From: Clostridia bacterium
GTDB taxonomy: Bacteria; Bacillota; DSM-521; Neomoorellales; SLTJ01
DNA: 44,697 nucleotides
Reading direction: 5' to 3'
Assembly: GCA_024653205.1 (NCBI GenBank)
Contig: JANLFO010000020.1
Span: 1-44,697, forward strand
The notes beneath the pieces are model-generated. The model saw only the letters and a program-made list of their open reading frames with translations. It made no database searches and had not been told where the DNA came from. The position numbers were made by a program, and so were the translations under genes. Each line of letters starts with the position of its first letter. Position 1 is the first letter of the stretch. Shown here piece after piece: positions 1 through 44,697 of this stretch.

Positions 1-189
1 AGCACCCGGTACCGCCAGTCAACTCAACTTAACTCGAAAGTGGGGATACGTCAGGGACCCAAGGCCCCCTTCGCCATACGCTCGCAACGTCGTTGGCTGC
101 CACCCCCGTCGACGATCGGCGCAGTTCCTAAGGGCCCGGCCCGGTGGAACCCACCATGGCCGAGCAATACGGGCAGGGGCAGTCAGACA

Positions 190-557
190 TCAATAGGCGG
201 CTCTACATGTCCACTCAAGGATGTCAACGAGACTCTTCCTGCTGTTCTCGGCGGTCGCCGCCAGGCCCGGTTCCACCTCTCTTTGTTCAACACCTGGGCC
301 CGAATCAGGCCGCCAGTTCACGAAGTTCAGGATGCGTAGCTTCCTCCCGGCCGGAGGGATCAGGAAGTCAAGAAGGCGATTGGTCAGATCTTCGTGATGG
401 CTAACGATGAAGACCTGACGCCTGGCAAAGACTTCTTCGGTAACATAGGCGATTTGTCTGATAAGGGCAGCCGTCCGCGGCAGCTGCGCCATGTCGAAGG
501 CTGTGGTCACGTCGTCCAGGGCAATGACGTTATGCCGTATGTAGCTATTAAGTGAAT
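190..557 (-). pseudogene. 3' remnant of an SMC-like ATPase gene (partial duplicate)
   Basis: This is a truncated copy of the last ~120 codons of the 752-residue ATPase gene at 4320-6578. It keeps the Walker B region (residues VIALDD), the H-loop SHHED and the C-terminal tail, but has no start and no Walker A half. Hand alignment of 192-557 with 4322-4687 is gapless, with about 33 differences in 366 bases (roughly 91% identity), so the duplication is not recent. Similarity stops at 557, within the last codons of the neighbouring PIN gene. The left stop is TGA where the intact gene has TAA. A fragment without a nucleotide-binding half should not function. Positions 1-189 show no convincing gene. 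Confidence 0.85.
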
Positions 558-985
558 CGGGTTATAATGGGCAGGAACTCGGCAGGCGAAAGAATACGAA
601 TACCTTGGTACTCCTTCAACGGCTGAAGGTGACGGGTATCACCAGAAACAACGTATTCGGCGCCACCCGCCAATGCGCACGCCAAAAACATGTTGTCTGC
701 CTTGTCTTCTGCGATCACCTTTAATGCAATCTTAGGCGTGATCAACGTGGTGATTGAGGTGATCTCCGCCAAGGTTACTCTAATCTGCTCATCGGTCCAA
801 GCGAATTTAGCTCTCAGCACTCTCGCCACCTCGGCAAGGATGTCTGGCGAAATCAGCAACTCGATCTCGGAACTTCTTGCCATGCTGATAATCCTCTCGG
901 GCTTCCCGCCAAAGAGGATCGCAGATATATAGACGTTGGTGTCCAAAACCACCTTAACCACTTCGGCTTTCACTTCGCTCCGCAT
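548..985 (-). CDS. PIN-domain toxin (VapC-like, COG1569-type)
   Basis: Predicted PIN-domain ribonuclease, the toxin of a type II TA pair. The N-terminal strand VVLDTNVYISA carries the first acidic residue and the expected DTN motif. An internal DKADN and a later VSGDTRHL supply the other acidic metal ligands, and ILSPAEFL is the usual C-terminal end of this PIN subfamily. Its 5' end overlaps the RHH antitoxin gene. The listed ATG gives 145 residues, but a GTG near 961 or shortly after gives the more usual start just before VVLDTN. The last codons lie in sequence shared with the duplicated ATPase fragment, so the native C-terminus may have been altered. Confidence 0.85.
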   Translation of the reverse strand: MRSEVKAEVVKVVLDTNVYISAILFGGKPERIISMARSSEIELLISPDILAEVARVLRAKFAWTDEQIRVTLAEITSITTLITPKIALKVIAEDKADNMFLACALAGGAEYVVSGDTRHLQPLKEYQGIRILSPAEFLPIITRFT

Positions 986-1214
986 GGATCGCGTCTTCTA
1001 CTTCCTCTTCGCCTTTGAGACCTAATTCCCGGACGGTTTGCCTGCCCCACTCCCTGATTTGCTGCCACCGCTTCTCGCGCTCGATGTACTGCCTGATGGC
1101 CTCCCGCGCAAATTCCGCCTTGGTCTTGGCTTCGTGCCTGGCCATGGCCTCAAGCTCATTGTATAAGGGAGCCGGAATTGAGATATTGAGTATTCTCCTC
1201 CCTGTCTTCTCCAC
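954..1214 (-). CDS. ribbon-helix-helix (CopG-like) antitoxin
   Basis: An 86-residue protein with an N-terminal ribbon-helix-helix fold: the short strand ILNISIPAPLYNELEAM is followed by two helices (TKAEFAREAIRQYIERE). Its charged C-terminal tail is expected to bind and neutralise the PIN toxin encoded immediately downstream. The GTG start is chosen because a GGAGGG Shine-Dalgarno lies about 7 bases upstream. The gene overlaps the toxin, the normal arrangement for antitoxin-first operons. A promoter and an inverted repeat lie directly upstream, consistent with autoregulation by the TA complex (inferred). Confidence 0.82.
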   Translation of the reverse strand: MEKTGRRILNISIPAPLYNELEAMARHEAKTKAEFAREAIRQYIEREKRWQQIREWGRQTVRELGLKGEEEVEDAIHAERSESRSG

Positions 1215-1227
1215 CTGGCAGCCCTCC

Positions 1228-1244
1228 GTAACAAAAGAGGTTAC
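1228..1244. promoter_or_regulatory. inverted repeat, candidate RHH operator
   Basis: GTAAC-N7-GTTAC lies between the promoter at 1251-1278 and the GTG start at 1214. Position and symmetry fit an autoregulatory operator for the RHH antitoxin. No binding data can be inferred from sequence. Confidence 0.4.
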
Positions 1245-1250
1245 ACCTAC

Positions 1251-1278
1251 ATAATATCGCGCCGGAGGAAGGAGTCAA
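1251..1278 (-). promoter_or_regulatory. sigma-A type promoter of the RHH/PIN operon
   Basis: Read on the minus strand: TTGACT (1278-1273), 16-base spacer, TATTAT (1256-1251). It lies about 37 bases upstream of the antitoxin start. Confidence 0.6.
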
Positions 1279-1664
1279 GCCGTCGGGCGGCTGAGTTATC
1301 CCCAGTTCGTCCCGGGGCAGTGCTGGTTTCCCCTTCGTACCGGTCGCTTAGCCGACCAAACTAGGGTTCGAGCTTCGCGCTCCGGCGGGCACACCGCTTA
1401 GGCGCCGTCCATGGCGCCAGCGCGGCTTCGGCCATCCGTGGCCTCCGGCCCGCCTCCACGCTCGCTCTCACCGAGTTCGGTACCCGGCACGCTTCAGGTA
1501 CTCGGGCAAAACCAGCACTGCCCTCGAAGAAGTGGGATCCGTCAGGTCGGGCGGGCCGGGACGTTAGCGCCGGCAGCGGAGGAGGGCTGCCTTAAGATTT
1601 GAGGGCGTTGAAGAAAGGCAGGGCGATGCTCCGGCGGCCCACGCCAGTGCCCTCGGCGCTGCAG
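1279..1664. other. non-coding stretch with no recognised gene
   Basis: About 390 bases between two divergent TA operons. I see no supported gene here. Its right part holds the first copy of an 80-bp repeat (1549-1628). Read on the minus strand, the repeat contains a short open tail reading IALPFFNALKS-stop, which could be the end of a lost gene or an IS terminus. This is unproven. Confidence 0.5.
1549..1628 (+). repeat. 80-bp perfect direct repeat, copy 1
   Basis: Identical over 80 bases to 2484-2563. The two copies flank the AbrB/PIN cassette (1737-2410) in direct orientation. The sequences outside them differ at both ends. Confidence 0.9.
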
Positions 1665-1694
1665 TTGACCGCCCCCTTTTGGCAGTGGTACAAT
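1665..1694 (+). promoter_or_regulatory. promoter of the AbrB/PIN operon
   Basis: TTGACC (1665-1670), 18-base spacer, TACAAT (1689-1694), about 40 bases before the ATG at 1737. A GGGGG Shine-Dalgarno precedes that ATG. Confidence 0.6.
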
Positions 1695-1736
1695 GGCAAA
1701 GCGGGGAAGAAAAGAGGAATGTAAGGGGGATGCACC

Positions 1737-2000
1737 ATGGCCGAGCAGTTTGTGGCTAAGATTTCCGAAAAGGGTCAGATTACCATTCCCAAAAAGCTTA
1801 GAGAACGGTATGGCCTTGAGGAAGGAGACTACCTCCTGCTCCTCCCTCAAGGCCAGGGGCTAAGAATAGAGAAGGCGGCCGTTGAACCCCTGGCGAGGTT
1901 TCGCACCCTGGCCGAGGAGACCGAAAAGCGCTGGCAGGAGGAAGGAGTCAAGCCCGAAGATGTCGAGGAGGCCGTGCGTTGGGCGCGAGGCCAAAAGTAG
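1737..2000 (+). CDS. AbrB/MazE-type antitoxin
   Basis: An 87-residue swapped-hairpin AbrB-family protein. The N-terminal half contains the hallmark KISEKGQITIPKKLRERYGL followed by EGDYLLL, the DNA-binding beta-hairpin dimer module. The Glu-rich C-terminal half (from about residue 50) is the likely toxin-binding tail. The ATG is preceded by AAGGGGG at suitable spacing. Its 3' end overlaps the PIN toxin gene by 22 bases, indicating translational coupling. By family precedent it neutralises the downstream PIN protein and represses its own promoter. Confidence 0.88.
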   Translation: MAEQFVAKISEKGQITIPKKLRERYGLEEGDYLLLLPQGQGLRIEKAAVEPLARFRTLAEETEKRWQEEGVKPEDVEEAVRWARGQK

Positions 2001-2410
2001 TGCTGGATCCGAACGTTCTACTCTCGGCCCTGGGCTGGAACGGACCGGAAAGAAAGGTATACGAACTGTGCCTCCAGGGCAAACTGCTTCTGTATATCTC
2101 CCGGCCCATGTTGGAAGAGTTGTTGCGCGTGCTGGATTATCCCAAGTTCGGCTTTCCCAGGCTGCACAAGATATGGTTCGTCGAGGATCTACTCCGAATT
2201 GCGGAAGTGGCAGAGGCCCCAGCCTTGCCCCCGATTGTGAAGGATGACCCCGCGGATGATCACGTTCTTGCCTGTGCGGCCGCCGCCGCTGCCGACTACC
2301 TGATTACCGGCGACAAGCACCTCCTCAGGCTGAACACGTACGGGTCGACCGTCATCTGTTCGGCCTCCGCTTTCCTCGAGCGCTACAAACAGTGGGAAGC
2401 ACCGAGTTGA
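1979..2410 (+). CDS. PIN-domain toxin partnered with AbrB
   Basis: A 143-residue PIN-domain protein. The first strand reads KVVLDPNVLLSAL, with Pro where most relatives have Thr after the first catalytic Asp. DDPADDHVLACA and ITGDKHLL supply the remaining acidic residues, and SASAFLERYKQWE closes the domain. The start is TTG at 1979, inside the antitoxin gene; no better start exists before VVLDPN. About 50 bases of its 3' end recur as a fragment at 10838-10893, and 17 bases of the KQWE region recur at 4115-4131. Predicted to be an RNase toxin. The DPN variant may affect activity but lies next to the acidic ligand, not on it. Confidence 0.85.
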   Translation: MGARPKVVLDPNVLLSALGWNGPERKVYELCLQGKLLLYISRPMLEELLRVLDYPKFGFPRLHKIWFVEDLLRIAEVAEAPALPPIVKDDPADDHVLACAAAAAADYLITGDKHLLRLNTYGSTVICSASAFLERYKQWEAPS

Positions 2411-2483
2411 CCGAAGGGTGTCGCTTAAACGCGGCGACGGCCGTCCTCCCCCGGTGACCCCCACCACCGCAAAATGCCGGCCG

Positions 2484-2563
2484 GGGCGGGCCGGGACGTT
2501 AGCGCCGGCAGCGGAGGAGGGCTGCCTTAAGATTTGAGGGCGTTGAAGAAAGGCAGGGCGATG
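2484..2563 (+). repeat. 80-bp perfect direct repeat, copy 2
   Basis: Second copy of the repeat at 1549-1628, placed just after the AbrB/PIN cassette. Together the copies delimit a 935-bp unit that could be lost or gained by recombination. Confidence 0.9.
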
Positions 2564-2638
2564 GGTCCATCACGAGCGGGGGCCAACTCCCGAACCCACA
2601 GATTCATTCCTTTCTTCCTCCCCAGAAAGGAAACTCAC

Positions 2639-3091
2639 TCATGCGTCGCCTAGATGGCGAACGTAATGTAGCTCTTGCTTGCATTTCCTATACAGCCGGT
2701 CATCGGCCGTCCAGAATTCGCAGCGCCGCAACTCCGCAAGGGCCAGGTAGTGGGCGTCGTAAACGGTGGGAAGTCCCAGGGCCTTGGCCAGCTCCCAGGC
2801 CCTTTGCCTTTGCCCCTCCTCCATGAGGACGGTCAAAGGTATGGCCTGCACGGCGGCAAAGGCCAGGTCGGCCTGCTCTTCTGTCAGCCCGCCGCAGGCC
2901 GAAGGGCGCGTGGTCTTCTGCCGGATCACGCTGTCCACCTCAACCGGGCAGAAGACAGGGGCAATGAGGCGCACCCCTAGCGCGTGCCACCTGGTAAACA
3001 GGACCTCCGCCCTCTCGCTGTCCGCCTCGTTGAGCACCAGCTTGAGTACAAGGCTCGCGTCCACGCACACTTCTCTGGTCCGCAGCCTCAA
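2639..3091 (-). CDS. PIN-domain toxin (VapC family)
   Basis: A 150-residue PIN protein. CVDASLVLKLV holds the first Asp (D11), PVEVDSVI the conserved acidic residue in helix 3, and TVYDAHYLALAE with WTADDRLY the remaining acidic pair, so the four-acid metal site appears complete. It is the second gene of a two-gene operon, overlapping the HTH antitoxin by 4 bases (start inside the upstream stop). Predicted endoribonuclease toxin. The family is well known but the RNA target cannot be read from sequence. Confidence 0.87.
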   Translation of the reverse strand: MRLRTREVCVDASLVLKLVLNEADSERAEVLFTRWHALGVRLIAPVFCPVEVDSVIRQKTTRPSACGGLTEEQADLAFAAVQAIPLTVLMEEGQRQRAWELAKALGLPTVYDAHYLALAELRRCEFWTADDRLYRKCKQELHYVRHLGDA

Positions 3092-3396
3092 CGGCCAGCC
3101 CTCTCCCTGCGGATTTGCCTGAGCAGTTTCCCGCTGTCAGCGCTTGCGGGAAGCAAGCCCCGCACCTGCCGGCACCTGGCGAGCCAGTCGGCCTCAACCG
3201 CTCCCGCTGGCGGCCGGCCAAACTCTTCCAGCGCCTCTGCAGGTATTCTTAGCTGCCTGCCGAAACGGTAGGCCCGCAGCTGCCCTGTCCGCACCCAGCG
3301 CCGCACCGTGCGTTCGTTCACTTTGAGCATTTCCGCTACTTCCCTAGGAGTGTAGACCGCCTGGGTCATCACCAGTTCCATCTCCCGCTTACGCAT
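3088..3396 (-). CDS. excisionase-type HTH antitoxin
   Basis: A 102-residue protein with a MerR/excisionase-like helix-turn-helix (HTH_17): VYTPREVAEMLKVNERTVRRW, interrupted here only for quoting (residues about 14-34), then FGRQLRIPAEALEEF. It sits immediately upstream of a PIN toxin with a 4-base overlap, so it is most likely the antitoxin and autoregulator, not a phage excisionase. A second in-frame ATG at residue 10 (MTQAVYT) is an alternative start. A good promoter lies just upstream. Confidence 0.82.
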   Translation of the reverse strand: MRKREMELVMTQAVYTPREVAEMLKVNERTVRRWVRTGQLRAYRFGRQLRIPAEALEEFGRPPAGAVEADWLARCRQVRGLLPASADSGKLLRQIRRERAGR

Positions 3397-3408
3397 ACGT
3401 TCTGTTAC

Positions 3409-3437
3409 ATTATACCCCCTTATTGCCGCAGCCTCAA
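3409..3437 (-). promoter_or_regulatory. promoter of the HTH/PIN operon
   Basis: Minus strand: TTGAGG (3437-3432), 17-base spacer, perfect TATAAT (3414-3409), ending 13 bases before the ATG at 3396. Confidence 0.65.
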
Positions 3438-3567
3438 CGCTTGGACTGTTCGGGGAGAGTTCACCGCGTCCAAAGATACCTCAGGGATTAATCCGGGGAG
3501 CAGGCTGGAAAAAGGCAGAAAGGGAACGGCGGTCCCCGGACCAGGCGGCGCTACAGCCGTGCGCTCT

Positions 3568-3590
3568 CTTGTGTTATCTTGTGTTATAAT
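3568..3590 (+). promoter_or_regulatory. TATAAT box with tandem 10-bp repeat
   Basis: Two tandem copies of CTTGTGTTAT (3568-3577 and 3578-3587) run into a TATAAT (3585-3590) upstream of the small-protein/nucleotidyltransferase pair. There is no good -35 at normal spacing, so this is a weak or activator-dependent promoter candidate. Confidence 0.35.
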
Positions 3591-3632
3591 TGGAGCGTCA
3601 AGAGTATACACCGGCTACGGAGGCTGGTCGAA

Positions 3633-3848
3633 TTGGATCCCAAGGCGCGGCCCAATCACCGTCTCTACATCGAAGTGCTCCGCAGGATGACTCCAGAGCA
3701 GCGCCTGCTGAAGGCCTTTGAACTGTCCGCCCTGGGGAAGAAGCTTTTCTTCCACGGCCTGCGGGAGCGGTATCCGCATCTCGGCGAGGAAGACATAAGG
3801 AGAATCTATTTGGAGCGTTTGAGCAAATGCCACAACAGAAACTACTAG
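3633..3848 (+). CDS. small conserved protein preceding a nucleotidyltransferase
   Basis: About 71 residues, with the core RRMTPEQRLLKAFELSALGKK and a C-terminal YLERLSKCHNRNY. Small proteins of this kind are often found just before a nucleotidyltransferase and may form a TA-like pair with it. I give no function beyond that. I prefer the TTG at 3633 because GGAGG lies 9 bases upstream; the longer reading from 3579 would run through a TATAAT promoter box. It overlaps the next gene by 22 bases. Confidence 0.65.
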   Translation: MDPKARPNHRLYIEVLRRMTPEQRLLKAFELSALGKKLFFHGLRERYPHLGEEDIRRIYLERLSKCHNRNY

Positions 3849-4165
3849 AGAGGGTTGTCCGCGCTCTCGACCAAGCAGCGATCCCCTATATGCTCACCGG
3901 CTCTCTGGTTTCCAGCCTGCAGGGAGAGCCGCGGCTAACCCACGACATCGATGTTGTGGTCTCCGTGCCCGGTGGTTCGATAGATAAGCTGCTTGCCGCC
4001 TTTCCTCCCCCGGATTACCACCTGGATGAACAAAGTGTCCAAAGGGCCGTTGAGGAGAAAAGCGTATTTAACCTGATAGATGTGCGCGAAGGCGACAAGG
4101 TTGACTTCTGGATACTACAAACAGTGGGAAGTTCCGCGGCCTTAAGGCCCCTGGTCGGGCGCTAA
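3827..4165 (+). CDS. nucleotidyltransferase-like protein, 3'-truncated
   Basis: The first ~95 residues match the AbiEii-like/DUF6036-type nucleotidyltransferase fold: YMLTGSLVSSLQG, then THDIDVVV with the paired acidic residues, then FNLIDVREGDKVDFW. Relatives continue for at least 60 residues after KVDFW, but here the frame changes at about 4115 into unrelated codons (ILQTVGSSAALRP). The junction coincides with a 17-bp sequence also found in the PIN gene at 2385-2401. The gene therefore appears cut by rearrangement; whether the short product still folds is unknown. A GGAGCG precedes the ATG. Confidence 0.65.
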   Translation: MPQQKLLERVVRALDQAAIPYMLTGSLVSSLQGEPRLTHDIDVVVSVPGGSIDKLLAAFPPPDYHLDEQSVQRAVEEKSVFNLIDVREGDKVDFWILQTVGSSAALRPLVGR

Positions 4166-4323
4166 TCATTGAACGAGAAGGCGTCCCGGTGGTGCGCCCG
4201 CTTCCGGACGATCCCGTGGCGGGGGCGCGGGGCATGCTCAAGCGGCAAGGTTTGGCCGCCGAACATGCCACCTACAGGGAGGAGGAACAGCGTCTGGAGG
4301 CCGAACATGAAATAATCCGTTAA
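4120..4323 (+). pseudogene. AbrB-type antitoxin relic (C-terminal part)
   Basis: In the frame ending TAA at 4321-4323 one reads KFRGLKAPGRALIIEREG followed by VVRPLPDDPVAGARGMLK and a Glu-rich tail ending EIIR. This is the second half of an AbrB/MazE-family antitoxin. The first half, including the start and the GQITIP motif, is missing: a stop codon (4102-4104) lies just upstream in frame and no start is present. The relic joins the truncated nucleotidyltransferase at the 17-bp junction sequence. Its stop overlaps the convergent stop of the ATPase gene. Confidence 0.6.
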
Positions 4324-6578
4324 TAGGCGGCTCTACAAGCCCACTCCAGGATGTCCACGAGTCTCCTCCTGCTATCCTCGGCGGTCGCTGCTAGGCCCGG
4401 TTCCAACTCTCTTTGCTCGAAGCCTGGGCCGGAATCTGATCGCCAGTTCACGAAGTTCACGATGCGTAACTTCCTCCCAGCAGGAGGGACCAGGAAGTCG
4501 AGAAGACGGTTGGTCAGATCTTCGTGATGGCTAACGATGAAGACCTGACGCCTGGCCGAGACTTCTTCGGTAGCATAGGCGATTTGTCTGATAAGAGCAG
4601 CCGTCCGCGGCAACTGCGCCATGTCGAAGGCTGTGGTCACGTCGTCTAGGGCAATGACGTTATGCCGTATGTAGCTATTAAGTGAATAATTAAGACCCAG
4701 TAACATGGCCAGGCCTAACTGTGCTCGATGACCGGTGGATAAGGCCGACAGGGGCCGGTCGTCGCGAGTATAAACCTGTAAAGTCGGTGCGGCTTCACCT
4801 CTCTTTGTTGGTCGCGAGGTCCTAAAGCGGACGGGGCAAATCCCTTCCACCAACCGAAAACGCTTTAGAATCGCGTTTACAGTCCCTTCGAGTTCCCTAA
4901 GAACATCGTCGGGCGGGACAATGGCGGCCGCTAGCACAGAATTCTTACCCGTTTCCCGGTCCAAAGCTGCTGAGACCGAAGCTATATAGTCTTTTGCCCT
5001 TAAGTAACCCGCCTGCTGTTGAACGAACGCCACCCTGCGTTCATACAGCTCTTCTACTTCCCTCCACTGTGAGGCCGCCTGGCGAGCGCGGTCAATTGCG
5101 CTGAGGAGGGCTGTGCGTGCGCCTTCGGTCCGCAGAAGGTCTTTCAGGTCCTTAAGAGAAATGGGCTGCTGCTCTAGCAAGGTTTTGTACCGGGAGCTAA
5201 GTGAGGGTTCGCGTAGGAGGGCGTAAACCTCCCTGGACCGTTTCAGCAGCGTAGTCTTTGCTTGAAGGGTTTCGCGCAACTGTAAGAGGTTCTGTAAAAG
5301 CTGAGTGCGCTGCTCTCTGATACGGACCTGCCACGCCTCTAATTCGCCCACCAGTCGAGAAAGGTCGTAGCTGGTGACCTTTCGTAGCCATTCAACTATC
5401 GGTGAAGGAGGAAGCATATCCCCAATATCACCACTCGCGCAGGGTACCTCACTCGCGCAGGGTACCTCGAGCCAGGTCGGACCCTGGTCACGCAGGGCGG
5501 TCAATACCTGTATAAGATCCGGCCCCGATGGGTTGTCGAAGTGGCGTTCCAGTTTCTCCAGGAGATCGACTTGCTTCTGCTTGGCCAAAACCTCCCCGGA
5601 CAGCGCCGCTACTTCTCTTTCGCATTCCGGCCAAACAGGCGGGGGTAATAGCGAAGTGTCTTCGGGCTGATCCTCCAAGAGGAGACGCAGCTTAGTTTGG
5701 ACCTCACCCATCCGCCTTACGACTTTCTCCCGGAGCGCAACCAGCGCTTCCTCAATTAGTCGTAAAGAGGCAGAAGGCTTGTCATCGGCTGCCGGAGGTG
5801 TACGATCCGGAGCAAATTCCTCCGCCAGATTCCTCAACTCCGTTTCCCACCCCGAGCGCAGGTTGCCAGACCTGATGACGAATAGCCAATCTCCGGTCCT
5901 CCTGGGGAGAACTATACCCTCTTCGCTCGAAGCGGTATCCACCAAGCTCTGGTAGGCATCCCTGAAGGCAAGCGCCGCCTGTTTTCGGTCTACGTTGATC
6001 GTGCTCTCGCCCGACAGGCCTTGACCAATAAAGTTCATTAGGCGGTCGGTCTCTAATCGCCACCGTTTGTGCGCCTTCCTCACCGCCTCTTGAACCACTT
6101 GTATGCTCTTGGGCGATGGCCTCAGAAACTCCAGCAGGCGGGGCATCTGCGCTTCCTCTTCTTCAAAGAGCTTGCTTAGAAGGTCCTGATAGTAGAAGCT
6201 GCACCGCGCCGCCAACTCGCGAGGTATTTCGGTAGGCCCTAAAGCAGGATCATACCGGACCTCGGAATTGGCGGTTACCGTTACCCTTTTAACTTCCGTC
6301 GCCGACCCGGCGTACTCAACCTCCGCTTCCACCCACCCGCTGCCCGGACTATTATGCACCGGCCCCGTGACCGAGGCCAGGGGGACCCTCTCCGGGTAAT
6401 AATACTCGTTCAACACCAGACAAAGGGCGTCAATAACGCTGGTCTTGCCAAAGCCGTTGGGTCCGACCAGCAAGACCACGTCGGCGTCGGTATCAAGCCG
6501 CACAGGCTCACTACCTACGAAGCCCCTGAAACGGCACAGCTTCAAGGCCTTTACGCGCAAGATATGCTTACTCTCCAT
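4320..6578 (-). CDS. SMC/RecF-like ABC ATPase of a three-gene operon
   Basis: A 752-residue P-loop ATPase of the SMC/RecF/RecN type. Walker A is GPNGFGKT at residues 39-46. A long, charged, helical middle (about 260-560) is probably coiled coil. The ABC signature-like LSTGHR is at 613-618, Walker B VIALDDV at 641-647 with Asp where Glu is common, and the H-loop SHHED near 683-687. There is no TOPRIM or nuclease motif that I can see, unlike OLD/GajA proteins. The ATG lies inside the 3' end of the upstream gene (11-base overlap), so translation is coupled. Residues EVPCAS occur twice in tandem (5433-5468). By analogy with ABC-containing conflict systems it may be the sensor or activator for the SIR2-like protein; this is inference. 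Confidence 0.88.
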   Translation of the reverse strand: MESKHILRVKALKLCRFRGFVGSEPVRLDTDADVVLLVGPNGFGKTSVIDALCLVLNEYYYPERVPLASVTGPVHNSPGSGWVEAEVEYAGSATEVKRVTVTANSEVRYDPALGPTEIPRELAARCSFYYQDLLSKLFEEEEAQMPRLLEFLRPSPKSIQVVQEAVRKAHKRWRLETDRLMNFIGQGLSGESTINVDRKQAALAFRDAYQSLVDTASSEEGIVLPRRTGDWLFVIRSGNLRSGWETELRNLAEEFAPDRTPPAADDKPSASLRLIEEALVALREKVVRRMGEVQTKLRLLLEDQPEDTSLLPPPVWPECEREVAALSGEVLAKQKQVDLLEKLERHFDNPSGPDLIQVLTALRDQGPTWLEVPCASEVPCASGDIGDMLPPSPIVEWLRKVTSYDLSRLVGELEAWQVRIREQRTQLLQNLLQLRETLQAKTTLLKRSREVYALLREPSLSSRYKTLLEQQPISLKDLKDLLRTEGARTALLSAIDRARQAASQWREVEELYERRVAFVQQQAGYLRAKDYIASVSAALDRETGKNSVLAAAIVPPDDVLRELEGTVNAILKRFRLVEGICPVRFRTSRPTKRGEAAPTLQVYTRDDRPLSALSTGHRAQLGLAMLLGLNYSLNSYIRHNVIALDDVTTAFDMAQLPRTAALIRQIAYATEEVSARRQVFIVSHHEDLTNRLLDFLVPPAGRKLRIVNFVNWRSDSGPGFEQRELEPGLAATAEDSRRRLVDILEWACRAAY
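4322..4687 (-). repeat. 366-bp direct repeat, intact-gene copy
   Basis: The 3' end of the ATPase gene, repeated at 192-557 with about 91% identity and a constant offset of 4130 bp. The two copies are in the same orientation and bracket the first TA cluster. Confidence 0.85.
5433..5468 (-). repeat. in-frame tandem 18-bp duplication
   Basis: Two perfect adjacent 18-base units (5433-5450, 5451-5468) inside the ATPase gene encode EVPCAS twice. The duplication preserves the frame and suggests a recent slippage event. Confidence 0.9.
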
Positions 6579-7242
6579 CGTTTCCGCTCCCCGCCACCAA
6601 GTTGCTCAGGTCCTTAAGCCGATCCTCGAGCCACTTATCAACCGGGCCGACCGCCTCCTCCCGCAGGGCCTGAGTCATGGCCCGCAACAAGCCGGCATGT
6701 TCCTCCGAGTACCGCCCCGACCGCTGCTCACTTTCAAAGCTTTCAATGATAGCTTCTAGTCCCCGCGGTTTCAGCTCGACCTGCGGCCAGGCCGCTGCTG
6801 CCGGGCCTATCAGTTTATGGATCAGGTGTCGGGCCCTCTGCTGGTCGCCCTCCTGCTCGCTGCCTTCCTCCTCATTACGCAAAACGATCAGGGAGAAATC
6901 CCCCCGGTGCCAGTCTTGATCGGCAGCCCACGTTTCTAGGATTTTGGTTGGCTCCGGGGCTCCGCCGGCATCGATAACGCAAAGCAGGGGGAGCACTAAC
7001 CCCACTTCTTCGGCCCGACCGGAGATAAAGCGTAGAAGCCGCCCAAGCGTGTCTTGAGTCCTACCGGCTGCGAGGGCCGTGCTCTCGCAGGCGATGTCCA
7101 CTGCCAGGGCCACGTCCGACAAGTAGAGGTCCCTGACCGTCAGGCCCGCGTTCTTACAATCCATGCGGTCCATGAGACGCCCAAGAAGCTCCGAGTCAAG
7201 GTTCAGTCTTAACCTCTCAACGTCGAACCCATTGTTGGTCAC
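6568..7242 (-). CDS. unknown middle protein of the SIR2/ATPase operon
   Basis: A 224-residue protein with no motif I recognise. It is mixed alpha/beta by eye, with hydrophobic stretches such as GLVLPLLCVIDAGG and FSLIVLRNEEEG and a helical C-terminus (KWLEDRLKDLSNLV). The GTG at 7242 is preferred over the longer reading frame because a GGTGGAGAG Shine-Dalgarno lies directly upstream, and the additional N-terminal residues are the frame-shifted shadow of the SIR2 gene. It overlaps the SIR2 gene by 26 bases and the ATPase gene by 11 bases. Its position between an effector-like gene and an SMC-like ATPase resembles the middle component of ABC-three-component conflict systems. That is an inference from order and size only. 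Confidence 0.75.
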   Translation of the reverse strand: MTNNGFDVERLRLNLDSELLGRLMDRMDCKNAGLTVRDLYLSDVALAVDIACESTALAAGRTQDTLGRLLRFISGRAEEVGLVLPLLCVIDAGGAPEPTKILETWAADQDWHRGDFSLIVLRNEEEGSEQEGDQQRARHLIHKLIGPAAAAWPQVELKPRGLEAIIESFESEQRSGRYSEEHAGLLRAMTQALREEAVGPVDKWLEDRLKDLSNLVAGSGNDGE

Positions 7243-9190
7243 CCGTCTCTCCACCCCCCGTCCCGATTGGAACCGTTCGCATACGGACGCGACGCCGACC
7301 GCTATCAGACAGCCTGACCGTCTCCTGAAGCCGGTCACGAAACCCCTTCTTGGCTGCCGGCACGTGGGAGAAGCCCTCCAGCAGCGAAAGAAGAGGCACC
7401 TGACGAACCGGGACAACTTTCATCATCGTTCCGTTTTCCCGGTCGACCAGTCGCACCCGCACGGTTCGGGCCGACCAATTGTTAACTACAATCTGGATTA
7501 TCACGCTTATCTCCTGGTAATCACTCCGTGGCAGCTTGTTGGGAACCGCCTCTGCTACCTCCCGGTGAGCGACATATAACCTGACCGGGTTCCCACCGAA
7601 TAGGCGGGACACGTCAAGGCCCAGTCCCAGGGTCCCCTCGTGGTCGCTAATCCTGTCCCTTAGGCTCGACCAGGAGACGTCCGGTTCATCTTCGGTCGGA
7701 CCGGCCAAGAGATGGATCAATAGAAGCACAAGAGGGGTTAGTACAGGTCTGTCTGCCAAGAGGTAGTACCAACCTTTCCGCAACAATGAGCGCGATGATC
7801 GGACGCGTTCGACCCACCGAACCAGAGGCAATACGCCCTCCCGGCCTTGCGTTATATCAAGCATTTCCGGAAACCGGCCGAAGAAACACGCCGTTTCTGT
7901 CCCCTTGCTTGGGACAAACCATTCCACCGCCTCTGCCAAGAGCGCCCTGGCACACGGCAAATAGGGTAGAAGAAAGGACAAAACCGGGCTATCCGGCAGG
8001 CATACCCTCCGCAAGAGCCTCCAAAATGTCGCCTGGTAAAGGCGTTTCCAGAACAGATCCGCAGGCAATTTCTTCTCGGTGGGGGATTCCGAAGCAAAGA
8101 GTCTTAGGTCCGACTCCAAACCCAAAAACGCGTTGGCCCCAAGGTCCTCCGGATTGGGCGACACACCGAAGGACTGAGCGAAGGCGCTCAAAATTTGGGT
8201 TTGGCTGAAGGAGAGTGTGGGATCGTAGGCAGCGATGAAAGGAGCATTCACCTTATTCCACACGCCCTGCTCGCCATTAGTCGCGTCGGACGAAGCAGTA
8301 GACTGAGCCCGCTGGGCAAATTCTTCGCAGACCTGCATAGCCGTGTAACGGACCTGCGGCTCCTCACTACCAAAACCGGAAAAGAGGAGAGTGCGCGAGC
8401 GCAACCGGTCGCGAAAGAGATCGCGCGCCCAACCGCGGTGGCGCCAATCCTGCAGGTCTTTTTCTGTTAACATCACCACCCGCGGGTCTTGCCCGTTACG
8501 AAGCCCGGTGGCACAGCCGTTAATCTTATACACCTTTAGGCAACGTTTAAGCGTGCTATCTCCGATGAACTTCCGCCCACCATTTTTCCGGTAGCCCTCT
8601 AAATCAGCTATGGCCAGGGCAGGAGCTTCCCTTTGGTCAGCTTCACTAGACCCAAACGTATCCTGGTACGCCTGCTCAATGCAGGTGTCGTAGTTGGTGG
8701 TAATGACCTCATCAATGACGCCTTCCCGTACCAGAAATGCCAGGTAATAATGCGCATCGGCGGGCTCCACGTTGGCGAATTCGGGTATATTCAAAATCTC
8801 AAAGACAAGCTTGCCCCTTCTCGAATAGCTATCCCGGTTTCCATCAACGCAGGACCATTCCCAAAGCTCACAGAGCTTATCAAAGGATAGATCCTTATTG
8901 CGAAGCTCCTCCGCTACGACGCAGGAAGCCCGGTGTGGGCAGGAAGTCTCCCTGCACCTGGCTTCAAGTGCGCGCATGACGCGCTGTCGCATGCACCCTG
9001 TGTTGGTAAGACCGCAGATGCCACCACGGTGTTTAGCCCCGTTAGAAACGCCGGCACCGATAAAGGGCACCACCATTCCCTCAAGAACTCGTTCCAACAA
9101 ACGCTCAAACGCCGCCTTCGGGTCTCTACCCATAACCACCACCGCTGACACCCAGCCTAGGGAGGCACCTACCCAATTTTGCCTTACCAA
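7217..9190 (-). CDS. SIR2-like protein with long C-terminal region
   Basis: Numbered from the TTG at 9190 (657 residues). The N-terminal ~290 residues form a SIR2-type NAD-binding fold: PFIGAGVSNGA (43-53), TTNYDTC (164-170), a YKINGCA stretch (221-227) where most relatives have KLHG, and LLFSGFGSEEP (268-278). Five Cys residues between 59 and 90 (C59, C66, C79, C84, C90) form a possible zinc or Fe-S insertion. The C-terminal ~350 residues are unassigned. SIR2 domains in defence islands usually deplete NAD. Here the catalytic His position appears to be Asn, so activity is uncertain. An ATG at residue 20 (9133) is an alternative start; the TTG has GGGAGGGG close upstream. First gene of the three-gene operon. 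The 265 bases upstream hold no gene. Confidence 0.85.
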   Translation of the reverse strand: MVRQNWVGASLGWVSAVVVMGRDPKAAFERLLERVLEGMVVPFIGAGVSNGAKHRGGICGLTNTGCMRQRVMRALEARCRETSCPHRASCVVAEELRNKDLSFDKLCELWEWSCVDGNRDSYSRRGKLVFEILNIPEFANVEPADAHYYLAFLVREGVIDEVITTNYDTCIEQAYQDTFGSSEADQREAPALAIADLEGYRKNGGRKFIGDSTLKRCLKVYKINGCATGLRNGQDPRVVMLTEKDLQDWRHRGWARDLFRDRLRSRTLLFSGFGSEEPQVRYTAMQVCEEFAQRAQSTASSDATNGEQGVWNKVNAPFIAAYDPTLSFSQTQILSAFAQSFGVSPNPEDLGANAFLGLESDLRLFASESPTEKKLPADLFWKRLYQATFWRLLRRVCLPDSPVLSFLLPYLPCARALLAEAVEWFVPSKGTETACFFGRFPEMLDITQGREGVLPLVRWVERVRSSRSLLRKGWYYLLADRPVLTPLVLLLIHLLAGPTEDEPDVSWSSLRDRISDHEGTLGLGLDVSRLFGGNPVRLYVAHREVAEAVPNKLPRSDYQEISVIIQIVVNNWSARTVRVRLVDRENGTMMKVVPVRQVPLLSLLEGFSHVPAAKKGFRDRLQETVRLSDSGRRRVRMRTVPIGTGGGETGDQQWVRR

Positions 9191-9455
9191 GACCCCTCCC
9201 GCCCATTAGCCGGGCCAACCCGACCCACGGTAAGCGCACACAGGACGTTGCCCCCGGGTCACCGGGGCTCCACGCCCTAGCAAGCCTCATGCTAGTACAC
9301 CCTAATTCTACAAAATCATCTCAACTCCTCCCTGATCAGCATTTTTTTGCCATATCTTGAGCTAATTGCTGGGTTGAAGGCAGCGCAAGCCCCAATCGAC
9401 GAATGCTCTACCGTGCGGGGATCCAAACAACGCCACTTGAGAACCAAGGGGTTAT

Positions 9456-10744
9456 CTATGCGGATTGCCAGCCGGAGGAACGGCGCCAGTAGTCCCGGAA
9501 AAGTACCAGCAACACCGACACCATCAGCCCCAGAACCCCTGCCACCGCAGCGTTAAGGGGAATTCGCGGCGAGACCGGTTCGGCCGGCCCAGCCTCGGAA
9601 ATATGCATCACCTGTATTTCCCCAAGCCGCATGGAACTGGAGACGCGGGCCTCTTCCGCCTTGGTGAAGAAGCTCTCGTAGTGGTTCCGGAGGAGCTCCA
9701 CCTTTTGGACCAGCTTGTCCTGCTCTGCTTGCTTTACCGCTAATTCCGACTGAAGCCGGCTCAGATCCTTCTCCAACTGCCCTATCTGGTGGAGCAGGTT
9801 CTCGCGTTCCTGGCCGAGCTGGGCCTTGAGCAGTTCTCCCATGGCCAGCTCCTGGCTCAGCGCGAGGTACACCGGGTTAAGCTCCTCGCTCTCCACCTGA
9901 AGCCCCGCCACCTGCTCCCCGACCTCCCCGTTTTGCTGACCGGCCAGAACCAGCATGGTGGGGTTTTTCAAGAGGGACTGCTTGGTGGTGAGAGTACGGG
10001 GGGTAGCGGCCAACCGGCTCCTGGCAGCCTCCAGCCTCTTGAGCACGCTTTCCCGCTGCAACTCATTCTCCGCCAGCCGCTTGCGGAAGTCGGCCACAAG
10101 CTCCAGTTTAGCCTCCACTTCCTTCTGCAATTGCACCACACCCCGGGGCTGGGACAGGAAATCGGTATACTCCTTGGTCGCCTCGACAAGCTTCTGCTCC
10201 TCCACCCTTATCTGCTCCCGGATGAAGTCCGCCGCGCGGCCGATCTGCTGCCCGAGGGTAAGGTCTATGAAAGCGATGAACTCCCGGCTAACGGTATCAG
10301 CAATTTGTCTGACCAGCTCAGGGTCGGGACCGGTCACCGCCACGTCGATTAGGTTGCTGTCCTTGATCGTTTTGGCTTCAATAGCTTTACGCAGCTCTTC
10401 CTCGGTGTAGCCCCGCTCCTCCAGTCCGAGCTTTTGCATGACGTTGCGCAAGACTACCGGATTGGTAACTTGCGCCCGCAAGGTCTCCAGGGTCATTTGC
10501 GGGTACTGTCCGGCCGCCTTTCAGCAGCTCCTCCACCGAGCGGGGCTCCGCCCGATCTGCGGCAGGTTAACCAGGAGCATGGCCGAAGCGATATACTTAG
10601 GAGTGACGAGAAAGGCGCTGACCAGCACCGCCCCCACCACCGCCAGCGCCGTAATGCCCAGGATCAGCCACTTCCCCCGCAGCACTACTTCCAGCAGGGC
10701 AGGTCGATTTCGTCATCGGGCTCCGGGCGCCAACCGGTTTCCAT
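9456..10744 (-). pseudogene. Wzz-like chain-length determinant, frameshifted
   Basis: The polysaccharide co-polymerase (Wzz/GumC type) controls glycan length from the inner face of the membrane. The ATG at 10744 has GGGGAGG upstream and opens METGWRPEPDDEIDL. The first membrane helix (KWLILGITALAVVGAVLVS) then appears in another frame, EPRSVEELLKGG in a third, and the long part MTLETLRAQVTNPVVL to the end in a fourth segment from about 10500. That part has the long coiled coil and the second membrane helix (AAVAGVLGLMVSVLLVLF, preceded by Pro-rich SPRIPLN). At least three frame changes lie within 250 bases (near 10705, 10552 and 10505). Either the gene is broken or this stretch has sequencing errors; the 346-residue C-terminal part alone lacks one membrane anchor. 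Confidence 0.8.
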
Positions 10745-10837
10745 ACTATGTAACCTCCCCCTCGATTGCTAGTTAAGTGCCCCAAGCTCACCGGAAAGGC
10801 TGCTTCGACATGGGCCAGCCGAATCCTGCTCAGTTCC

Positions 10838-10893
10838 GTCACCGTTATCTGTTCGGCCTCCGCTTTCCTTGAGGGCTACAAACAGTGGGAAAA
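10838..10893 (+). pseudogene. fragment of an AbrB-linked PIN toxin 3' end
   Basis: On the plus strand this reads VTVICSASAFLEGYKQWEN, matching the C-terminus of the PIN toxin at 1979-2410 (TVICSASAFLERYKQWE). Only this tail is present. It abuts, in opposite orientation, the broken end of the PIN relic at 10890-11233, so it marks a rearrangement junction. Confidence 0.75.
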
Positions 10894-11233
10894 TCGCATC
10901 CGGCGTTCGGAATGCGGTACCTGGCCCGGATCTCGGCGCGGGTGACGGCGGCTTCCGCGGTGAAAGGGACAATTACCAAGGCTGGGATAAGAGCACAGGA
11001 GGGCCTTGTATTCCTCGCAAACGTCTTCCCTGCCCAAGGACTTGGGCCGCACTAAAATCTCGGCCAGAGTTAGCGCCGACGTCACGGCGCGGAAGCGCCC
11101 CTCTTCCAAGGGGCGAAAAAGGTCTTGTTTGAGCTCTACGGCCCACGGCCCGCCCTCCAGGTAATAGATAAAGCAGTTGGTGTCGAGGGCGACTACGCCG
11201 TGAGCCTCCAGGACGGTCGCTAGCCTTCCCACG
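10890..11233 (-). pseudogene. PIN toxin relic, frameshifted and 3'-truncated
   Basis: A GTG near 11233 overlaps the AbrB gene. The N-terminal part reads VVALDTNCFIYYLEG and continues to EEYKALLCSYPSL. After a frame change it resumes as VIVPFTAEAAVTRAEIRARY, and after a second as RTPDAI, the conserved motif before the last helices of PIN domains. The gene then stops at the 17-bp TACAAACAGTGGGAA-type junction. Two frame changes and loss of the C-terminal third make it inactive. It was the partner of the AbrB protein at 11220-11471. Confidence 0.75.
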
Positions 11234-11471
11234 ACCGCCGTTCCTCCCGCACGTAAGCGTCGGGAGCCACGCCCTGCCACAGGTCGCGGTGCAGACCCAT
11301 AAGCCGATCAGCGAAGCTCCTGGGCTTGGGGACGACGACCGCCGCATTCCCGTTCACCGTGACCAGCACCTCGTCCCCCTCGGAGAGACCCAGGGCTTTT
11401 CTGACCCGGGCCGGGAGAACCATCTGGCAGCGCGGGCCAAGTCTTACCGATTCCACTATGATGTCAGGCAT
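11220..11471 (-). CDS. AbrB/MazE-type antitoxin (partner toxin broken)
   Basis: An 83-residue AbrB-family protein: VRLGPRCQMVLPARVRKALGL then EGDEVLVTVNG in the N-terminal half, and a Trp/Arg-containing tail (DLWQGVAPDAYVREERRSW). The ATG has GGAGG about 9 bases upstream. The GQITIP hallmark is replaced by CQMVLP, within the family range. The downstream PIN gene is disrupted, so this antitoxin may persist alone. The 230 bases between this gene and the transferase gene at 11703 hold no gene I can support. Confidence 0.78.
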   Translation of the reverse strand: MPDIIVESVRLGPRCQMVLPARVRKALGLSEGDEVLVTVNGNAAVVVPKPRSFADRLMGLHRDLWQGVAPDAYVREERRSWEG

Positions 11472-11702
11472 TCTTCATCATCCTCCAACTCCAGCCGTCT
11501 TCTTCATAATGATTCTCCCGGCCCGCACCTGCCAAGTAGTCCGCCGCGGTATTCCTCCCCGACCTCGTCCTAGCCGACGTGGTGTGGACCCACCATGATT
11601 TCGACCGAGTACCCGCGCACCAGGGCTTCCTTGAGGGTGGTCGCCACATAAAAACGGCAGAGCGACGCTCCTGCGGCCCGCGCCAGCGCCGCCCAGCCGA
11701 AA

Positions 11703-12707
11703 CTAGAGGCGGGCGTACAGCAGAATTGCCAACAACCCAAACACCGCCTCAATGCCCATGAGGGTAAGCACCAGGTCCCGCTCCCTGATGCCGCCGGAAA
11801 GCTTAATAATCCACTGGCAGAGGCCCACCGGGTGGGAGTTGGGGCAGTAAAGCTTGCCGTCCGCCGGGTTGTACTCGCCCCACCATCCCTTGCTGGGCAG
11901 GCGGTTGGCCGCCTTTATCACGAAATCGAAGGCGTAAGGGATGATCACCACCGCCCCGGCGGCCTCGAAGTTGCCCACGATGCTGGCCGCGGCCAGTATG
12001 GCCCCAATGGAAAGCGTGCCCACGTCGCCCACGAAAATTTTGGCCGGGTACCAGTTGTACACCAGCACCCCGGCCAGGGCCCCCGCCGCGGCCAAAAGGA
12101 TAACCAGGGCCGTGACCTCGCCCAGGGACCAGGCGATAGCCGCGAGTGACCCCGCGGCCACCAGGCCCATGCCCGCCTCAAGGCCGTTGAACCCGGCCAG
12201 CATGTTCACCCCGTTGGCCGCGCCCGTCACCCCGGCGGGGATGAGCAGTAGAGGGTACAGAAGGCCGAACTCCACCCGGCCGATTAAGGGGATCTGCATT
12301 TCGGTGTGGCCGGCGCGCACCGCCGCCAGCGGCAGAGCGGCCAAGATAGGGAGGAGCGCCTTCACCCCCTGGCGCAGCCCGGCCAGGTCGTCCACCACAC
12401 CGATCAGGCCGCTTAAGAGCACCGTGGAGAGGCAGGCCAAAAGCAGCACCGGGTCCGCCTCGGGAAGGGTGCCTAAGAAGCTTGTCCCACCCAAGGCCAG
12501 AAGCACCCCGGCCCCGAACCCGGCCACTACGGCCAGCCCGCCCATCTCCGGCACCTCGGGCCGGTCCGGCTTATTCATGTCCCGGCCCACGATGCCGTTT
12601 CGGGCCAGACGAACGGAGAGGCTGCGGGCGGCCAAGAGCGAGACTGCCAGAGAAGCTACCAGAACCGCAACAGGCAACCTCCGCCTCTCCTCTCCAATTG
12701 AGGCCAT
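11703..12707 (-). CDS. GPT-type sugar-1-phosphate transferase (archaeal-like family 4)
   Basis: An integral membrane enzyme that moves a HexNAc-1-phosphate (usually GlcNAc-1-P) from UDP-sugar to a polyprenyl phosphate, the first step of lipid-linked glycan assembly. Motifs: DMNKPDRPEVPEMGGL near the N-terminus, GVVDDL (catalytic Asp pair), NGVNMLAGFNGLEAGMG, and YNWYPAKIFVGDVGTLSIG. About ten hydrophobic helices. DMNKP/EMGG and the wording of the last two motifs recall the archaeal/eukaryotic GPT branch more than bacterial WecA/MraY. The start is uncertain: the ATG at 12707 begins MASIGEERRRLPV, while an in-frame TTG at 12734 gives nine additional residues. Confidence 0.85.
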   Translation of the reverse strand: MASIGEERRRLPVAVLVASLAVSLLAARSLSVRLARNGIVGRDMNKPDRPEVPEMGGLAVVAGFGAGVLLALGGTSFLGTLPEADPVLLLACLSTVLLSGLIGVVDDLAGLRQGVKALLPILAALPLAAVRAGHTEMQIPLIGRVEFGLLYPLLLIPAGVTGAANGVNMLAGFNGLEAGMGLVAAGSLAAIAWSLGEVTALVILLAAAGALAGVLVYNWYPAKIFVGDVGTLSIGAILAAASIVGNFEAAGAVVIIPYAFDFVIKAANRLPSKGWWGEYNPADGKLYCPNSHPVGLCQWIIKLSGGIRERDLVLTLMGIEAVFGLLAILLYARL

Positions 12708-12744
12708 GCGCGACAGGCGCGGCCCCGGGCTCAAAACGAGTGCG

Positions 12745-12762
12745 CTAGAACTTTTCTAGAAC
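12745..12762. repeat. two CTAGAAC copies 11 bp apart
   Basis: CTAGAAC occurs at 12745-12751 and 12756-12762, with an 8-bp palindrome TTCTAGAA (12754-12761). It lies just upstream of the transferase gene. One helical-turn spacing could indicate a regulator site; this is weak evidence. Confidence 0.3.
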
Positions 12763-12973
12763 GGGCACGGGAATCCTGCTCCTGGCGCCGCGATTCCGGC
12801 TGGCACGGACGGTGTCTATACAGGCGCCCCGGTCTGAGGTGCCGTTTCACTACCCCTACGCGGTATCCCGGGCTGAGGCCCCCGGAGGAAAAATGGATAC
12901 CAGAACCGGGCGGTGGCCAGCCGCTCCCGCGCCAGGGCGTCGCCTCCCACGCCGCGGCCGACTGTGCCTCACG

Positions 12974-13504
12974 TTAGGGCAGTAGCTCCAGGGCTTCGGC
13001 AAAGGTAGGCTTATAAAGAGAGAAGTGTTTGCGGTCGTAGGTAAACACCCGCCGCAGCCGATGTCGTTCGCAAACGGCAAAGCAAGTGGCGTCCACGAAT
13101 CCGAAGCCTGCGTCCCGGTACTTCCTTTGGATGTCGAGCGCCAGCAGCAGGTCCTCCCTTTCCAAAGGCAACACTTCGAAGACCCCTTCACCAACCGCCA
13201 CCCACAGCCGGTCGGCGTAGTAGATGCCCAGCCTGGCCCACCAGGGCGTAAAGGGCGCCGGTGTCCACCAGTACCACCGCAGCGCCTCCTTGAGAACCTC
13301 CTCGGCCTCCTCGGAAGTGCGGCCGTCCTTCGGGCCCTCGGCAATGCCCACGATAGAAAAGTAATCAACGCCGGCCTTTTCCTCAAGGTAGGCCCGCAGC
13401 GTCTCCCGTATGACTTCCGACATCCTCTTGCCGGACCGGGCCGCCACTTTCTTCACCACCCCAGGCGAAATCTCTCTCATCCGCAATCCCTCCGTCCGGT
13501 TCAA
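12974..13504 (-). pseudogene. RHH antitoxin fused to an internally deleted PIN toxin
   Basis: One open frame of 176 codons. Residues about 8-75 are a ribbon-helix-helix antitoxin (MREISPGVVKKVAARSGKR, then MSEVIRETLRAYLEE). The last ~85 residues are the second half of a PIN toxin (GFGFVDATCFAVCERH, RRVFTYDRKHFS). Between them, in a different frame, the true PIN start is still visible (VVLVDTGALYALVG). An internal deletion of roughly 50 codons in the toxin has therefore joined the antitoxin frame to the toxin C-terminus and lost the first catalytic Asp. The result is probably non-toxic, though it could still bind the operator. Confidence 0.72.
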
Positions 13505-13528
13505 AACTGAGACGGTGCCTACGCTCCT

Positions 13529-13547
13529 TGCTCGGTAATACTCCTCC
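13529..13547 (+). repeat. 19-bp direct repeat, copy 1
   Basis: TGCTCGGTAATACTCCTCC, identical to 14283-14301. The copies flank the HTH/RelE cassette. The right copy lies in an IS3-like fragment (codons EEYYRA on the minus strand). Confidence 0.85.
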
Positions 13548-13584
13548 CCCCCAAAATAAAAATGCCGTTGGATACCTCCTTCGT

Positions 13585-13836
13585 CTACCGGTAAGCCTCC
13601 CGCCTATGCCTTACCCGTAGGACGTAGAGGATACCTTGCTCCCGGTCTAGCCGCAGGATGACCCTCCAGTCCCCCACCCTCAGCCGCCACATATCTTGGC
13701 TGCCTTTGAGCTTCTTTAGGTCTGCCGCCTGGGGGTAGCTCAAAAGTCTGTCCAGGGCGGCTTTAATGCGCCTTTGGGTCTTCTTCTCCAGCTCGGCCAG
13801 GTCTTTTTGGGCCGGCTCGGTCACCTCAAGCCTCAT
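13585..13836 (-). CDS. RelE/ParE-family toxin
   Basis: An 83-residue RelE-fold protein: LEVTEPAQKDLAELEKKTQRR at the N-terminus, then LKKLKGSQDMWRLRVGDWRVILR, and the C-terminal strand ILYVLRVRHRREAYR. Basic residues in the last strand are typical of ribosome-dependent RelE mRNases, although ParE-type gyrase toxins have the same fold. Its ATG overlaps the HTH gene's stop by 4 bases. The length is normal for the family and nothing looks broken. Confidence 0.88.
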   Translation of the reverse strand: MRLEVTEPAQKDLAELEKKTQRRIKAALDRLLSYPQAADLKKLKGSQDMWRLRVGDWRVILRLDREQGILYVLRVRHRREAYR

Positions 13837-14183
13837 AGCCCCATTTCCCTTTTGACCTGCTCCCAGGGCTTGGTCTTCCCCTGGGCTATCGCCTTCTCCG
13901 CTTCGGCTACGGCTTTTCTGTCCTCCTCGGTTAACGGCTCATCATCTTCTGGGGCCTTCTCCAGGGCGTGAAGCACGGGGTCTAAGAAGGCCTCCAAATC
14001 CCGCTCCCTTATCCGCCAGAGCCTTCCCGCCCTGACCCCCTTGAGCTTTCCTTGCCGCAACCACTCCCGGATACTCTTGGGGCTTACGGCCAGGCGCTCC
14101 GCCGCCTCTTCCGGGGTCAAAAGCCTGTCCACCTCATGCCACCTCCTGATGCAGAGCTCCCTTCTGCGTCCCTTTCTAGCCAT
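13833..14183 (-). CDS. HTH antitoxin of the RelE module
   Basis: A 116-residue protein with an excisionase-like HTH (LLTPEEAAERLAVSPKSIR, then EWLRQGKLKGVRAGRLWRI) and an acidic-to-basic C-terminal tail (TEEDRKAVAEAEKAIAQGK, then WEQVKREMGL), probably the toxin-binding arm. A GTG before DRLLTPEE is an alternative start. Cotranscribed with relE by a 4-base overlap. Confidence 0.8.
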   Translation of the reverse strand: MARKGRRRELCIRRWHEVDRLLTPEEAAERLAVSPKSIREWLRQGKLKGVRAGRLWRIRERDLEAFLDPVLHALEKAPEDDEPLTEEDRKAVAEAEKAIAQGKTKPWEQVKREMGL

Positions 14184-14240
14184 ATCATAACCTTTGCTTC
14201 CTTCTTCGTCAATACCGGTCTGGCCCCCCAGTTTTGGACA

Positions 14241-14303
14241 TCAAGCCACAAAGGATCTAGCGCTGGTTTGGTTGGCTAAGAATGCTCGGTAATACTCCTC
14301 CGG
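14241..14303 (-). mobile_element. C-terminal scrap of an IS3-like transposase
   Basis: Minus-strand codons PEEYYRAFLANQ... end in TGA at 14243-14241, followed by TGTCCAAAACTGGGGGG, wording typical of the end of integrase-type transposase genes and the adjoining IS terminus. Only about 20 codons remain, so assignment is tentative. Confidence 0.4.
14283..14301 (+). repeat. 19-bp direct repeat, copy 2
   Basis: Second copy of the repeat at 13529-13547, on the far side of the HTH/RelE cassette. Confidence 0.85.
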
Positions 14304-14318
14304 AGCTAGGTCAGCACC

Positions 14319-14402
14319 GAAAACGAGCGACTGAAGCGGCTTCTGGCCGAGAAGGAGCTAGAACTGGCCATCCTGCGGGAACTGAGAGAGCGGGTAAACG
14401 CC
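14319..14402 (+). mobile_element. C-terminal scrap of an IS3-type OrfA
   Basis: Plus-strand codons read ENERLKRLLAEKELELAILR then ELRERVNA, the leucine-zipper end typical of IS3-family OrfA proteins. No HTH half, OrfB or terminal repeats are present. The rest of 14403-14597 contains no gene I can support. The divergent orientation relative to the fragment at 14241 shows that at least two IS remnants meet here. Confidence 0.6.
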
Positions 14403-14597
14403 CGGTATAGCCGACAATGTCGCAATGGTGGACAGTGCCTGCGCAATGCGGCCGTCACGCTTGTGTATCACCAATTTTCTGTGTGTTGGTTCCGGGTTGG
14501 GCACGACATGGTGCGTCTTCCGTGGCATCCTACGACGTAGTAAATCGCCGCGCGACATCTGCCAAGCGTTCTCAAGATGGGTGAGGTGGCGAGCCTT

Positions 14598-14954
14598 TTA
14601 GCGTACTCCCTTCCAACCTTCAGCCTCTGCAATGTTTTCGATTTGCTCTTTCAGCAACGGAAGATCATACTGAACAATCTCCCATACGATTTCAAGATCA
14701 ACGCCAAAGTACTCGTGAACGATACGGTTCCTTAATCCAACAATATGGGCCCACGGTACTTGAGGGTATCTGTTACGTAATTCCTCAGAAAGATTACGGC
14801 TTGCCTCTCCGATTATCTCCAGGCGCCGGATCACCGCGTCCTGCAACAACGACGTTTGCAGGAATTGCTCTTTTGACACCTCCGCCAAGTAATCCTGGAT
14901 CCGACCGATAGCCTCAACGACGTGCTGCAGATAAACGCGATCATCCTTCTTCAT
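14598..14954 (-). CDS. hepT: HepT-like HEPN ribonuclease toxin (DUF86)
   Basis: A 118-residue HEPN protein of the DUF86 type. It opens MKKDDRVYLQHVVEAIGRI; the central helix reads RRLEIIGEASRNLSEE, and the catalytic RX4H motif is RNRIVHEYFGVD near the C-terminal third. HepT toxins are RNases inactivated by adenylylation by their MntA partner. The ATG at 14954 fits the family start and overlaps the upstream nucleotidyltransferase gene by 14 bases. Confidence 0.88.
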   Translation of the reverse strand: MKKDDRVYLQHVVEAIGRIQDYLAEVSKEQFLQTSLLQDAVIRRLEIIGEASRNLSEELRNRYPQVPWAHIVGLRNRIVHEYFGVDLEIVWEIVQYDLPLLKEQIENIAEAEGWKGVR

Positions 14955-15270
14955 TGTAGAGAACCACCATTTGGCGCTCAATGTGCGGCCTGAGGTAGGG
15001 ACTAAGGGCATCTTCGCTGACCAAATCAACGTTCCGCCCGAGCAACTCACCGAGCTTCTCCTCCAGGCCGAACCATTTCAGACCCAGGACAGGACGCTCG
15101 CCCGGGGGTTTGAGCCGTACGAGGAGGTCAATATCGCTATCCGGGGTTAGATCGCCCCGCACAAACGACCCGAAAACGGCAATACGCCTGGCAAAGGGCT
15201 TTAGTTCTGGCACCACTCTGAGACGCAGCCAATTCAACCTGGCAGATAGCGAGCCTTCAGCCACCCCCAC
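14941..15270 (-). CDS. mntA: MntA-like nucleotidyltransferase antitoxin
   Basis: A 109-residue minimal nucleotidyltransferase. The signature GSFVRGDLTPDSDIDLLV contains the GSX10DXD metal-binding pair, and a third acidic residue is in NVDLVSED. In MntA/HepT pairs this protein adds AMP to a tyrosine of the HEPN toxin and so neutralises it. HepT partners carry the modified Tyr in the RX4HXY motif, here RNRIVHEY, which is intact. The start is ATG at 15270. Confidence 0.88.
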   Translation of the reverse strand: MGVAEGSLSARLNWLRLRVVPELKPFARRIAVFGSFVRGDLTPDSDIDLLVRLKPPGERPVLGLKWFGLEEKLGELLGRNVDLVSEDALSPYLRPHIERQMVVLYNEEG

Positions 15271-15385
15271 GTGTCATTCCCCCTTCAATTCGCCTTCTCC
15301 TCGGCGGTGAATTGCAAACCTCATCCCGCCTCCCTCACCAACATTTTTGCCATTAATGGGTTCCAAAACAAGGGCGGCCCTTGCG

Positions 15386-15946
15386 CTAGCCGTTCCCCTC
15401 TGTTGCCTCCGCCTGCGCGGGGGGTATGTGCCCGAGCCAACCCCAAGCCAGCAGGTTCCGATAGGCTACCCGGATCTGCGAACGGCCAAACTTCAGGCCC
15501 TTGGCGCGGTGAACCTCGGTTACCACCCTTTCTTCGTCGGCCGCGCCATAGGCTTCGCCAAGCGCCGAGGCCACAAAGTGCACGGTGGCATACAGCTCCA
15601 GTTCCAGCGGGCTAAGTCCGCCTAGCTTTTCCAGGACCCCTTCAATGGCGGCCCGGTGGGGAGCAATAATCTCCCATTGCTGACCAACATATTCGGCGCA
15701 GGAGGTCCCAGGTAAGAAACCTATACCATCGAGGTCCAGGCGGAGAATTTCCTTAGCCACTGCCTCGCCCAACTCTTCCGCCACTTCGTTACTGTAAGGT
15801 CCGTAGATGTGGAGACGATAGGTGGCGTAGAGCGGAACCCCTGCTTCCTGGCAAAAATAAACCAGTTTCTGCAAGGCTTTCTTACCTCTGATTTTAACCC
15901 GGCTGGCCAAGTAAGCTATTAGCGCCTGCAGCTCCACTACGTCCAT
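15386..15946 (-). CDS. ywgA: YwgA-family protein
   Basis: A 186-residue protein resembling Bacillus YwgA, which is encoded next to the HD protein YwfO. Visible features: RGKKALQKLVYFCQEAGVPL then YRLHIYGPYSNEVAEEL, a winged-helix-like region also seen in the SocA/Panacea-type superfamily. The C-terminal half is helical (SPLELELYATVHFVA). Function is unknown. The ATG overlaps the HD gene's stop by 10 bases, so the two are co-translated. Conserved pairing suggests they act together. Confidence 0.75.
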   Translation of the reverse strand: MDVVELQALIAYLASRVKIRGKKALQKLVYFCQEAGVPLYATYRLHIYGPYSNEVAEELGEAVAKEILRLDLDGIGFLPGTSCAEYVGQQWEIIAPHRAAIEGVLEKLGGLSPLELELYATVHFVASALGEAYGAADEERVVTEVHRAKGLKFGRSQIRVAYRNLLAWGWLGHIPPAQAEATEGNG

Positions 15947-17352
15947 CCCTCCTCGATCTTCTTTACTTTGGACTGGATCTGCGAGAACTGCTCACGGCAC
16001 CACACCGCCGCCTCGTTCTTGCGGTCGCGGGAGACGTAAAAACGCACAAGGTTGATGCTCTTCTCAGACAGGAGCTTAAGGGGGAGAGAAAGCTCGAAGA
16101 TGGATCGCACCTCCTCGGGCTGGTGCTTGTCCTGCACCATTATACTGGCGAACTGTCGCTTGGCCTTGTCCCCCTCGTCCTCCTCCCTCTTCAGCCCGAA
16201 AAAGGGATTAGTAGGAAGTTTTCTGGCCCGCTCATCTACATAGGCAGTTTCGGGGTTTGCGCCGTACTTCATCAGGAATCTATGGATAAGCTCAGTTAGC
16301 ACCATGTAGCTCGCCAGGCCGGCATGGTGCGGCAGGGTAACGAAGGCTTCGGAAAGATGGTCCCTCTCGTAGATACGGCGCGCCCACTCGTTGGAAGCGC
16401 GCTCCCTTTTGACGGCCTCGAGGATAGTGGAATCGTCGAGGGCCAGGTATTCGTCTAAGTGGTCGGTATCGGGGAAAACCTCCCTGCCAAACCTCTTGGT
16501 CAAGAAATACTTAAGGAACTGGGTCAGGTAGTAGTCATAAATGCGCCGGGTCTTGTGAAAATACACCTGGATAAACATCCAATAGCGGGCAAATATGAGC
16601 TCCTCCACGGCTTGCACGCCGTCGGAGTCTATGCCCAGCAGCCAGTAACCTTGCAGGGGAGTAGGCGACGGCCCTTCTTCCTCAGGCCCCCTGAGCGCCG
16701 GGGAGCACTCTTCTTTGCTGTCGGTGACGGGAACCACGGTCAGCGTGTCCAGGACGCGTTCAAGGTCGTACTCCCCGTAGCGCACCCCGCAGTAGTAGGA
16801 ATCCCTCAGGAGATAGTCCAGTTTGTCGGCGTCCAGCTCCCCATCGATGATCCTGCCTAGGAAGACCAGATCATGGGCCAGGTACCCCTTAGTAAGAAGG
16901 GTCACTACCTCGTCTACCTTGATATTGGGAAAGTAATCGGTGATAACCGGCCCAAAATAGCGGCGTATGATGGCCACCGAGTAGTCCTCATGTTTCCGAC
17001 CGGGCGGGAACAACTCTTCACTCCCGTGGGAAAACGGTCCGTGGCCCACATCGTGAAGGAGCGCCGCCAGACGCACTACCTGTCGAAGGCGGGCAAACTC
17101 TTCTTGGTCGAAGCGCCCGGCCACCAGGGGCCTTCTGGCCAATACAGCCATCATCCGGTCCGCAACGTGCATAGTGCCCAGACTGTGCTCAAACCGGGTG
17201 TGAGTGGCGCCAGGGTAGACCTTATAGGTTAGGGCAAGCTGCCGTATGTTTCTCAGGCGCTGAAAGGCTTCCTGCCTGATTATGGCCGCCTCCCCCTCGG
17301 TCAGCTCAATAAGGCCGTGAATGGGGTCCCTAATACGGAGCGGAGCACTCAG
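15937..17352 (-). CDS. ywfO: HD-domain phosphohydrolase (YwfO-like)
   Basis: A metal-dependent HD-superfamily hydrolase related to dGTP triphosphohydrolases and B. subtilis YwfO. Residues (from the CTG at 17352): RIRDPIHGLIELTEGE near the N-terminus, HTRFEHSLG (51-59), LLHDVGHGPFSHGSE with the HD pair at 100-101, and DADKLDYLLRDSYY. Coding similarity clearly extends upstream of the first ATG (17172), but no ATG, GTG or TTG lies in frame there. The CTG at 17352, 9 bases after a GGAGG, is the only good candidate, unless an extra base near 17355 has removed a GTG. Substrate unknown. Operon with ywgA. Confidence 0.8.
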   Translation of the reverse strand: MSAPLRIRDPIHGLIELTEGEAAIIRQEAFQRLRNIRQLALTYKVYPGATHTRFEHSLGTMHVADRMMAVLARRPLVAGRFDQEEFARLRQVVRLAALLHDVGHGPFSHGSEELFPPGRKHEDYSVAIIRRYFGPVITDYFPNIKVDEVVTLLTKGYLAHDLVFLGRIIDGELDADKLDYLLRDSYYCGVRYGEYDLERVLDTLTVVPVTDSKEECSPALRGPEEEGPSPTPLQGYWLLGIDSDGVQAVEELIFARYWMFIQVYFHKTRRIYDYYLTQFLKYFLTKRFGREVFPDTDHLDEYLALDDSTILEAVKRERASNEWARRIYERDHLSEAFVTLPHHAGLASYMVLTELIHRFLMKYGANPETAYVDERARKLPTNPFFGLKREEDEGDKAKRQFASIMVQDKHQPEEVRSIFELSLPLKLLSEKSINLVRFYVSRDRKNEAAVWCREQFSQIQSKVKKIEEGWT

Positions 17353-17500
17353 GTTCCTTCACCTCCCTCCCAACTGCTCCTCGGCGTCGCCCAAGCGAAT
17401 CTTCTAGAGGCTGGCCACACTTCCTGCAACTTCTTCTATCAGCTCAACGATCGCAATTCCTGCCGGCGCAGGTTCACGACCACGGACGGCCCCCTACGGG

Positions 17501-18742
17501 TTACGGCGGGTTAACGGGCTTTTGGCCAGGCTCCGACGACCCTGAGAGTTGACTACCTCCCGGATAGGCAAGGTATCTCACCCCTACTCTGTTTAGCTCC
17601 CTTGTAACTGTTTCAATGGTCACCCCTTCGTCCGCCATAAGGGCATGAATGATACAGATTACTCCGGCAGGAGACCACGGCCCATGGTCTTTCACGAACT
17701 CGCTAAAATGCTTAAGCGTAAACGGAATCGCGGTAATCTCACCCTCCCACTTGTCGCGGCTGTTAAGCTCCCAGCAGTCCCTCACCTCTTTGAGGGAGAG
17801 GTTGAGCCTGACACGCCCTAGCAGAGCATACTGGTACAGTTCCCAGTCGAGCCCGAAGCTCAGGAACAACGGCCAGTCGCCCGTGTTTTCCCTAAGGCTT
17901 ACACCTAGCTCCTCGTACACACCCCTCACGGCGGCCTTATAGAAGTCTGGATTTCCAGCTTCGTCTTTGTCTGCCGGCCTCTGGAGCCCCTCGTTCACGG
18001 CCACAGTCCATGCGGCCGGCCTCGAGCTAACATACCTGGACCTCCGAGTGAGTAAGAGGTGGTTGTCTCTCGTAATCACGGCGAGATTAATGCCGAAGCT
18101 GTGCGCCAAACAAGAGATAGGTTGGGCCCACGGATCGGCGTCCCTCAAGTACATCTCTCTAAGCGTAGTAGTGGTGCCGTTGACCTCGAGTTTGCGGTCC
18201 AGGCTTAAGGAGGTGGCCAGGAAGTTGTAGTAGTCGGAGGGACCAAACCCGAAGATCAATCTGGGTTCTTCCTCGTCCGGTAGCCGGGTAAGGGTGAAGG
18301 AACGCAAGTAGTACCGCCCGCCGTTCCACAACTTGACCCCGCCGGGATAAGGATCGCTTAGCTCCTCCTGTACCTGGCGACGCAACTCCTGAACGACTGG
18401 GGGCAGCAAGGGAGGTTCGTCTACAAAACGAGTCACTAGGTTCTGCCTGGAGTATCCCTTCCCGCTAGTCGTATCCAGTACAACCCAGCCGTACCTAGGG
18501 CTATCTGTTAGGTAAAGGATCTCCCTCTTAGGGTTGTGGCCGGATGGCCAGAGAACTCTGAGCGCAGCGCGTCGGCCTCGGCGATATATGGTCCGGCAAA
18601 GCCTTTTCAGCGGCTCATCCACCAGCGCGCCTAAGACCATCCAGAGAGGCCCGGATATGGCTTCTGATTCTAGCAAGGACAAGAACCTGCCGGCGTCCAC
18701 CTCGCGCTGTCCCTCCAGACACTGCAAAGAACGACCCCTCAA
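17501..18742 (-). CDS. large protein with a degenerate Nudix-like domain
   Basis: A 413-residue protein. The C-terminal half contains a Nudix fold: INLAVITRDNHLLLTRRSR, AAWTVAVNEGLQRP, and a Nudix-box-like stretch AAVRGVYEELGVSL. In the box the usual REXXEEXG becomes RGVYEELG, with the first Glu replaced by Gly, so metal-dependent hydrolysis may be impaired. The N-terminal ~190 residues (REILYLTDSPRYGWVVLDT and others) are not recognised. The TTG at 18742 overlaps the glycosyltransferase stop, but a GTG at 18700 with GGAGGG about 8 bases upstream is a better start. It stands between the glycan genes and the HD/YwgA pair and may belong functionally to the latter (inference). Confidence 0.65.
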   Translation of the reverse strand: MRGRSLQCLEGQREVDAGRFLSLLESEAISGPLWMVLGALVDEPLKRLCRTIYRRGRRAALRVLWPSGHNPKREILYLTDSPRYGWVVLDTTSGKGYSRQNLVTRFVDEPPLLPPVVQELRRQVQEELSDPYPGGVKLWNGGRYYLRSFTLTRLPDEEEPRLIFGFGPSDYYNFLATSLSLDRKLEVNGTTTTLREMYLRDADPWAQPISCLAHSFGINLAVITRDNHLLLTRRSRYVSSRPAAWTVAVNEGLQRPADKDEAGNPDFYKAAVRGVYEELGVSLRENTGDWPLFLSFGLDWELYQYALLGRVRLNLSLKEVRDCWELNSRDKWEGEITAIPFTLKHFSEFVKDHGPWSPAGVICIIHALMADEGVTIETVTRELNRVGVRYLAYPGGSQLSGSSEPGQKPVNPP

Positions 18743-19854
18743 ACCAACCCCATGGTGTCCAGGATGATCCTGTTAACCTGGCGGACGTCATATTTCTCTT
18801 CCGCCATCTCCCTGCTTTTCCGCCCCATGTCCCTGATTATTCCAGGATTCTGGACAAACCTTTCCATCGCCACGGCAAGCGCCATGCTATCCCTGGGGGG
18901 CACCAGGAAGCCGTTCAGGCCCTCCACCACGGTCTCGCGACAACCGGGCGCGTCCGTGGTGATAATCGGCCTCCCCACCGCCATTGCCTCCAGGACGGAG
19001 CGGGGTGTACCCTCTCGGTAAGAGGGCAACACATAGACGCTACACGCGGCAAGGTAAGGATAGATATCGTCCGTCTCCCCGAGGTACTCGATGACGCCTT
19101 CTGCCGCCCACCGCTCCACTTCATCCCTGCGCAGTGCAGAAAGGTTCGTATCGAAGGGTCCGATGAGTCCAAAACGCACGGTCGGGTAGCGCGGCTTCAG
19201 CATGCGCGCCGCTTGCACGTATTCGACAATGCCCTTATGTCGGATGAGCCGCGCGGCCAGCAAAAAAGAGACGGGCTGCACAGGAGCGTCCGCGTAGGGG
19301 AAGCGGGTGAGGTTTACTCCCGACCCGGGGATGACAACCGCCCGGCAACGTTCGGGCAAGAGAGCCCAGTCCTCAAACAGCCGGGCATCGTCGGGATTCT
19401 GAAAAAAGACGGCGGAGTTGTTCGCCAGCGCCAGCCTATATAGGGAGGCTACTGCTCCCGCCAGGACGCGGCCACGCCAGTCTCCTTCACCTATGAAAGC
19501 GGACCCTAGCCCCGTGATCATAGAGTGGACCCGCCGCACACCGGCCAGACGCGCCGCCAGCGAACCGTAGATGACCGGCTTGGCGGCGTACGAAAAGACT
19601 ATGTCCGGTCTCGTGTCCCTCATCAGTCGCACAAGCGCGGCCAGGGTGGGGAGGTCCCCCGCGGGGTTCAAGCTCGTGCGCCTGAGGGGAATCGGTACAT
19701 ACCGGGCACCGAGTGCTTCCAATTGTGCTTCGAAGCCTTGCTCTGGCCCCAGGGCGATCACCTCGTGCCCGAGCCCGACCATTTCCTCAATCAGCTCGCG
19801 CCGGAAGTTAAGCAACGATCTGGTATAGTGGGAAACAATAATGATCCTGCTCAA
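18739..19854 (-). CDS. glycosyltransferase family 4
   Basis: A 371-residue GT-B fold retaining glycosyltransferase of cytosolic surface-glycan assembly. The N-terminal Rossmann half has MSRIIIVSHYTRSLLNFR and DIVFSYAAKPVIYGSLAARL. The C-terminal donor half has FLLAARLIRHKGIVEYVQAA and the EX7E-type motif in YREGTPRSVLEAMAVGRPII. SYAAKPVIYGSLAA is characteristic of galactosyl/HexNAc-transferring relatives of the EpsD/CapM kind, but the sugar cannot be assigned. It lies 5 bases downstream of the epimerase gene and overlaps the Nudix-like gene start by 4 bases. Confidence 0.9.
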   Translation of the reverse strand: MSRIIIVSHYTRSLLNFRRELIEEMVGLGHEVIALGPEQGFEAQLEALGARYVPIPLRRTSLNPAGDLPTLAALVRLMRDTRPDIVFSYAAKPVIYGSLAARLAGVRRVHSMITGLGSAFIGEGDWRGRVLAGAVASLYRLALANNSAVFFQNPDDARLFEDWALLPERCRAVVIPGSGVNLTRFPYADAPVQPVSFLLAARLIRHKGIVEYVQAARMLKPRYPTVRFGLIGPFDTNLSALRRDEVERWAAEGVIEYLGETDDIYPYLAACSVYVLPSYREGTPRSVLEAMAVGRPIITTDAPGCRETVVEGLNGFLVPPRDSMALAVAMERFVQNPGIIRDMGRKSREMAEEKYDVRQVNRIILDTMGLV

Positions 19855-19859
19855 CCTTG

Positions 19860-20816
19860 TTAAGCGTACACCTCCGCCATGCCGTTCTCCTCAAACCAGC
19901 GAACCGTCTCGCGCAGGCCTGCCTTCAAGTCCCACCGCGGAACGAAGCCGAGAAGCCGCCGGGCCTTGCTTACGTCGGCGCGCGAATGGCGAACGTCCCC
20001 CGGCCGCGGCTCCCTGTACTCGGGCACAACCGAAGCGCCCACTACCTCCTGGACCGCCGCCAAGAGCTCGTTGACCGTAGTCTCTCTCCCCCCCGCAACG
20101 TTGAACACCTCGCCGTGCACGCCCTCGGCTCCCGCGGCAAGGAGGTTGGCGGCGACCACGTCCGCCACGTAGGTGAAGTCCCGGGACTGGTTTCCGTCCC
20201 CGTATATAATCGGGCTCCGGCCGCTCAGCAGGGCGCCGATGAAGCGCGGTACCACCGCGGCGTACTCGGAGCGGGGATCCTGCCGTGGACCGAAAACGTT
20301 GAAGTAGCGCAGGCAAACGGTACTGAGGCCGTAGAGTTCCCAAAAACTCCGGGCGTACAGTTCCTGCGCGAGCTTGCTGACTGCGTAGGGAGAGATAGGG
20401 GACGGTTTGAGGTCCTCGCTCTTAGGCAACACCGGGGTGTTGCCGTATACGGAGGAAGACGAGGCCACAACCACCCGGCGCACCCGATGGTCGCGGGCGG
20501 CAAGCAGTACATTCAGGGTCCCGGTGACGTTCACCTCGTTGGTAGCCAGAGGATCCTTCACCGAGCGCGGAACGGAGGGAAGCGCCGCCTGGTGAAAGAC
20601 CACCTCCACCCCTTCCGTGGCGCGCCGGACCGCATCCAGATCCCTCACATCGGCCTCTATAAAGTCCACGTGGTTGAGCACGTCCGTCAGGTTCTCGAGC
20701 CTTCCGGTGGCGAGGTTGTCCAGAACTCTTACCTGCCACCCTTGCTCCCCCAGCGTGCGCACCAGGTTCGAGCCGATAAAACCCGCTCCCCCGGTGACGA
20801 GACAAATGCGGCCCAC
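19860..20816 (-). CDS. NAD-dependent sugar epimerase (UDP-HexNAc 4-epimerase-like)
   Basis: An extended short-chain dehydrogenase of 318 residues. The NAD motif GGAGFIGSN is at the N-terminus, SSSSVYG provides the catalytic Ser/Thr strand, and SPYAVSKLAQE holds the YXXXK pair. RYFNVFGPRQDP and GDGNQSRDFTYV are typical of UDP-glucose/UDP-GlcNAc 4-epimerases (GalE/WbpP kind). The GTG at 20816 lies just after the stop of the UDP-sugar dehydrogenase. A longer reading adds 17 unrelated residues and is rejected. With the dehydrogenase it suggests a HexNAc-uronic acid or its C4 epimer as a building block (inference). Confidence 0.88.
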   Translation of the reverse strand: MGRICLVTGGAGFIGSNLVRTLGEQGWQVRVLDNLATGRLENLTDVLNHVDFIEADVRDLDAVRRATEGVEVVFHQAALPSVPRSVKDPLATNEVNVTGTLNVLLAARDHRVRRVVVASSSSVYGNTPVLPKSEDLKPSPISPYAVSKLAQELYARSFWELYGLSTVCLRYFNVFGPRQDPRSEYAAVVPRFIGALLSGRSPIIYGDGNQSRDFTYVADVVAANLLAAGAEGVHGEVFNVAGGRETTVNELLAAVQEVVGASVVPEYREPRPGDVRHSRADVSKARRLLGFVPRWDLKAGLRETVRWFEENGMAEVYA

Positions 20817-20820
20817 CCTC

Positions 20821-22146
20821 TCACCCCACTTCCACGGGCACGTCGCCACTCGGCAGTGGTGCCCCAACCCGAAAGATATGAGGACCCGTTATTCCCTTGA
20901 ACCCGTTCCTGGTGTCGAAGACCACCCTGGCGTGCGATGCGATCCAGGGGTAATCAAAGCAAGAGTGATTCGTGGTGAGGATTACGAGATCGCATGCCGA
21001 TAGGCGCTCGGCCGTAAGCGGCACCGAGGCCATCGCTATGCCACTGAGGTCAAGGCGGGGAACGTGCGGGTCGTGGTACTCCACCAGCGCCCCCCGTTCG
21101 CGCAGGAGGTGGAGGATTTCCAGAGCCGGCGATTCCCGAATATCGCTCACGTCCGGCTTGTACGCGACCCCCAGAAGGAGGATTCTGGCACCCCGGACGG
21201 CCTTGCCCCAAAGGTTGAGGATCTCGCCGGCCCTGTCCGCCACCCGGCGCGGCATTTCAGCGTTGATGTCTGTAGCCAGCTCGATCAGGCGGTGGTGATG
21301 CCCCATGGTCCTCGCCTTCCAGGAGAGGTACACCGGGTCTACCGGAATGCAATGCCCGCCGATCCCCGGCCCCGGGTAGAAGGGCATAAAGCCGAAAGGT
21401 TTGCTCGCCGCCGCCTCCACTACTTCCCAGACGTCGATTCCCATCCGCTCACATATGATGGCCGTCTCGTTGACCAGCGCAATGTTCACGGCGCGAAAGA
21501 CGTTCTCCAGAAGCTTCACCATCTCCGCCGCCCGGGCGGAGGAAACCGGAACCACTTGGTCAACGAGCAGCGCATAGAATTCGGCCGCCACTCGCGTGCA
21601 CTCCGCCGTCACCCCTCCGACTACCTTGGGAGTGTTCGCCACGCCGTAATGACGGTTCCCCGGATCAATCCGCTCGGGGGAAAAAGCCAGATAAAAATCC
21701 CGGCCCGCGCGCAGGCCGCCCTGTTCGAGTTCCGGTCTTATCAGCTCTTCGGTTGCGCCCGGGTACACGGTGCTCTCCAGCACGACTAGGTGGCCCCGAC
21801 GAAGGAAGGGCGTAAACGAGCGAACCGCGGCCAGCACGTAGGACATATCCGGGTCCCGCGACTTCCGCAAGGGTGTCGGCACGCAAATCAGGACCACGTC
21901 CGCGTCCTCTAGGCAAGAGAAGTCGGTAGTGGCAAAGAAGGCACCTGAACCTACGAGGCTCATCAACTCGGAGGAGGCGACGTCGAGCACAATTGATTCT
22001 CCCCGGCTGAGGCGCCTCACCTTCTCTTCGTCGATATCGACCCCGTAGACGGTGAACCCTGCCTGCGCCGCCCGTACCGCCAGGGGCAGCCCCACATAGC
22101 CCAGGCCGACCACGCCGCAGGTCCTAGGTTGTTTCTCCATAACCAC
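20821..22146 (-). CDS. UDP-N-acetylhexosamine 6-dehydrogenase family
   Basis: A 441-residue nucleotide-sugar dehydrogenase (WbpA/WecC/TuaD superfamily) that oxidises C6 of a UDP-sugar to a carboxylate in two NAD-dependent steps. The NAD motif is VGLGYVGLPLA near residue 13; STVYPGATEE and FSPERIDPGN are substrate-loop motifs. K211 and N215 lie in EMVKLLEN, and the catalytic Cys is C266 in PGIGGHCIPVDP. The motif FSPERIDPGN and the HCIPVDP wording favour UDP-HexNAc over UDP-glucose enzymes. Length and motifs are complete. The ATG at 22146 is preceded by a gap of about 70 bases from the upstream glycosyltransferase. Confidence 0.9.
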   Translation of the reverse strand: MVMEKQPRTCGVVGLGYVGLPLAVRAAQAGFTVYGVDIDEEKVRRLSRGESIVLDVASSELMSLVGSGAFFATTDFSCLEDADVVLICVPTPLRKSRDPDMSYVLAAVRSFTPFLRRGHLVVLESTVYPGATEELIRPELEQGGLRAGRDFYLAFSPERIDPGNRHYGVANTPKVVGGVTAECTRVAAEFYALLVDQVVPVSSARAAEMVKLLENVFRAVNIALVNETAIICERMGIDVWEVVEAAASKPFGFMPFYPGPGIGGHCIPVDPVYLSWKARTMGHHHRLIELATDINAEMPRRVADRAGEILNLWGKAVRGARILLLGVAYKPDVSDIRESPALEILHLLRERGALVEYHDPHVPRLDLSGIAMASVPLTAERLSACDLVILTTNHSCFDYPWIASHARVVFDTRNGFKGITGPHIFRVGAPLPSGDVPVEVG

Positions 22147-22217
22147 GCTTCAGCACCCCCGTTTAATGGAGCCACACTCTCCCCTGAGCTGCCAGGATTC
22201 GCTGCGGCGCCAAATGT

Positions 22218-23360
22218 TCAGCCATTGCACTTTGTACCCTTTCGAGCCAACAGTTCCCGGTACAGCTCCTCCCACCGGTCCACCACACGGTCGAGGGCGT
22301 AGTTCGTCTCCACGTGGCGGCGGCCAGCCTCGCCCATCCGGCGCCGCTCTTCCTCGGGCAGCCGCATGAGGCGCAGCATCGCGGCCGCCAGCGCCTCGTG
22401 ATCGGTCGCCGGTACCAGGAAGCCCGATTCGCCCTCCACCACCACTTCCGGGTTTCCCCCTACGTCGGTGGCCACGATAGGGAGACCGCTAGCGGAGGCC
22501 TCCAGGAGCACCATGGGCATCCCCTCCCAGGCAGAGGACATCACGTAGGCATCGGCGGCGTTCATGAGTTGGGGCACGTCCCTGCGGATGCCCAAAAACG
22601 TCACCCGCCTTTCTAGGCCCAGTTCCCGGGCAAGCTCCTGCGCCGCGGGTCGCAGGGGACCGTCCCCGGCGATCAGGAGCACAGCGCCAGCTTGTTCGGC
22701 CGCTACCCGCGCGAAGGCCTTGAGCAAGTTGGGGTAGTCCTTTGGGGGCTCCAACCGACCCACGGCCAGCCAGACGAAGGAACCCTCCACGCCCAGTTCC
22801 TTCCGCAGCGCGAGGCGCGCCTTCCGCTCGGGCTTGAAACGCGCGGTGTCTACGCCGTTGGGGATGAAGCGAATCTTCCCTGCCGGCACCGCGCCCACCC
22901 GAACGTAGCGCTCCAGCCCAGCCTGGCTAACCTGGGTGGTTAGGTCACAAAACGGATCGGTAAGGCGATAGAGAAGTTGCCGCAGCCGGCCGCCCTCGTC
23001 AATGCTGTGGGCAGTGCAAACCAGTACTCGAACTGCCGCCAGTGGCCGCACGACCCGGGCCAGCAGGTTGGCGTGTACCGTGTGGCTATGCACAATGTGC
23101 GGCCGCCGTTCCCTGATGAGCCTGGCCAGCCGTAAGGCCGGTCGCGGGTCCGGCAGCTTCCGGCGGATGCCCAGGCAGAAGACGGGAATGCCCGCCGCCT
23201 CCAGTTCCTGCACGTAGGCCCGGGGCGGCATAAGGGAAACCACGCGCACGGCCCAGCCCCGGCCTTTAAGCTGGCTGGCCAGGCGCACCAGTTGCGTCTC
23301 CGCCCCGCCGTAAGCTAGACCCGTGATTAGGAACAAAACCCTTGCAGACCATTGGCTCAT
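22218..23360 (-). CDS. glycosyltransferase family 4
   Basis: A 380-residue GT-B glycosyltransferase. LFLITGLAYGGAETQLVRLA is the usual acceptor-side N-terminus; HIVHSHTVHANLLARV and RFIPNGVDTARF follow. The donor side has LAVGRLEPPKDYPNLLKAF and WEGMPMVLLEASASGLPIVA with the EX7E pair. The start ATG lies inside the upstream ligase/polymerase gene, giving an unusually long 95-base overlap. No start exists between the end of that gene and the first conserved strand, so the overlap appears real. Sugar specificity is not readable. Confidence 0.9.
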   Translation of the reverse strand: MSQWSARVLFLITGLAYGGAETQLVRLASQLKGRGWAVRVVSLMPPRAYVQELEAAGIPVFCLGIRRKLPDPRPALRLARLIRERRPHIVHSHTVHANLLARVVRPLAAVRVLVCTAHSIDEGGRLRQLLYRLTDPFCDLTTQVSQAGLERYVRVGAVPAGKIRFIPNGVDTARFKPERKARLALRKELGVEGSFVWLAVGRLEPPKDYPNLLKAFARVAAEQAGAVLLIAGDGPLRPAAQELARELGLERRVTFLGIRRDVPQLMNAADAYVMSSAWEGMPMVLLEASASGLPIVATDVGGNPEVVVEGESGFLVPATDHEALAAAMLRLMRLPEEERRRMGEAGRRHVETNYALDRVVDRWEELYRELLARKGTKCNG

Positions 23361-24675
23361 TATTTGGCACTCCTACCGCCGGGTGAACCATCAGGGCAAG
23401 AAGATACATCCAAAACAGTGTGTGGAAACCGTACCTTAAAATGGCTCCCTCGAACACCTGGTGGATAACTAGGCCGGTCGCGATGGCCACACAGGTAGCC
23501 AAGACGGTTCTCTCGGTGCCGGTGCGGTGCCTAAGCCTCCTCGTACCTACGAACAAGGGAAGAAACCACAGGACAAGGAACGTCAGCAAGCCTAGAATGC
23601 CCACTTCGCTGGCCACAGCGAGGAAGGTATTGTGTGCCACTATCTGGACCCCCTCTGGGAGCAGTACTGCCTCGGAGCTTACCCCAAAACCTACGCCCAT
23701 CAGGGGCCGTTCTAGAATAGTCTGCCAGAGTGGGCGCCACGCAAGTTCGCGCAGGTTTAGGTCCAGAGAGAGGCGCGCCGGGTGGTAGAGGCCAGCAATG
23801 CTTGTCAAGCCGTCGCCATAAGCACAAAAAATCGCAAGCCCCGCACCCAGGAGAGCCATGGCGGCGGCAATCCATATGATTTGTCGCCACCCGCGCGATG
23901 CAGGGCCTTGGCTTCGGGAAAGATACCAGAGCATCGCTAGGCTCAGAACCGTCGCCAAAATGCCGGCGCGAGAAAAGGTAAGTAAGAGTGCCAGCACCTG
24001 CAGTAGAGTCCACGCTGCCCAGCGTCCACGATGTGGCGCGTTTGCCGCGTGGTAGGCCGTGAGGGTGAGGCTAATGAGAAGCCATGAGGCCAAGGTGTTC
24101 GGGTTGCCAAAGAGCGAGGAAATGCGCCAAAAAGGGGATATGCCATAGAGCCGTTGACTGAGGGTTATTGGGCCGAGCCGCAGTGTCTGGACGGTACCGT
24201 ACTCTAGCACCATTACATCACCAAAGAGGTACACCGCCAATCCCACAACGCTCATCGCTCCACCGAACAAAGCCAGCCCTTTACTGAGACCGGTAAACGT
24301 GGCTATTGGGGTGGGGTCGCCCAGGGTAAGGATGGCGACAAACATTGAGGTAACCATTATCATCAAAGTCCTACGAAGTGTAAGCTCAGGGTATGGGCTC
24401 CACCAGACGGATACCAAGGCAAAAAATAAGAGGAGGCACAAGAGCGCTAGTAGGTTGCTGCCCATGCCAGAGCGGCGTAGTCGGAGAAGTGGTAACGCGA
24501 TGGCGAAACCGGAGACTTGTAACAGTAGCTGCAGGTACGCCGCTAGAGGAAATAGGTAGTCCCTTGAGGGCGTCTGGAGAGAAAGCACGGCAGTACCAGT
24601 GAAGATGACGAGTATGACGACGCCGACGAAGTTTAGTTGTTTAGCCGGTGACACCGAGGAGTTGGATATACTCAT
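23266..24675 (-). CDS. O-antigen ligase/polymerase-type membrane protein
   Basis: A 469-residue polytopic protein with about ten to twelve hydrophobic helices and the Wzy_C/WaaL pattern: a helix-loop with FWRISSLFGNPNTLASW, TFSRAGILA, a large periplasm-side loop, and the conserved AHNTFLAVASEVGILGL near the C-terminus. Such proteins join completed polyprenyl-linked units outside the membrane, either polymerising repeats (Wzy) or ligating them. A Wzz-like gene elsewhere in the locus favours the Wzy role. The last ~30 residues overlap the next glycosyltransferase gene and look unconserved. The ATG overlaps the preceding glycosyltransferase gene by 35 bases. Confidence 0.87.
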   Translation of the reverse strand: MSISNSSVSPAKQLNFVGVVILVIFTGTAVLSLQTPSRDYLFPLAAYLQLLLQVSGFAIALPLLRLRRSGMGSNLLALLCLLLFFALVSVWWSPYPELTLRRTLMIMVTSMFVAILTLGDPTPIATFTGLSKGLALFGGAMSVVGLAVYLFGDVMVLEYGTVQTLRLGPITLSQRLYGISPFWRISSLFGNPNTLASWLLISLTLTAYHAANAPHRGRWAAWTLLQVLALLLTFSRAGILATVLSLAMLWYLSRSQGPASRGWRQIIWIAAAMALLGAGLAIFCAYGDGLTSIAGLYHPARLSLDLNLRELAWRPLWQTILERPLMGVGFGVSSEAVLLPEGVQIVAHNTFLAVASEVGILGLLTFLVLWFLPLFVGTRRLRHRTGTERTVLATCVAIATGLVIHQVFEGAILRYGFHTLFWMYLLALMVHPAVGVPNNEPMVCKGFVPNHGSSLRRGGDATGAPGQPA

Positions 24676-25741
24676 CCGTTATCGCCTCTATCGAGAAAGA
24701 GCTGACGCGTGGTGAAGGGTCACAACGTTCCCCCTTGAGAACCGCCATTATGGCGCCCGCCAGTTGGCCGGGCTTTCCAACTGGCACGAGCCGCCCCCAT
24801 TTGCCGCCCTCGAGGATCTCGGCTGGGCCGCTGGGGCAGTCGGTGGACACTACCGGCGTTCCTAGAGCCATAGCCTCTACCAACACCATGCCGAAACCTT
24901 CCCACTGCGAGGAGAGCACGAAGACCGCCGCACGCTTCATGTACTTGTAGGGGTTGTCTACGAATCCAGGCAGGGCCACGTCTCGTTCGACTCCCAGCTG
25001 CCGCACCAGGGTCTCGAGTTCCGGGCGGTCTTCACCCTCACCTAGGATCACGAGCCGGGCCGGGCGGTCCTGGCGGACCAGGGCGAAGGCGCGGAGGAGG
25101 GTGGGAAAATCCTTCGCCACTGTCAGTCTCCCGACGCCCACGATCACTGGCGGTTCGCCGGGCCGAAACCAGGGGTGATCCAACGGCTCCTCGGCCTTGG
25201 CGAAGAGCTCCGGCGTGACCACGGGGTTGTAGATGACCTTCACCTTCTCTGCGGGTAGCCTGGTCTGGGCCACCAAGTCCTCCGCTACCCCGCGGGATAC
25301 TGTTACCACCGCGTCAGCCCTTGGATAAAAGCGCTTGATCAACAGAGGTATAAACCGCCTTCGCAAAGAGGAAGCGTTTTCCGTAGACCGGCTTAGGGTG
25401 CTGTGCTCCGAAACTACCAGTCGAGTTTCGACCCCGGACAGCAACCTGGCCCAAATGGCCACCACGTTAGCGTGGTTGAGGGCGGACAGCATAGCGTGCG
25501 GTCGCTCCCGCCGCAGGTAGCGGAGCAGCCCCGGAAGGGCATAGAGCACCCGCCGGGCGCCCAGGTCCACCGCCCGCACCGAGGAGGGCACCTCCGCAAG
25601 GTAAGGCCCTTCCGCCCTGGCCAGCACCAGATCCACCGCCAGGCCTCTCTCGGCAAAGCCCCGGGCCAGGTTCACCATCACCCGCTCCGCCCCGCCGCCG
25701 CGAAGGGAGGGAAGGAACAAGGCCACCTTGGGCCCAGACAT
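24641..25741 (-). CDS. glycosyltransferase family 4
   Basis: A 366-residue GT-B glycosyltransferase. The N-terminal KVALFLPSLRGGGAERVMVN is the classic family motif, followed by LNHANVVAIWARLL and VVSEHSTLSRS. The donor half shows VGVGRLTVAKDFPTLLRAF, LPGFVDNPYKYMKRA and WEGFGMVLVEAMALGTPVVS with the EX7E residues, then DCPSGPAEIL, a motif frequent in GalNAc/amylovoran-type transferases. Intact length and motifs. The substrate cannot be fixed from sequence. Confidence 0.9.
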   Translation of the reverse strand: MSGPKVALFLPSLRGGGAERVMVNLARGFAERGLAVDLVLARAEGPYLAEVPSSVRAVDLGARRVLYALPGLLRYLRRERPHAMLSALNHANVVAIWARLLSGVETRLVVSEHSTLSRSTENASSLRRRFIPLLIKRFYPRADAVVTVSRGVAEDLVAQTRLPAEKVKVIYNPVVTPELFAKAEEPLDHPWFRPGEPPVIVGVGRLTVAKDFPTLLRAFALVRQDRPARLVILGEGEDRPELETLVRQLGVERDVALPGFVDNPYKYMKRAAVFVLSSQWEGFGMVLVEAMALGTPVVSTDCPSGPAEILEGGKWGRLVPVGKPGQLAGAIMAVLKGERCDPSPRVSSFSIEAITDEYIQLLGVTG

Positions 25742-25854
25742 CCTTGCACCTCCGCCACCATGGGTCGGCCCACAACTCCGACCCCGACCGGAATCCGACG
25801 GTTTTCTGGTACACGTCTTTACCCAAACACCTGAGTTAGGAACCTAGTGACGAT

Positions 25855-26820
25855 CTACTGGACCAAATCCTTCACCAGACTCATCCAGCCGCTAAAGTAG
25901 CTGTAATCGCCTGCCCGGAGCATCCGCCACGCCGGTACCCATCTAGAAGGCCCCCTCAACGCGAGCATTGCCAGGCGGCGCATCACTGCCTGTTGTTCTC
26001 GCCGTATTCTTTCGAGGGCGGCATTCAACTCCAAATCTTCCCCTAGCAGGGTTTCCAGTTCTCTCCCTCGATCCCGCAGGCGGCTGGAGAGCATTTCTAA
26101 TTGAGCTAAGCGCTGTTTACAAGCTGCCCGCGTGTCTCCGGGGGCGTAATGCTTGACCCGATCAAGGATCGTCACCCGCCTAGTTTGGATCACAAACCAG
26201 TGGGAGGCGTTCGATCCGTGGCGCCTGAAATACTGCAGGGGCTGTGGCAAGAGTACGCGACGGTCCAGAGTCAGCGCGACCCTGTGGATCCAGCCGTCGT
26301 GCCCGATACAGTCGTGCGGAATGGGCAGGATTGCAACCCGGAGTTCAGCCAGAAATGCTGTGCAACAGCCCCAAACAAAACTGTCAGCACGAAGACCTGC
26401 GCCACTGAGCTGCCGTACGGCGGTCAATCCGGTCGGCCTCAGGTCCGCGTCCGTCAACTCCGCGTTGTTACCCACCACCAGGGGATGCTCCGGCGCCTGA
26501 AACGCCTGTAGCACGGTCTTAACTTTTTCCGGGAACCATACGTCGTCTTGATCACAAAGAAAAATTATGTCACCACTGCAAAGCTCGATGGCGCGCTCGA
26601 AATTCCTGGAATACCCCAGCCGCTCCGGGTTGCGGTAAACGCGCACAGGGAAGGACGCCGCCTTGGCGAAAGAATCGAGAATCTCGATCGTACGATCCGT
26701 GGATCCGTCGTCAGAGACAACCAACTCGTCGGGAGGCCTCGTTTACTGTGCAAGACTGCCAAGCTGAGCCTCAAGATATGCTTCTCCGTTGTAGGTGGCC
26801 ACCGCCACAGAAACCCTCAT
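25855..26820 (-). pseudogene. glycosyltransferase family 2 with an in-frame stop
   Basis: A GT-A inverting glycosyltransferase reading from the ATG at 26820: MRVSVAVATYNGEAYLEAQL then GSLAQ, a TAA stop at 26745-26743, then in the same frame TRPPDELVVSDDGSTDRT and onward to 25855. Everything else is family-typical: DDGSTD, CDQDDVW (the DXD metal site) and an HDGW catalytic region (GHDGWIHRVAL). A single base change (CAA to TAA) explains the stop. Unless it is a sequencing error or suppressed, only a later restart (GTG at 26724, which loses the first beta strand) could be made. The gene would be about 321 residues if intact. Confidence 0.85.
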
Positions 26821-26914
26821 GTACCTCCGACTCCTCCAAACGAGCTTCCACCCAGACGTTCACTCGCCCGCGCGCAGCACCGCTCCTTGTCAGCCGTGCG
26901 ACCGTCAGGCCAGG

Positions 26915-27961
26915 CTACTTCGCGTACCCCCACCCGTACACCTTCTCGTAATACTGCTGGTACTCGCCCGTGATTACTTCCTCCACCCAGGCCTGGTTGC
27001 CCAAATACCAATCCGCCGTCCGGCGAAGGCCCTCTTCAAAGTCCATCTCGGGTTCCCACCCCAGCTCCTGCTTAATCTTGGAGCAGGCCAGGGCGTAGCG
27101 GAAGTCGTGCGCCGCACCCCGGGGGTCTTTGATGAACCGGATTTCCGGTTCGAGGTGCCGGGTCCTGGGGTTTTCCTTCAGGATCCGGCAGATGAGCCGA
27201 ACCACCTCGAGGTTCCTTCTCTCGCACCCGCCCCCGATGTTGTAGACCTCGCCGGGCCGACCGTGGTTAAGCACCAGGGCTATGGCCCGGCAGTTATCCT
27301 CGACGTAGAGCCAGTCCCGTACCTGCTTTCCCTCGCCGTACACCGGCAGCTCCTTGCCCAGGAGCGCGTTGCGGATCATCAGCGGGATGAGCTTCTCCGG
27401 GAACTGGTAGGGGCCGTAGTTGTTGGAGCTGCGGGTAATGATCACCGGGACACTGTAGGCCTTATGATAGGACCGGCAAAGGAGGTCGGCGGCGGCCTTG
27501 CTGGCGGCATAAGGGGAGTTGGGCCGCAAGGGGGACTCCTCGGAAAAGCACCCCTCCTCGCCCAGGCTGCCGTACACCTCGTCGGTGGAGACCTGCAGGA
27601 ACCGCTCCACCCTGTACTTGCGGGCCGCCTCCAGCAGGACCTGCACCCCTTTAATGTTGGTCTCAATAAAGGGGCTGGCGTCGAGGATGCTCCGGTCCAC
27701 GTGGGATTCGGCGGCGAAGTTCACCACCGCGTCCGGCCGCTCCCGGGCAAAGATTTTGTCCACCAGGTCCCGATCGGCGATGTCGCCCCGGACGAACTTG
27801 TAGCGGGGGTCGCGCTCGACGTCCCTGAGATTGGTGAGGTTGCCCGCGTAGGTAAGCTTGTCCAGGTTTATTACCGCTTCCCAACCCGGGCCCTCTTCAA
27901 GAACGTAGCGGATGAAGTTGCTGCCGATAAAGCCGCAGCCACCGGTTACCAGAAGCTTCAC
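26915..27961 (-). CDS. rfbB: dTDP-glucose 4,6-dehydratase
   Basis: A 348-residue extended SDR enzyme catalysing the second step of dTDP-L-rhamnose synthesis (dTDP-glucose to the 4-keto-6-deoxy sugar). The N-terminus KLLVTGGCGFIGSNFIR is the NAD site, AAESHVDRSI is the dehydratase signature, STDEVYG supplies the Thr-Asp-Glu triad and SPYAASKAAADLL the YXXXK pair; RSSNNYGPYQFPEKLIP is also diagnostic. The GTG at 27961 overlaps the RfbC stop by 4 bases. A longer frame upstream is only the shadow of rfbC. The set rfbD-A-C-B is complete. Confidence 0.95.
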   Translation of the reverse strand: MKLLVTGGCGFIGSNFIRYVLEEGPGWEAVINLDKLTYAGNLTNLRDVERDPRYKFVRGDIADRDLVDKIFARERPDAVVNFAAESHVDRSILDASPFIETNIKGVQVLLEAARKYRVERFLQVSTDEVYGSLGEEGCFSEESPLRPNSPYAASKAAADLLCRSYHKAYSVPVIITRSSNNYGPYQFPEKLIPLMIRNALLGKELPVYGEGKQVRDWLYVEDNCRAIALVLNHGRPGEVYNIGGGCERRNLEVVRLICRILKENPRTRHLEPEIRFIKDPRGAAHDFRYALACSKIKQELGWEPEMDFEEGLRRTADWYLGNQAWVEEVITGEYQQYYEKVYGWGYAK

Positions 27962-28533
27962 GTGCCCTGCCTCCCCGGCCGGTAGATAAACCCGTTCACG
28001 GCCTCTTTGAGCGGCGGCCACCCGGCGTCCTTGGGGGAGATGATCGGGTCCTCCACCGGCCAGCGGATCCCGATTTCCGGGTCGTTCCAGATTATCCCGG
28101 CCTCGCACTCCGGGGCGTACTCCTCGGTGGTCTTGTAGAGCACCTCGGCCGCCTCGCTCAGCACGCAAAAGCCGTGGGCAAACCCCGCCGGTATGTAGAG
28201 CATGGCTTTGTTCTCCGCCGAAAGTGTGGCCCCCACCCAGCGGCCGTAGGTGGGCGAGCCCTTACGGATGTCCACGGCCACGTCGAAGATCTCCCCCGCC
28301 ACCGCCCGCACCAGCTTGCCCTGCGCCTTTGGGGGATTTTGGTAGTGCAGCCCCCTTAACACTCCTTTTCGCGATCGGGAATGGTTGTCCTGCAAGAAGC
28401 GCTCGCTTATCCCGAAGGCGGCGAACTCGGAGTACTTGTAGGCCTCCAGGAAGAAGCCGCGCTCGTCGGGGAAGACCGCCGGCTCGATCAGCACCACCTC
28501 GGGTATCTCAAGACGCGTGAACCGGAAGGGCAT
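27958..28533 (-). CDS. rfbC: dTDP-4-dehydrorhamnose 3,5-epimerase
   Basis: A 191-residue cupin-fold epimerase for the third step of the rhamnose pathway. DERGFFLEAYKYSEF, LQDNHSRSRKGVLRGLHYQ (the His base in GLHYQ) and YIPAGFAHGFCVLSE are the hallmark motifs. Length is normal. It sits 3 bases after rfbA and overlaps rfbB by 4 bases, so the four genes form one transcript. A degenerate relative is found at 34457-34713. Confidence 0.95.
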   Translation of the reverse strand: MPFRFTRLEIPEVVLIEPAVFPDERGFFLEAYKYSEFAAFGISERFLQDNHSRSRKGVLRGLHYQNPPKAQGKLVRAVAGEIFDVAVDIRKGSPTYGRWVGATLSAENKAMLYIPAGFAHGFCVLSEAAEVLYKTTEEYAPECEAGIIWNDPEIGIRWPVEDPIISPKDAGWPPLKEAVNGFIYRPGRQGT

Positions 28534-28536
28534 GCC

Positions 28537-29601
28537 CTAGATGTTCACCTCCGCGTCGTCCCCGATCATCAGCCGCAGGGCCTTGCTGTTCTGCTTGGCC
28601 GCGGCCACCACCGCGTTGCGGCCTATTACGCTGTCCTCCAGCCGCTCCACGTTCACCAGCCGCGCGCCGTCCAGGACCACCGAGTGCTCCAGCGCCGTGC
28701 CCTCGATGAAGCAGCCTCTTCCCACGCTGGTGTAGGGGCCGATGAAGGAGTCCCGGATCACCGTGCCCGCGCCGATTACCGCCGGCCCCCTGACGGTGCT
28801 CCGCTCCACCCGGGCCCCGCTCTCCAGCCTCACCCTGCCCACCACCCGGCTCTGCTCGTCCACCTCGCCCTCCAGGGCGCAGGCCACCAGTTCGTCCAGC
28901 ACCACGCGGTTGGCCTCCAGGAGGTCGTCCTTCTTCCCGGTGTCAAGCCACCAGCCCTCAAGCACGTGGCTCCTCACCCTTTTGCCCGCCTCGAGAAGCG
29001 CCTGGATGGCGTCGGTGATCTCCAGTTCCCCCCGGAAGGAAGGCTTGATGCGGCCGATGGCCTCGTGGATCGCAGGGGAGAAGAGGTAAATGCCCACCAG
29101 GGCCAGGTTGGAGGGCGGCTCTTTGGGCTTTTCCACCAGCCGCAGCACGTTGCCCCCGCCGTCCACCTCCGCCACCCCGAACATGCGGGGGTCCGCTACG
29201 GGTTTCAGCAGAATCAGGGCCTCGGGCCGGGAGGTGCGGAACTCCTGCACGAAGCCCTGGATGCTCTGGCCGATAAGATTGTCCCCCAGATACATGAGGA
29301 AAGGGTCATCGCCCAGAAATTCGCGGGACACCATCACCGCGTGGGCCAGGCCCTTGGGCTCCTCCTGCCGCACGAAGGTGAAGCAAAGGCCCCAGGGGTT
29401 ATCCGCCAGCGCGGCCCGGATCTGGTCCCCGGTTTCGGGCGCCACTATCACCCCCACCTCTTTGATCCCTACCGAGGCGATTTGCTCCATCACGTAGTGG
29501 ATGATGGGCTGGTTGGCCACCGGCACCAGCTGCTTGGCCACCGTATAGGTCAGGGGCCGAAGGCGCGTGCCCTTCCCTCCCGCCAGGACTAAACCTTTCA
29601 C
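28537..29601 (-). CDS. rfbA: glucose-1-phosphate thymidylyltransferase, long form
   Basis: A 354-residue nucleotidyltransferase that makes dTDP-glucose from dTTP and glucose-1-P. KGLVLAGGKGTRLRPLT is the activating loop, YLGDNLIGQ holds the metal-binding Asp, and GWWLDTGKKDDLLEAN is the sugar-binding region. The final ~110 residues form a left-handed beta-helix (RVVGRVRLESGARVERS and so on), typical of the 'RmlA-long' type found in Firmicutes, Actinobacteria and Archaea, and absent from the ~290-residue enterobacterial enzyme. The GTG at 29601 overlaps the rfbD stop by 4 bases. The much longer open frame upstream is the shadow of rfbD. Confidence 0.93.
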   Translation of the reverse strand: MKGLVLAGGKGTRLRPLTYTVAKQLVPVANQPIIHYVMEQIASVGIKEVGVIVAPETGDQIRAALADNPWGLCFTFVRQEEPKGLAHAVMVSREFLGDDPFLMYLGDNLIGQSIQGFVQEFRTSRPEALILLKPVADPRMFGVAEVDGGGNVLRLVEKPKEPPSNLALVGIYLFSPAIHEAIGRIKPSFRGELEITDAIQALLEAGKRVRSHVLEGWWLDTGKKDDLLEANRVVLDELVACALEGEVDEQSRVVGRVRLESGARVERSTVRGPAVIGAGTVIRDSFIGPYTSVGRGCFIEGTALEHSVVLDGARLVNVERLEDSVIGRNAVVAAAKQNSKALRLMIGDDAEVNI

Positions 29602-30515
29602 CGCTCTCCTCCTTCTCTCTCCATCTCGGTCATAAAGCGCGCCAGCGCTTCTTCCCAGGGAGGCATGATGTCGATGCCCTGGAGCTGCAGCAGGTAGTTT
29701 TCCAGGACCGAGTTCTTCGGCCGCCGGGCCGGGCGCGGGAACTCCTCGCTGGTTACCGGCCTCACGGTCACGGGCCCGGGCAGCCCTGCAGGCGGTAGCA
29801 ACCGGACCGAACCGCCGGGCTCTTCTCTGGCCTCGTAGCCGGCTCCCTTGAAGATGGCGAGCGCGAACTGGTACCAGGTGCAGCTCCCCTGGGAGGTACA
29901 GTGGTACGTGCCGTAGCAGTCCGTCTGGATGAGCCTCGCGATCTGCCGGGCCAGGTCCGCCGCCCAGGTGGGCGTGCCCCGCTGGTCGTTCACCACCCGC
30001 AGCTCTTTTTGCTCCCGGGCCAGCCGCAGCATGGTCTTGACGAAGTTCTTGCCGGTGCGGCCATAGAGCCAGGCGGTGCGGACGATGAAGTGCTTGGGCC
30101 ACTGCTCCCGCACCAGGTTCTCGCCCCAAAGCTTGGAGGCGCCGTAGACGCTGATGGGGTTGGGCGGGTCGAACTCGAAGTAGGGTCCGGTTTTGGTACC
30201 GTCGAACACGTAGTCGGTGCTGACATGGACCAGCTTGGCCCCCGCCTCCCGGGCGGCGATGGCCGCGTTTCGCGCCCCCAGGGCGTTGATCAGGAAGGGG
30301 CGGTCCCGGTTCGTTTCGCAGCCGTCCACGTCGGTGTACGCGGCGGCGTTGATGATCACGTCAGGGCTTGTCCGTTTTACTATCGCGAGAAGCTGCGACA
30401 GATCGGCAACGTCGGCCTCGGGCCGGGCCGTGGGAATGACCTCGTGCTCGGCGCCTAACACCGAGCGCAGTTCCGAACCGAGTTGGCCGGCAGCACCTAA
30501 AATCAAAATGCGCAT
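29598..30515 (-). CDS. rfbD: dTDP-4-dehydrorhamnose reductase
   Basis: A 305-residue SDR enzyme that reduces the 4-keto sugar to dTDP-L-rhamnose. MRILILGAAGQLGSELRSV is the NADPH motif; NAAAYTDVDGCE, STDYVFDG and SVYGASKLWGE (YXXXK) are the signature segments, and RTAWLYGRTGKNFV is family-typical. The ATG at 30515 is chosen because GGGAG lies about 8 bases upstream. Nine more residues in frame are not conserved. It starts 14 bases after the flippase stop. Confidence 0.93.
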   Translation of the reverse strand: MRILILGAAGQLGSELRSVLGAEHEVIPTARPEADVADLSQLLAIVKRTSPDVIINAAAYTDVDGCETNRDRPFLINALGARNAAIAAREAGAKLVHVSTDYVFDGTKTGPYFEFDPPNPISVYGASKLWGENLVREQWPKHFIVRTAWLYGRTGKNFVKTMLRLAREQKELRVVNDQRGTPTWAADLARQIARLIQTDCYGTYHCTSQGSCTWYQFALAIFKGAGYEAREEPGGSVRLLPPAGLPGPVTVRPVTSEEFPRPARRPKNSVLENYLLQLQGIDIMPPWEEALARFMTEMEREGGER

Positions 30516-30528
30516 TATGTATCTCCCT

Positions 30529-32031
30529 TCACGTCCTGGCACCCTTAATGAACAGCCCCCGCTCTGAGGGATCTAAGATTCTCCACCAGCAAAACCAGAC
30601 AAAGCAGACAAAAAGGCCGAGAACCATTAAAGCTTGAAGTAACAGCGGGTGAACCATGAACAGCCTCTTTATGGCGTAGGCTGCTGTTCCAAGAGCAATA
30701 ATGGCATACAGCGTGCGCGGCACCCCATTAGCCCTTAACAGGCTCGACGGCAACTGATAACCCCTGAGGGCGGCGCCGAACAGCAGGGCTGCGTCGAGCG
30801 TAACCCGTAGCGTCCAAGCACCTGCCGCTCCGGCGATGCCCCACCGGCAGATCATGAGCCAAGCCACCCCGACGTAAAGCGGTAGCTCCAGCAGGTGGAA
30901 CTTGGCAGGGAGATCAGGCCGCCCTACCCCTTGAAGCAGGGCAAAAGGCACTTGGGCCAGCGAATTGATCAGTACGCCCACACCAAGAATCTGGAGCGCC
31001 GCAGTGCTTTCCGAAGCGAAGTCGGGCCCTAACCACATTTGCAAACCGTCCCTGGCGAACAAGCCTATCAGTAACACCACGGGCCCCAATGCCAGTAAGA
31101 TGTATTTGATTGAACGTGCAAAGAAGAGACTGGCTCTGCCCCTATCCCTAACTGCTTCTAAGGCGCTGAACGCCGGAAATAAAGCCGTGGTAAGACTTCC
31201 GGGGATGATCAGTAAACGTGTTACTACCTCATAAGGGGCGCTGTAGTAGGCAACCGCGGATATCGACAGGACCGAGCCTATGAGGAAGCGGTCCAGATAA
31301 ACGAGGATGGGCCCAACAATGCTCGAGATCGTCACCCAGACGCCGAACGAAAAAAGGCTCCGAAATAAGCTAAACTCGGCCGACCACCGCTTTAGGCCCG
31401 GAATCAGACGAAGATTTAGGACCAGGAACGCAATCAAGGCCGCCACCCTGGCCACAAGGGTCAGGGCCACGATGGCCGGAAGGCCGAGCCCTAACGTTAA
31501 GCCGAGCAACGGCAGAAGATAGGTTAGGCAACTTGCGGGAATCTTTACCGCGTTGACCAGGTCAAATCTCTGGGCAGCTCCCAGAACCCCCACGAACGAC
31601 CCGGAGATCAGGGTGACCGGAACGCCGACAGCCAGTACGTAGAAGGCACTGCTGGCTTCCCTTACTAAATACGGAGGAACGTTCAGTGCGCGCTCCACCA
31701 AAAGCGGCGTGACAGCGGCCAGGGTCAGCCCGCCCGCGGCCCCCAGGAGCGCTTGCGTCGCTACCGTCGTCCAGACCAACCCCGGCACCCGGTCGGCTTC
31801 GCCCTTGCCCAGGGCCTCGGCGACGAACTTGGTGGTGGCCCGCCCGAGCCCCAGGTCAAAGACGGCAAAATAGCCCAGTATCACCCACGCCAGCGAGAGA
31901 AGGCCGAACCTCTCCGTGCCCAGGCCGCGCACGATGAACGGCATCGTGACCAGCCCGACCATAAGGGGCAGGACCTGGCCAATGAAGTTCAGTAGGGTAT
32001 TGCGGGCAAGCAGACTCCCCCGGATCTCCAC
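30529..32031 (-). CDS. Wzx-type polysaccharide flippase
   Basis: A 500-residue multidrug/oligosaccharidyl-lipid/polysaccharide (MOP) family transporter with about 12-14 helices. It opens GSLLARNTLLNFIGQVLPLM then VGLVTMPFIVRGLGTERFGL, the standard start for Wzx proteins, followed by DLGLGRATTKFVAEALG. It should flip the lipid-linked repeat unit to the outer face. It is the first gene of the leftward glycan operon. Its first 151 codons plus about 240 upstream bases are duplicated at 34716-35405. Starts at ATG 32031. Confidence 0.9.
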   Translation of the reverse strand: MEIRGSLLARNTLLNFIGQVLPLMVGLVTMPFIVRGLGTERFGLLSLAWVILGYFAVFDLGLGRATTKFVAEALGKGEADRVPGLVWTTVATQALLGAAGGLTLAAVTPLLVERALNVPPYLVREASSAFYVLAVGVPVTLISGSFVGVLGAAQRFDLVNAVKIPASCLTYLLPLLGLTLGLGLPAIVALTLVARVAALIAFLVLNLRLIPGLKRWSAEFSLFRSLFSFGVWVTISSIVGPILVYLDRFLIGSVLSISAVAYYSAPYEVVTRLLIIPGSLTTALFPAFSALEAVRDRGRASLFFARSIKYILLALGPVVLLIGLFARDGLQMWLGPDFASESTAALQILGVGVLINSLAQVPFALLQGVGRPDLPAKFHLLELPLYVGVAWLMICRWGIAGAAGAWTLRVTLDAALLFGAALRGYQLPSSLLRANGVPRTLYAIIALGTAAYAIKRLFMVHPLLLQALMVLGLFVCFVWFCWWRILDPSERGLFIKGART

Positions 32032-32270
32032 CTCTAACCTTCACCACTTCGCCGTGATTTGTGCGTCTGGGATTAGGTCAGCTACCCGGTGCTAGCGGGC
32101 TCTGACCCTCTAGGCACCTGCGCCGGACGGTCCAACGCTTGCCTCACTTCGGTAAGCACCCCGTCCACTTCCGCCGTTAAGACCACAACTTCTTCTCTTT
32201 CTCCTAGCAGGGCTGCAGTCACAGGGGCTACCGCTCAATCACCTTGGCTTTGGCCCCTGAGCCAGTCCTC
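31581..32270 (-). repeat. 690-bp direct repeat, copy in the intact flippase
   Basis: Matches 34716-35405 base for base, with one difference that I can see (32258 T versus 35393 C). The offset is 3135 bp throughout. The near identity indicates a recent duplication or gene conversion. Confidence 0.92.
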
Positions 32271-32468
32271 TCTAGAAATACCTGCTTGCTTCAGAATTCG
32301 TGATAACAGGTCCACACCGATCTCCCTCCGGTGGGGGTTGGGGATGCAAAGGTGTTTCCCTCCCCGGTACGGCCCCTCGAATCCGAAATCCCTCAGCCGC
32401 TTCACCAGTTCCGCCCAGGAAACCGGCGTAAGTCTAGCTTTCGATCGCGAGCCCTTCCGGTTCCTCAA
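32235..32468 (-). CDS. HicA-type toxin with a short internal deletion
   Basis: A HicA double-stranded-RNA-binding-fold toxin: LTPVSWAELVKRLRDFGFEG then PYRGGKHLCIPNPHRREIG, ending ILKQAGISREDW. Relatives have about eight to ten residues between GGKH and IPNPH (the strand with MXKXGXXXXT); here they are missing, so the central strand is broken even though the catalytic-type His is kept. The only in-frame start is TTG at 32468, inside hicB; the usual start just before LTPVSW is absent. Probably an inactive or weakened toxin. Compare the intact copy at 33869-34081. Confidence 0.7.
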   Translation of the reverse strand: MRNRKGSRSKARLTPVSWAELVKRLRDFGFEGPYRGGKHLCIPNPHRREIGVDLLSRILKQAGISREDWLRGQSQGD

Positions 32469-32688
32469 TGCGGCAATCCCCTATAGGTGGTATGGGCAAA
32501 CCCCGCCGCAAGCGCAGCACAATCCACCCCTCAAGCACTTCTTTGAGGTTCCTGCGGCAATCTTCGAGCGTCTTCCCCGTGGCCCAAATGCCCCGCAGGC
32601 CGGGTACCTCGCCATAGTAAGGCTCATCGTCTTGGATTAGCTCGTACCTGGCCTCCGCCAGCGCCGCCTCGATGTATTCTGTAAGCAT
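32434..32688 (-). CDS. HicB-type antitoxin
   Basis: About 84 residues from MLTEYIEAALAEARYELI, with YYGEVPGLRGIWATGKTLED and RRNLKEVLEGWIVLRLRRG: the partial RNase-H-like fold of short HicB antitoxins. The preferred ATG is at 32688; five additional residues are possible. It overlaps the following hicA by 35 bases. No separate DNA-binding domain is visible. Closely parallel to the HicB at 34078-34326, so the two hicBA pairs are probably paralogous. Confidence 0.82.
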   Translation of the reverse strand: MLTEYIEAALAEARYELIQDDEPYYGEVPGLRGIWATGKTLEDCRRNLKEVLEGWIVLRLRRGLPIPPIGDCRIEEPEGLAIES

Positions 32689-32705
32689 CCCGTCCACCTC
32701 CACCC

Positions 32706-32890
32706 TTAGGTTAACCCCTCTTCTATTCTACTGTCAAAAAACATCTTGACCTCACCCTCCACCTCCTCCTGCTCCTGCCCGGTGAGCTCAGGATGAAGCG
32801 GCCGGAGGTCACCACGCGCCGGATGGCAGCGTCGATATCTTCTTGAATAGACTCGTACTGACGCCCGAGATCGAGCAAGAGAACCTTCAT
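32706..32890 (-). pseudogene. DegT/DnrJ-type aminotransferase relic
   Basis: The first ~40 codons read MKVLLLDLGRQYESIQEDI then AAIRRVVTSGRFIL, the N-terminus of a PLP-dependent sugar aminotransferase. It then jumps, one base out of frame, to HPELTGQEQEEVEGEVKMFF, the typical C-terminus of the same family. Some 300 internal codons, including the PLP lysine, are deleted. The relic starts at the broken end of the HI0074-like gene. It shows that this locus once carried an amino-sugar pathway gene. Confidence 0.7.
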
Positions 32891-33087
32891 CTCACACACC
32901 CCGGGCTCCTCTTTCCATGGCTGCAAGCTAGCTGAGCAGCCTTCCACAATGTTTCGAAGGTGTACTCAAACCGTTGAATGGCTGCGTCGCGTACCACATC
33001 GTCTGGCTTAACTTCATCAAGCGGGAGTTTCCGCAGCGTTTTCAAGGCGCGGCGCGCGATGACTAGGCGTTCCTCAAGTCGCCCCAT
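32887..33087 (-). pseudogene. HEPN-type substrate-binding partner, truncated
   Basis: The first ~52 residues (RLEERLVIARRALKTLRKL, AAIQRFEYTFETLWKAAQL) match the HI0074-like nucleotidyltransferase substrate-binding family, an all-helical HEPN relative normally ~130 residues long. After AAQL the frame continues for 14 unrelated residues (ACSHGKRSPG...) and stops where the aminotransferase relic begins. The C-terminal helices are lost. It overlaps its nucleotidyltransferase partner by 25 bases. Confidence 0.7.
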
Positions 33088-33440
33088 AATACGCCTTCCT
33101 TCACAACCCGCTTCCGAAAAGCGGGGTCAGCGCGAGACAAATCGACCAGATCCACGGTGTACGGCACCGTGCTCTCTTCAAGGGCTTCCCTCACGGCGCT
33201 GAGGGTTCCGGGGGGCAGAGGTTCCAAGGGGAGTACGGCCACATCTACGTCTGAGGTTCCGGTTGCTTTTCCACAGGCGCGGGACCCGAAAAGGTAGACC
33301 CGGGCCTTCTGGCCCCTCAAACCCTCGAGCACGATCCGACGGATTTGGGTTAGGTAAAGCTCCATCTCCGGCACGGCGGCTTCGTTGTCGCCTAGAGTGT
33401 TAGCGGACAGGGTCGTTAAGAGTTTACGCTTCTTGCTCAA
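33063..33440 (-). CDS. minimal nucleotidyltransferase (HI0073-like)
   Basis: A protein of up to 125 residues with the nucleotidyltransferase signature FGSRACGKATGTSDVDVAV and a following acidic VDLVDLS. The core begins MELYLTQIRRIVLEGLRG, so the ATG at 33365 (about 100 residues) is a likely start; the 25 residues before it are not family-typical. Its HEPN-like partner is truncated, which leaves this enzyme without its usual substrate. HI0073/HI0074-type pairs behave as TA-like modules in family surveys. Confidence 0.8.
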   Translation of the reverse strand: MSKKRKLLTTLSANTLGDNEAAVPEMELYLTQIRRIVLEGLRGQKARVYLFGSRACGKATGTSDVDVAVLPLEPLPPGTLSAVREALEESTVPYTVDLVDLSRADPAFRKRVVKEGVLWGDLRNA

Positions 33441-33566
33441 GAGTTACCCTCCCGTTTTCCTTGCGGTAACGCCGTCCACAAGCCTGGCACACGCCGGCGA
33501 CCGCGTCGAAGCTCCGCTCCCTCTAACAGGCGGACCAGCTGCCGGGGCTCCAACGACGGAATGTTC

Positions 33567-33738
33567 CTAGGCATTTACGGCCCTCAGCTCAAAGGTTTCG
33601 GTCACGGGATCGACGCCGCCGATGGTTAGAAACAGCTTCCTCCCGCGTGGTCCCCTGCCCCACGCAACCGTTTTCCAGGCATAGAGCCACCCACTGGTCG
33701 AAGAATCTTCTTAGGATAACTGTATAGAAGACCTTCAT
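33567..33738 (-). pseudogene. HicB-like antitoxin fragment
   Basis: It starts MKVFYTVILRRFFDQWVALCL then CVGQGTTREEA, the opening of HicB-type proteins (YTVXL...WVALCXE...GXTXEEA). The frame then changes and the alternative frame gives KLFLTIGGVDPVTETFELRA-VNA-stop. It may be a short antitoxin broken by a deletion or a genuine frameshift. No hicA lies next to it on this side. Confidence 0.5.
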
Positions 33739-33793
33739 TACCTTGCACACCCCTCTCAGTCTATATTGCCCAACCCGCCTGCTACAGGCGCAA

Positions 33794-33814
33794 CGGTCCG
33801 AGGCAAATAACCTA
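33794..33814 (+). repeat. 21-bp repeat, copy 1
   Basis: CGGTCCGAGGCAAATAACCT plus A, identical to 35405-35425. The second copy lies exactly at the right edge of the 690-bp duplication, suggesting a role in the rearrangement. Confidence 0.8.
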
Positions 33815-33868
33815 CTACAACTGGGCCATGCTAGCGGTCTTCCTTTCCGCTGCAGCCACGCCGCGTGC

Positions 33869-34081
33869 CTATTCGGCGTCATCCCATTCTTTCTGTGAGA
33901 TTCCCGCCTGCCTGAGAATCTCTTTAATCAGGCTGGCGCTTATGTCGCTCTGGTGAGGGTTGGGTACTCTGATCTTCAACTGACCCCGCCGCATGAACGA
34001 GTGGCGCCCACCTGAAAAAGGTCCTTCAAAACCCAACCTCCGCAGGCGACGAATAAGTTCTCGCCGGCTTAGTGGTTTCAC
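33869..34081 (-). CDS. HicA-type toxin
   Basis: A 70-residue intact HicA: PLSRRELIRRLRRLGFEG, then GGRHSFMRRGQLKIRVPNPH, then ILRQAGISQKEWDD. The GGRHSFM His is the catalytic residue of this mRNA interferase family. Its ATG overlaps the hicB stop by 4 bases. Length and motif spacing are normal, unlike the copy at 32235-32468. Confidence 0.9.
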   Translation of the reverse strand: MKPLSRRELIRRLRRLGFEGPFSGGRHSFMRRGQLKIRVPNPHQSDISASLIKEILRQAGISQKEWDDAE

Positions 34082-34326
34082 GCCTCAGCTACCAACCGGT
34101 TGAGATCTACGCCACCAACCTTGGGCAGGGGATCACGGTCCCGTAGTTTCAGCACTAACCATTCCTCCAAAACCTCCTGGAGGACTTCGCGGCATTTCTC
34201 CAGGGTATCCTCATTAGCCCAGACGCCCCGGCATGAAGGGATTTCTCCGAAAAAACTGCCATCCTCTAGCCTCTTGTACCTAGCCTCGGCCATGGCCGCC
34301 TGGACAAAAGCCGAAAGAAGAGGCAT
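34078..34326 (-). CDS. HicB-type antitoxin
   Basis: An 82-residue short HicB: LSAFVQAAMAEARYKRLEDG, FFGEIPSCRGVWANEDTLEKC, EVLQEVLEEWLVLKLRDRD. It precedes hicA with a 4-base overlap. The antitoxin-first order suits autoregulated production. No clear -35/-10 pair was found in the 45 bases before the ATG. Confidence 0.87.
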   Translation of the reverse strand: MPLLSAFVQAAMAEARYKRLEDGSFFGEIPSCRGVWANEDTLEKCREVLQEVLEEWLVLKLRDRDPLPKVGGVDLNRLVAEA

Positions 34327-34456
34327 TTACCCCACCTTCACTTTTTAGGTATTCTGTTACCAGGCAAATCAGAGCAACGGTTTCTGTCGCTGCTCTGTTA
34401 CTAGTGTACCACGCCTCGGCCAACAGGCAAAGGGCCGGCAACAAGGCCAGCTTCGC

Positions 34457-34713
34457 TCACCCGTGTCTAATTTCCCGCGAATACGGGATGCCGGGTCGTT
34501 GTACGGCAGCCGGTACTCGTCCGGCGATTCGTAGTTGTAGAGTTCCGTGGGGAAGTTGACGATCAGCGCCGTGTTGCCCCCTCGGCGGTGAAGCCGTGGT
34601 AAACCAGGGGCGGGATTTTCAAAAGCACCGGGTTGAGGTAGCCCAGGTGGAACTCGTTTATTAGGCCCCTGGTGGGGCTTTCCTCGCGCGGGTCGTAGAG
34701 CACCACCTTGGCC
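34457..34713 (-). pseudogene. RfbC-like sugar epimerase relic
   Basis: Three frame segments of one cupin-type sequence can be read: KVVLYDPREESPTRGLINEF then LGYLNPVLLKIPPLVYHGFT, next GNTALIVNFPTELYNYESPD then EYRLPYNDP, and finally GIPYSREIRHG-stop. This is the C-terminal half of a dTDP-4-dehydrorhamnose 3,5-epimerase-like protein, distinct from RfbC at 27958. Its 5' half has been replaced by the duplicated flippase segment at 34716. Two frame changes confirm decay. Confidence 0.7.
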
Positions 34714-34715
34714 AT

Positions 34716-35405
34716 CCAGAACCCCCACGAACGACCCGGAGATCAGGGTGACCGGAACGCCGACAGCCAGTACGTAGAAGGCACTGCTGGCTTCCCTTAC
34801 TAAATACGGAGGAACGTTCAGTGCGCGCTCCACCAAAAGCGGCGTGACAGCGGCCAGGGTCAGCCCGCCCGCGGCCCCCAGGAGCGCTTGCGTCGCTACC
34901 GTCGTCCAGACCAACCCCGGCACCCGGTCGGCTTCGCCCTTGCCCAGGGCCTCGGCGACGAACTTGGTGGTGGCCCGCCCGAGCCCCAGGTCAAAGACGG
35001 CAAAATAGCCCAGTATCACCCACGCCAGCGAGAGAAGGCCGAACCTCTCCGTGCCCAGGCCGCGCACGATGAACGGCATCGTGACCAGCCCGACCATAAG
35101 GGGCAGGACCTGGCCAATGAAGTTCAGTAGGGTATTGCGGGCAAGCAGACTCCCCCGGATCTCCACCTCTAACCTTCACCACTTCGCCGTGATTTGTGCG
35201 TCTGGGATTAGGTCAGCTACCCGGTGCTAGCGGGCTCTGACCCTCTAGGCACCTGCGCCGGACGGTCCAACGCTTGCCTCACTTCGGTAAGCACCCCGTC
35301 CACTTCCGCCGTTAAGACCACAACTTCTTCTCTTTCTCCTAGCAGGGCTGCAGTCACAGGGGCTACCGCTCAATCACCTTGGCTTTGGCCCCCGAGCCAG
35401 TCCTC
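34716..35405 (-). pseudogene. duplicated 5' end of the flippase gene
   Basis: A copy of 31581-32270 with one difference. It carries the first 151 codons of the flippase (start at 35166) and its upstream region, then fuses at 34715 to the epimerase relic, so the resulting frame encodes about four membrane helices followed by unrelated residues. A normal flippase needs 12 or more helices, so this is not expected to work. It could serve as a donor for recombination with the intact gene. Confidence 0.88.
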
Positions 35406-35425
35406 GGTCCGAGGCAAATAACCTA
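35405..35425 (+). repeat. 21-bp repeat, copy 2
   Basis: Second copy of the sequence at 33794-33814, starting on the last base of the 690-bp duplication. Confidence 0.8.
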
Positions 35426-35491
35426 ATCACAAGCGCGGCTCGCGGCCTTTCTATCCGCAGTATGCCACCGCTGTAAAGACCCGCGGCGCCC

Positions 35492-35905
35492 TCACCAGCC
35501 TTTAATGGCTAGGCCCGCAAAAGGATAGCGGGCGGAGTTGCGCGTCAGGAGGGCAAAACCGCGCGATAGGGCTATGGCGGCATTGGTGACGTCCGCCAGG
35601 GAAAGGGTTACGCCCTGCTCTAGGTATGCCCGCCGGAGTTTTCCCGCCAGGACCGCCTCTTCATGGGAGGGAGAGACATAAACGTAGAGTTCCCGGAGCA
35701 TGCGCGCGGCCTCTTCCTGCTTATCTTCGGCAATGCCGGTCATGAATTCCACAACCGTGACCGCCGAGACATACAACTCTTCCTCCATCTCTAAGAGCAC
35801 TCTTTCTGCTCTTTGGCGCCAAGGATTACGTGGACTGCGATTGAGGTCGATCAGGAAATCCGTGTCCAGCAGGGCTCCGGAGCTCTGGCGGGGCGTCGCC
35901 GGCAG
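35492..35905 (-). CDS. PIN-domain toxin with no standard start codon
   Basis: The reading frame contains a full PIN domain: ALLDTDFLIDLNRSP (first Asp and DTD motif), VSAVTVVEFMTGIAE with the conserved Glu, SLADVTNAAIAL (Asp) and LLTRNSARYPFAGL at the end. No ATG, GTG or TTG lies before LLDTD in this frame; the first such codon (GTG at 35800) would remove the first catalytic strand. A CTG at 35905 following GGGGGG, or the CTG just before LLDTD, could serve. Otherwise the start was lost by mutation. Partner of the RHH antitoxin immediately upstream. Confidence 0.75.
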   Translation of the reverse strand: MPATPRQSSGALLDTDFLIDLNRSPRNPWRQRAERVLLEMEEELYVSAVTVVEFMTGIAEDKQEEAARMLRELYVYVSPSHEEAVLAGKLRRAYLEQGVTLSLADVTNAAIALSRGFALLTRNSARYPFAGLAIKGW

Positions 35906-35916
35906 AAAGATCCCCC

Positions 35917-36156
35917 CTAATCTTCCCCTCTCAACCGGTTCACGAAATCGACGGCGTCGGGGATCTCCTCGTCGGAAACCAGACCCTGGTTGGAGCGCAG
36001 GTAGGCGAGCCGTTTCTGCCGCCGGAGTTCCTTCTCAATTGCCCCGGCAATGAACTTGGACCGGTTGCCTTTTCCGACCAGGCCATCAATCTCCTTGATC
36101 ACCCTAACCGGCAGCCTCACCGCCGTCATCCGTAAGGTTCTAGGGGTATCGGACAC
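35917..36156 (-). CDS. ribbon-helix-helix antitoxin
   Basis: A 79-residue RHH protein: RMTAVRLPVRVIKEIDGLV then NRSKFIAGAIEKELRRQKR, the canonical strand-helix-helix, followed by an acidic tail (SDEEIPDAVDFVNRLRGED) that should bind the PIN toxin. The ATG at 36156 has a good promoter and an imperfect palindrome upstream, suggesting autorepression. Confidence 0.83.
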   Translation of the reverse strand: MSDTPRTLRMTAVRLPVRVIKEIDGLVGKGNRSKFIAGAIEKELRRQKRLAYLRSNQGLVSDEEIPDAVDFVNRLRGED

Positions 36157-36173
36157 GTTACGTTCGCTCCCCG

Positions 36174-36198
36174 TTTGTAGTACACACAGTATAACAAA
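36174..36198. promoter_or_regulatory. imperfect palindrome, candidate operator
   Basis: TTTGTAGTAC-N5-GTATAACAAA; 8 of 10 arm positions pair. It overlaps the -10 of the RHH/PIN promoter, a suitable place for repression by the RHH antitoxin. Confidence 0.45.
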
Positions 36199-36216
36199 GG
36201 CGGGTGAGGTTGTAAA
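36188..36216 (-). promoter_or_regulatory. promoter of the RHH/PIN operon
   Basis: Minus strand: TTTACA (36216-36211), 17-base spacer, TATACT (36193-36188), 32 bases before the ATG. Confidence 0.65.
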
Positions 36217-36234
36217 GGCCGGTGGTCCTTAAAA

Positions 36235-36258
36235 GAGCGGGCGCTTCGGCGCCCGCTC
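36235..36258 (-). terminator. Rho-independent terminator
   Basis: A perfect 10-bp stem (GAGCGGGCGC / GCGCCCGCTC) with a 4-base loop, followed on the minus strand by TTTTAAGG. It begins within the stop codon of the lipoprotein gene and ends that transcript. Confidence 0.88.
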
Positions 36259-37288
36259 ACTGAATCAGCTCGTCCGCCTGCTGCCGCAGTTCCTCGCTCA
36301 CCTCTACTCCCTGCCGGGCCGCGGCCTGGAGGTTGATCACGAAGTCCAGGTCCTCCAGGGCCTCCACCGGCGTGGTGGCGGGGTCCGCGCCCTGGAGAAT
36401 GCGCAGGGCCATGGCGCCGGTCTGGTAGCCCATCTTGTAGTAGTCGATGCCGTAGGTGGCCAGCCCGCCCCGCCGCACGGAGTCGGCGTCGCCCATGATG
36501 AGGGGTATCTTATTCTTCTCCACCACCTGGAGCACCGAGTCCAGGGCGGAAACCACGGTGTTGTCCGTGGCGATGAATACGGCATCCACCCGGCCCACCA
36601 GGGACTCGGCCGCCTGCTTGACCTCGGAGCTGTTGGTCACGCTGGCCGGCACGATCTCCAGCCCCAGCTTGGGCGCCACCTCGCGGGCGATGTTCAGCAC
36701 CACCTCGGAGTTGACCTCGCCGGCGTTGTAGAGGTAGCCCACCCGCCGGGCTTCGGGCCGGAACTTCTTCACCAGTTCCAGGTCCTTCTCCACCGGGATC
36801 ATGTCGGTCATGCCGGTAGCGTTGCCGCCCGGCTCCTCCAGGCTCTTGACCAGCCCCGCGGCCACGGGATCGGTTATGCCGGTGAACACCACGGGGATGT
36901 CCGGCCGGTCCCGGGTGGCGTTGACCGCCGCCTGGGCGGTGGGAGTGGCTATGGCCAGGATGAGGTCTACACCTTGGGCCACGAACTGCTTGGCGATGGT
37001 CTGGGCGGTGGCCATGTCGCCCTGGGCGTTGGCGTAGTCGTAGGCTACGTTCTTGCCTTCCTGGTAGCCGTGCTCGGCCAGGAAGTCCATGAAGCCCCGG
37101 CGCATGGCGTCAAGAGACGGGTGCTCCACGATCTGCATGATACCGATGTGAACCTGCTCCTCTGGCTGGGTCGCCTTTTCCTCCCCTGCCGCCGGGGCCG
37201 GGCCCGCCGGCGCCTTCTCGCCGCAGCCTCCTAGCGCCAGCGCCGCCAGCAGCAGGATCACCACTACCGACAAAACCTTCCTCGACAC
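36257..37288 (-). CDS. ABC transporter substrate-binding lipoprotein (TrpX-like family)
   Basis: A secreted lipoprotein of ~343 residues. Signal peptide VSRKVLSVVVILLLAALAL with lipobox LGGC (Cys at residue 22), a low-complexity Ala/Pro/Glu linker, then the ABC_sub_bind (COG2984) fold: HIGIMQIVEHPSLDAMRRGF, IATPTAQAAV, VVFTGITDPVAAGLV, VGYLYNAGEVNSE, VFIATDNTVVSAL, LATYGIDYYKMGYQTG. Relatives bind aromatic amino acids or other small ligands for import. The GTG at 37288 is favoured by GAGGAGG 8 bases upstream. No permease or ATPase gene follows; the gene ends in a terminator, so it is an orphan in this window. Confidence 0.9.
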   Translation of the reverse strand: MSRKVLSVVVILLLAALALGGCGEKAPAGPAPAAGEEKATQPEEQVHIGIMQIVEHPSLDAMRRGFMDFLAEHGYQEGKNVAYDYANAQGDMATAQTIAKQFVAQGVDLILAIATPTAQAAVNATRDRPDIPVVFTGITDPVAAGLVKSLEEPGGNATGMTDMIPVEKDLELVKKFRPEARRVGYLYNAGEVNSEVVLNIAREVAPKLGLEIVPASVTNSSEVKQAAESLVGRVDAVFIATDNTVVSALDSVLQVVEKNKIPLIMGDADSVRRGGLATYGIDYYKMGYQTGAMALRILQGADPATTPVEALEDLDFVINLQAAARQGVEVSEELRQQADELIQ

Positions 37289-37381
37289 CGGACATTCCTC
37301 CTCTCGTCTCGGACTCATCTGGTCTCGGCTCTTTACTATTCGCCGGCCGGAACGATTATCCTCCTCCGCGGCTTTAGGGCA

Positions 37382-37762
37382 TTAGCGGTCGGGCGGGCCG
37401 CCGAACCCCCTGCCTCCCGGGCCGAGGCCGTACGGCCCGGACGGAGAAAGCCCTTGGGCCAGGAGGTAGAGGCCCGCCAGGGTCACCGCGATCACCAGGA
37501 GGAAGAGCACCAGTTTGCCGCGCTGCCGCAAAAGGGCCCGGGTGGCGGCGCCGATCCACCGGGCGTGCAGGAGAAGGTGCAGCGCGACCAGGCCGCCGAG
37601 GACGTAGCCGGCCGCGGTGTGCAGCCATCTGAGGCTCACGGCCGACCCCAGCACGGACACGGAACCGTGCCCCCCGTGGATAAGGCCGGTGAGCAGGCAG
37701 ACCAGCCCGGCCACAAAGAGGGCGGTGTTGAGGTAGTAGTTGGTTTCTCGCACGGAATGCAT
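37382..37762 (-). CDS. small cytochrome b-like membrane protein (DUF4405 type)
   Basis: About 126 residues with three to four helices (YYLNTALFVAGLVCLLTGLI, WLHTAAGYVLGGLVALHLLL, KLVLFLLVIAVTLAGLYLL) and His residues on the helices (LIHGGHG, WLHTAAG, LHLLLHARW) placed as in haem b-binding DUF4405/cytochrome b561-like proteins. The C-terminus is Gly/Pro-rich and exposed. The ATG at 37762 has AGGGGGAG upstream. A partner (flavoprotein or FMN-binding protein) is not seen nearby, so its electron-transfer role is inferred from the fold only. Confidence 0.7.
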   Translation of the reverse strand: MHSVRETNYYLNTALFVAGLVCLLTGLIHGGHGSVSVLGSAVSLRWLHTAAGYVLGGLVALHLLLHARWIGAATRALLRQRGKLVLFLLVIAVTLAGLYLLAQGLSPSGPYGLGPGGRGFGGPPDR

Positions 37763-38146
37763 GCAACTCCCCCTACGAACCATACGCGGCCCTGCCGCGT
37801 TTTCATTCCGACCCGGCTCTTATTGTAGGGGGGCCGGCTGAGATGAACCTGAGGGAAAGGTGAGAACAGGCTGAGGCCGGGACCCGGCTCGTCTCTCACC
37901 GGAGGGGCTCTTCCGCTATTTGGCTCCAGGCAAAATCATCGGGCTTCAAGCGAGGATCGCCTCGATATCTTGACACTAAAGTATAATAGCTTGCCTGTTA
38001 TTATACTTTTCCCCCTGCAAAGTATAATAAACTAGGCCATTGCGAAAAACAACTCTTACGGTGAGAGACGGCGTGCTCGCCGGAGGCCGTGGACACAAAA
38101 AACGGGTCCGGGCAACTCGCCCGCACCCTGCAACCCTTGTCGTCTC
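37763..38146. other. intergenic region between membrane gene and tRNA cluster
   Basis: About 380 bases without a supported gene. Its centre holds three copies of AAAGTATAATA in alternating orientation (separate entry); the rest looks like ordinary GC-rich spacer. Confidence 0.5.
37978..38029. repeat. three AAAGTATAATA elements at about 20-bp intervals
   Basis: Copies are at 37978-37988 (+), 37999-38009 (minus orientation, a perfect inverted repeat with the first across 10 bases) and 38019-38029 (+). Each contains TATAAT. The AT-rich block stands out in GC-rich surroundings, just 3' of the tRNA genes. It could be a multi-site operator, overlapping divergent promoters or the end of a mobile element. 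Confidence 0.75.
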
Positions 38147-38222
38147 TGGTGAGCCATGGAGGATTCGAACCTCCGACCCACGGATTAAAAGTCCGTTGCT
38201 CTACCAGCTGAGCTAATGGCCC
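38147..38222 (-). tRNA. tRNA-Lys (anticodon TTT)
   Basis: 76 bases including encoded CCA. Acceptor GGGCCAT pairs with ATGGCTC (one G-T). The anticodon arm GGACTTTTAATCC gives TTT, and the T-arm GGAGGTTCGAATCCTCC is perfect. Third in a His-Gln-Lys transcript. Confidence 0.95.
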
Positions 38223-38227
38223 ACCTT

Positions 38228-38302
38228 TGGCTGGGGCGGCTGGATTCGAACCAACGCATCGCGGATCCAAAGTCCGCTGCCTTACCGCTTGGCTACGCCC
38301 CA
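38228..38302 (-). tRNA. tRNA-Gln (anticodon TTG)
   Basis: 75 bases with CCA. Acceptor TGGGGCG pairs with CGCCCCA, and the anticodon loop CTTTGGA gives TTG. Five bases separate it from tRNA-Lys. Confidence 0.95.
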
Positions 38303-38308
38303 ATGAAA

Positions 38309-38386
38309 TGGGGTGGGTGAAGGGATTCGAACCCATGGCCTCCAGGGCCACAACCTGGCGCTCTAACCAGCTGAGCTACACCCACC
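38309..38386 (-). tRNA. tRNA-His (anticodon GTG)
   Basis: Acceptor GTGGGTG pairs with CACCCAC. An additional G at position -1 (38386) faces the C discriminator, the tRNA-His identity element. The anticodon stem CCAGG/CCTGG encloses loop TTGTGGC. CCA is encoded. Confidence 0.95.
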
Positions 38387-38398
38387 ACGCGCAAGTAG

Positions 38399-38428
38399 AG
38401 TATAGCAGAGCCGCTTTTGCCGTGTCAA
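38399..38428 (-). promoter_or_regulatory. promoter of the tRNA operon
   Basis: Minus strand: consensus TTGACA (38428-38423), 18-base spacer, TATACT (38404-38399), about 13 bases before tRNA-His. Confidence 0.8.
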
Positions 38429-38476
38429 GCTCAGCTGCCCCGCGCGCCCGGAGCCGGCTACCCGCAGGTCCCTCGG

Positions 38477-38890
38477 TCATGGCTCGGGCGAAAGCCTTTC
38501 CCGCACGAAGGCCACCACTTCTTCCGCCAAGCGGGCCGCCTCTTGTGCCGCCTCCCCGGTGTAGACCCGTGCCGGGATGCTGTCCGGCAGCCCGTTGGGG
38601 TAGCGGGTAGGCACGTAGTATCCGTCCAGGATGGACCAACGCTTGACCCTTTGGGCGAACTCCGGCTCCCACCGGGCGGCCTGGTGGCAGAGCCGCTCCA
38701 GAGAGTGCCCAAGCACTACTTCCTCGCCCTGAGCGTAGATGAAGGCCTTTACCGCCTTTTCTCCCACCTGTTGGGCCAGGAAACAGGCCAGGTGATAGCC
38801 CCCGCGCGCGGCCAAATCTTTGGTCCAGCGCAAGTCCTCCTCGGCCTGGAGCAGCCAGCGCCGGCCCTCTTCAAATGGGGTTCTTCTCAT
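38477..38890 (-). CDS. HEPN-domain protein
   Basis: A 137-residue all-helical HEPN protein of the PF05168 type: EEGRRWLLQAEEDLRWTKDL, YHLACFLAQQVGEKAVKAFI, GHSLERLCHQAA, LDGYYVPTRYPNGLPD. The YYVPTRYP segment is characteristic of the subfamily paired with minimal nucleotidyltransferases. The classical RX4H RNase motif is not obvious, so catalytic activity is uncertain. Its ATG overlaps the nucleotidyltransferase gene by 20 bases. Confidence 0.87.
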   Translation of the reverse strand: MRRTPFEEGRRWLLQAEEDLRWTKDLAARGGYHLACFLAQQVGEKAVKAFIYAQGEEVVLGHSLERLCHQAARWEPEFAQRVKRWSILDGYYVPTRYPNGLPDSIPARVYTGEAAQEAARLAEEVVAFVRERLSPEP

Positions 38891-39266
38891 AGAGGACCAC
38901 TTCCTTCGCCAGGAGGTGCTTGAAAAACGGGGATTCCTTGAGGGAGGCCATTTCTTCCGCCGTATAGCAGAACAAGTCCACGTCTACCGGCAGGGCCAGC
39001 AGGGGATAAAGCCGGCGCAGGCGCTCTACAAAGGGCAGCTCGGTGCGCATCACTACCAAAAGGTCGAGGTCGCTCCTGAGATCGGCCCGCCCTTCGGCGT
39101 AGGAGCCCACCAGGCTTACCCGCTCCACTTCCTCGAGGGCGGATAGCGCTTGCACCGCCCGCCGCAGCGATTCCGCCAAGAGCCGCCGATACCGCTCGCG
39201 CTCTCCGGCCAGCCCTTGGGACCCGGCCAAGGCAACTCCGCCCGTTTTTCGTCCCTTGCCGGCCAA
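38871..39266 (-). CDS. minimal nucleotidyltransferase (HEPN partner)
   Basis: A 131-residue nucleotidyltransferase: VSLVGSYAEGRADLRSDLDL then LVV holds the GSX-DXD site, and PVDVDLFCYT the third acidic residue. It forms an MNT/HEPN TA-like pair with the downstream gene. The first ~20 residues (MAGKGRKTGGVAL...) look non-conserved; a later start is possible, for instance just before ERERYRRLLAES. Confidence 0.86.
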   Translation of the reverse strand: MAGKGRKTGGVALAGSQGLAGERERYRRLLAESLRRAVQALSALEEVERVSLVGSYAEGRADLRSDLDLLVVMRTELPFVERLRRLYPLLALPVDVDLFCYTAEEMASLKESPFFKHLLAKEVVLYEKNPI

Positions 39267-39293
39267 GGTATTGCCGCCTCCCCTACCACCAGT

Positions 39294-39725
39294 TTACCAG
39301 AACCCCGGCCGCGAATAAACCTTCAGTTCCTGACGCAGCCCGGCCAGGTCCAGGTGGCGGCCGGGGCAGAGGGTGGCCGCTCCCGGCACCTCCCGGTGGC
39401 CCAGGACCCGCGCCGGCGGCAGGCCCCACACCCGGCAAAGGCAGAACAGCAATTCCCGCAAGGCCGCTTCCTGGGCTTCGGTGGGCGGCCGCTCCTCCAG
39501 GTTGCCGATGACCGCCACGCCTATGCCCCGGCGGTTCATGTCCGACGCCGCGCAGTGGGCGCCGGGAAGCTCCAGGCTCCTCCCCCGCACCGAGCGCCCG
39601 TCCCTCTCGATCAGGAAGTGGTAGCCCACGTCCCGCCAGCCCAGGGACAGGTGGTATCTTCTCACCTGCTCCGCGTCCTTCTCCTCCGCGCCGGTGTGGT
39701 GCACGATCACGTAGCGCCAATCCAC
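39294..39725 (-). CDS. N-acetylmuramoyl-L-alanine amidase (Amidase_2)
   Basis: A 143-residue zinc amidase of the T7-lysozyme/PGRP fold that cuts between muramic acid and L-Ala of peptidoglycan. YVIVHHTGAEE supplies the first His ligand, VGYHFLIERDG the conserved Tyr/His, RRGIGVAVIGN the core strand, and VLGHREV with TLCPG the second His and the Cys ligand. No signal peptide, so export would need lysis or a holin-like partner; the YvrJ gene upstream is a possible candidate (inference). Could act in phage-type lysis or in sporulation. Confidence 0.9.
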   Translation of the reverse strand: MDWRYVIVHHTGAEEKDAEQVRRYHLSLGWRDVGYHFLIERDGRSVRGRSLELPGAHCAASDMNRRGIGVAVIGNLEERPPTEAQEAALRELLFCLCRVWGLPPARVLGHREVPGAATLCPGRHLDLAGLRQELKVYSRPGFW

Positions 39726-39821
39726 GTCTCTCCCTCCCTATCTATCGTCCGGCGGGTTTCCGGGGGCGTCCGGCGCCTCTTGCTGCCCGAGTCCGGCACC
39801 CGGCAGCGGGCCCACCGCGAG

Positions 39822-40016
39822 TCAACAGCCGTAGCCACCTTCCACCATGCCCTTTACCTCGGCGTAGTCCACGCCTCCCTGGCGGGCCACCACCACGGTG
39901 AGGATGGTTACCGACTTCTGCAGCTCCTTGATCACCGGCTCCAGCCGCACCAGGAGGTAGAAGGCCACCACCATGGGAAAGCCGTAGTTGGCGGCGAGCC
40001 TGAACAGGTCTTCCAC
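39822..40016 (-). CDS. yvrJ: YvrJ-family small membrane protein
   Basis: A 64-residue protein: VEDLFRLAANYGFPMVVAFY then LLVRLEPVIKELQKSVTIL, a single helix followed by an amphipathic stretch, as in YvrJ proteins. The GTG at 40016 has GGAGGTGA upstream. The longer frame adds 25 Pro/Asp-rich residues without conservation. Function unknown. YvrJ proteins commonly lie beside DUF2922 and DUF1659 genes, as here. Confidence 0.8.
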   Translation of the reverse strand: MEDLFRLAANYGFPMVVAFYLLVRLEPVIKELQKSVTILTVVVARQGGVDYAEVKGMVEGGYGC

Positions 40017-40152
40017 AGCTCTCACCTCCTCACATGGTTTGTCACCCGGGTTATCCGGATCCCCCGGCCGGCGCCCGCGGGCGAAGGTCACGGCTCCCCG
40101 GGCAGCCGGGGTGCGGGCGGGGAGTCCGGCTCCCTCCCCGCCCTGTCACGGG

Positions 40153-40374
40153 CTAGAAGCTAAACTCCTGCACCACTTCGGATACCTCCACCAGGCGGGC
40201 GTCCACCTTGGCCACCAGGTCACCGCCGCCGGTCTCGAACACGTTCTTGGCGATGATGGCGTCCATTACCGCCCCCACTTCCTGGGCGGTAAGACCGGCC
40301 TTGGGGTCGGGCACCCTCAGGGTGGCGATCCGTCCGGCAGCGTTGCGGAAGCGCAGGTCCAGGCGCTGGGCCAC
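40153..40374 (-). CDS. DUF2922-type small protein
   Basis: A 73-residue protein: QRLDLRFRNAAGRIATLRVP then LTAQEVGAVMDAIIAKNVF, and ARLVEVSEVVQEFSF at the end, the DUF2922 pattern. The GTG at 40374 has a GGAGGTGA Shine-Dalgarno. It is encoded just after its usual DUF1659 neighbour. Role unknown. Confidence 0.82.
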   Translation of the reverse strand: MAQRLDLRFRNAAGRIATLRVPDPKAGLTAQEVGAVMDAIIAKNVFETGGGDLVAKVDARLVEVSEVVQEFSF

Positions 40375-40413
40375 GGCGCATCACCTCCCTTCTCTAGGAT
40401 TAGGCCGCCGCGA

Positions 40414-40638
40414 TTAGGCGCTGATGAGGCTGGAGAGGGTCTGGCGCCTGACCTCCGCCAGGGGGTAGGCCACCAGCCCGGCTACCGCCGCGCCCACGTC
40501 ATAGGCGTCCTGGTCGGTGGCGGAGGGCTTGAGGCTGGCGTACCGCAGGCTGCGGTAGACCGGGTTGCCCTCGCCGTCGGTTCCGGTCTGGACCAGCACC
40601 ACCAGGGTGCTGTCCACCGGGGTAGCGGATACGGGCAT
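40414..40638 (-). CDS. DUF1659-type small protein
   Basis: A 74-residue protein: LVVLVQTGTDGEGNPVYRSL then YASLKPSATDQDAYDVGAAV and LVAYPLAEVRRQTLSSL, the DUF1659 pattern. The ATG follows GGGAGGG. First gene of the leftward YvrJ/amidase group and divergent from the repressor gene at 41016. Confidence 0.83.
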   Translation of the reverse strand: MPVSATPVDSTLVVLVQTGTDGEGNPVYRSLRYASLKPSATDQDAYDVGAAVAGLVAYPLAEVRRQTLSSLISA

Positions 40639-41015
40639 ATGCGTTCCCTCCCTTCTCTTGGCGTGACCGGGGCCGGTCCCGGCCGGCGGGACGTGGCCCC
40701 GAGCGCGGCTACTATCCGTCCGTAGCGTATGCGAGGCCGGTTCGGACGTGCCGCCTATCAGCTACGGGCAGATGATAACTCCGGCCCCGGTCCGGGGGCA
40801 AGGGCGGCAGGCGGGCGCCTGCGGCCATGTACTTTCTTGTCCGCGCCCGGACCCCTTTTCTCTGTTCCTGGCATACATTTTGGGGGCTTGTTCGTCCGGC
40901 CTTGCCGGAGGTATCATATGATCGACGGCAGGTATGAGCGGGCCGGCGCGGCTGCCGCGTGCGCGGGCGGGCACGGCCCGGGAAGCAGCAAAGAACGAGC
41001 GGGGAGTGACGGAGA
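40639..41015. promoter_or_regulatory. divergent intergenic region upstream of the repressor
   Basis: About 377 bases between the DUF1659 gene and the divergent repressor gene, with no supported gene. It contains a perfect 10-bp palindrome ATCATATGAT (40913-40922), a CCGG-N5-CCGG hairpin just before it (about 40898-40910) and GGAG before the repressor ATG. It is the likely place for repressor binding and for promoters in both directions, but I could not assign convincing -35/-10 boxes. Confidence 0.45.
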
Positions 41016-41606
41016 ATGAACCTGGGCGAGAGGATAAGGCGGCTGCGGGAGGAGAAGGGCCTGAGCCAGGCGGAGCTGGCCCGCCGGTCGGGCCTCAGCC
41101 CCCAGTACATGTGCGACATCGAGCTGAATAAGGCCAACCCCGGTGTAAGGACCCTGGAGCGCATAGCCCTGGGCCTGGGGCTGCCGGCGGCGCGGCTCCT
41201 GGAGGACCCTCCCGACCTGACCCGGGCGGAAGCGGTGGTGGAGGTGCCGGTGATCGGCCGGGTGCCGGCCGGCGGTCCGGTGATATCGGAGGAGACGGTC
41301 ATGGGCTACCTGCCACTTCCCCGGCGCTTCGCCGAGGAGGGCTTCATCTGCCTGGAGGTCAGCGGGGACAGCATGGAGGGGGTGGGCATTTACCACGGCG
41401 ACCACGTGCTGGTGAGGCTGCAGCCCACGGCGGAGAACGGCCAGACCGTGGTGGCCCGGGTGGACGGGGAGGTCACGGTGAAGCGCTTCTACCGGGTGGG
41501 GAACCGGGTAAGGCTGGAGCCGGCCAACGCCGGCTACCGGCCCATTGAGCCCGAGCAGGTGGAAATAATCGGGGTGGTGAAGAAGGTGATCCGGGACGTG
41601 TACTGA
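41016..41606 (+). CDS. XRE-family repressor with S24/LexA-type self-cleavage domain
   Basis: A 196-residue CI-like repressor. HTH: LGERIRRLREEKGLSQAELA to GVRTLERIALGLGL (residues 3-56). The S24 domain has the cleavage pair Ala85-Gly86 in GRVPAGGPV, nucleophile Ser119 in GDSMEG and general base Lys156 in EVTVKRF, all present, so RecA-stimulated autocleavage is expected. It is the only plus-strand gene for many kilobases and faces the DUF1659/DUF2922/YvrJ/amidase genes, which it may control in response to DNA damage, as in a prophage or domesticated lysis cassette (inference). It could also be a general SOS-like regulator. Confidence 0.92.
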   Translation: MNLGERIRRLREEKGLSQAELARRSGLSPQYMCDIELNKANPGVRTLERIALGLGLPAARLLEDPPDLTRAEAVVEVPVIGRVPAGGPVISEETVMGYLPLPRRFAEEGFICLEVSGDSMEGVGIYHGDHVLVRLQPTAENGQTVVARVDGEVTVKRFYRVGNRVRLEPANAGYRPIEPEQVEIIGVVKKVIRDVY

Positions 41607-41724
41607 GGGTGACTTTAGGTGCTGAGTTTTTGCGCTGTACGAAGAGTATCTTTGAGGCCGGACAAGTCGGCCGCCCGGCCGGAACCGGGCAAGGTTCGGG
41701 CGCGCCGGAGGGGCAAGGCCGAAA

Positions 41725-41742
41725 GGGGTACGGTGGTACCCC
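41725..41742. terminator. 7-bp hairpin between convergent genes
   Basis: GGGGTAC-GGTG-GTACCCC between the repressor gene and the convergent 28-residue gene. No strong T-run on either side, so it may be a weak bidirectional terminator. Confidence 0.35.
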
Positions 41743-41773
41743 TCGCGGCGCTTTCCCGCTTGCGAAAGCCAGC

Positions 41774-41860
41774 CTAGAAGTTGTCGCCCAGCAGGAGCAG
41801 GATGAGGATCAGGAATACCACAAAGCTCCGGCGATCCCACCCGGAACGGGCAAGTTCCAC
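41774..41860 (-). CDS. 28-residue membrane microprotein
   Basis: GTG at 41860 preceded by a GGGAAGGGGGG Shine-Dalgarno. It encodes VELARSGWDRRSFVVF followed by a single hydrophobic helix (LILILLLLGDNF-stop). The pattern (polar N-terminus, one C-terminal helix) recalls YjcZ-like sporulation microproteins, but it lacks their Gly/Tyr-rich part. Function unknown. Confidence 0.55.
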   Translation of the reverse strand: MELARSGWDRRSFVVFLILILLLLGDNF

Positions 41861-41890
41861 TTAAGACCCCCCTTCCCAAGCTCAGGTGCC

Positions 41891-42613
41891 TTACACCTTC
41901 AGGGTATGACCCGCGCCGCCGGTTGGTTCCTGCTGGCAGCGCGGGCCCTGGTCTCTCAGCATCTGGGTGAGGAGGCCGGCCGCCAGGCGCTGGAACTCCG
42001 GCATTTTTATCATCTTGGCCATGACCTCCACCGAGTGGCGGCTCAGCACCGGGATTTCGGCGGCCATGGTGCTGGCCCCGGGCTGTCCCAGGTTGTTCCT
42101 TACCTGCTCCAGGATTTTTAGGAGGCCGTCCAGGAACTCTTCGAACTGCTGCAGCCATCCCATTATTTCCTGGATTCCGTTGCTAAACGTTCCCTCGATA
42201 ATGCCCCTCCGGACGTTCTCTCGCCCCAATAGACCGAGCACCCGGACTAAGGGAGCCGGGGCCGGATCAGGGGGGTCGGCGCCCGCGGCAGGCAGGTTAT
42301 CGTCTGCGGGCGCCCCGGGTTTCCCGGGCTCGGCCGGCGGCAGCGCCGGCTCTGCGGGCGGGAGTGCCGCCGGGGTCGGAGCCGTCTTCGGTGGCGCCGA
42401 GGTGAGGGCCGGCGCCGGCGGCGCCGGTTGCCCGGCCGACGGCGCGGCAGGAACCAGGGCCTGCTTCAGCTCCAAAAGCCCCCCTTTGAGGGCCCTCTGG
42501 CGCTCCACCAGTTCCTCCAGGCGCCTTTCCTGGCGCGCCAGCGCTTCCTCCAGGGCCTCCAGCCGGTACCATATGCGGGGATGCGGTACGGCTGCCATAT
42601 ATTTCCACACCAC
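41891..42613 (-). CDS. coiled-coil protein with Pro/Ala linker, unknown
   Basis: Up to 240 residues in three parts: an N-terminal coiled coil (WYRLEALEEALARQERRLEE then LVERQRALKGGLL, about 16-50), a low-complexity Ala/Pro linker (55-115), and a helical C-terminal domain (VRRGIIEGTFSNGIQEIMGW, QQFEEFLDGLLKILEQVRNN, VEVMAKMIKMPEFQRLAAGL). No family recognised. GTG at 42613 or ATG at 42598 (MAAVPHPRIW) are possible starts. The C-terminal part is the most likely functional domain, and the surrounding microprotein genes suggest a common role, perhaps in the envelope or spore. Confidence 0.6.
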   Translation of the reverse strand: MVWKYMAAVPHPRIWYRLEALEEALARQERRLEELVERQRALKGGLLELKQALVPAAPSAGQPAPPAPALTSAPPKTAPTPAALPPAEPALPPAEPGKPGAPADDNLPAAGADPPDPAPAPLVRVLGLLGRENVRRGIIEGTFSNGIQEIMGWLQQFEEFLDGLLKILEQVRNNLGQPGASTMAAEIPVLSRHSVEVMAKMIKMPEFQRLAAGLLTQMLRDQGPRCQQEPTGGAGHTLKV

Positions 42614-42666
42614 CCTTATGCGCGGCGGGGCCCCGGCACTCGGCCAGGGCCCCGGCTGGTCCGTTC

Positions 42667-42777
42667 TTACTTACCCCAAACCGGGATAAAGAAGAAGAAC
42701 AGCAACGGGATGAACAGGATGAACAGCAGGATGAAGATCCACCAGAAGCCGCCGGGAGCTGCCGTTTCCAGTTGCAC
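42667..42777 (-). CDS. 36-residue membrane microprotein (tandem paralogue 1)
   Basis: GTG at 42777 with AAGGGGG upstream. It encodes VQLETAAPGGFWWIFILLF then a hydrophobic helix with FIPLLFFFFIPVWGK-stop. The first 18 residues are identical to the second microprotein at 42914-43042, so the pair arose by tandem duplication. Predicted single-pass membrane peptide; function unknown. Confidence 0.65.
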   Translation of the reverse strand: MQLETAAPGGFWWIFILLFILFIPLLFFFFIPVWGK

Positions 42778-42913
42778 CGCCTGCTACCCCCTTTCTCTTG
42801 GTGATTGCTTCCCATATCAGGCTATGCCAATCAGCCGATGGTGGTAACCGGTGGGTGCCGTGCCTTCAGCTTCCAGAGAGATCTTGGAGCCTCCGGCCGG
42901 CACCGCCCGTGCT

Positions 42914-43042
42914 TTACGTTTGCTTCTTCTTGCCCGGAGTGTCGGGAATGAAGAAGAAAAACAGGAGCGGGATAAACAAGACAAACAACAGCAGAATAAA
43001 GATCCACCAGAAGCCGCCGGGAGCTGCCGTTTCCAGTTGCAC
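42914..43042 (-). CDS. 42-residue membrane microprotein (tandem paralogue 2)
   Basis: GTG at 43042 with a GAAAGGGGG Shine-Dalgarno. It encodes VQLETAAPGGFWWIFILLL, the same helix wording as its neighbour, and a different, Lys-rich end (IPDTPGKKKQT-stop). Conservation of the protein and its ribosome-binding site in both copies argues that they are real genes despite their size. Confidence 0.65.
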   Translation of the reverse strand: MQLETAAPGGFWWIFILLLFVLFIPLLFFFFIPDTPGKKKQT

Positions 43043-43118
43043 CGTTGCTACCCCCTTTCCTCGGCCGGTTGCCTCCAAACCAATTTATGCCAACCAAGGA
43101 AAAGTGGTAACCGCGGGA

Positions 43119-43430
43119 CTAGCGGTTCCTCTCGAGACTTTTAACGAAATCCCACACCTCGTCCGGCACCGCCGACCCCTTATCCCCCAAGAGCTGACGG
43201 AGGAGCCCGGCCAACTGCCGCTTCTCCTCCGGCCCCAGGCCGGCCAGCAGGCCCTCCACCTGGGAGCGGGCGTCCGACAGGTTATCCCCGGTAAACCCCA
43301 GGTCGGCCAGCCAGGAACGCAGCTGCTCCTCCGAAGGTTTCAAGTCGCGAAAGGCTTCCCAGAGCGAGGCCCCGGTTTCTTCTTCGATCTTCTTGGCCAG
43401 ACGCAGCAGTTCGGACCAGTCTTGGCTCAT
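43119..43430 (-). CDS. small helical protein, unknown
   Basis: A 103-residue, charged, mostly helical protein: DWSELLRLAKKIEEETGASL, SEEQLRSWLADLGFTGD, GLLAGLGPEEKRQLAGLLRQ, PDEVWDFVKSLERNR. No known domain. ATG at 43430 follows a GGAGGGA. It lies between the microproteins and the subtilase on the same strand. Composition resembles the helical C-terminal domain at 41891, but I see no clear homology. Confidence 0.6.
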   Translation of the reverse strand: MSQDWSELLRLAKKIEEETGASLWEAFRDLKPSEEQLRSWLADLGFTGDNLSDARSQVEGLLAGLGPEEKRQLAGLLRQLLGDKGSAVPDEVWDFVKSLERNR

Positions 43431-43476
43431 GTTGCTCCCTCCTGCCTTATGGGGTTCTGCAAACTCTTGCCTCCCG

Positions 43477-44631
43477 CTAGGAGGCTTGGGCCCACAGGCG
43501 GCTCCTGAGCCTCCGCACCAACGCCAGGGCGCTGGGGACCCCCGCCCCCTGCTGCTCCTGAGAAAGACCGGCCACCGGCCGGCAGTGGGAGCGGATAAGC
43601 TGGCGCAGGCTGGCAGGCGTGAGCCGCGGCTCTAGCTCCAGGGCCAGGGCGGCGATGCCGGCCACGTGCGGGGCGGCCATGGAGGTTCCGCTCAGGGTGC
43701 GGTAGCCGCCGGGATAGGTGGAGAGCACCTTGTCTCCGGGAGCGATGACCCCCACTTCCGGCCCGTAGCTGCTGAAATCGGCCAGGCTCCCCTCCTGGGT
43801 AAGGGCACTCACTGCCATTACTTGGGAGTAGCGGCCGGGCACGGTCACCGACTCCGGCAGGCCCAGGTTGCCCGCCGCCGCCACCAGGAATATGCCTGCT
43901 TTGTAGGCTTTTTCTACCGCCCGCCTGAGGGCCAGACTATCCTGGACCATGCCGAAGCTCAGGTTCACCACCCTCACTCCCTGGGAGGCGCACCAGTCCA
44001 GGCCTTCCAGGATAGAGGACAGCCGGCCGTTGCCGGAGTTGTCGAAGGCCTTAACCACGTAGAGCTGGGCATCCGGGGCCACGCCCACTACCCCCAGGCC
44101 GTTCTTGGCCGCGGCCAGGACGCCGGCCACGTGTGTGCCGTGGCCGTTGTCGTCCTGCGGAGGCCGCCCCGGGCGCAGGAGGTTGATGCCGTCGCGCACA
44201 TTGGGCTTTAGGTCCGGGTGATGCAGGTCTACCCCGGTATCGATCACCCCTACCTTTACCCCGGCGCCGGTGGCCGTGGGCCAGACCGGCGGCGCCTCCA
44301 CCCGCGCCACTCCCCAGGGGATTTCCTCCTTCGGCTCCCCCGCCTCGCACACCGCCGCCGGCAGGTCGTCCTCTACCGCCTCTACCTTGGGGTGCTCGGC
44401 CAAAAGCTTTAGAGCTTCTTTTCCGCGCGGAAACAGGCCTACCGCGGCGTCGGCCAGGGGCACGGTCTTGAGCAGCCGCCCGCCGAAAGCCTCCACCAGT
44501 TCGCGGTATTCTTCCGGCGCTACCCCCTGCCGGAACACTACTATCTTAAGGTCCGGCTGCTTCGCCGCCGCCCGGGTCAGAAATGCGGCGGCCAGCAGCA
44601 AGTACCAGGACGGGATCAAAAAAGGCAACAT
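43477..44631 (-). CDS. secreted subtilisin-like serine protease (S8)
   Basis: A 384-residue subtilase with an N-terminal hydrophobic export segment (FLIPSWYLLLAAAFLTRA), an I9-like propeptide (LKIVVFRQGVAPEEYRELVE to about 90) and a catalytic domain with Asp131 (VGVIDTGVD), His164 (NGHGTHVAG) and Ser317 (SGTSMAAPHVAG). The oxyanion Asn is in VAAAGNLGLPESV. The mature part is compact, with no extra C-terminal domain. Role probably extracellular or forespore-side proteolysis. ATG at 44631; the preceding region (44632-44697) includes a GGGGGG Shine-Dalgarno and a TTGATA with a TATACG 15 bases away, a weak promoter candidate. Confidence 0.93.
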   Translation of the reverse strand: MLPFLIPSWYLLLAAAFLTRAAAKQPDLKIVVFRQGVAPEEYRELVEAFGGRLLKTVPLADAAVGLFPRGKEALKLLAEHPKVEAVEDDLPAAVCEAGEPKEEIPWGVARVEAPPVWPTATGAGVKVGVIDTGVDLHHPDLKPNVRDGINLLRPGRPPQDDNGHGTHVAGVLAAAKNGLGVVGVAPDAQLYVVKAFDNSGNGRLSSILEGLDWCASQGVRVVNLSFGMVQDSLALRRAVEKAYKAGIFLVAAAGNLGLPESVTVPGRYSQVMAVSALTQEGSLADFSSYGPEVGVIAPGDKVLSTYPGGYRTLSGTSMAAPHVAGIAALALELEPRLTPASLRQLIRSHCRPVAGLSQEQQGAGVPSALALVRRLRSRLWAQAS

Positions 44632-44697
44632 TACCTGCCCCCCTCGTATAATTTGACCTGCAGGTTATCAAGGAACGCCGACACAGGCAACTGGTAA

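Follow-up and report, generated by a model that had tools for sequence, protein, structure and literature searches.

A candidate orphaned SoFic-type operator array next to a tRNA cluster in a Clostridia bacterium

Described Fic operators and the array in the window

SoFic proteins are AMP-transferases that act against phages and carry a winged HTH at the C-terminus. Wild-type Sofic is toxic under leaky expression, and its activation upon infection is called elusive (PMC12249575), while DNA binding by SoFic was undemonstrated as of 2023 (PMC10628234). CccR, a Fic-HTH regulator of Yersinia pseudotuberculosis, represses its own promoter via two inverted 10-bp repeats, as evidenced by reporter, gel shift, and footprint experiments (PMC9755527). 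Our literature search for Fic operators yielded CccR only, and a description of a SoFic operator was not found. A search on the array words described below, which covered titles and abstract openings, returned no paper about such an operator.

The window, by which we mean the whole stretch of 44,697 nucleotides that was analyzed, contains three copies of the 11-mer AAAGTATAATA in alternating orientation. They are placed beyond the 3′ end of a tRNA-His/Gln/Lys cluster on the minus strand (38147-38385), and the features of this region are as follows:

37978..37988, plus strand: half-site 1, exact match to AAAGTATAATA
37999..38009, minus strand: half-site 2, exact match to AAAGTATAATA
38019..38029, plus strand: half-site 3, exact match to AAAGTATAATA
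37978..38029, minus strand: whole array, reading TATTATACTTT-20-AAAGTATAATA-21-TATTATACTTT, the layout of the putative fic operator at locus L137
38097..38128, minus strand: hairpin with a T run, resembling a terminator, downstream of tRNA-Lys and between the array and the tRNA unit, seen by eye

Exact matching recovered the three alternating copies, the start-to-start distances of 21 and 20 bases, and the perfect inverted repeat that the earlier note had described, and TATAAT, as had also been stated, lies without mismatch within every copy. Half-sites 1 and 2 form a perfect 11-nt inverted repeat with 10 bases between the arms, and half-sites 2 and 3 form a perfect 12-nt inverted repeat with 9 bases between them. 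The block is indeed AT-rich within GC-rich DNA, with a GC fraction of 0.39 in the 100-base interval over the array and 0.48-0.50 in two overlapping intervals, versus 0.57-0.77 in the remaining 100-base intervals from 37000 to 39000. With up to one mismatch to the 11-mer permitted, the window contained these three sites only, compared with a mean of 0.14 and a maximum of 2 in 100 shuffles. The genome-wide scan that had been proposed found the exact 11-mer three times in the whole assembly (2,455,280 bases in 51 contigs, 98.81% complete), always in the array, and the backwards-read 11-mer used as a control had 0 occurrences there. A chance origin was rejected on the basis of the window shuffles and the absence of the 11-mer elsewhere in the assembly.

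For the present analysis, we defined a class of SoFic-type operator arrays as at least three alternating 11-mers with spacings of 18-22 that sum to 39-41. The window array, with 21 and 20, has this geometry, and arrays elsewhere reach six sites (L117). The likeness to CccR consists of a Fic protein with a C-terminal HTH and of inverted repeats in its own promoter. In the CccR operator, 26 bp separate two inverted 10-bp AGATAATCAT repeats, whereas the present arrays consist of three alternating 11-mers of other words with 8-11 bp between them, and the window array thus differs from it in both word and spacing. The tested proteins encoded beside such arrays match SoFic (PADLOC; for L137 also PDB, where SoFic entries are 3eqx, 3zcn, and 9tc4), whereas the window is without such a gene.

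Other features were observed in the neighborhood. A small membrane-protein gene occupies 37382-37762 on the minus strand, and upstream of it a CTCA motif was seen by eye to recur four times at intervals of exactly 11 bases (37839-37875, minus strand), an arrangement that we liken to response-regulator binding sites. Overlapping HEPN and nucleotidyltransferase genes just past the tRNA cluster (38477-39266, minus strand) resemble a HEPN-MNT toxin-antitoxin system. The promoter/terminator scan of 37300-38500 did not list the hairpin at 38097..38128. The array is flanked by a 12-bp perfect inverted repeat, CGTCTCTCACCG (37890-37901 and 38059-38070), which sits inside a 23-nt, 78% inverted repeat and was weighed as possible element ends; inverted repeats as long were found in 7 of 234 window stretches, and it is therefore only mildly unusual.

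Arrays at SoFic-type fic genes

The exact inverted pair, scanned with gaps of 6-14, was found in 29 stretches of the genome collection and in 2 of the viral contigs. The gap was 10 in 11 of the 32 exact pairs, four of these 11 being look-alike rabbit-gut repeats (L053, L060, L061, and L072) and two sharing one locus. Three- or four-site alternating loci were L050, L069, and L070 (21/19/21), L051 (21/19), and the viral contig L046 (22/19). A Fic gene adjoins the exact-word array in L050, where it lies downstream, and in L069 and L070, where it lies directly upstream; tblastn found no Fic in the 5-kb sequence of L051 or the 4-kb sequence of L046. At L070 (1770-4249), the fic gene was seen by eye to overlap the end of a putative hsdS-type restriction specificity gene, with a four-site array directly behind fic.

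The proteins of L137, L070, L050, and L117 have Fic_N and Fic domains. All five array-side proteins tested matched the PADLOC SoFic model (E 6e-110 to 5.5e-124), with L137 at 5.5e-124, and the L137 protein matched SoFic in the PDB with an E value of 5.6e-40. The four proteins tested against the NCBIfam SoFic equivalog cut-off (550 bits) fell below it, L137 scoring 184.2 bits. An alignment of ten C-terminal segments gave a single region that keeps RN..F....Y, and Pfam gave weak HTH matches in the C-terminal region of two of four proteins.

To obtain loci by protein sequence, Fic relatives were sought in the class to which the L070 genome belongs (present in 63 of 274 genomes; the best 30 of 66 listed places fetched) and in the phylum of the window (38 of 398 genomes; the best 30 of 39 matches fetched), and the set also took in four viral loci. 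An alternating array of any word was found from -200 to +60 of the 5′ end of the fic frame in 14 of 61 SoFic-type loci, a count made with a looser threshold and wider spacings chosen after a stricter first look, and which L137 entered after its array was already known. The rest of the 61 loci (222,581 bases) contained one array, in L136, downstream of fic, and no array arose in any of 20 rounds in which the 61 start regions were dinucleotide-shuffled. The stricter earlier test found an array in 6 of 32 fic loci versus 1 of 62 control loci, the single positive control being L093, itself fetched by motif; five wrong spacings gave 0, 0, 0, 1, and 0, and local shuffles gave 0 in 20.

Excluded from the 61 were L103 and L104, which had been reached first via the array, L149, which is the same as L137, and L139 and L150, which represent one gene with its upstream region cut by the contig end. 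L138 and L140-L148, which are the remaining Fic loci from the order of the window genome, were also excluded; they have no array, apart from an N artefact in L146. Of 17 later loci, three reached the threshold (L179, L181, and L185, all viral), and none of 10 plasmid loci did. The 47 of 61 loci with no array at the threshold, the 10 plasmid loci, and the arrays downstream of fic in L069, L070, and L136 count against the operator reading.

The words vary by locus, including AAAGTAAAATA, ACTGCAAATAT, ATCCTCAAATA, and others, with arrays like AAAGT[AG][TA]AATA in L116, L117, L122, and L128, while the geometry is constant. Because the words differ and the geometry stays, the DNA-binding protein of each locus is favored over a common host regulator. 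The operator array with sites on the same face of the DNA that the earlier note had considered gained ground in that sites of alternating orientation, spaced by about two turns, are found near SoFic fic starts far more often than in controls; the binding itself, which we attribute to the winged HTH of SoFic acting on the half-sites, is inferred from CccR. In L117 (1383-1493, six sites) and L122 (2389-2440), fic stands with its own array as if inserted in a tryptophan operon, between genes that we take by eye to be trpF and trpB. The fic reading frame is split in two in L122. A search for the Citrobacter fic gene in E. coli genomes found nothing.

Origin of the window array

A same-layout copy exists in the order of the window genome. 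At L137, TATTATACTTT occurs at 1037, followed by an inverted site 20 bases on (one mismatch) and a third site 21 bases further, 22 bases before the ATG of a SoFic-type gene. The minus strand of the window and L137 are alike in word, order, and 20/21 spacing, and AGT continues both. A Fic protein of some kind was found in 9 of 22 genomes of the order, and one genome from the window's own family has a Fic protein 70% identical to that of L137, cut at the contig edge. The assembly of the window genome gave no Fic match, so that the window array, unlike that of L137, has no SoFic-type fic gene starting nearby.

The window array is probably an orphaned SoFic autoregulatory operator whose fic gene is missing from the assembly, and since no SoFic protein was found there, it would most likely be a relic; possibly, the gene lies in the unassembled 1.2% of the genome. 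At an intact locus, a dimeric Fic protein would bind the alternating half-sites via its C-terminal winged HTH, and sites about two helical turns apart would align the bound units on one DNA face. By covering the stretch ahead of the start codon, these units would hold the toxic AMP-transferase at a low level of expression. In the window, a fic gene would formerly have followed the array on the minus strand and since been lost. A candidate for its remnant is the following:

37896..37949, minus strand: possible fic-start stub, with a TTG start 28 bases after the array, encoding LKPDDFAWSQIAEEPLR and then a stop; compared with MKPENF of L137

The correspondence of KPDDF in the stub to KPENF in L137 was reached by 26 of 20000 shuffles and by 5 of 2412 real stretches. 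A gapped alignment was non-significant (425 of 2000 shuffles), and the minus-strand stub was absent among the tblastn matches listed. On the plus strand, the peptide at 37893-37940 (LSPEGLFRYLAPGKII) also resembles a Fic start in a lax tblastn search (E 0.79, with unrelated matches equally good). This peptide and the stub overlap, so that no more than one of them can be real, and the L137 layout would require the strand opposite to that of the peptide. Since the opposite-strand peptide also resembles a Fic start, such a match arises easily, and the stub is only suggestive of a remnant fic start.

An unlikely alternative is that the array arrived with a phage or a mobile cassette and at no time served as a fic operator in this genome, its geometry being that of a phage element between unrelated genes. 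Inverted pairs of the sister word AAAGTAAAATA, with gaps of 8-11 allowed, were found in 62 viral contigs (L196-L257; gap 10 in 46, 11 in 15, and 8 in 1), whose flanks represent 19 contexts, while the letter-reversed word gave 0. A third site with at most two mismatches at the right distance was found in 27 of the 62, versus 0 at control distances, and a looser array score gave three sites in 44. tblastn found no fic in the stretches searched, which for many were only part of the contig. The exact word occurs in the viral contig L046, and degenerate forms occur in its relatives L099, L100, and L102. Arrays without fic (L051, L046 and its relatives, L092, L093, and the 62 viral contigs) count against the fic-operator reading. 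The arrival of the array with a phage or cassette is itself opposed by L137, where the exact word in the matching 20/21 layout precedes a SoFic gene within the same order, and by a BLAST search of phage and plasmid records, in which the region had no match.

The genes beside the viral AAAGTAAAATA arrays vary and include tail sheath and terminase genes, and eight of ten array neighbors had no match in a PHROG scan. In some gut phages, near-identical units stand between different genes, which also favors a cassette. The mobile regulatory cassettes of T4-type phages known as PeSL, in which a promoter plus stem-loop is found between different genes in related phages, are similar to some phage arrays in being short units between differing genes. 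They differ in that the present arrays are alternating 11-mers, for which any role in phages is putative. The phage locus L238 has a winged-HTH match (E 1.1e-4). For a different Fic word, ACTGCAAATAT, no inverted pair turned up in viral contigs, and this speaks against a general link between phages and SoFic.

It also seems improbable that a different regulator of the genome uses the array as a functional operator, for example at the membrane-protein gene (37382-37762). Three mismatch-free copies are unexpected in an old relic, and a minus-strand gene does follow the array. The start of this gene is, however, more than 200 bases away, a regulon should have more sites than the single array that holds every exact 11-mer of the genome, and a Fic winged-HTH profile, in a search lacking a positive control, had no match in the genome.

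Opposed promoters, which the earlier note had suggested, or overlapping ones would be favored by the perfect TATAAT in each copy but are very improbable, since the sigma-70 scan of 37300-38500 detected no hexamers paired like those of a promoter (16-18 apart) within the block, its sole promoter-like site preceding the tRNAs (38428-38399), and the same spacing and alternation recur with the TATAAT-less words ACTGCAAATAT and ATCCTCAAATA.

An array belonging to the tRNA cluster was rejected. All 22 genomes of the order have a tRNA match to the region, whereas only the window genome has the exact inverted pair, and the whole tRNA-match loci L016-L044, scanned at the stricter threshold, contained no array. 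The tie between the array and the tRNA genes thus looks incidental. The block is absent from the window locus in relatives, an outcome that the earlier note had taken as contrary to its reading, although the same array type does occur elsewhere in the order (L137). The His-Gln-Lys order is kept in most fetched tRNA loci of the order; the window cluster consists of these three only, while in most fetched relatives it is extended on one side by tRNA-Gly and tRNA-Arg, and in many on the other side by tRNA-Leu.

A known RNA family was rejected, as Rfam at the gathering score matched three tRNAs in 37000-39000 and nothing in the array block. A dispersed repeat was likewise rejected, because a BLAST search of the window genome with the region returned only the region itself and matches to the tRNA part. 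RNA folding compared with shuffles gave z scores of -2.99 on the plus strand and -1.67 on the minus strand; a hairpin was set aside because the spacing recurs while the words change.

The core site of a tyrosine recombinase has inverted arms of 11-13 bp, 6-8 bp apart, and is accompanied by the recombinase. The outward-facing pair is 9 apart in the window and 8 in several other loci, and recombinase genes lie near the pair in L047, L092, and L209. A viral scan for this pair with gaps of 6-10 found 7 contigs, 6 of them with gap 8, L094-L096 being near-identical. In L047, from a Clostridia genome, an exact pair (6833-6864) stands directly before a tyrosine-recombinase gene.

Implications for SoFic regulation

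The arrays at fic starts suggest that the SoFic gene family has its own recognizable DNA switch. Such an operator class would be a testable DNA target for how SoFic is quieted and triggered, and operators of this kind could reveal fic loci, both present ones and those that have been lost. It is conceivable, although we consider it doubtful, that a modular SoFic operator of alternating half-sites has been copied by some phages as a decoy or is read as an infection signal; as decoys, the phage copies would pull the SoFic protein off its own promoter. The phage copies of the array may thus lead to an experiment on phage sensing or counter-defense.
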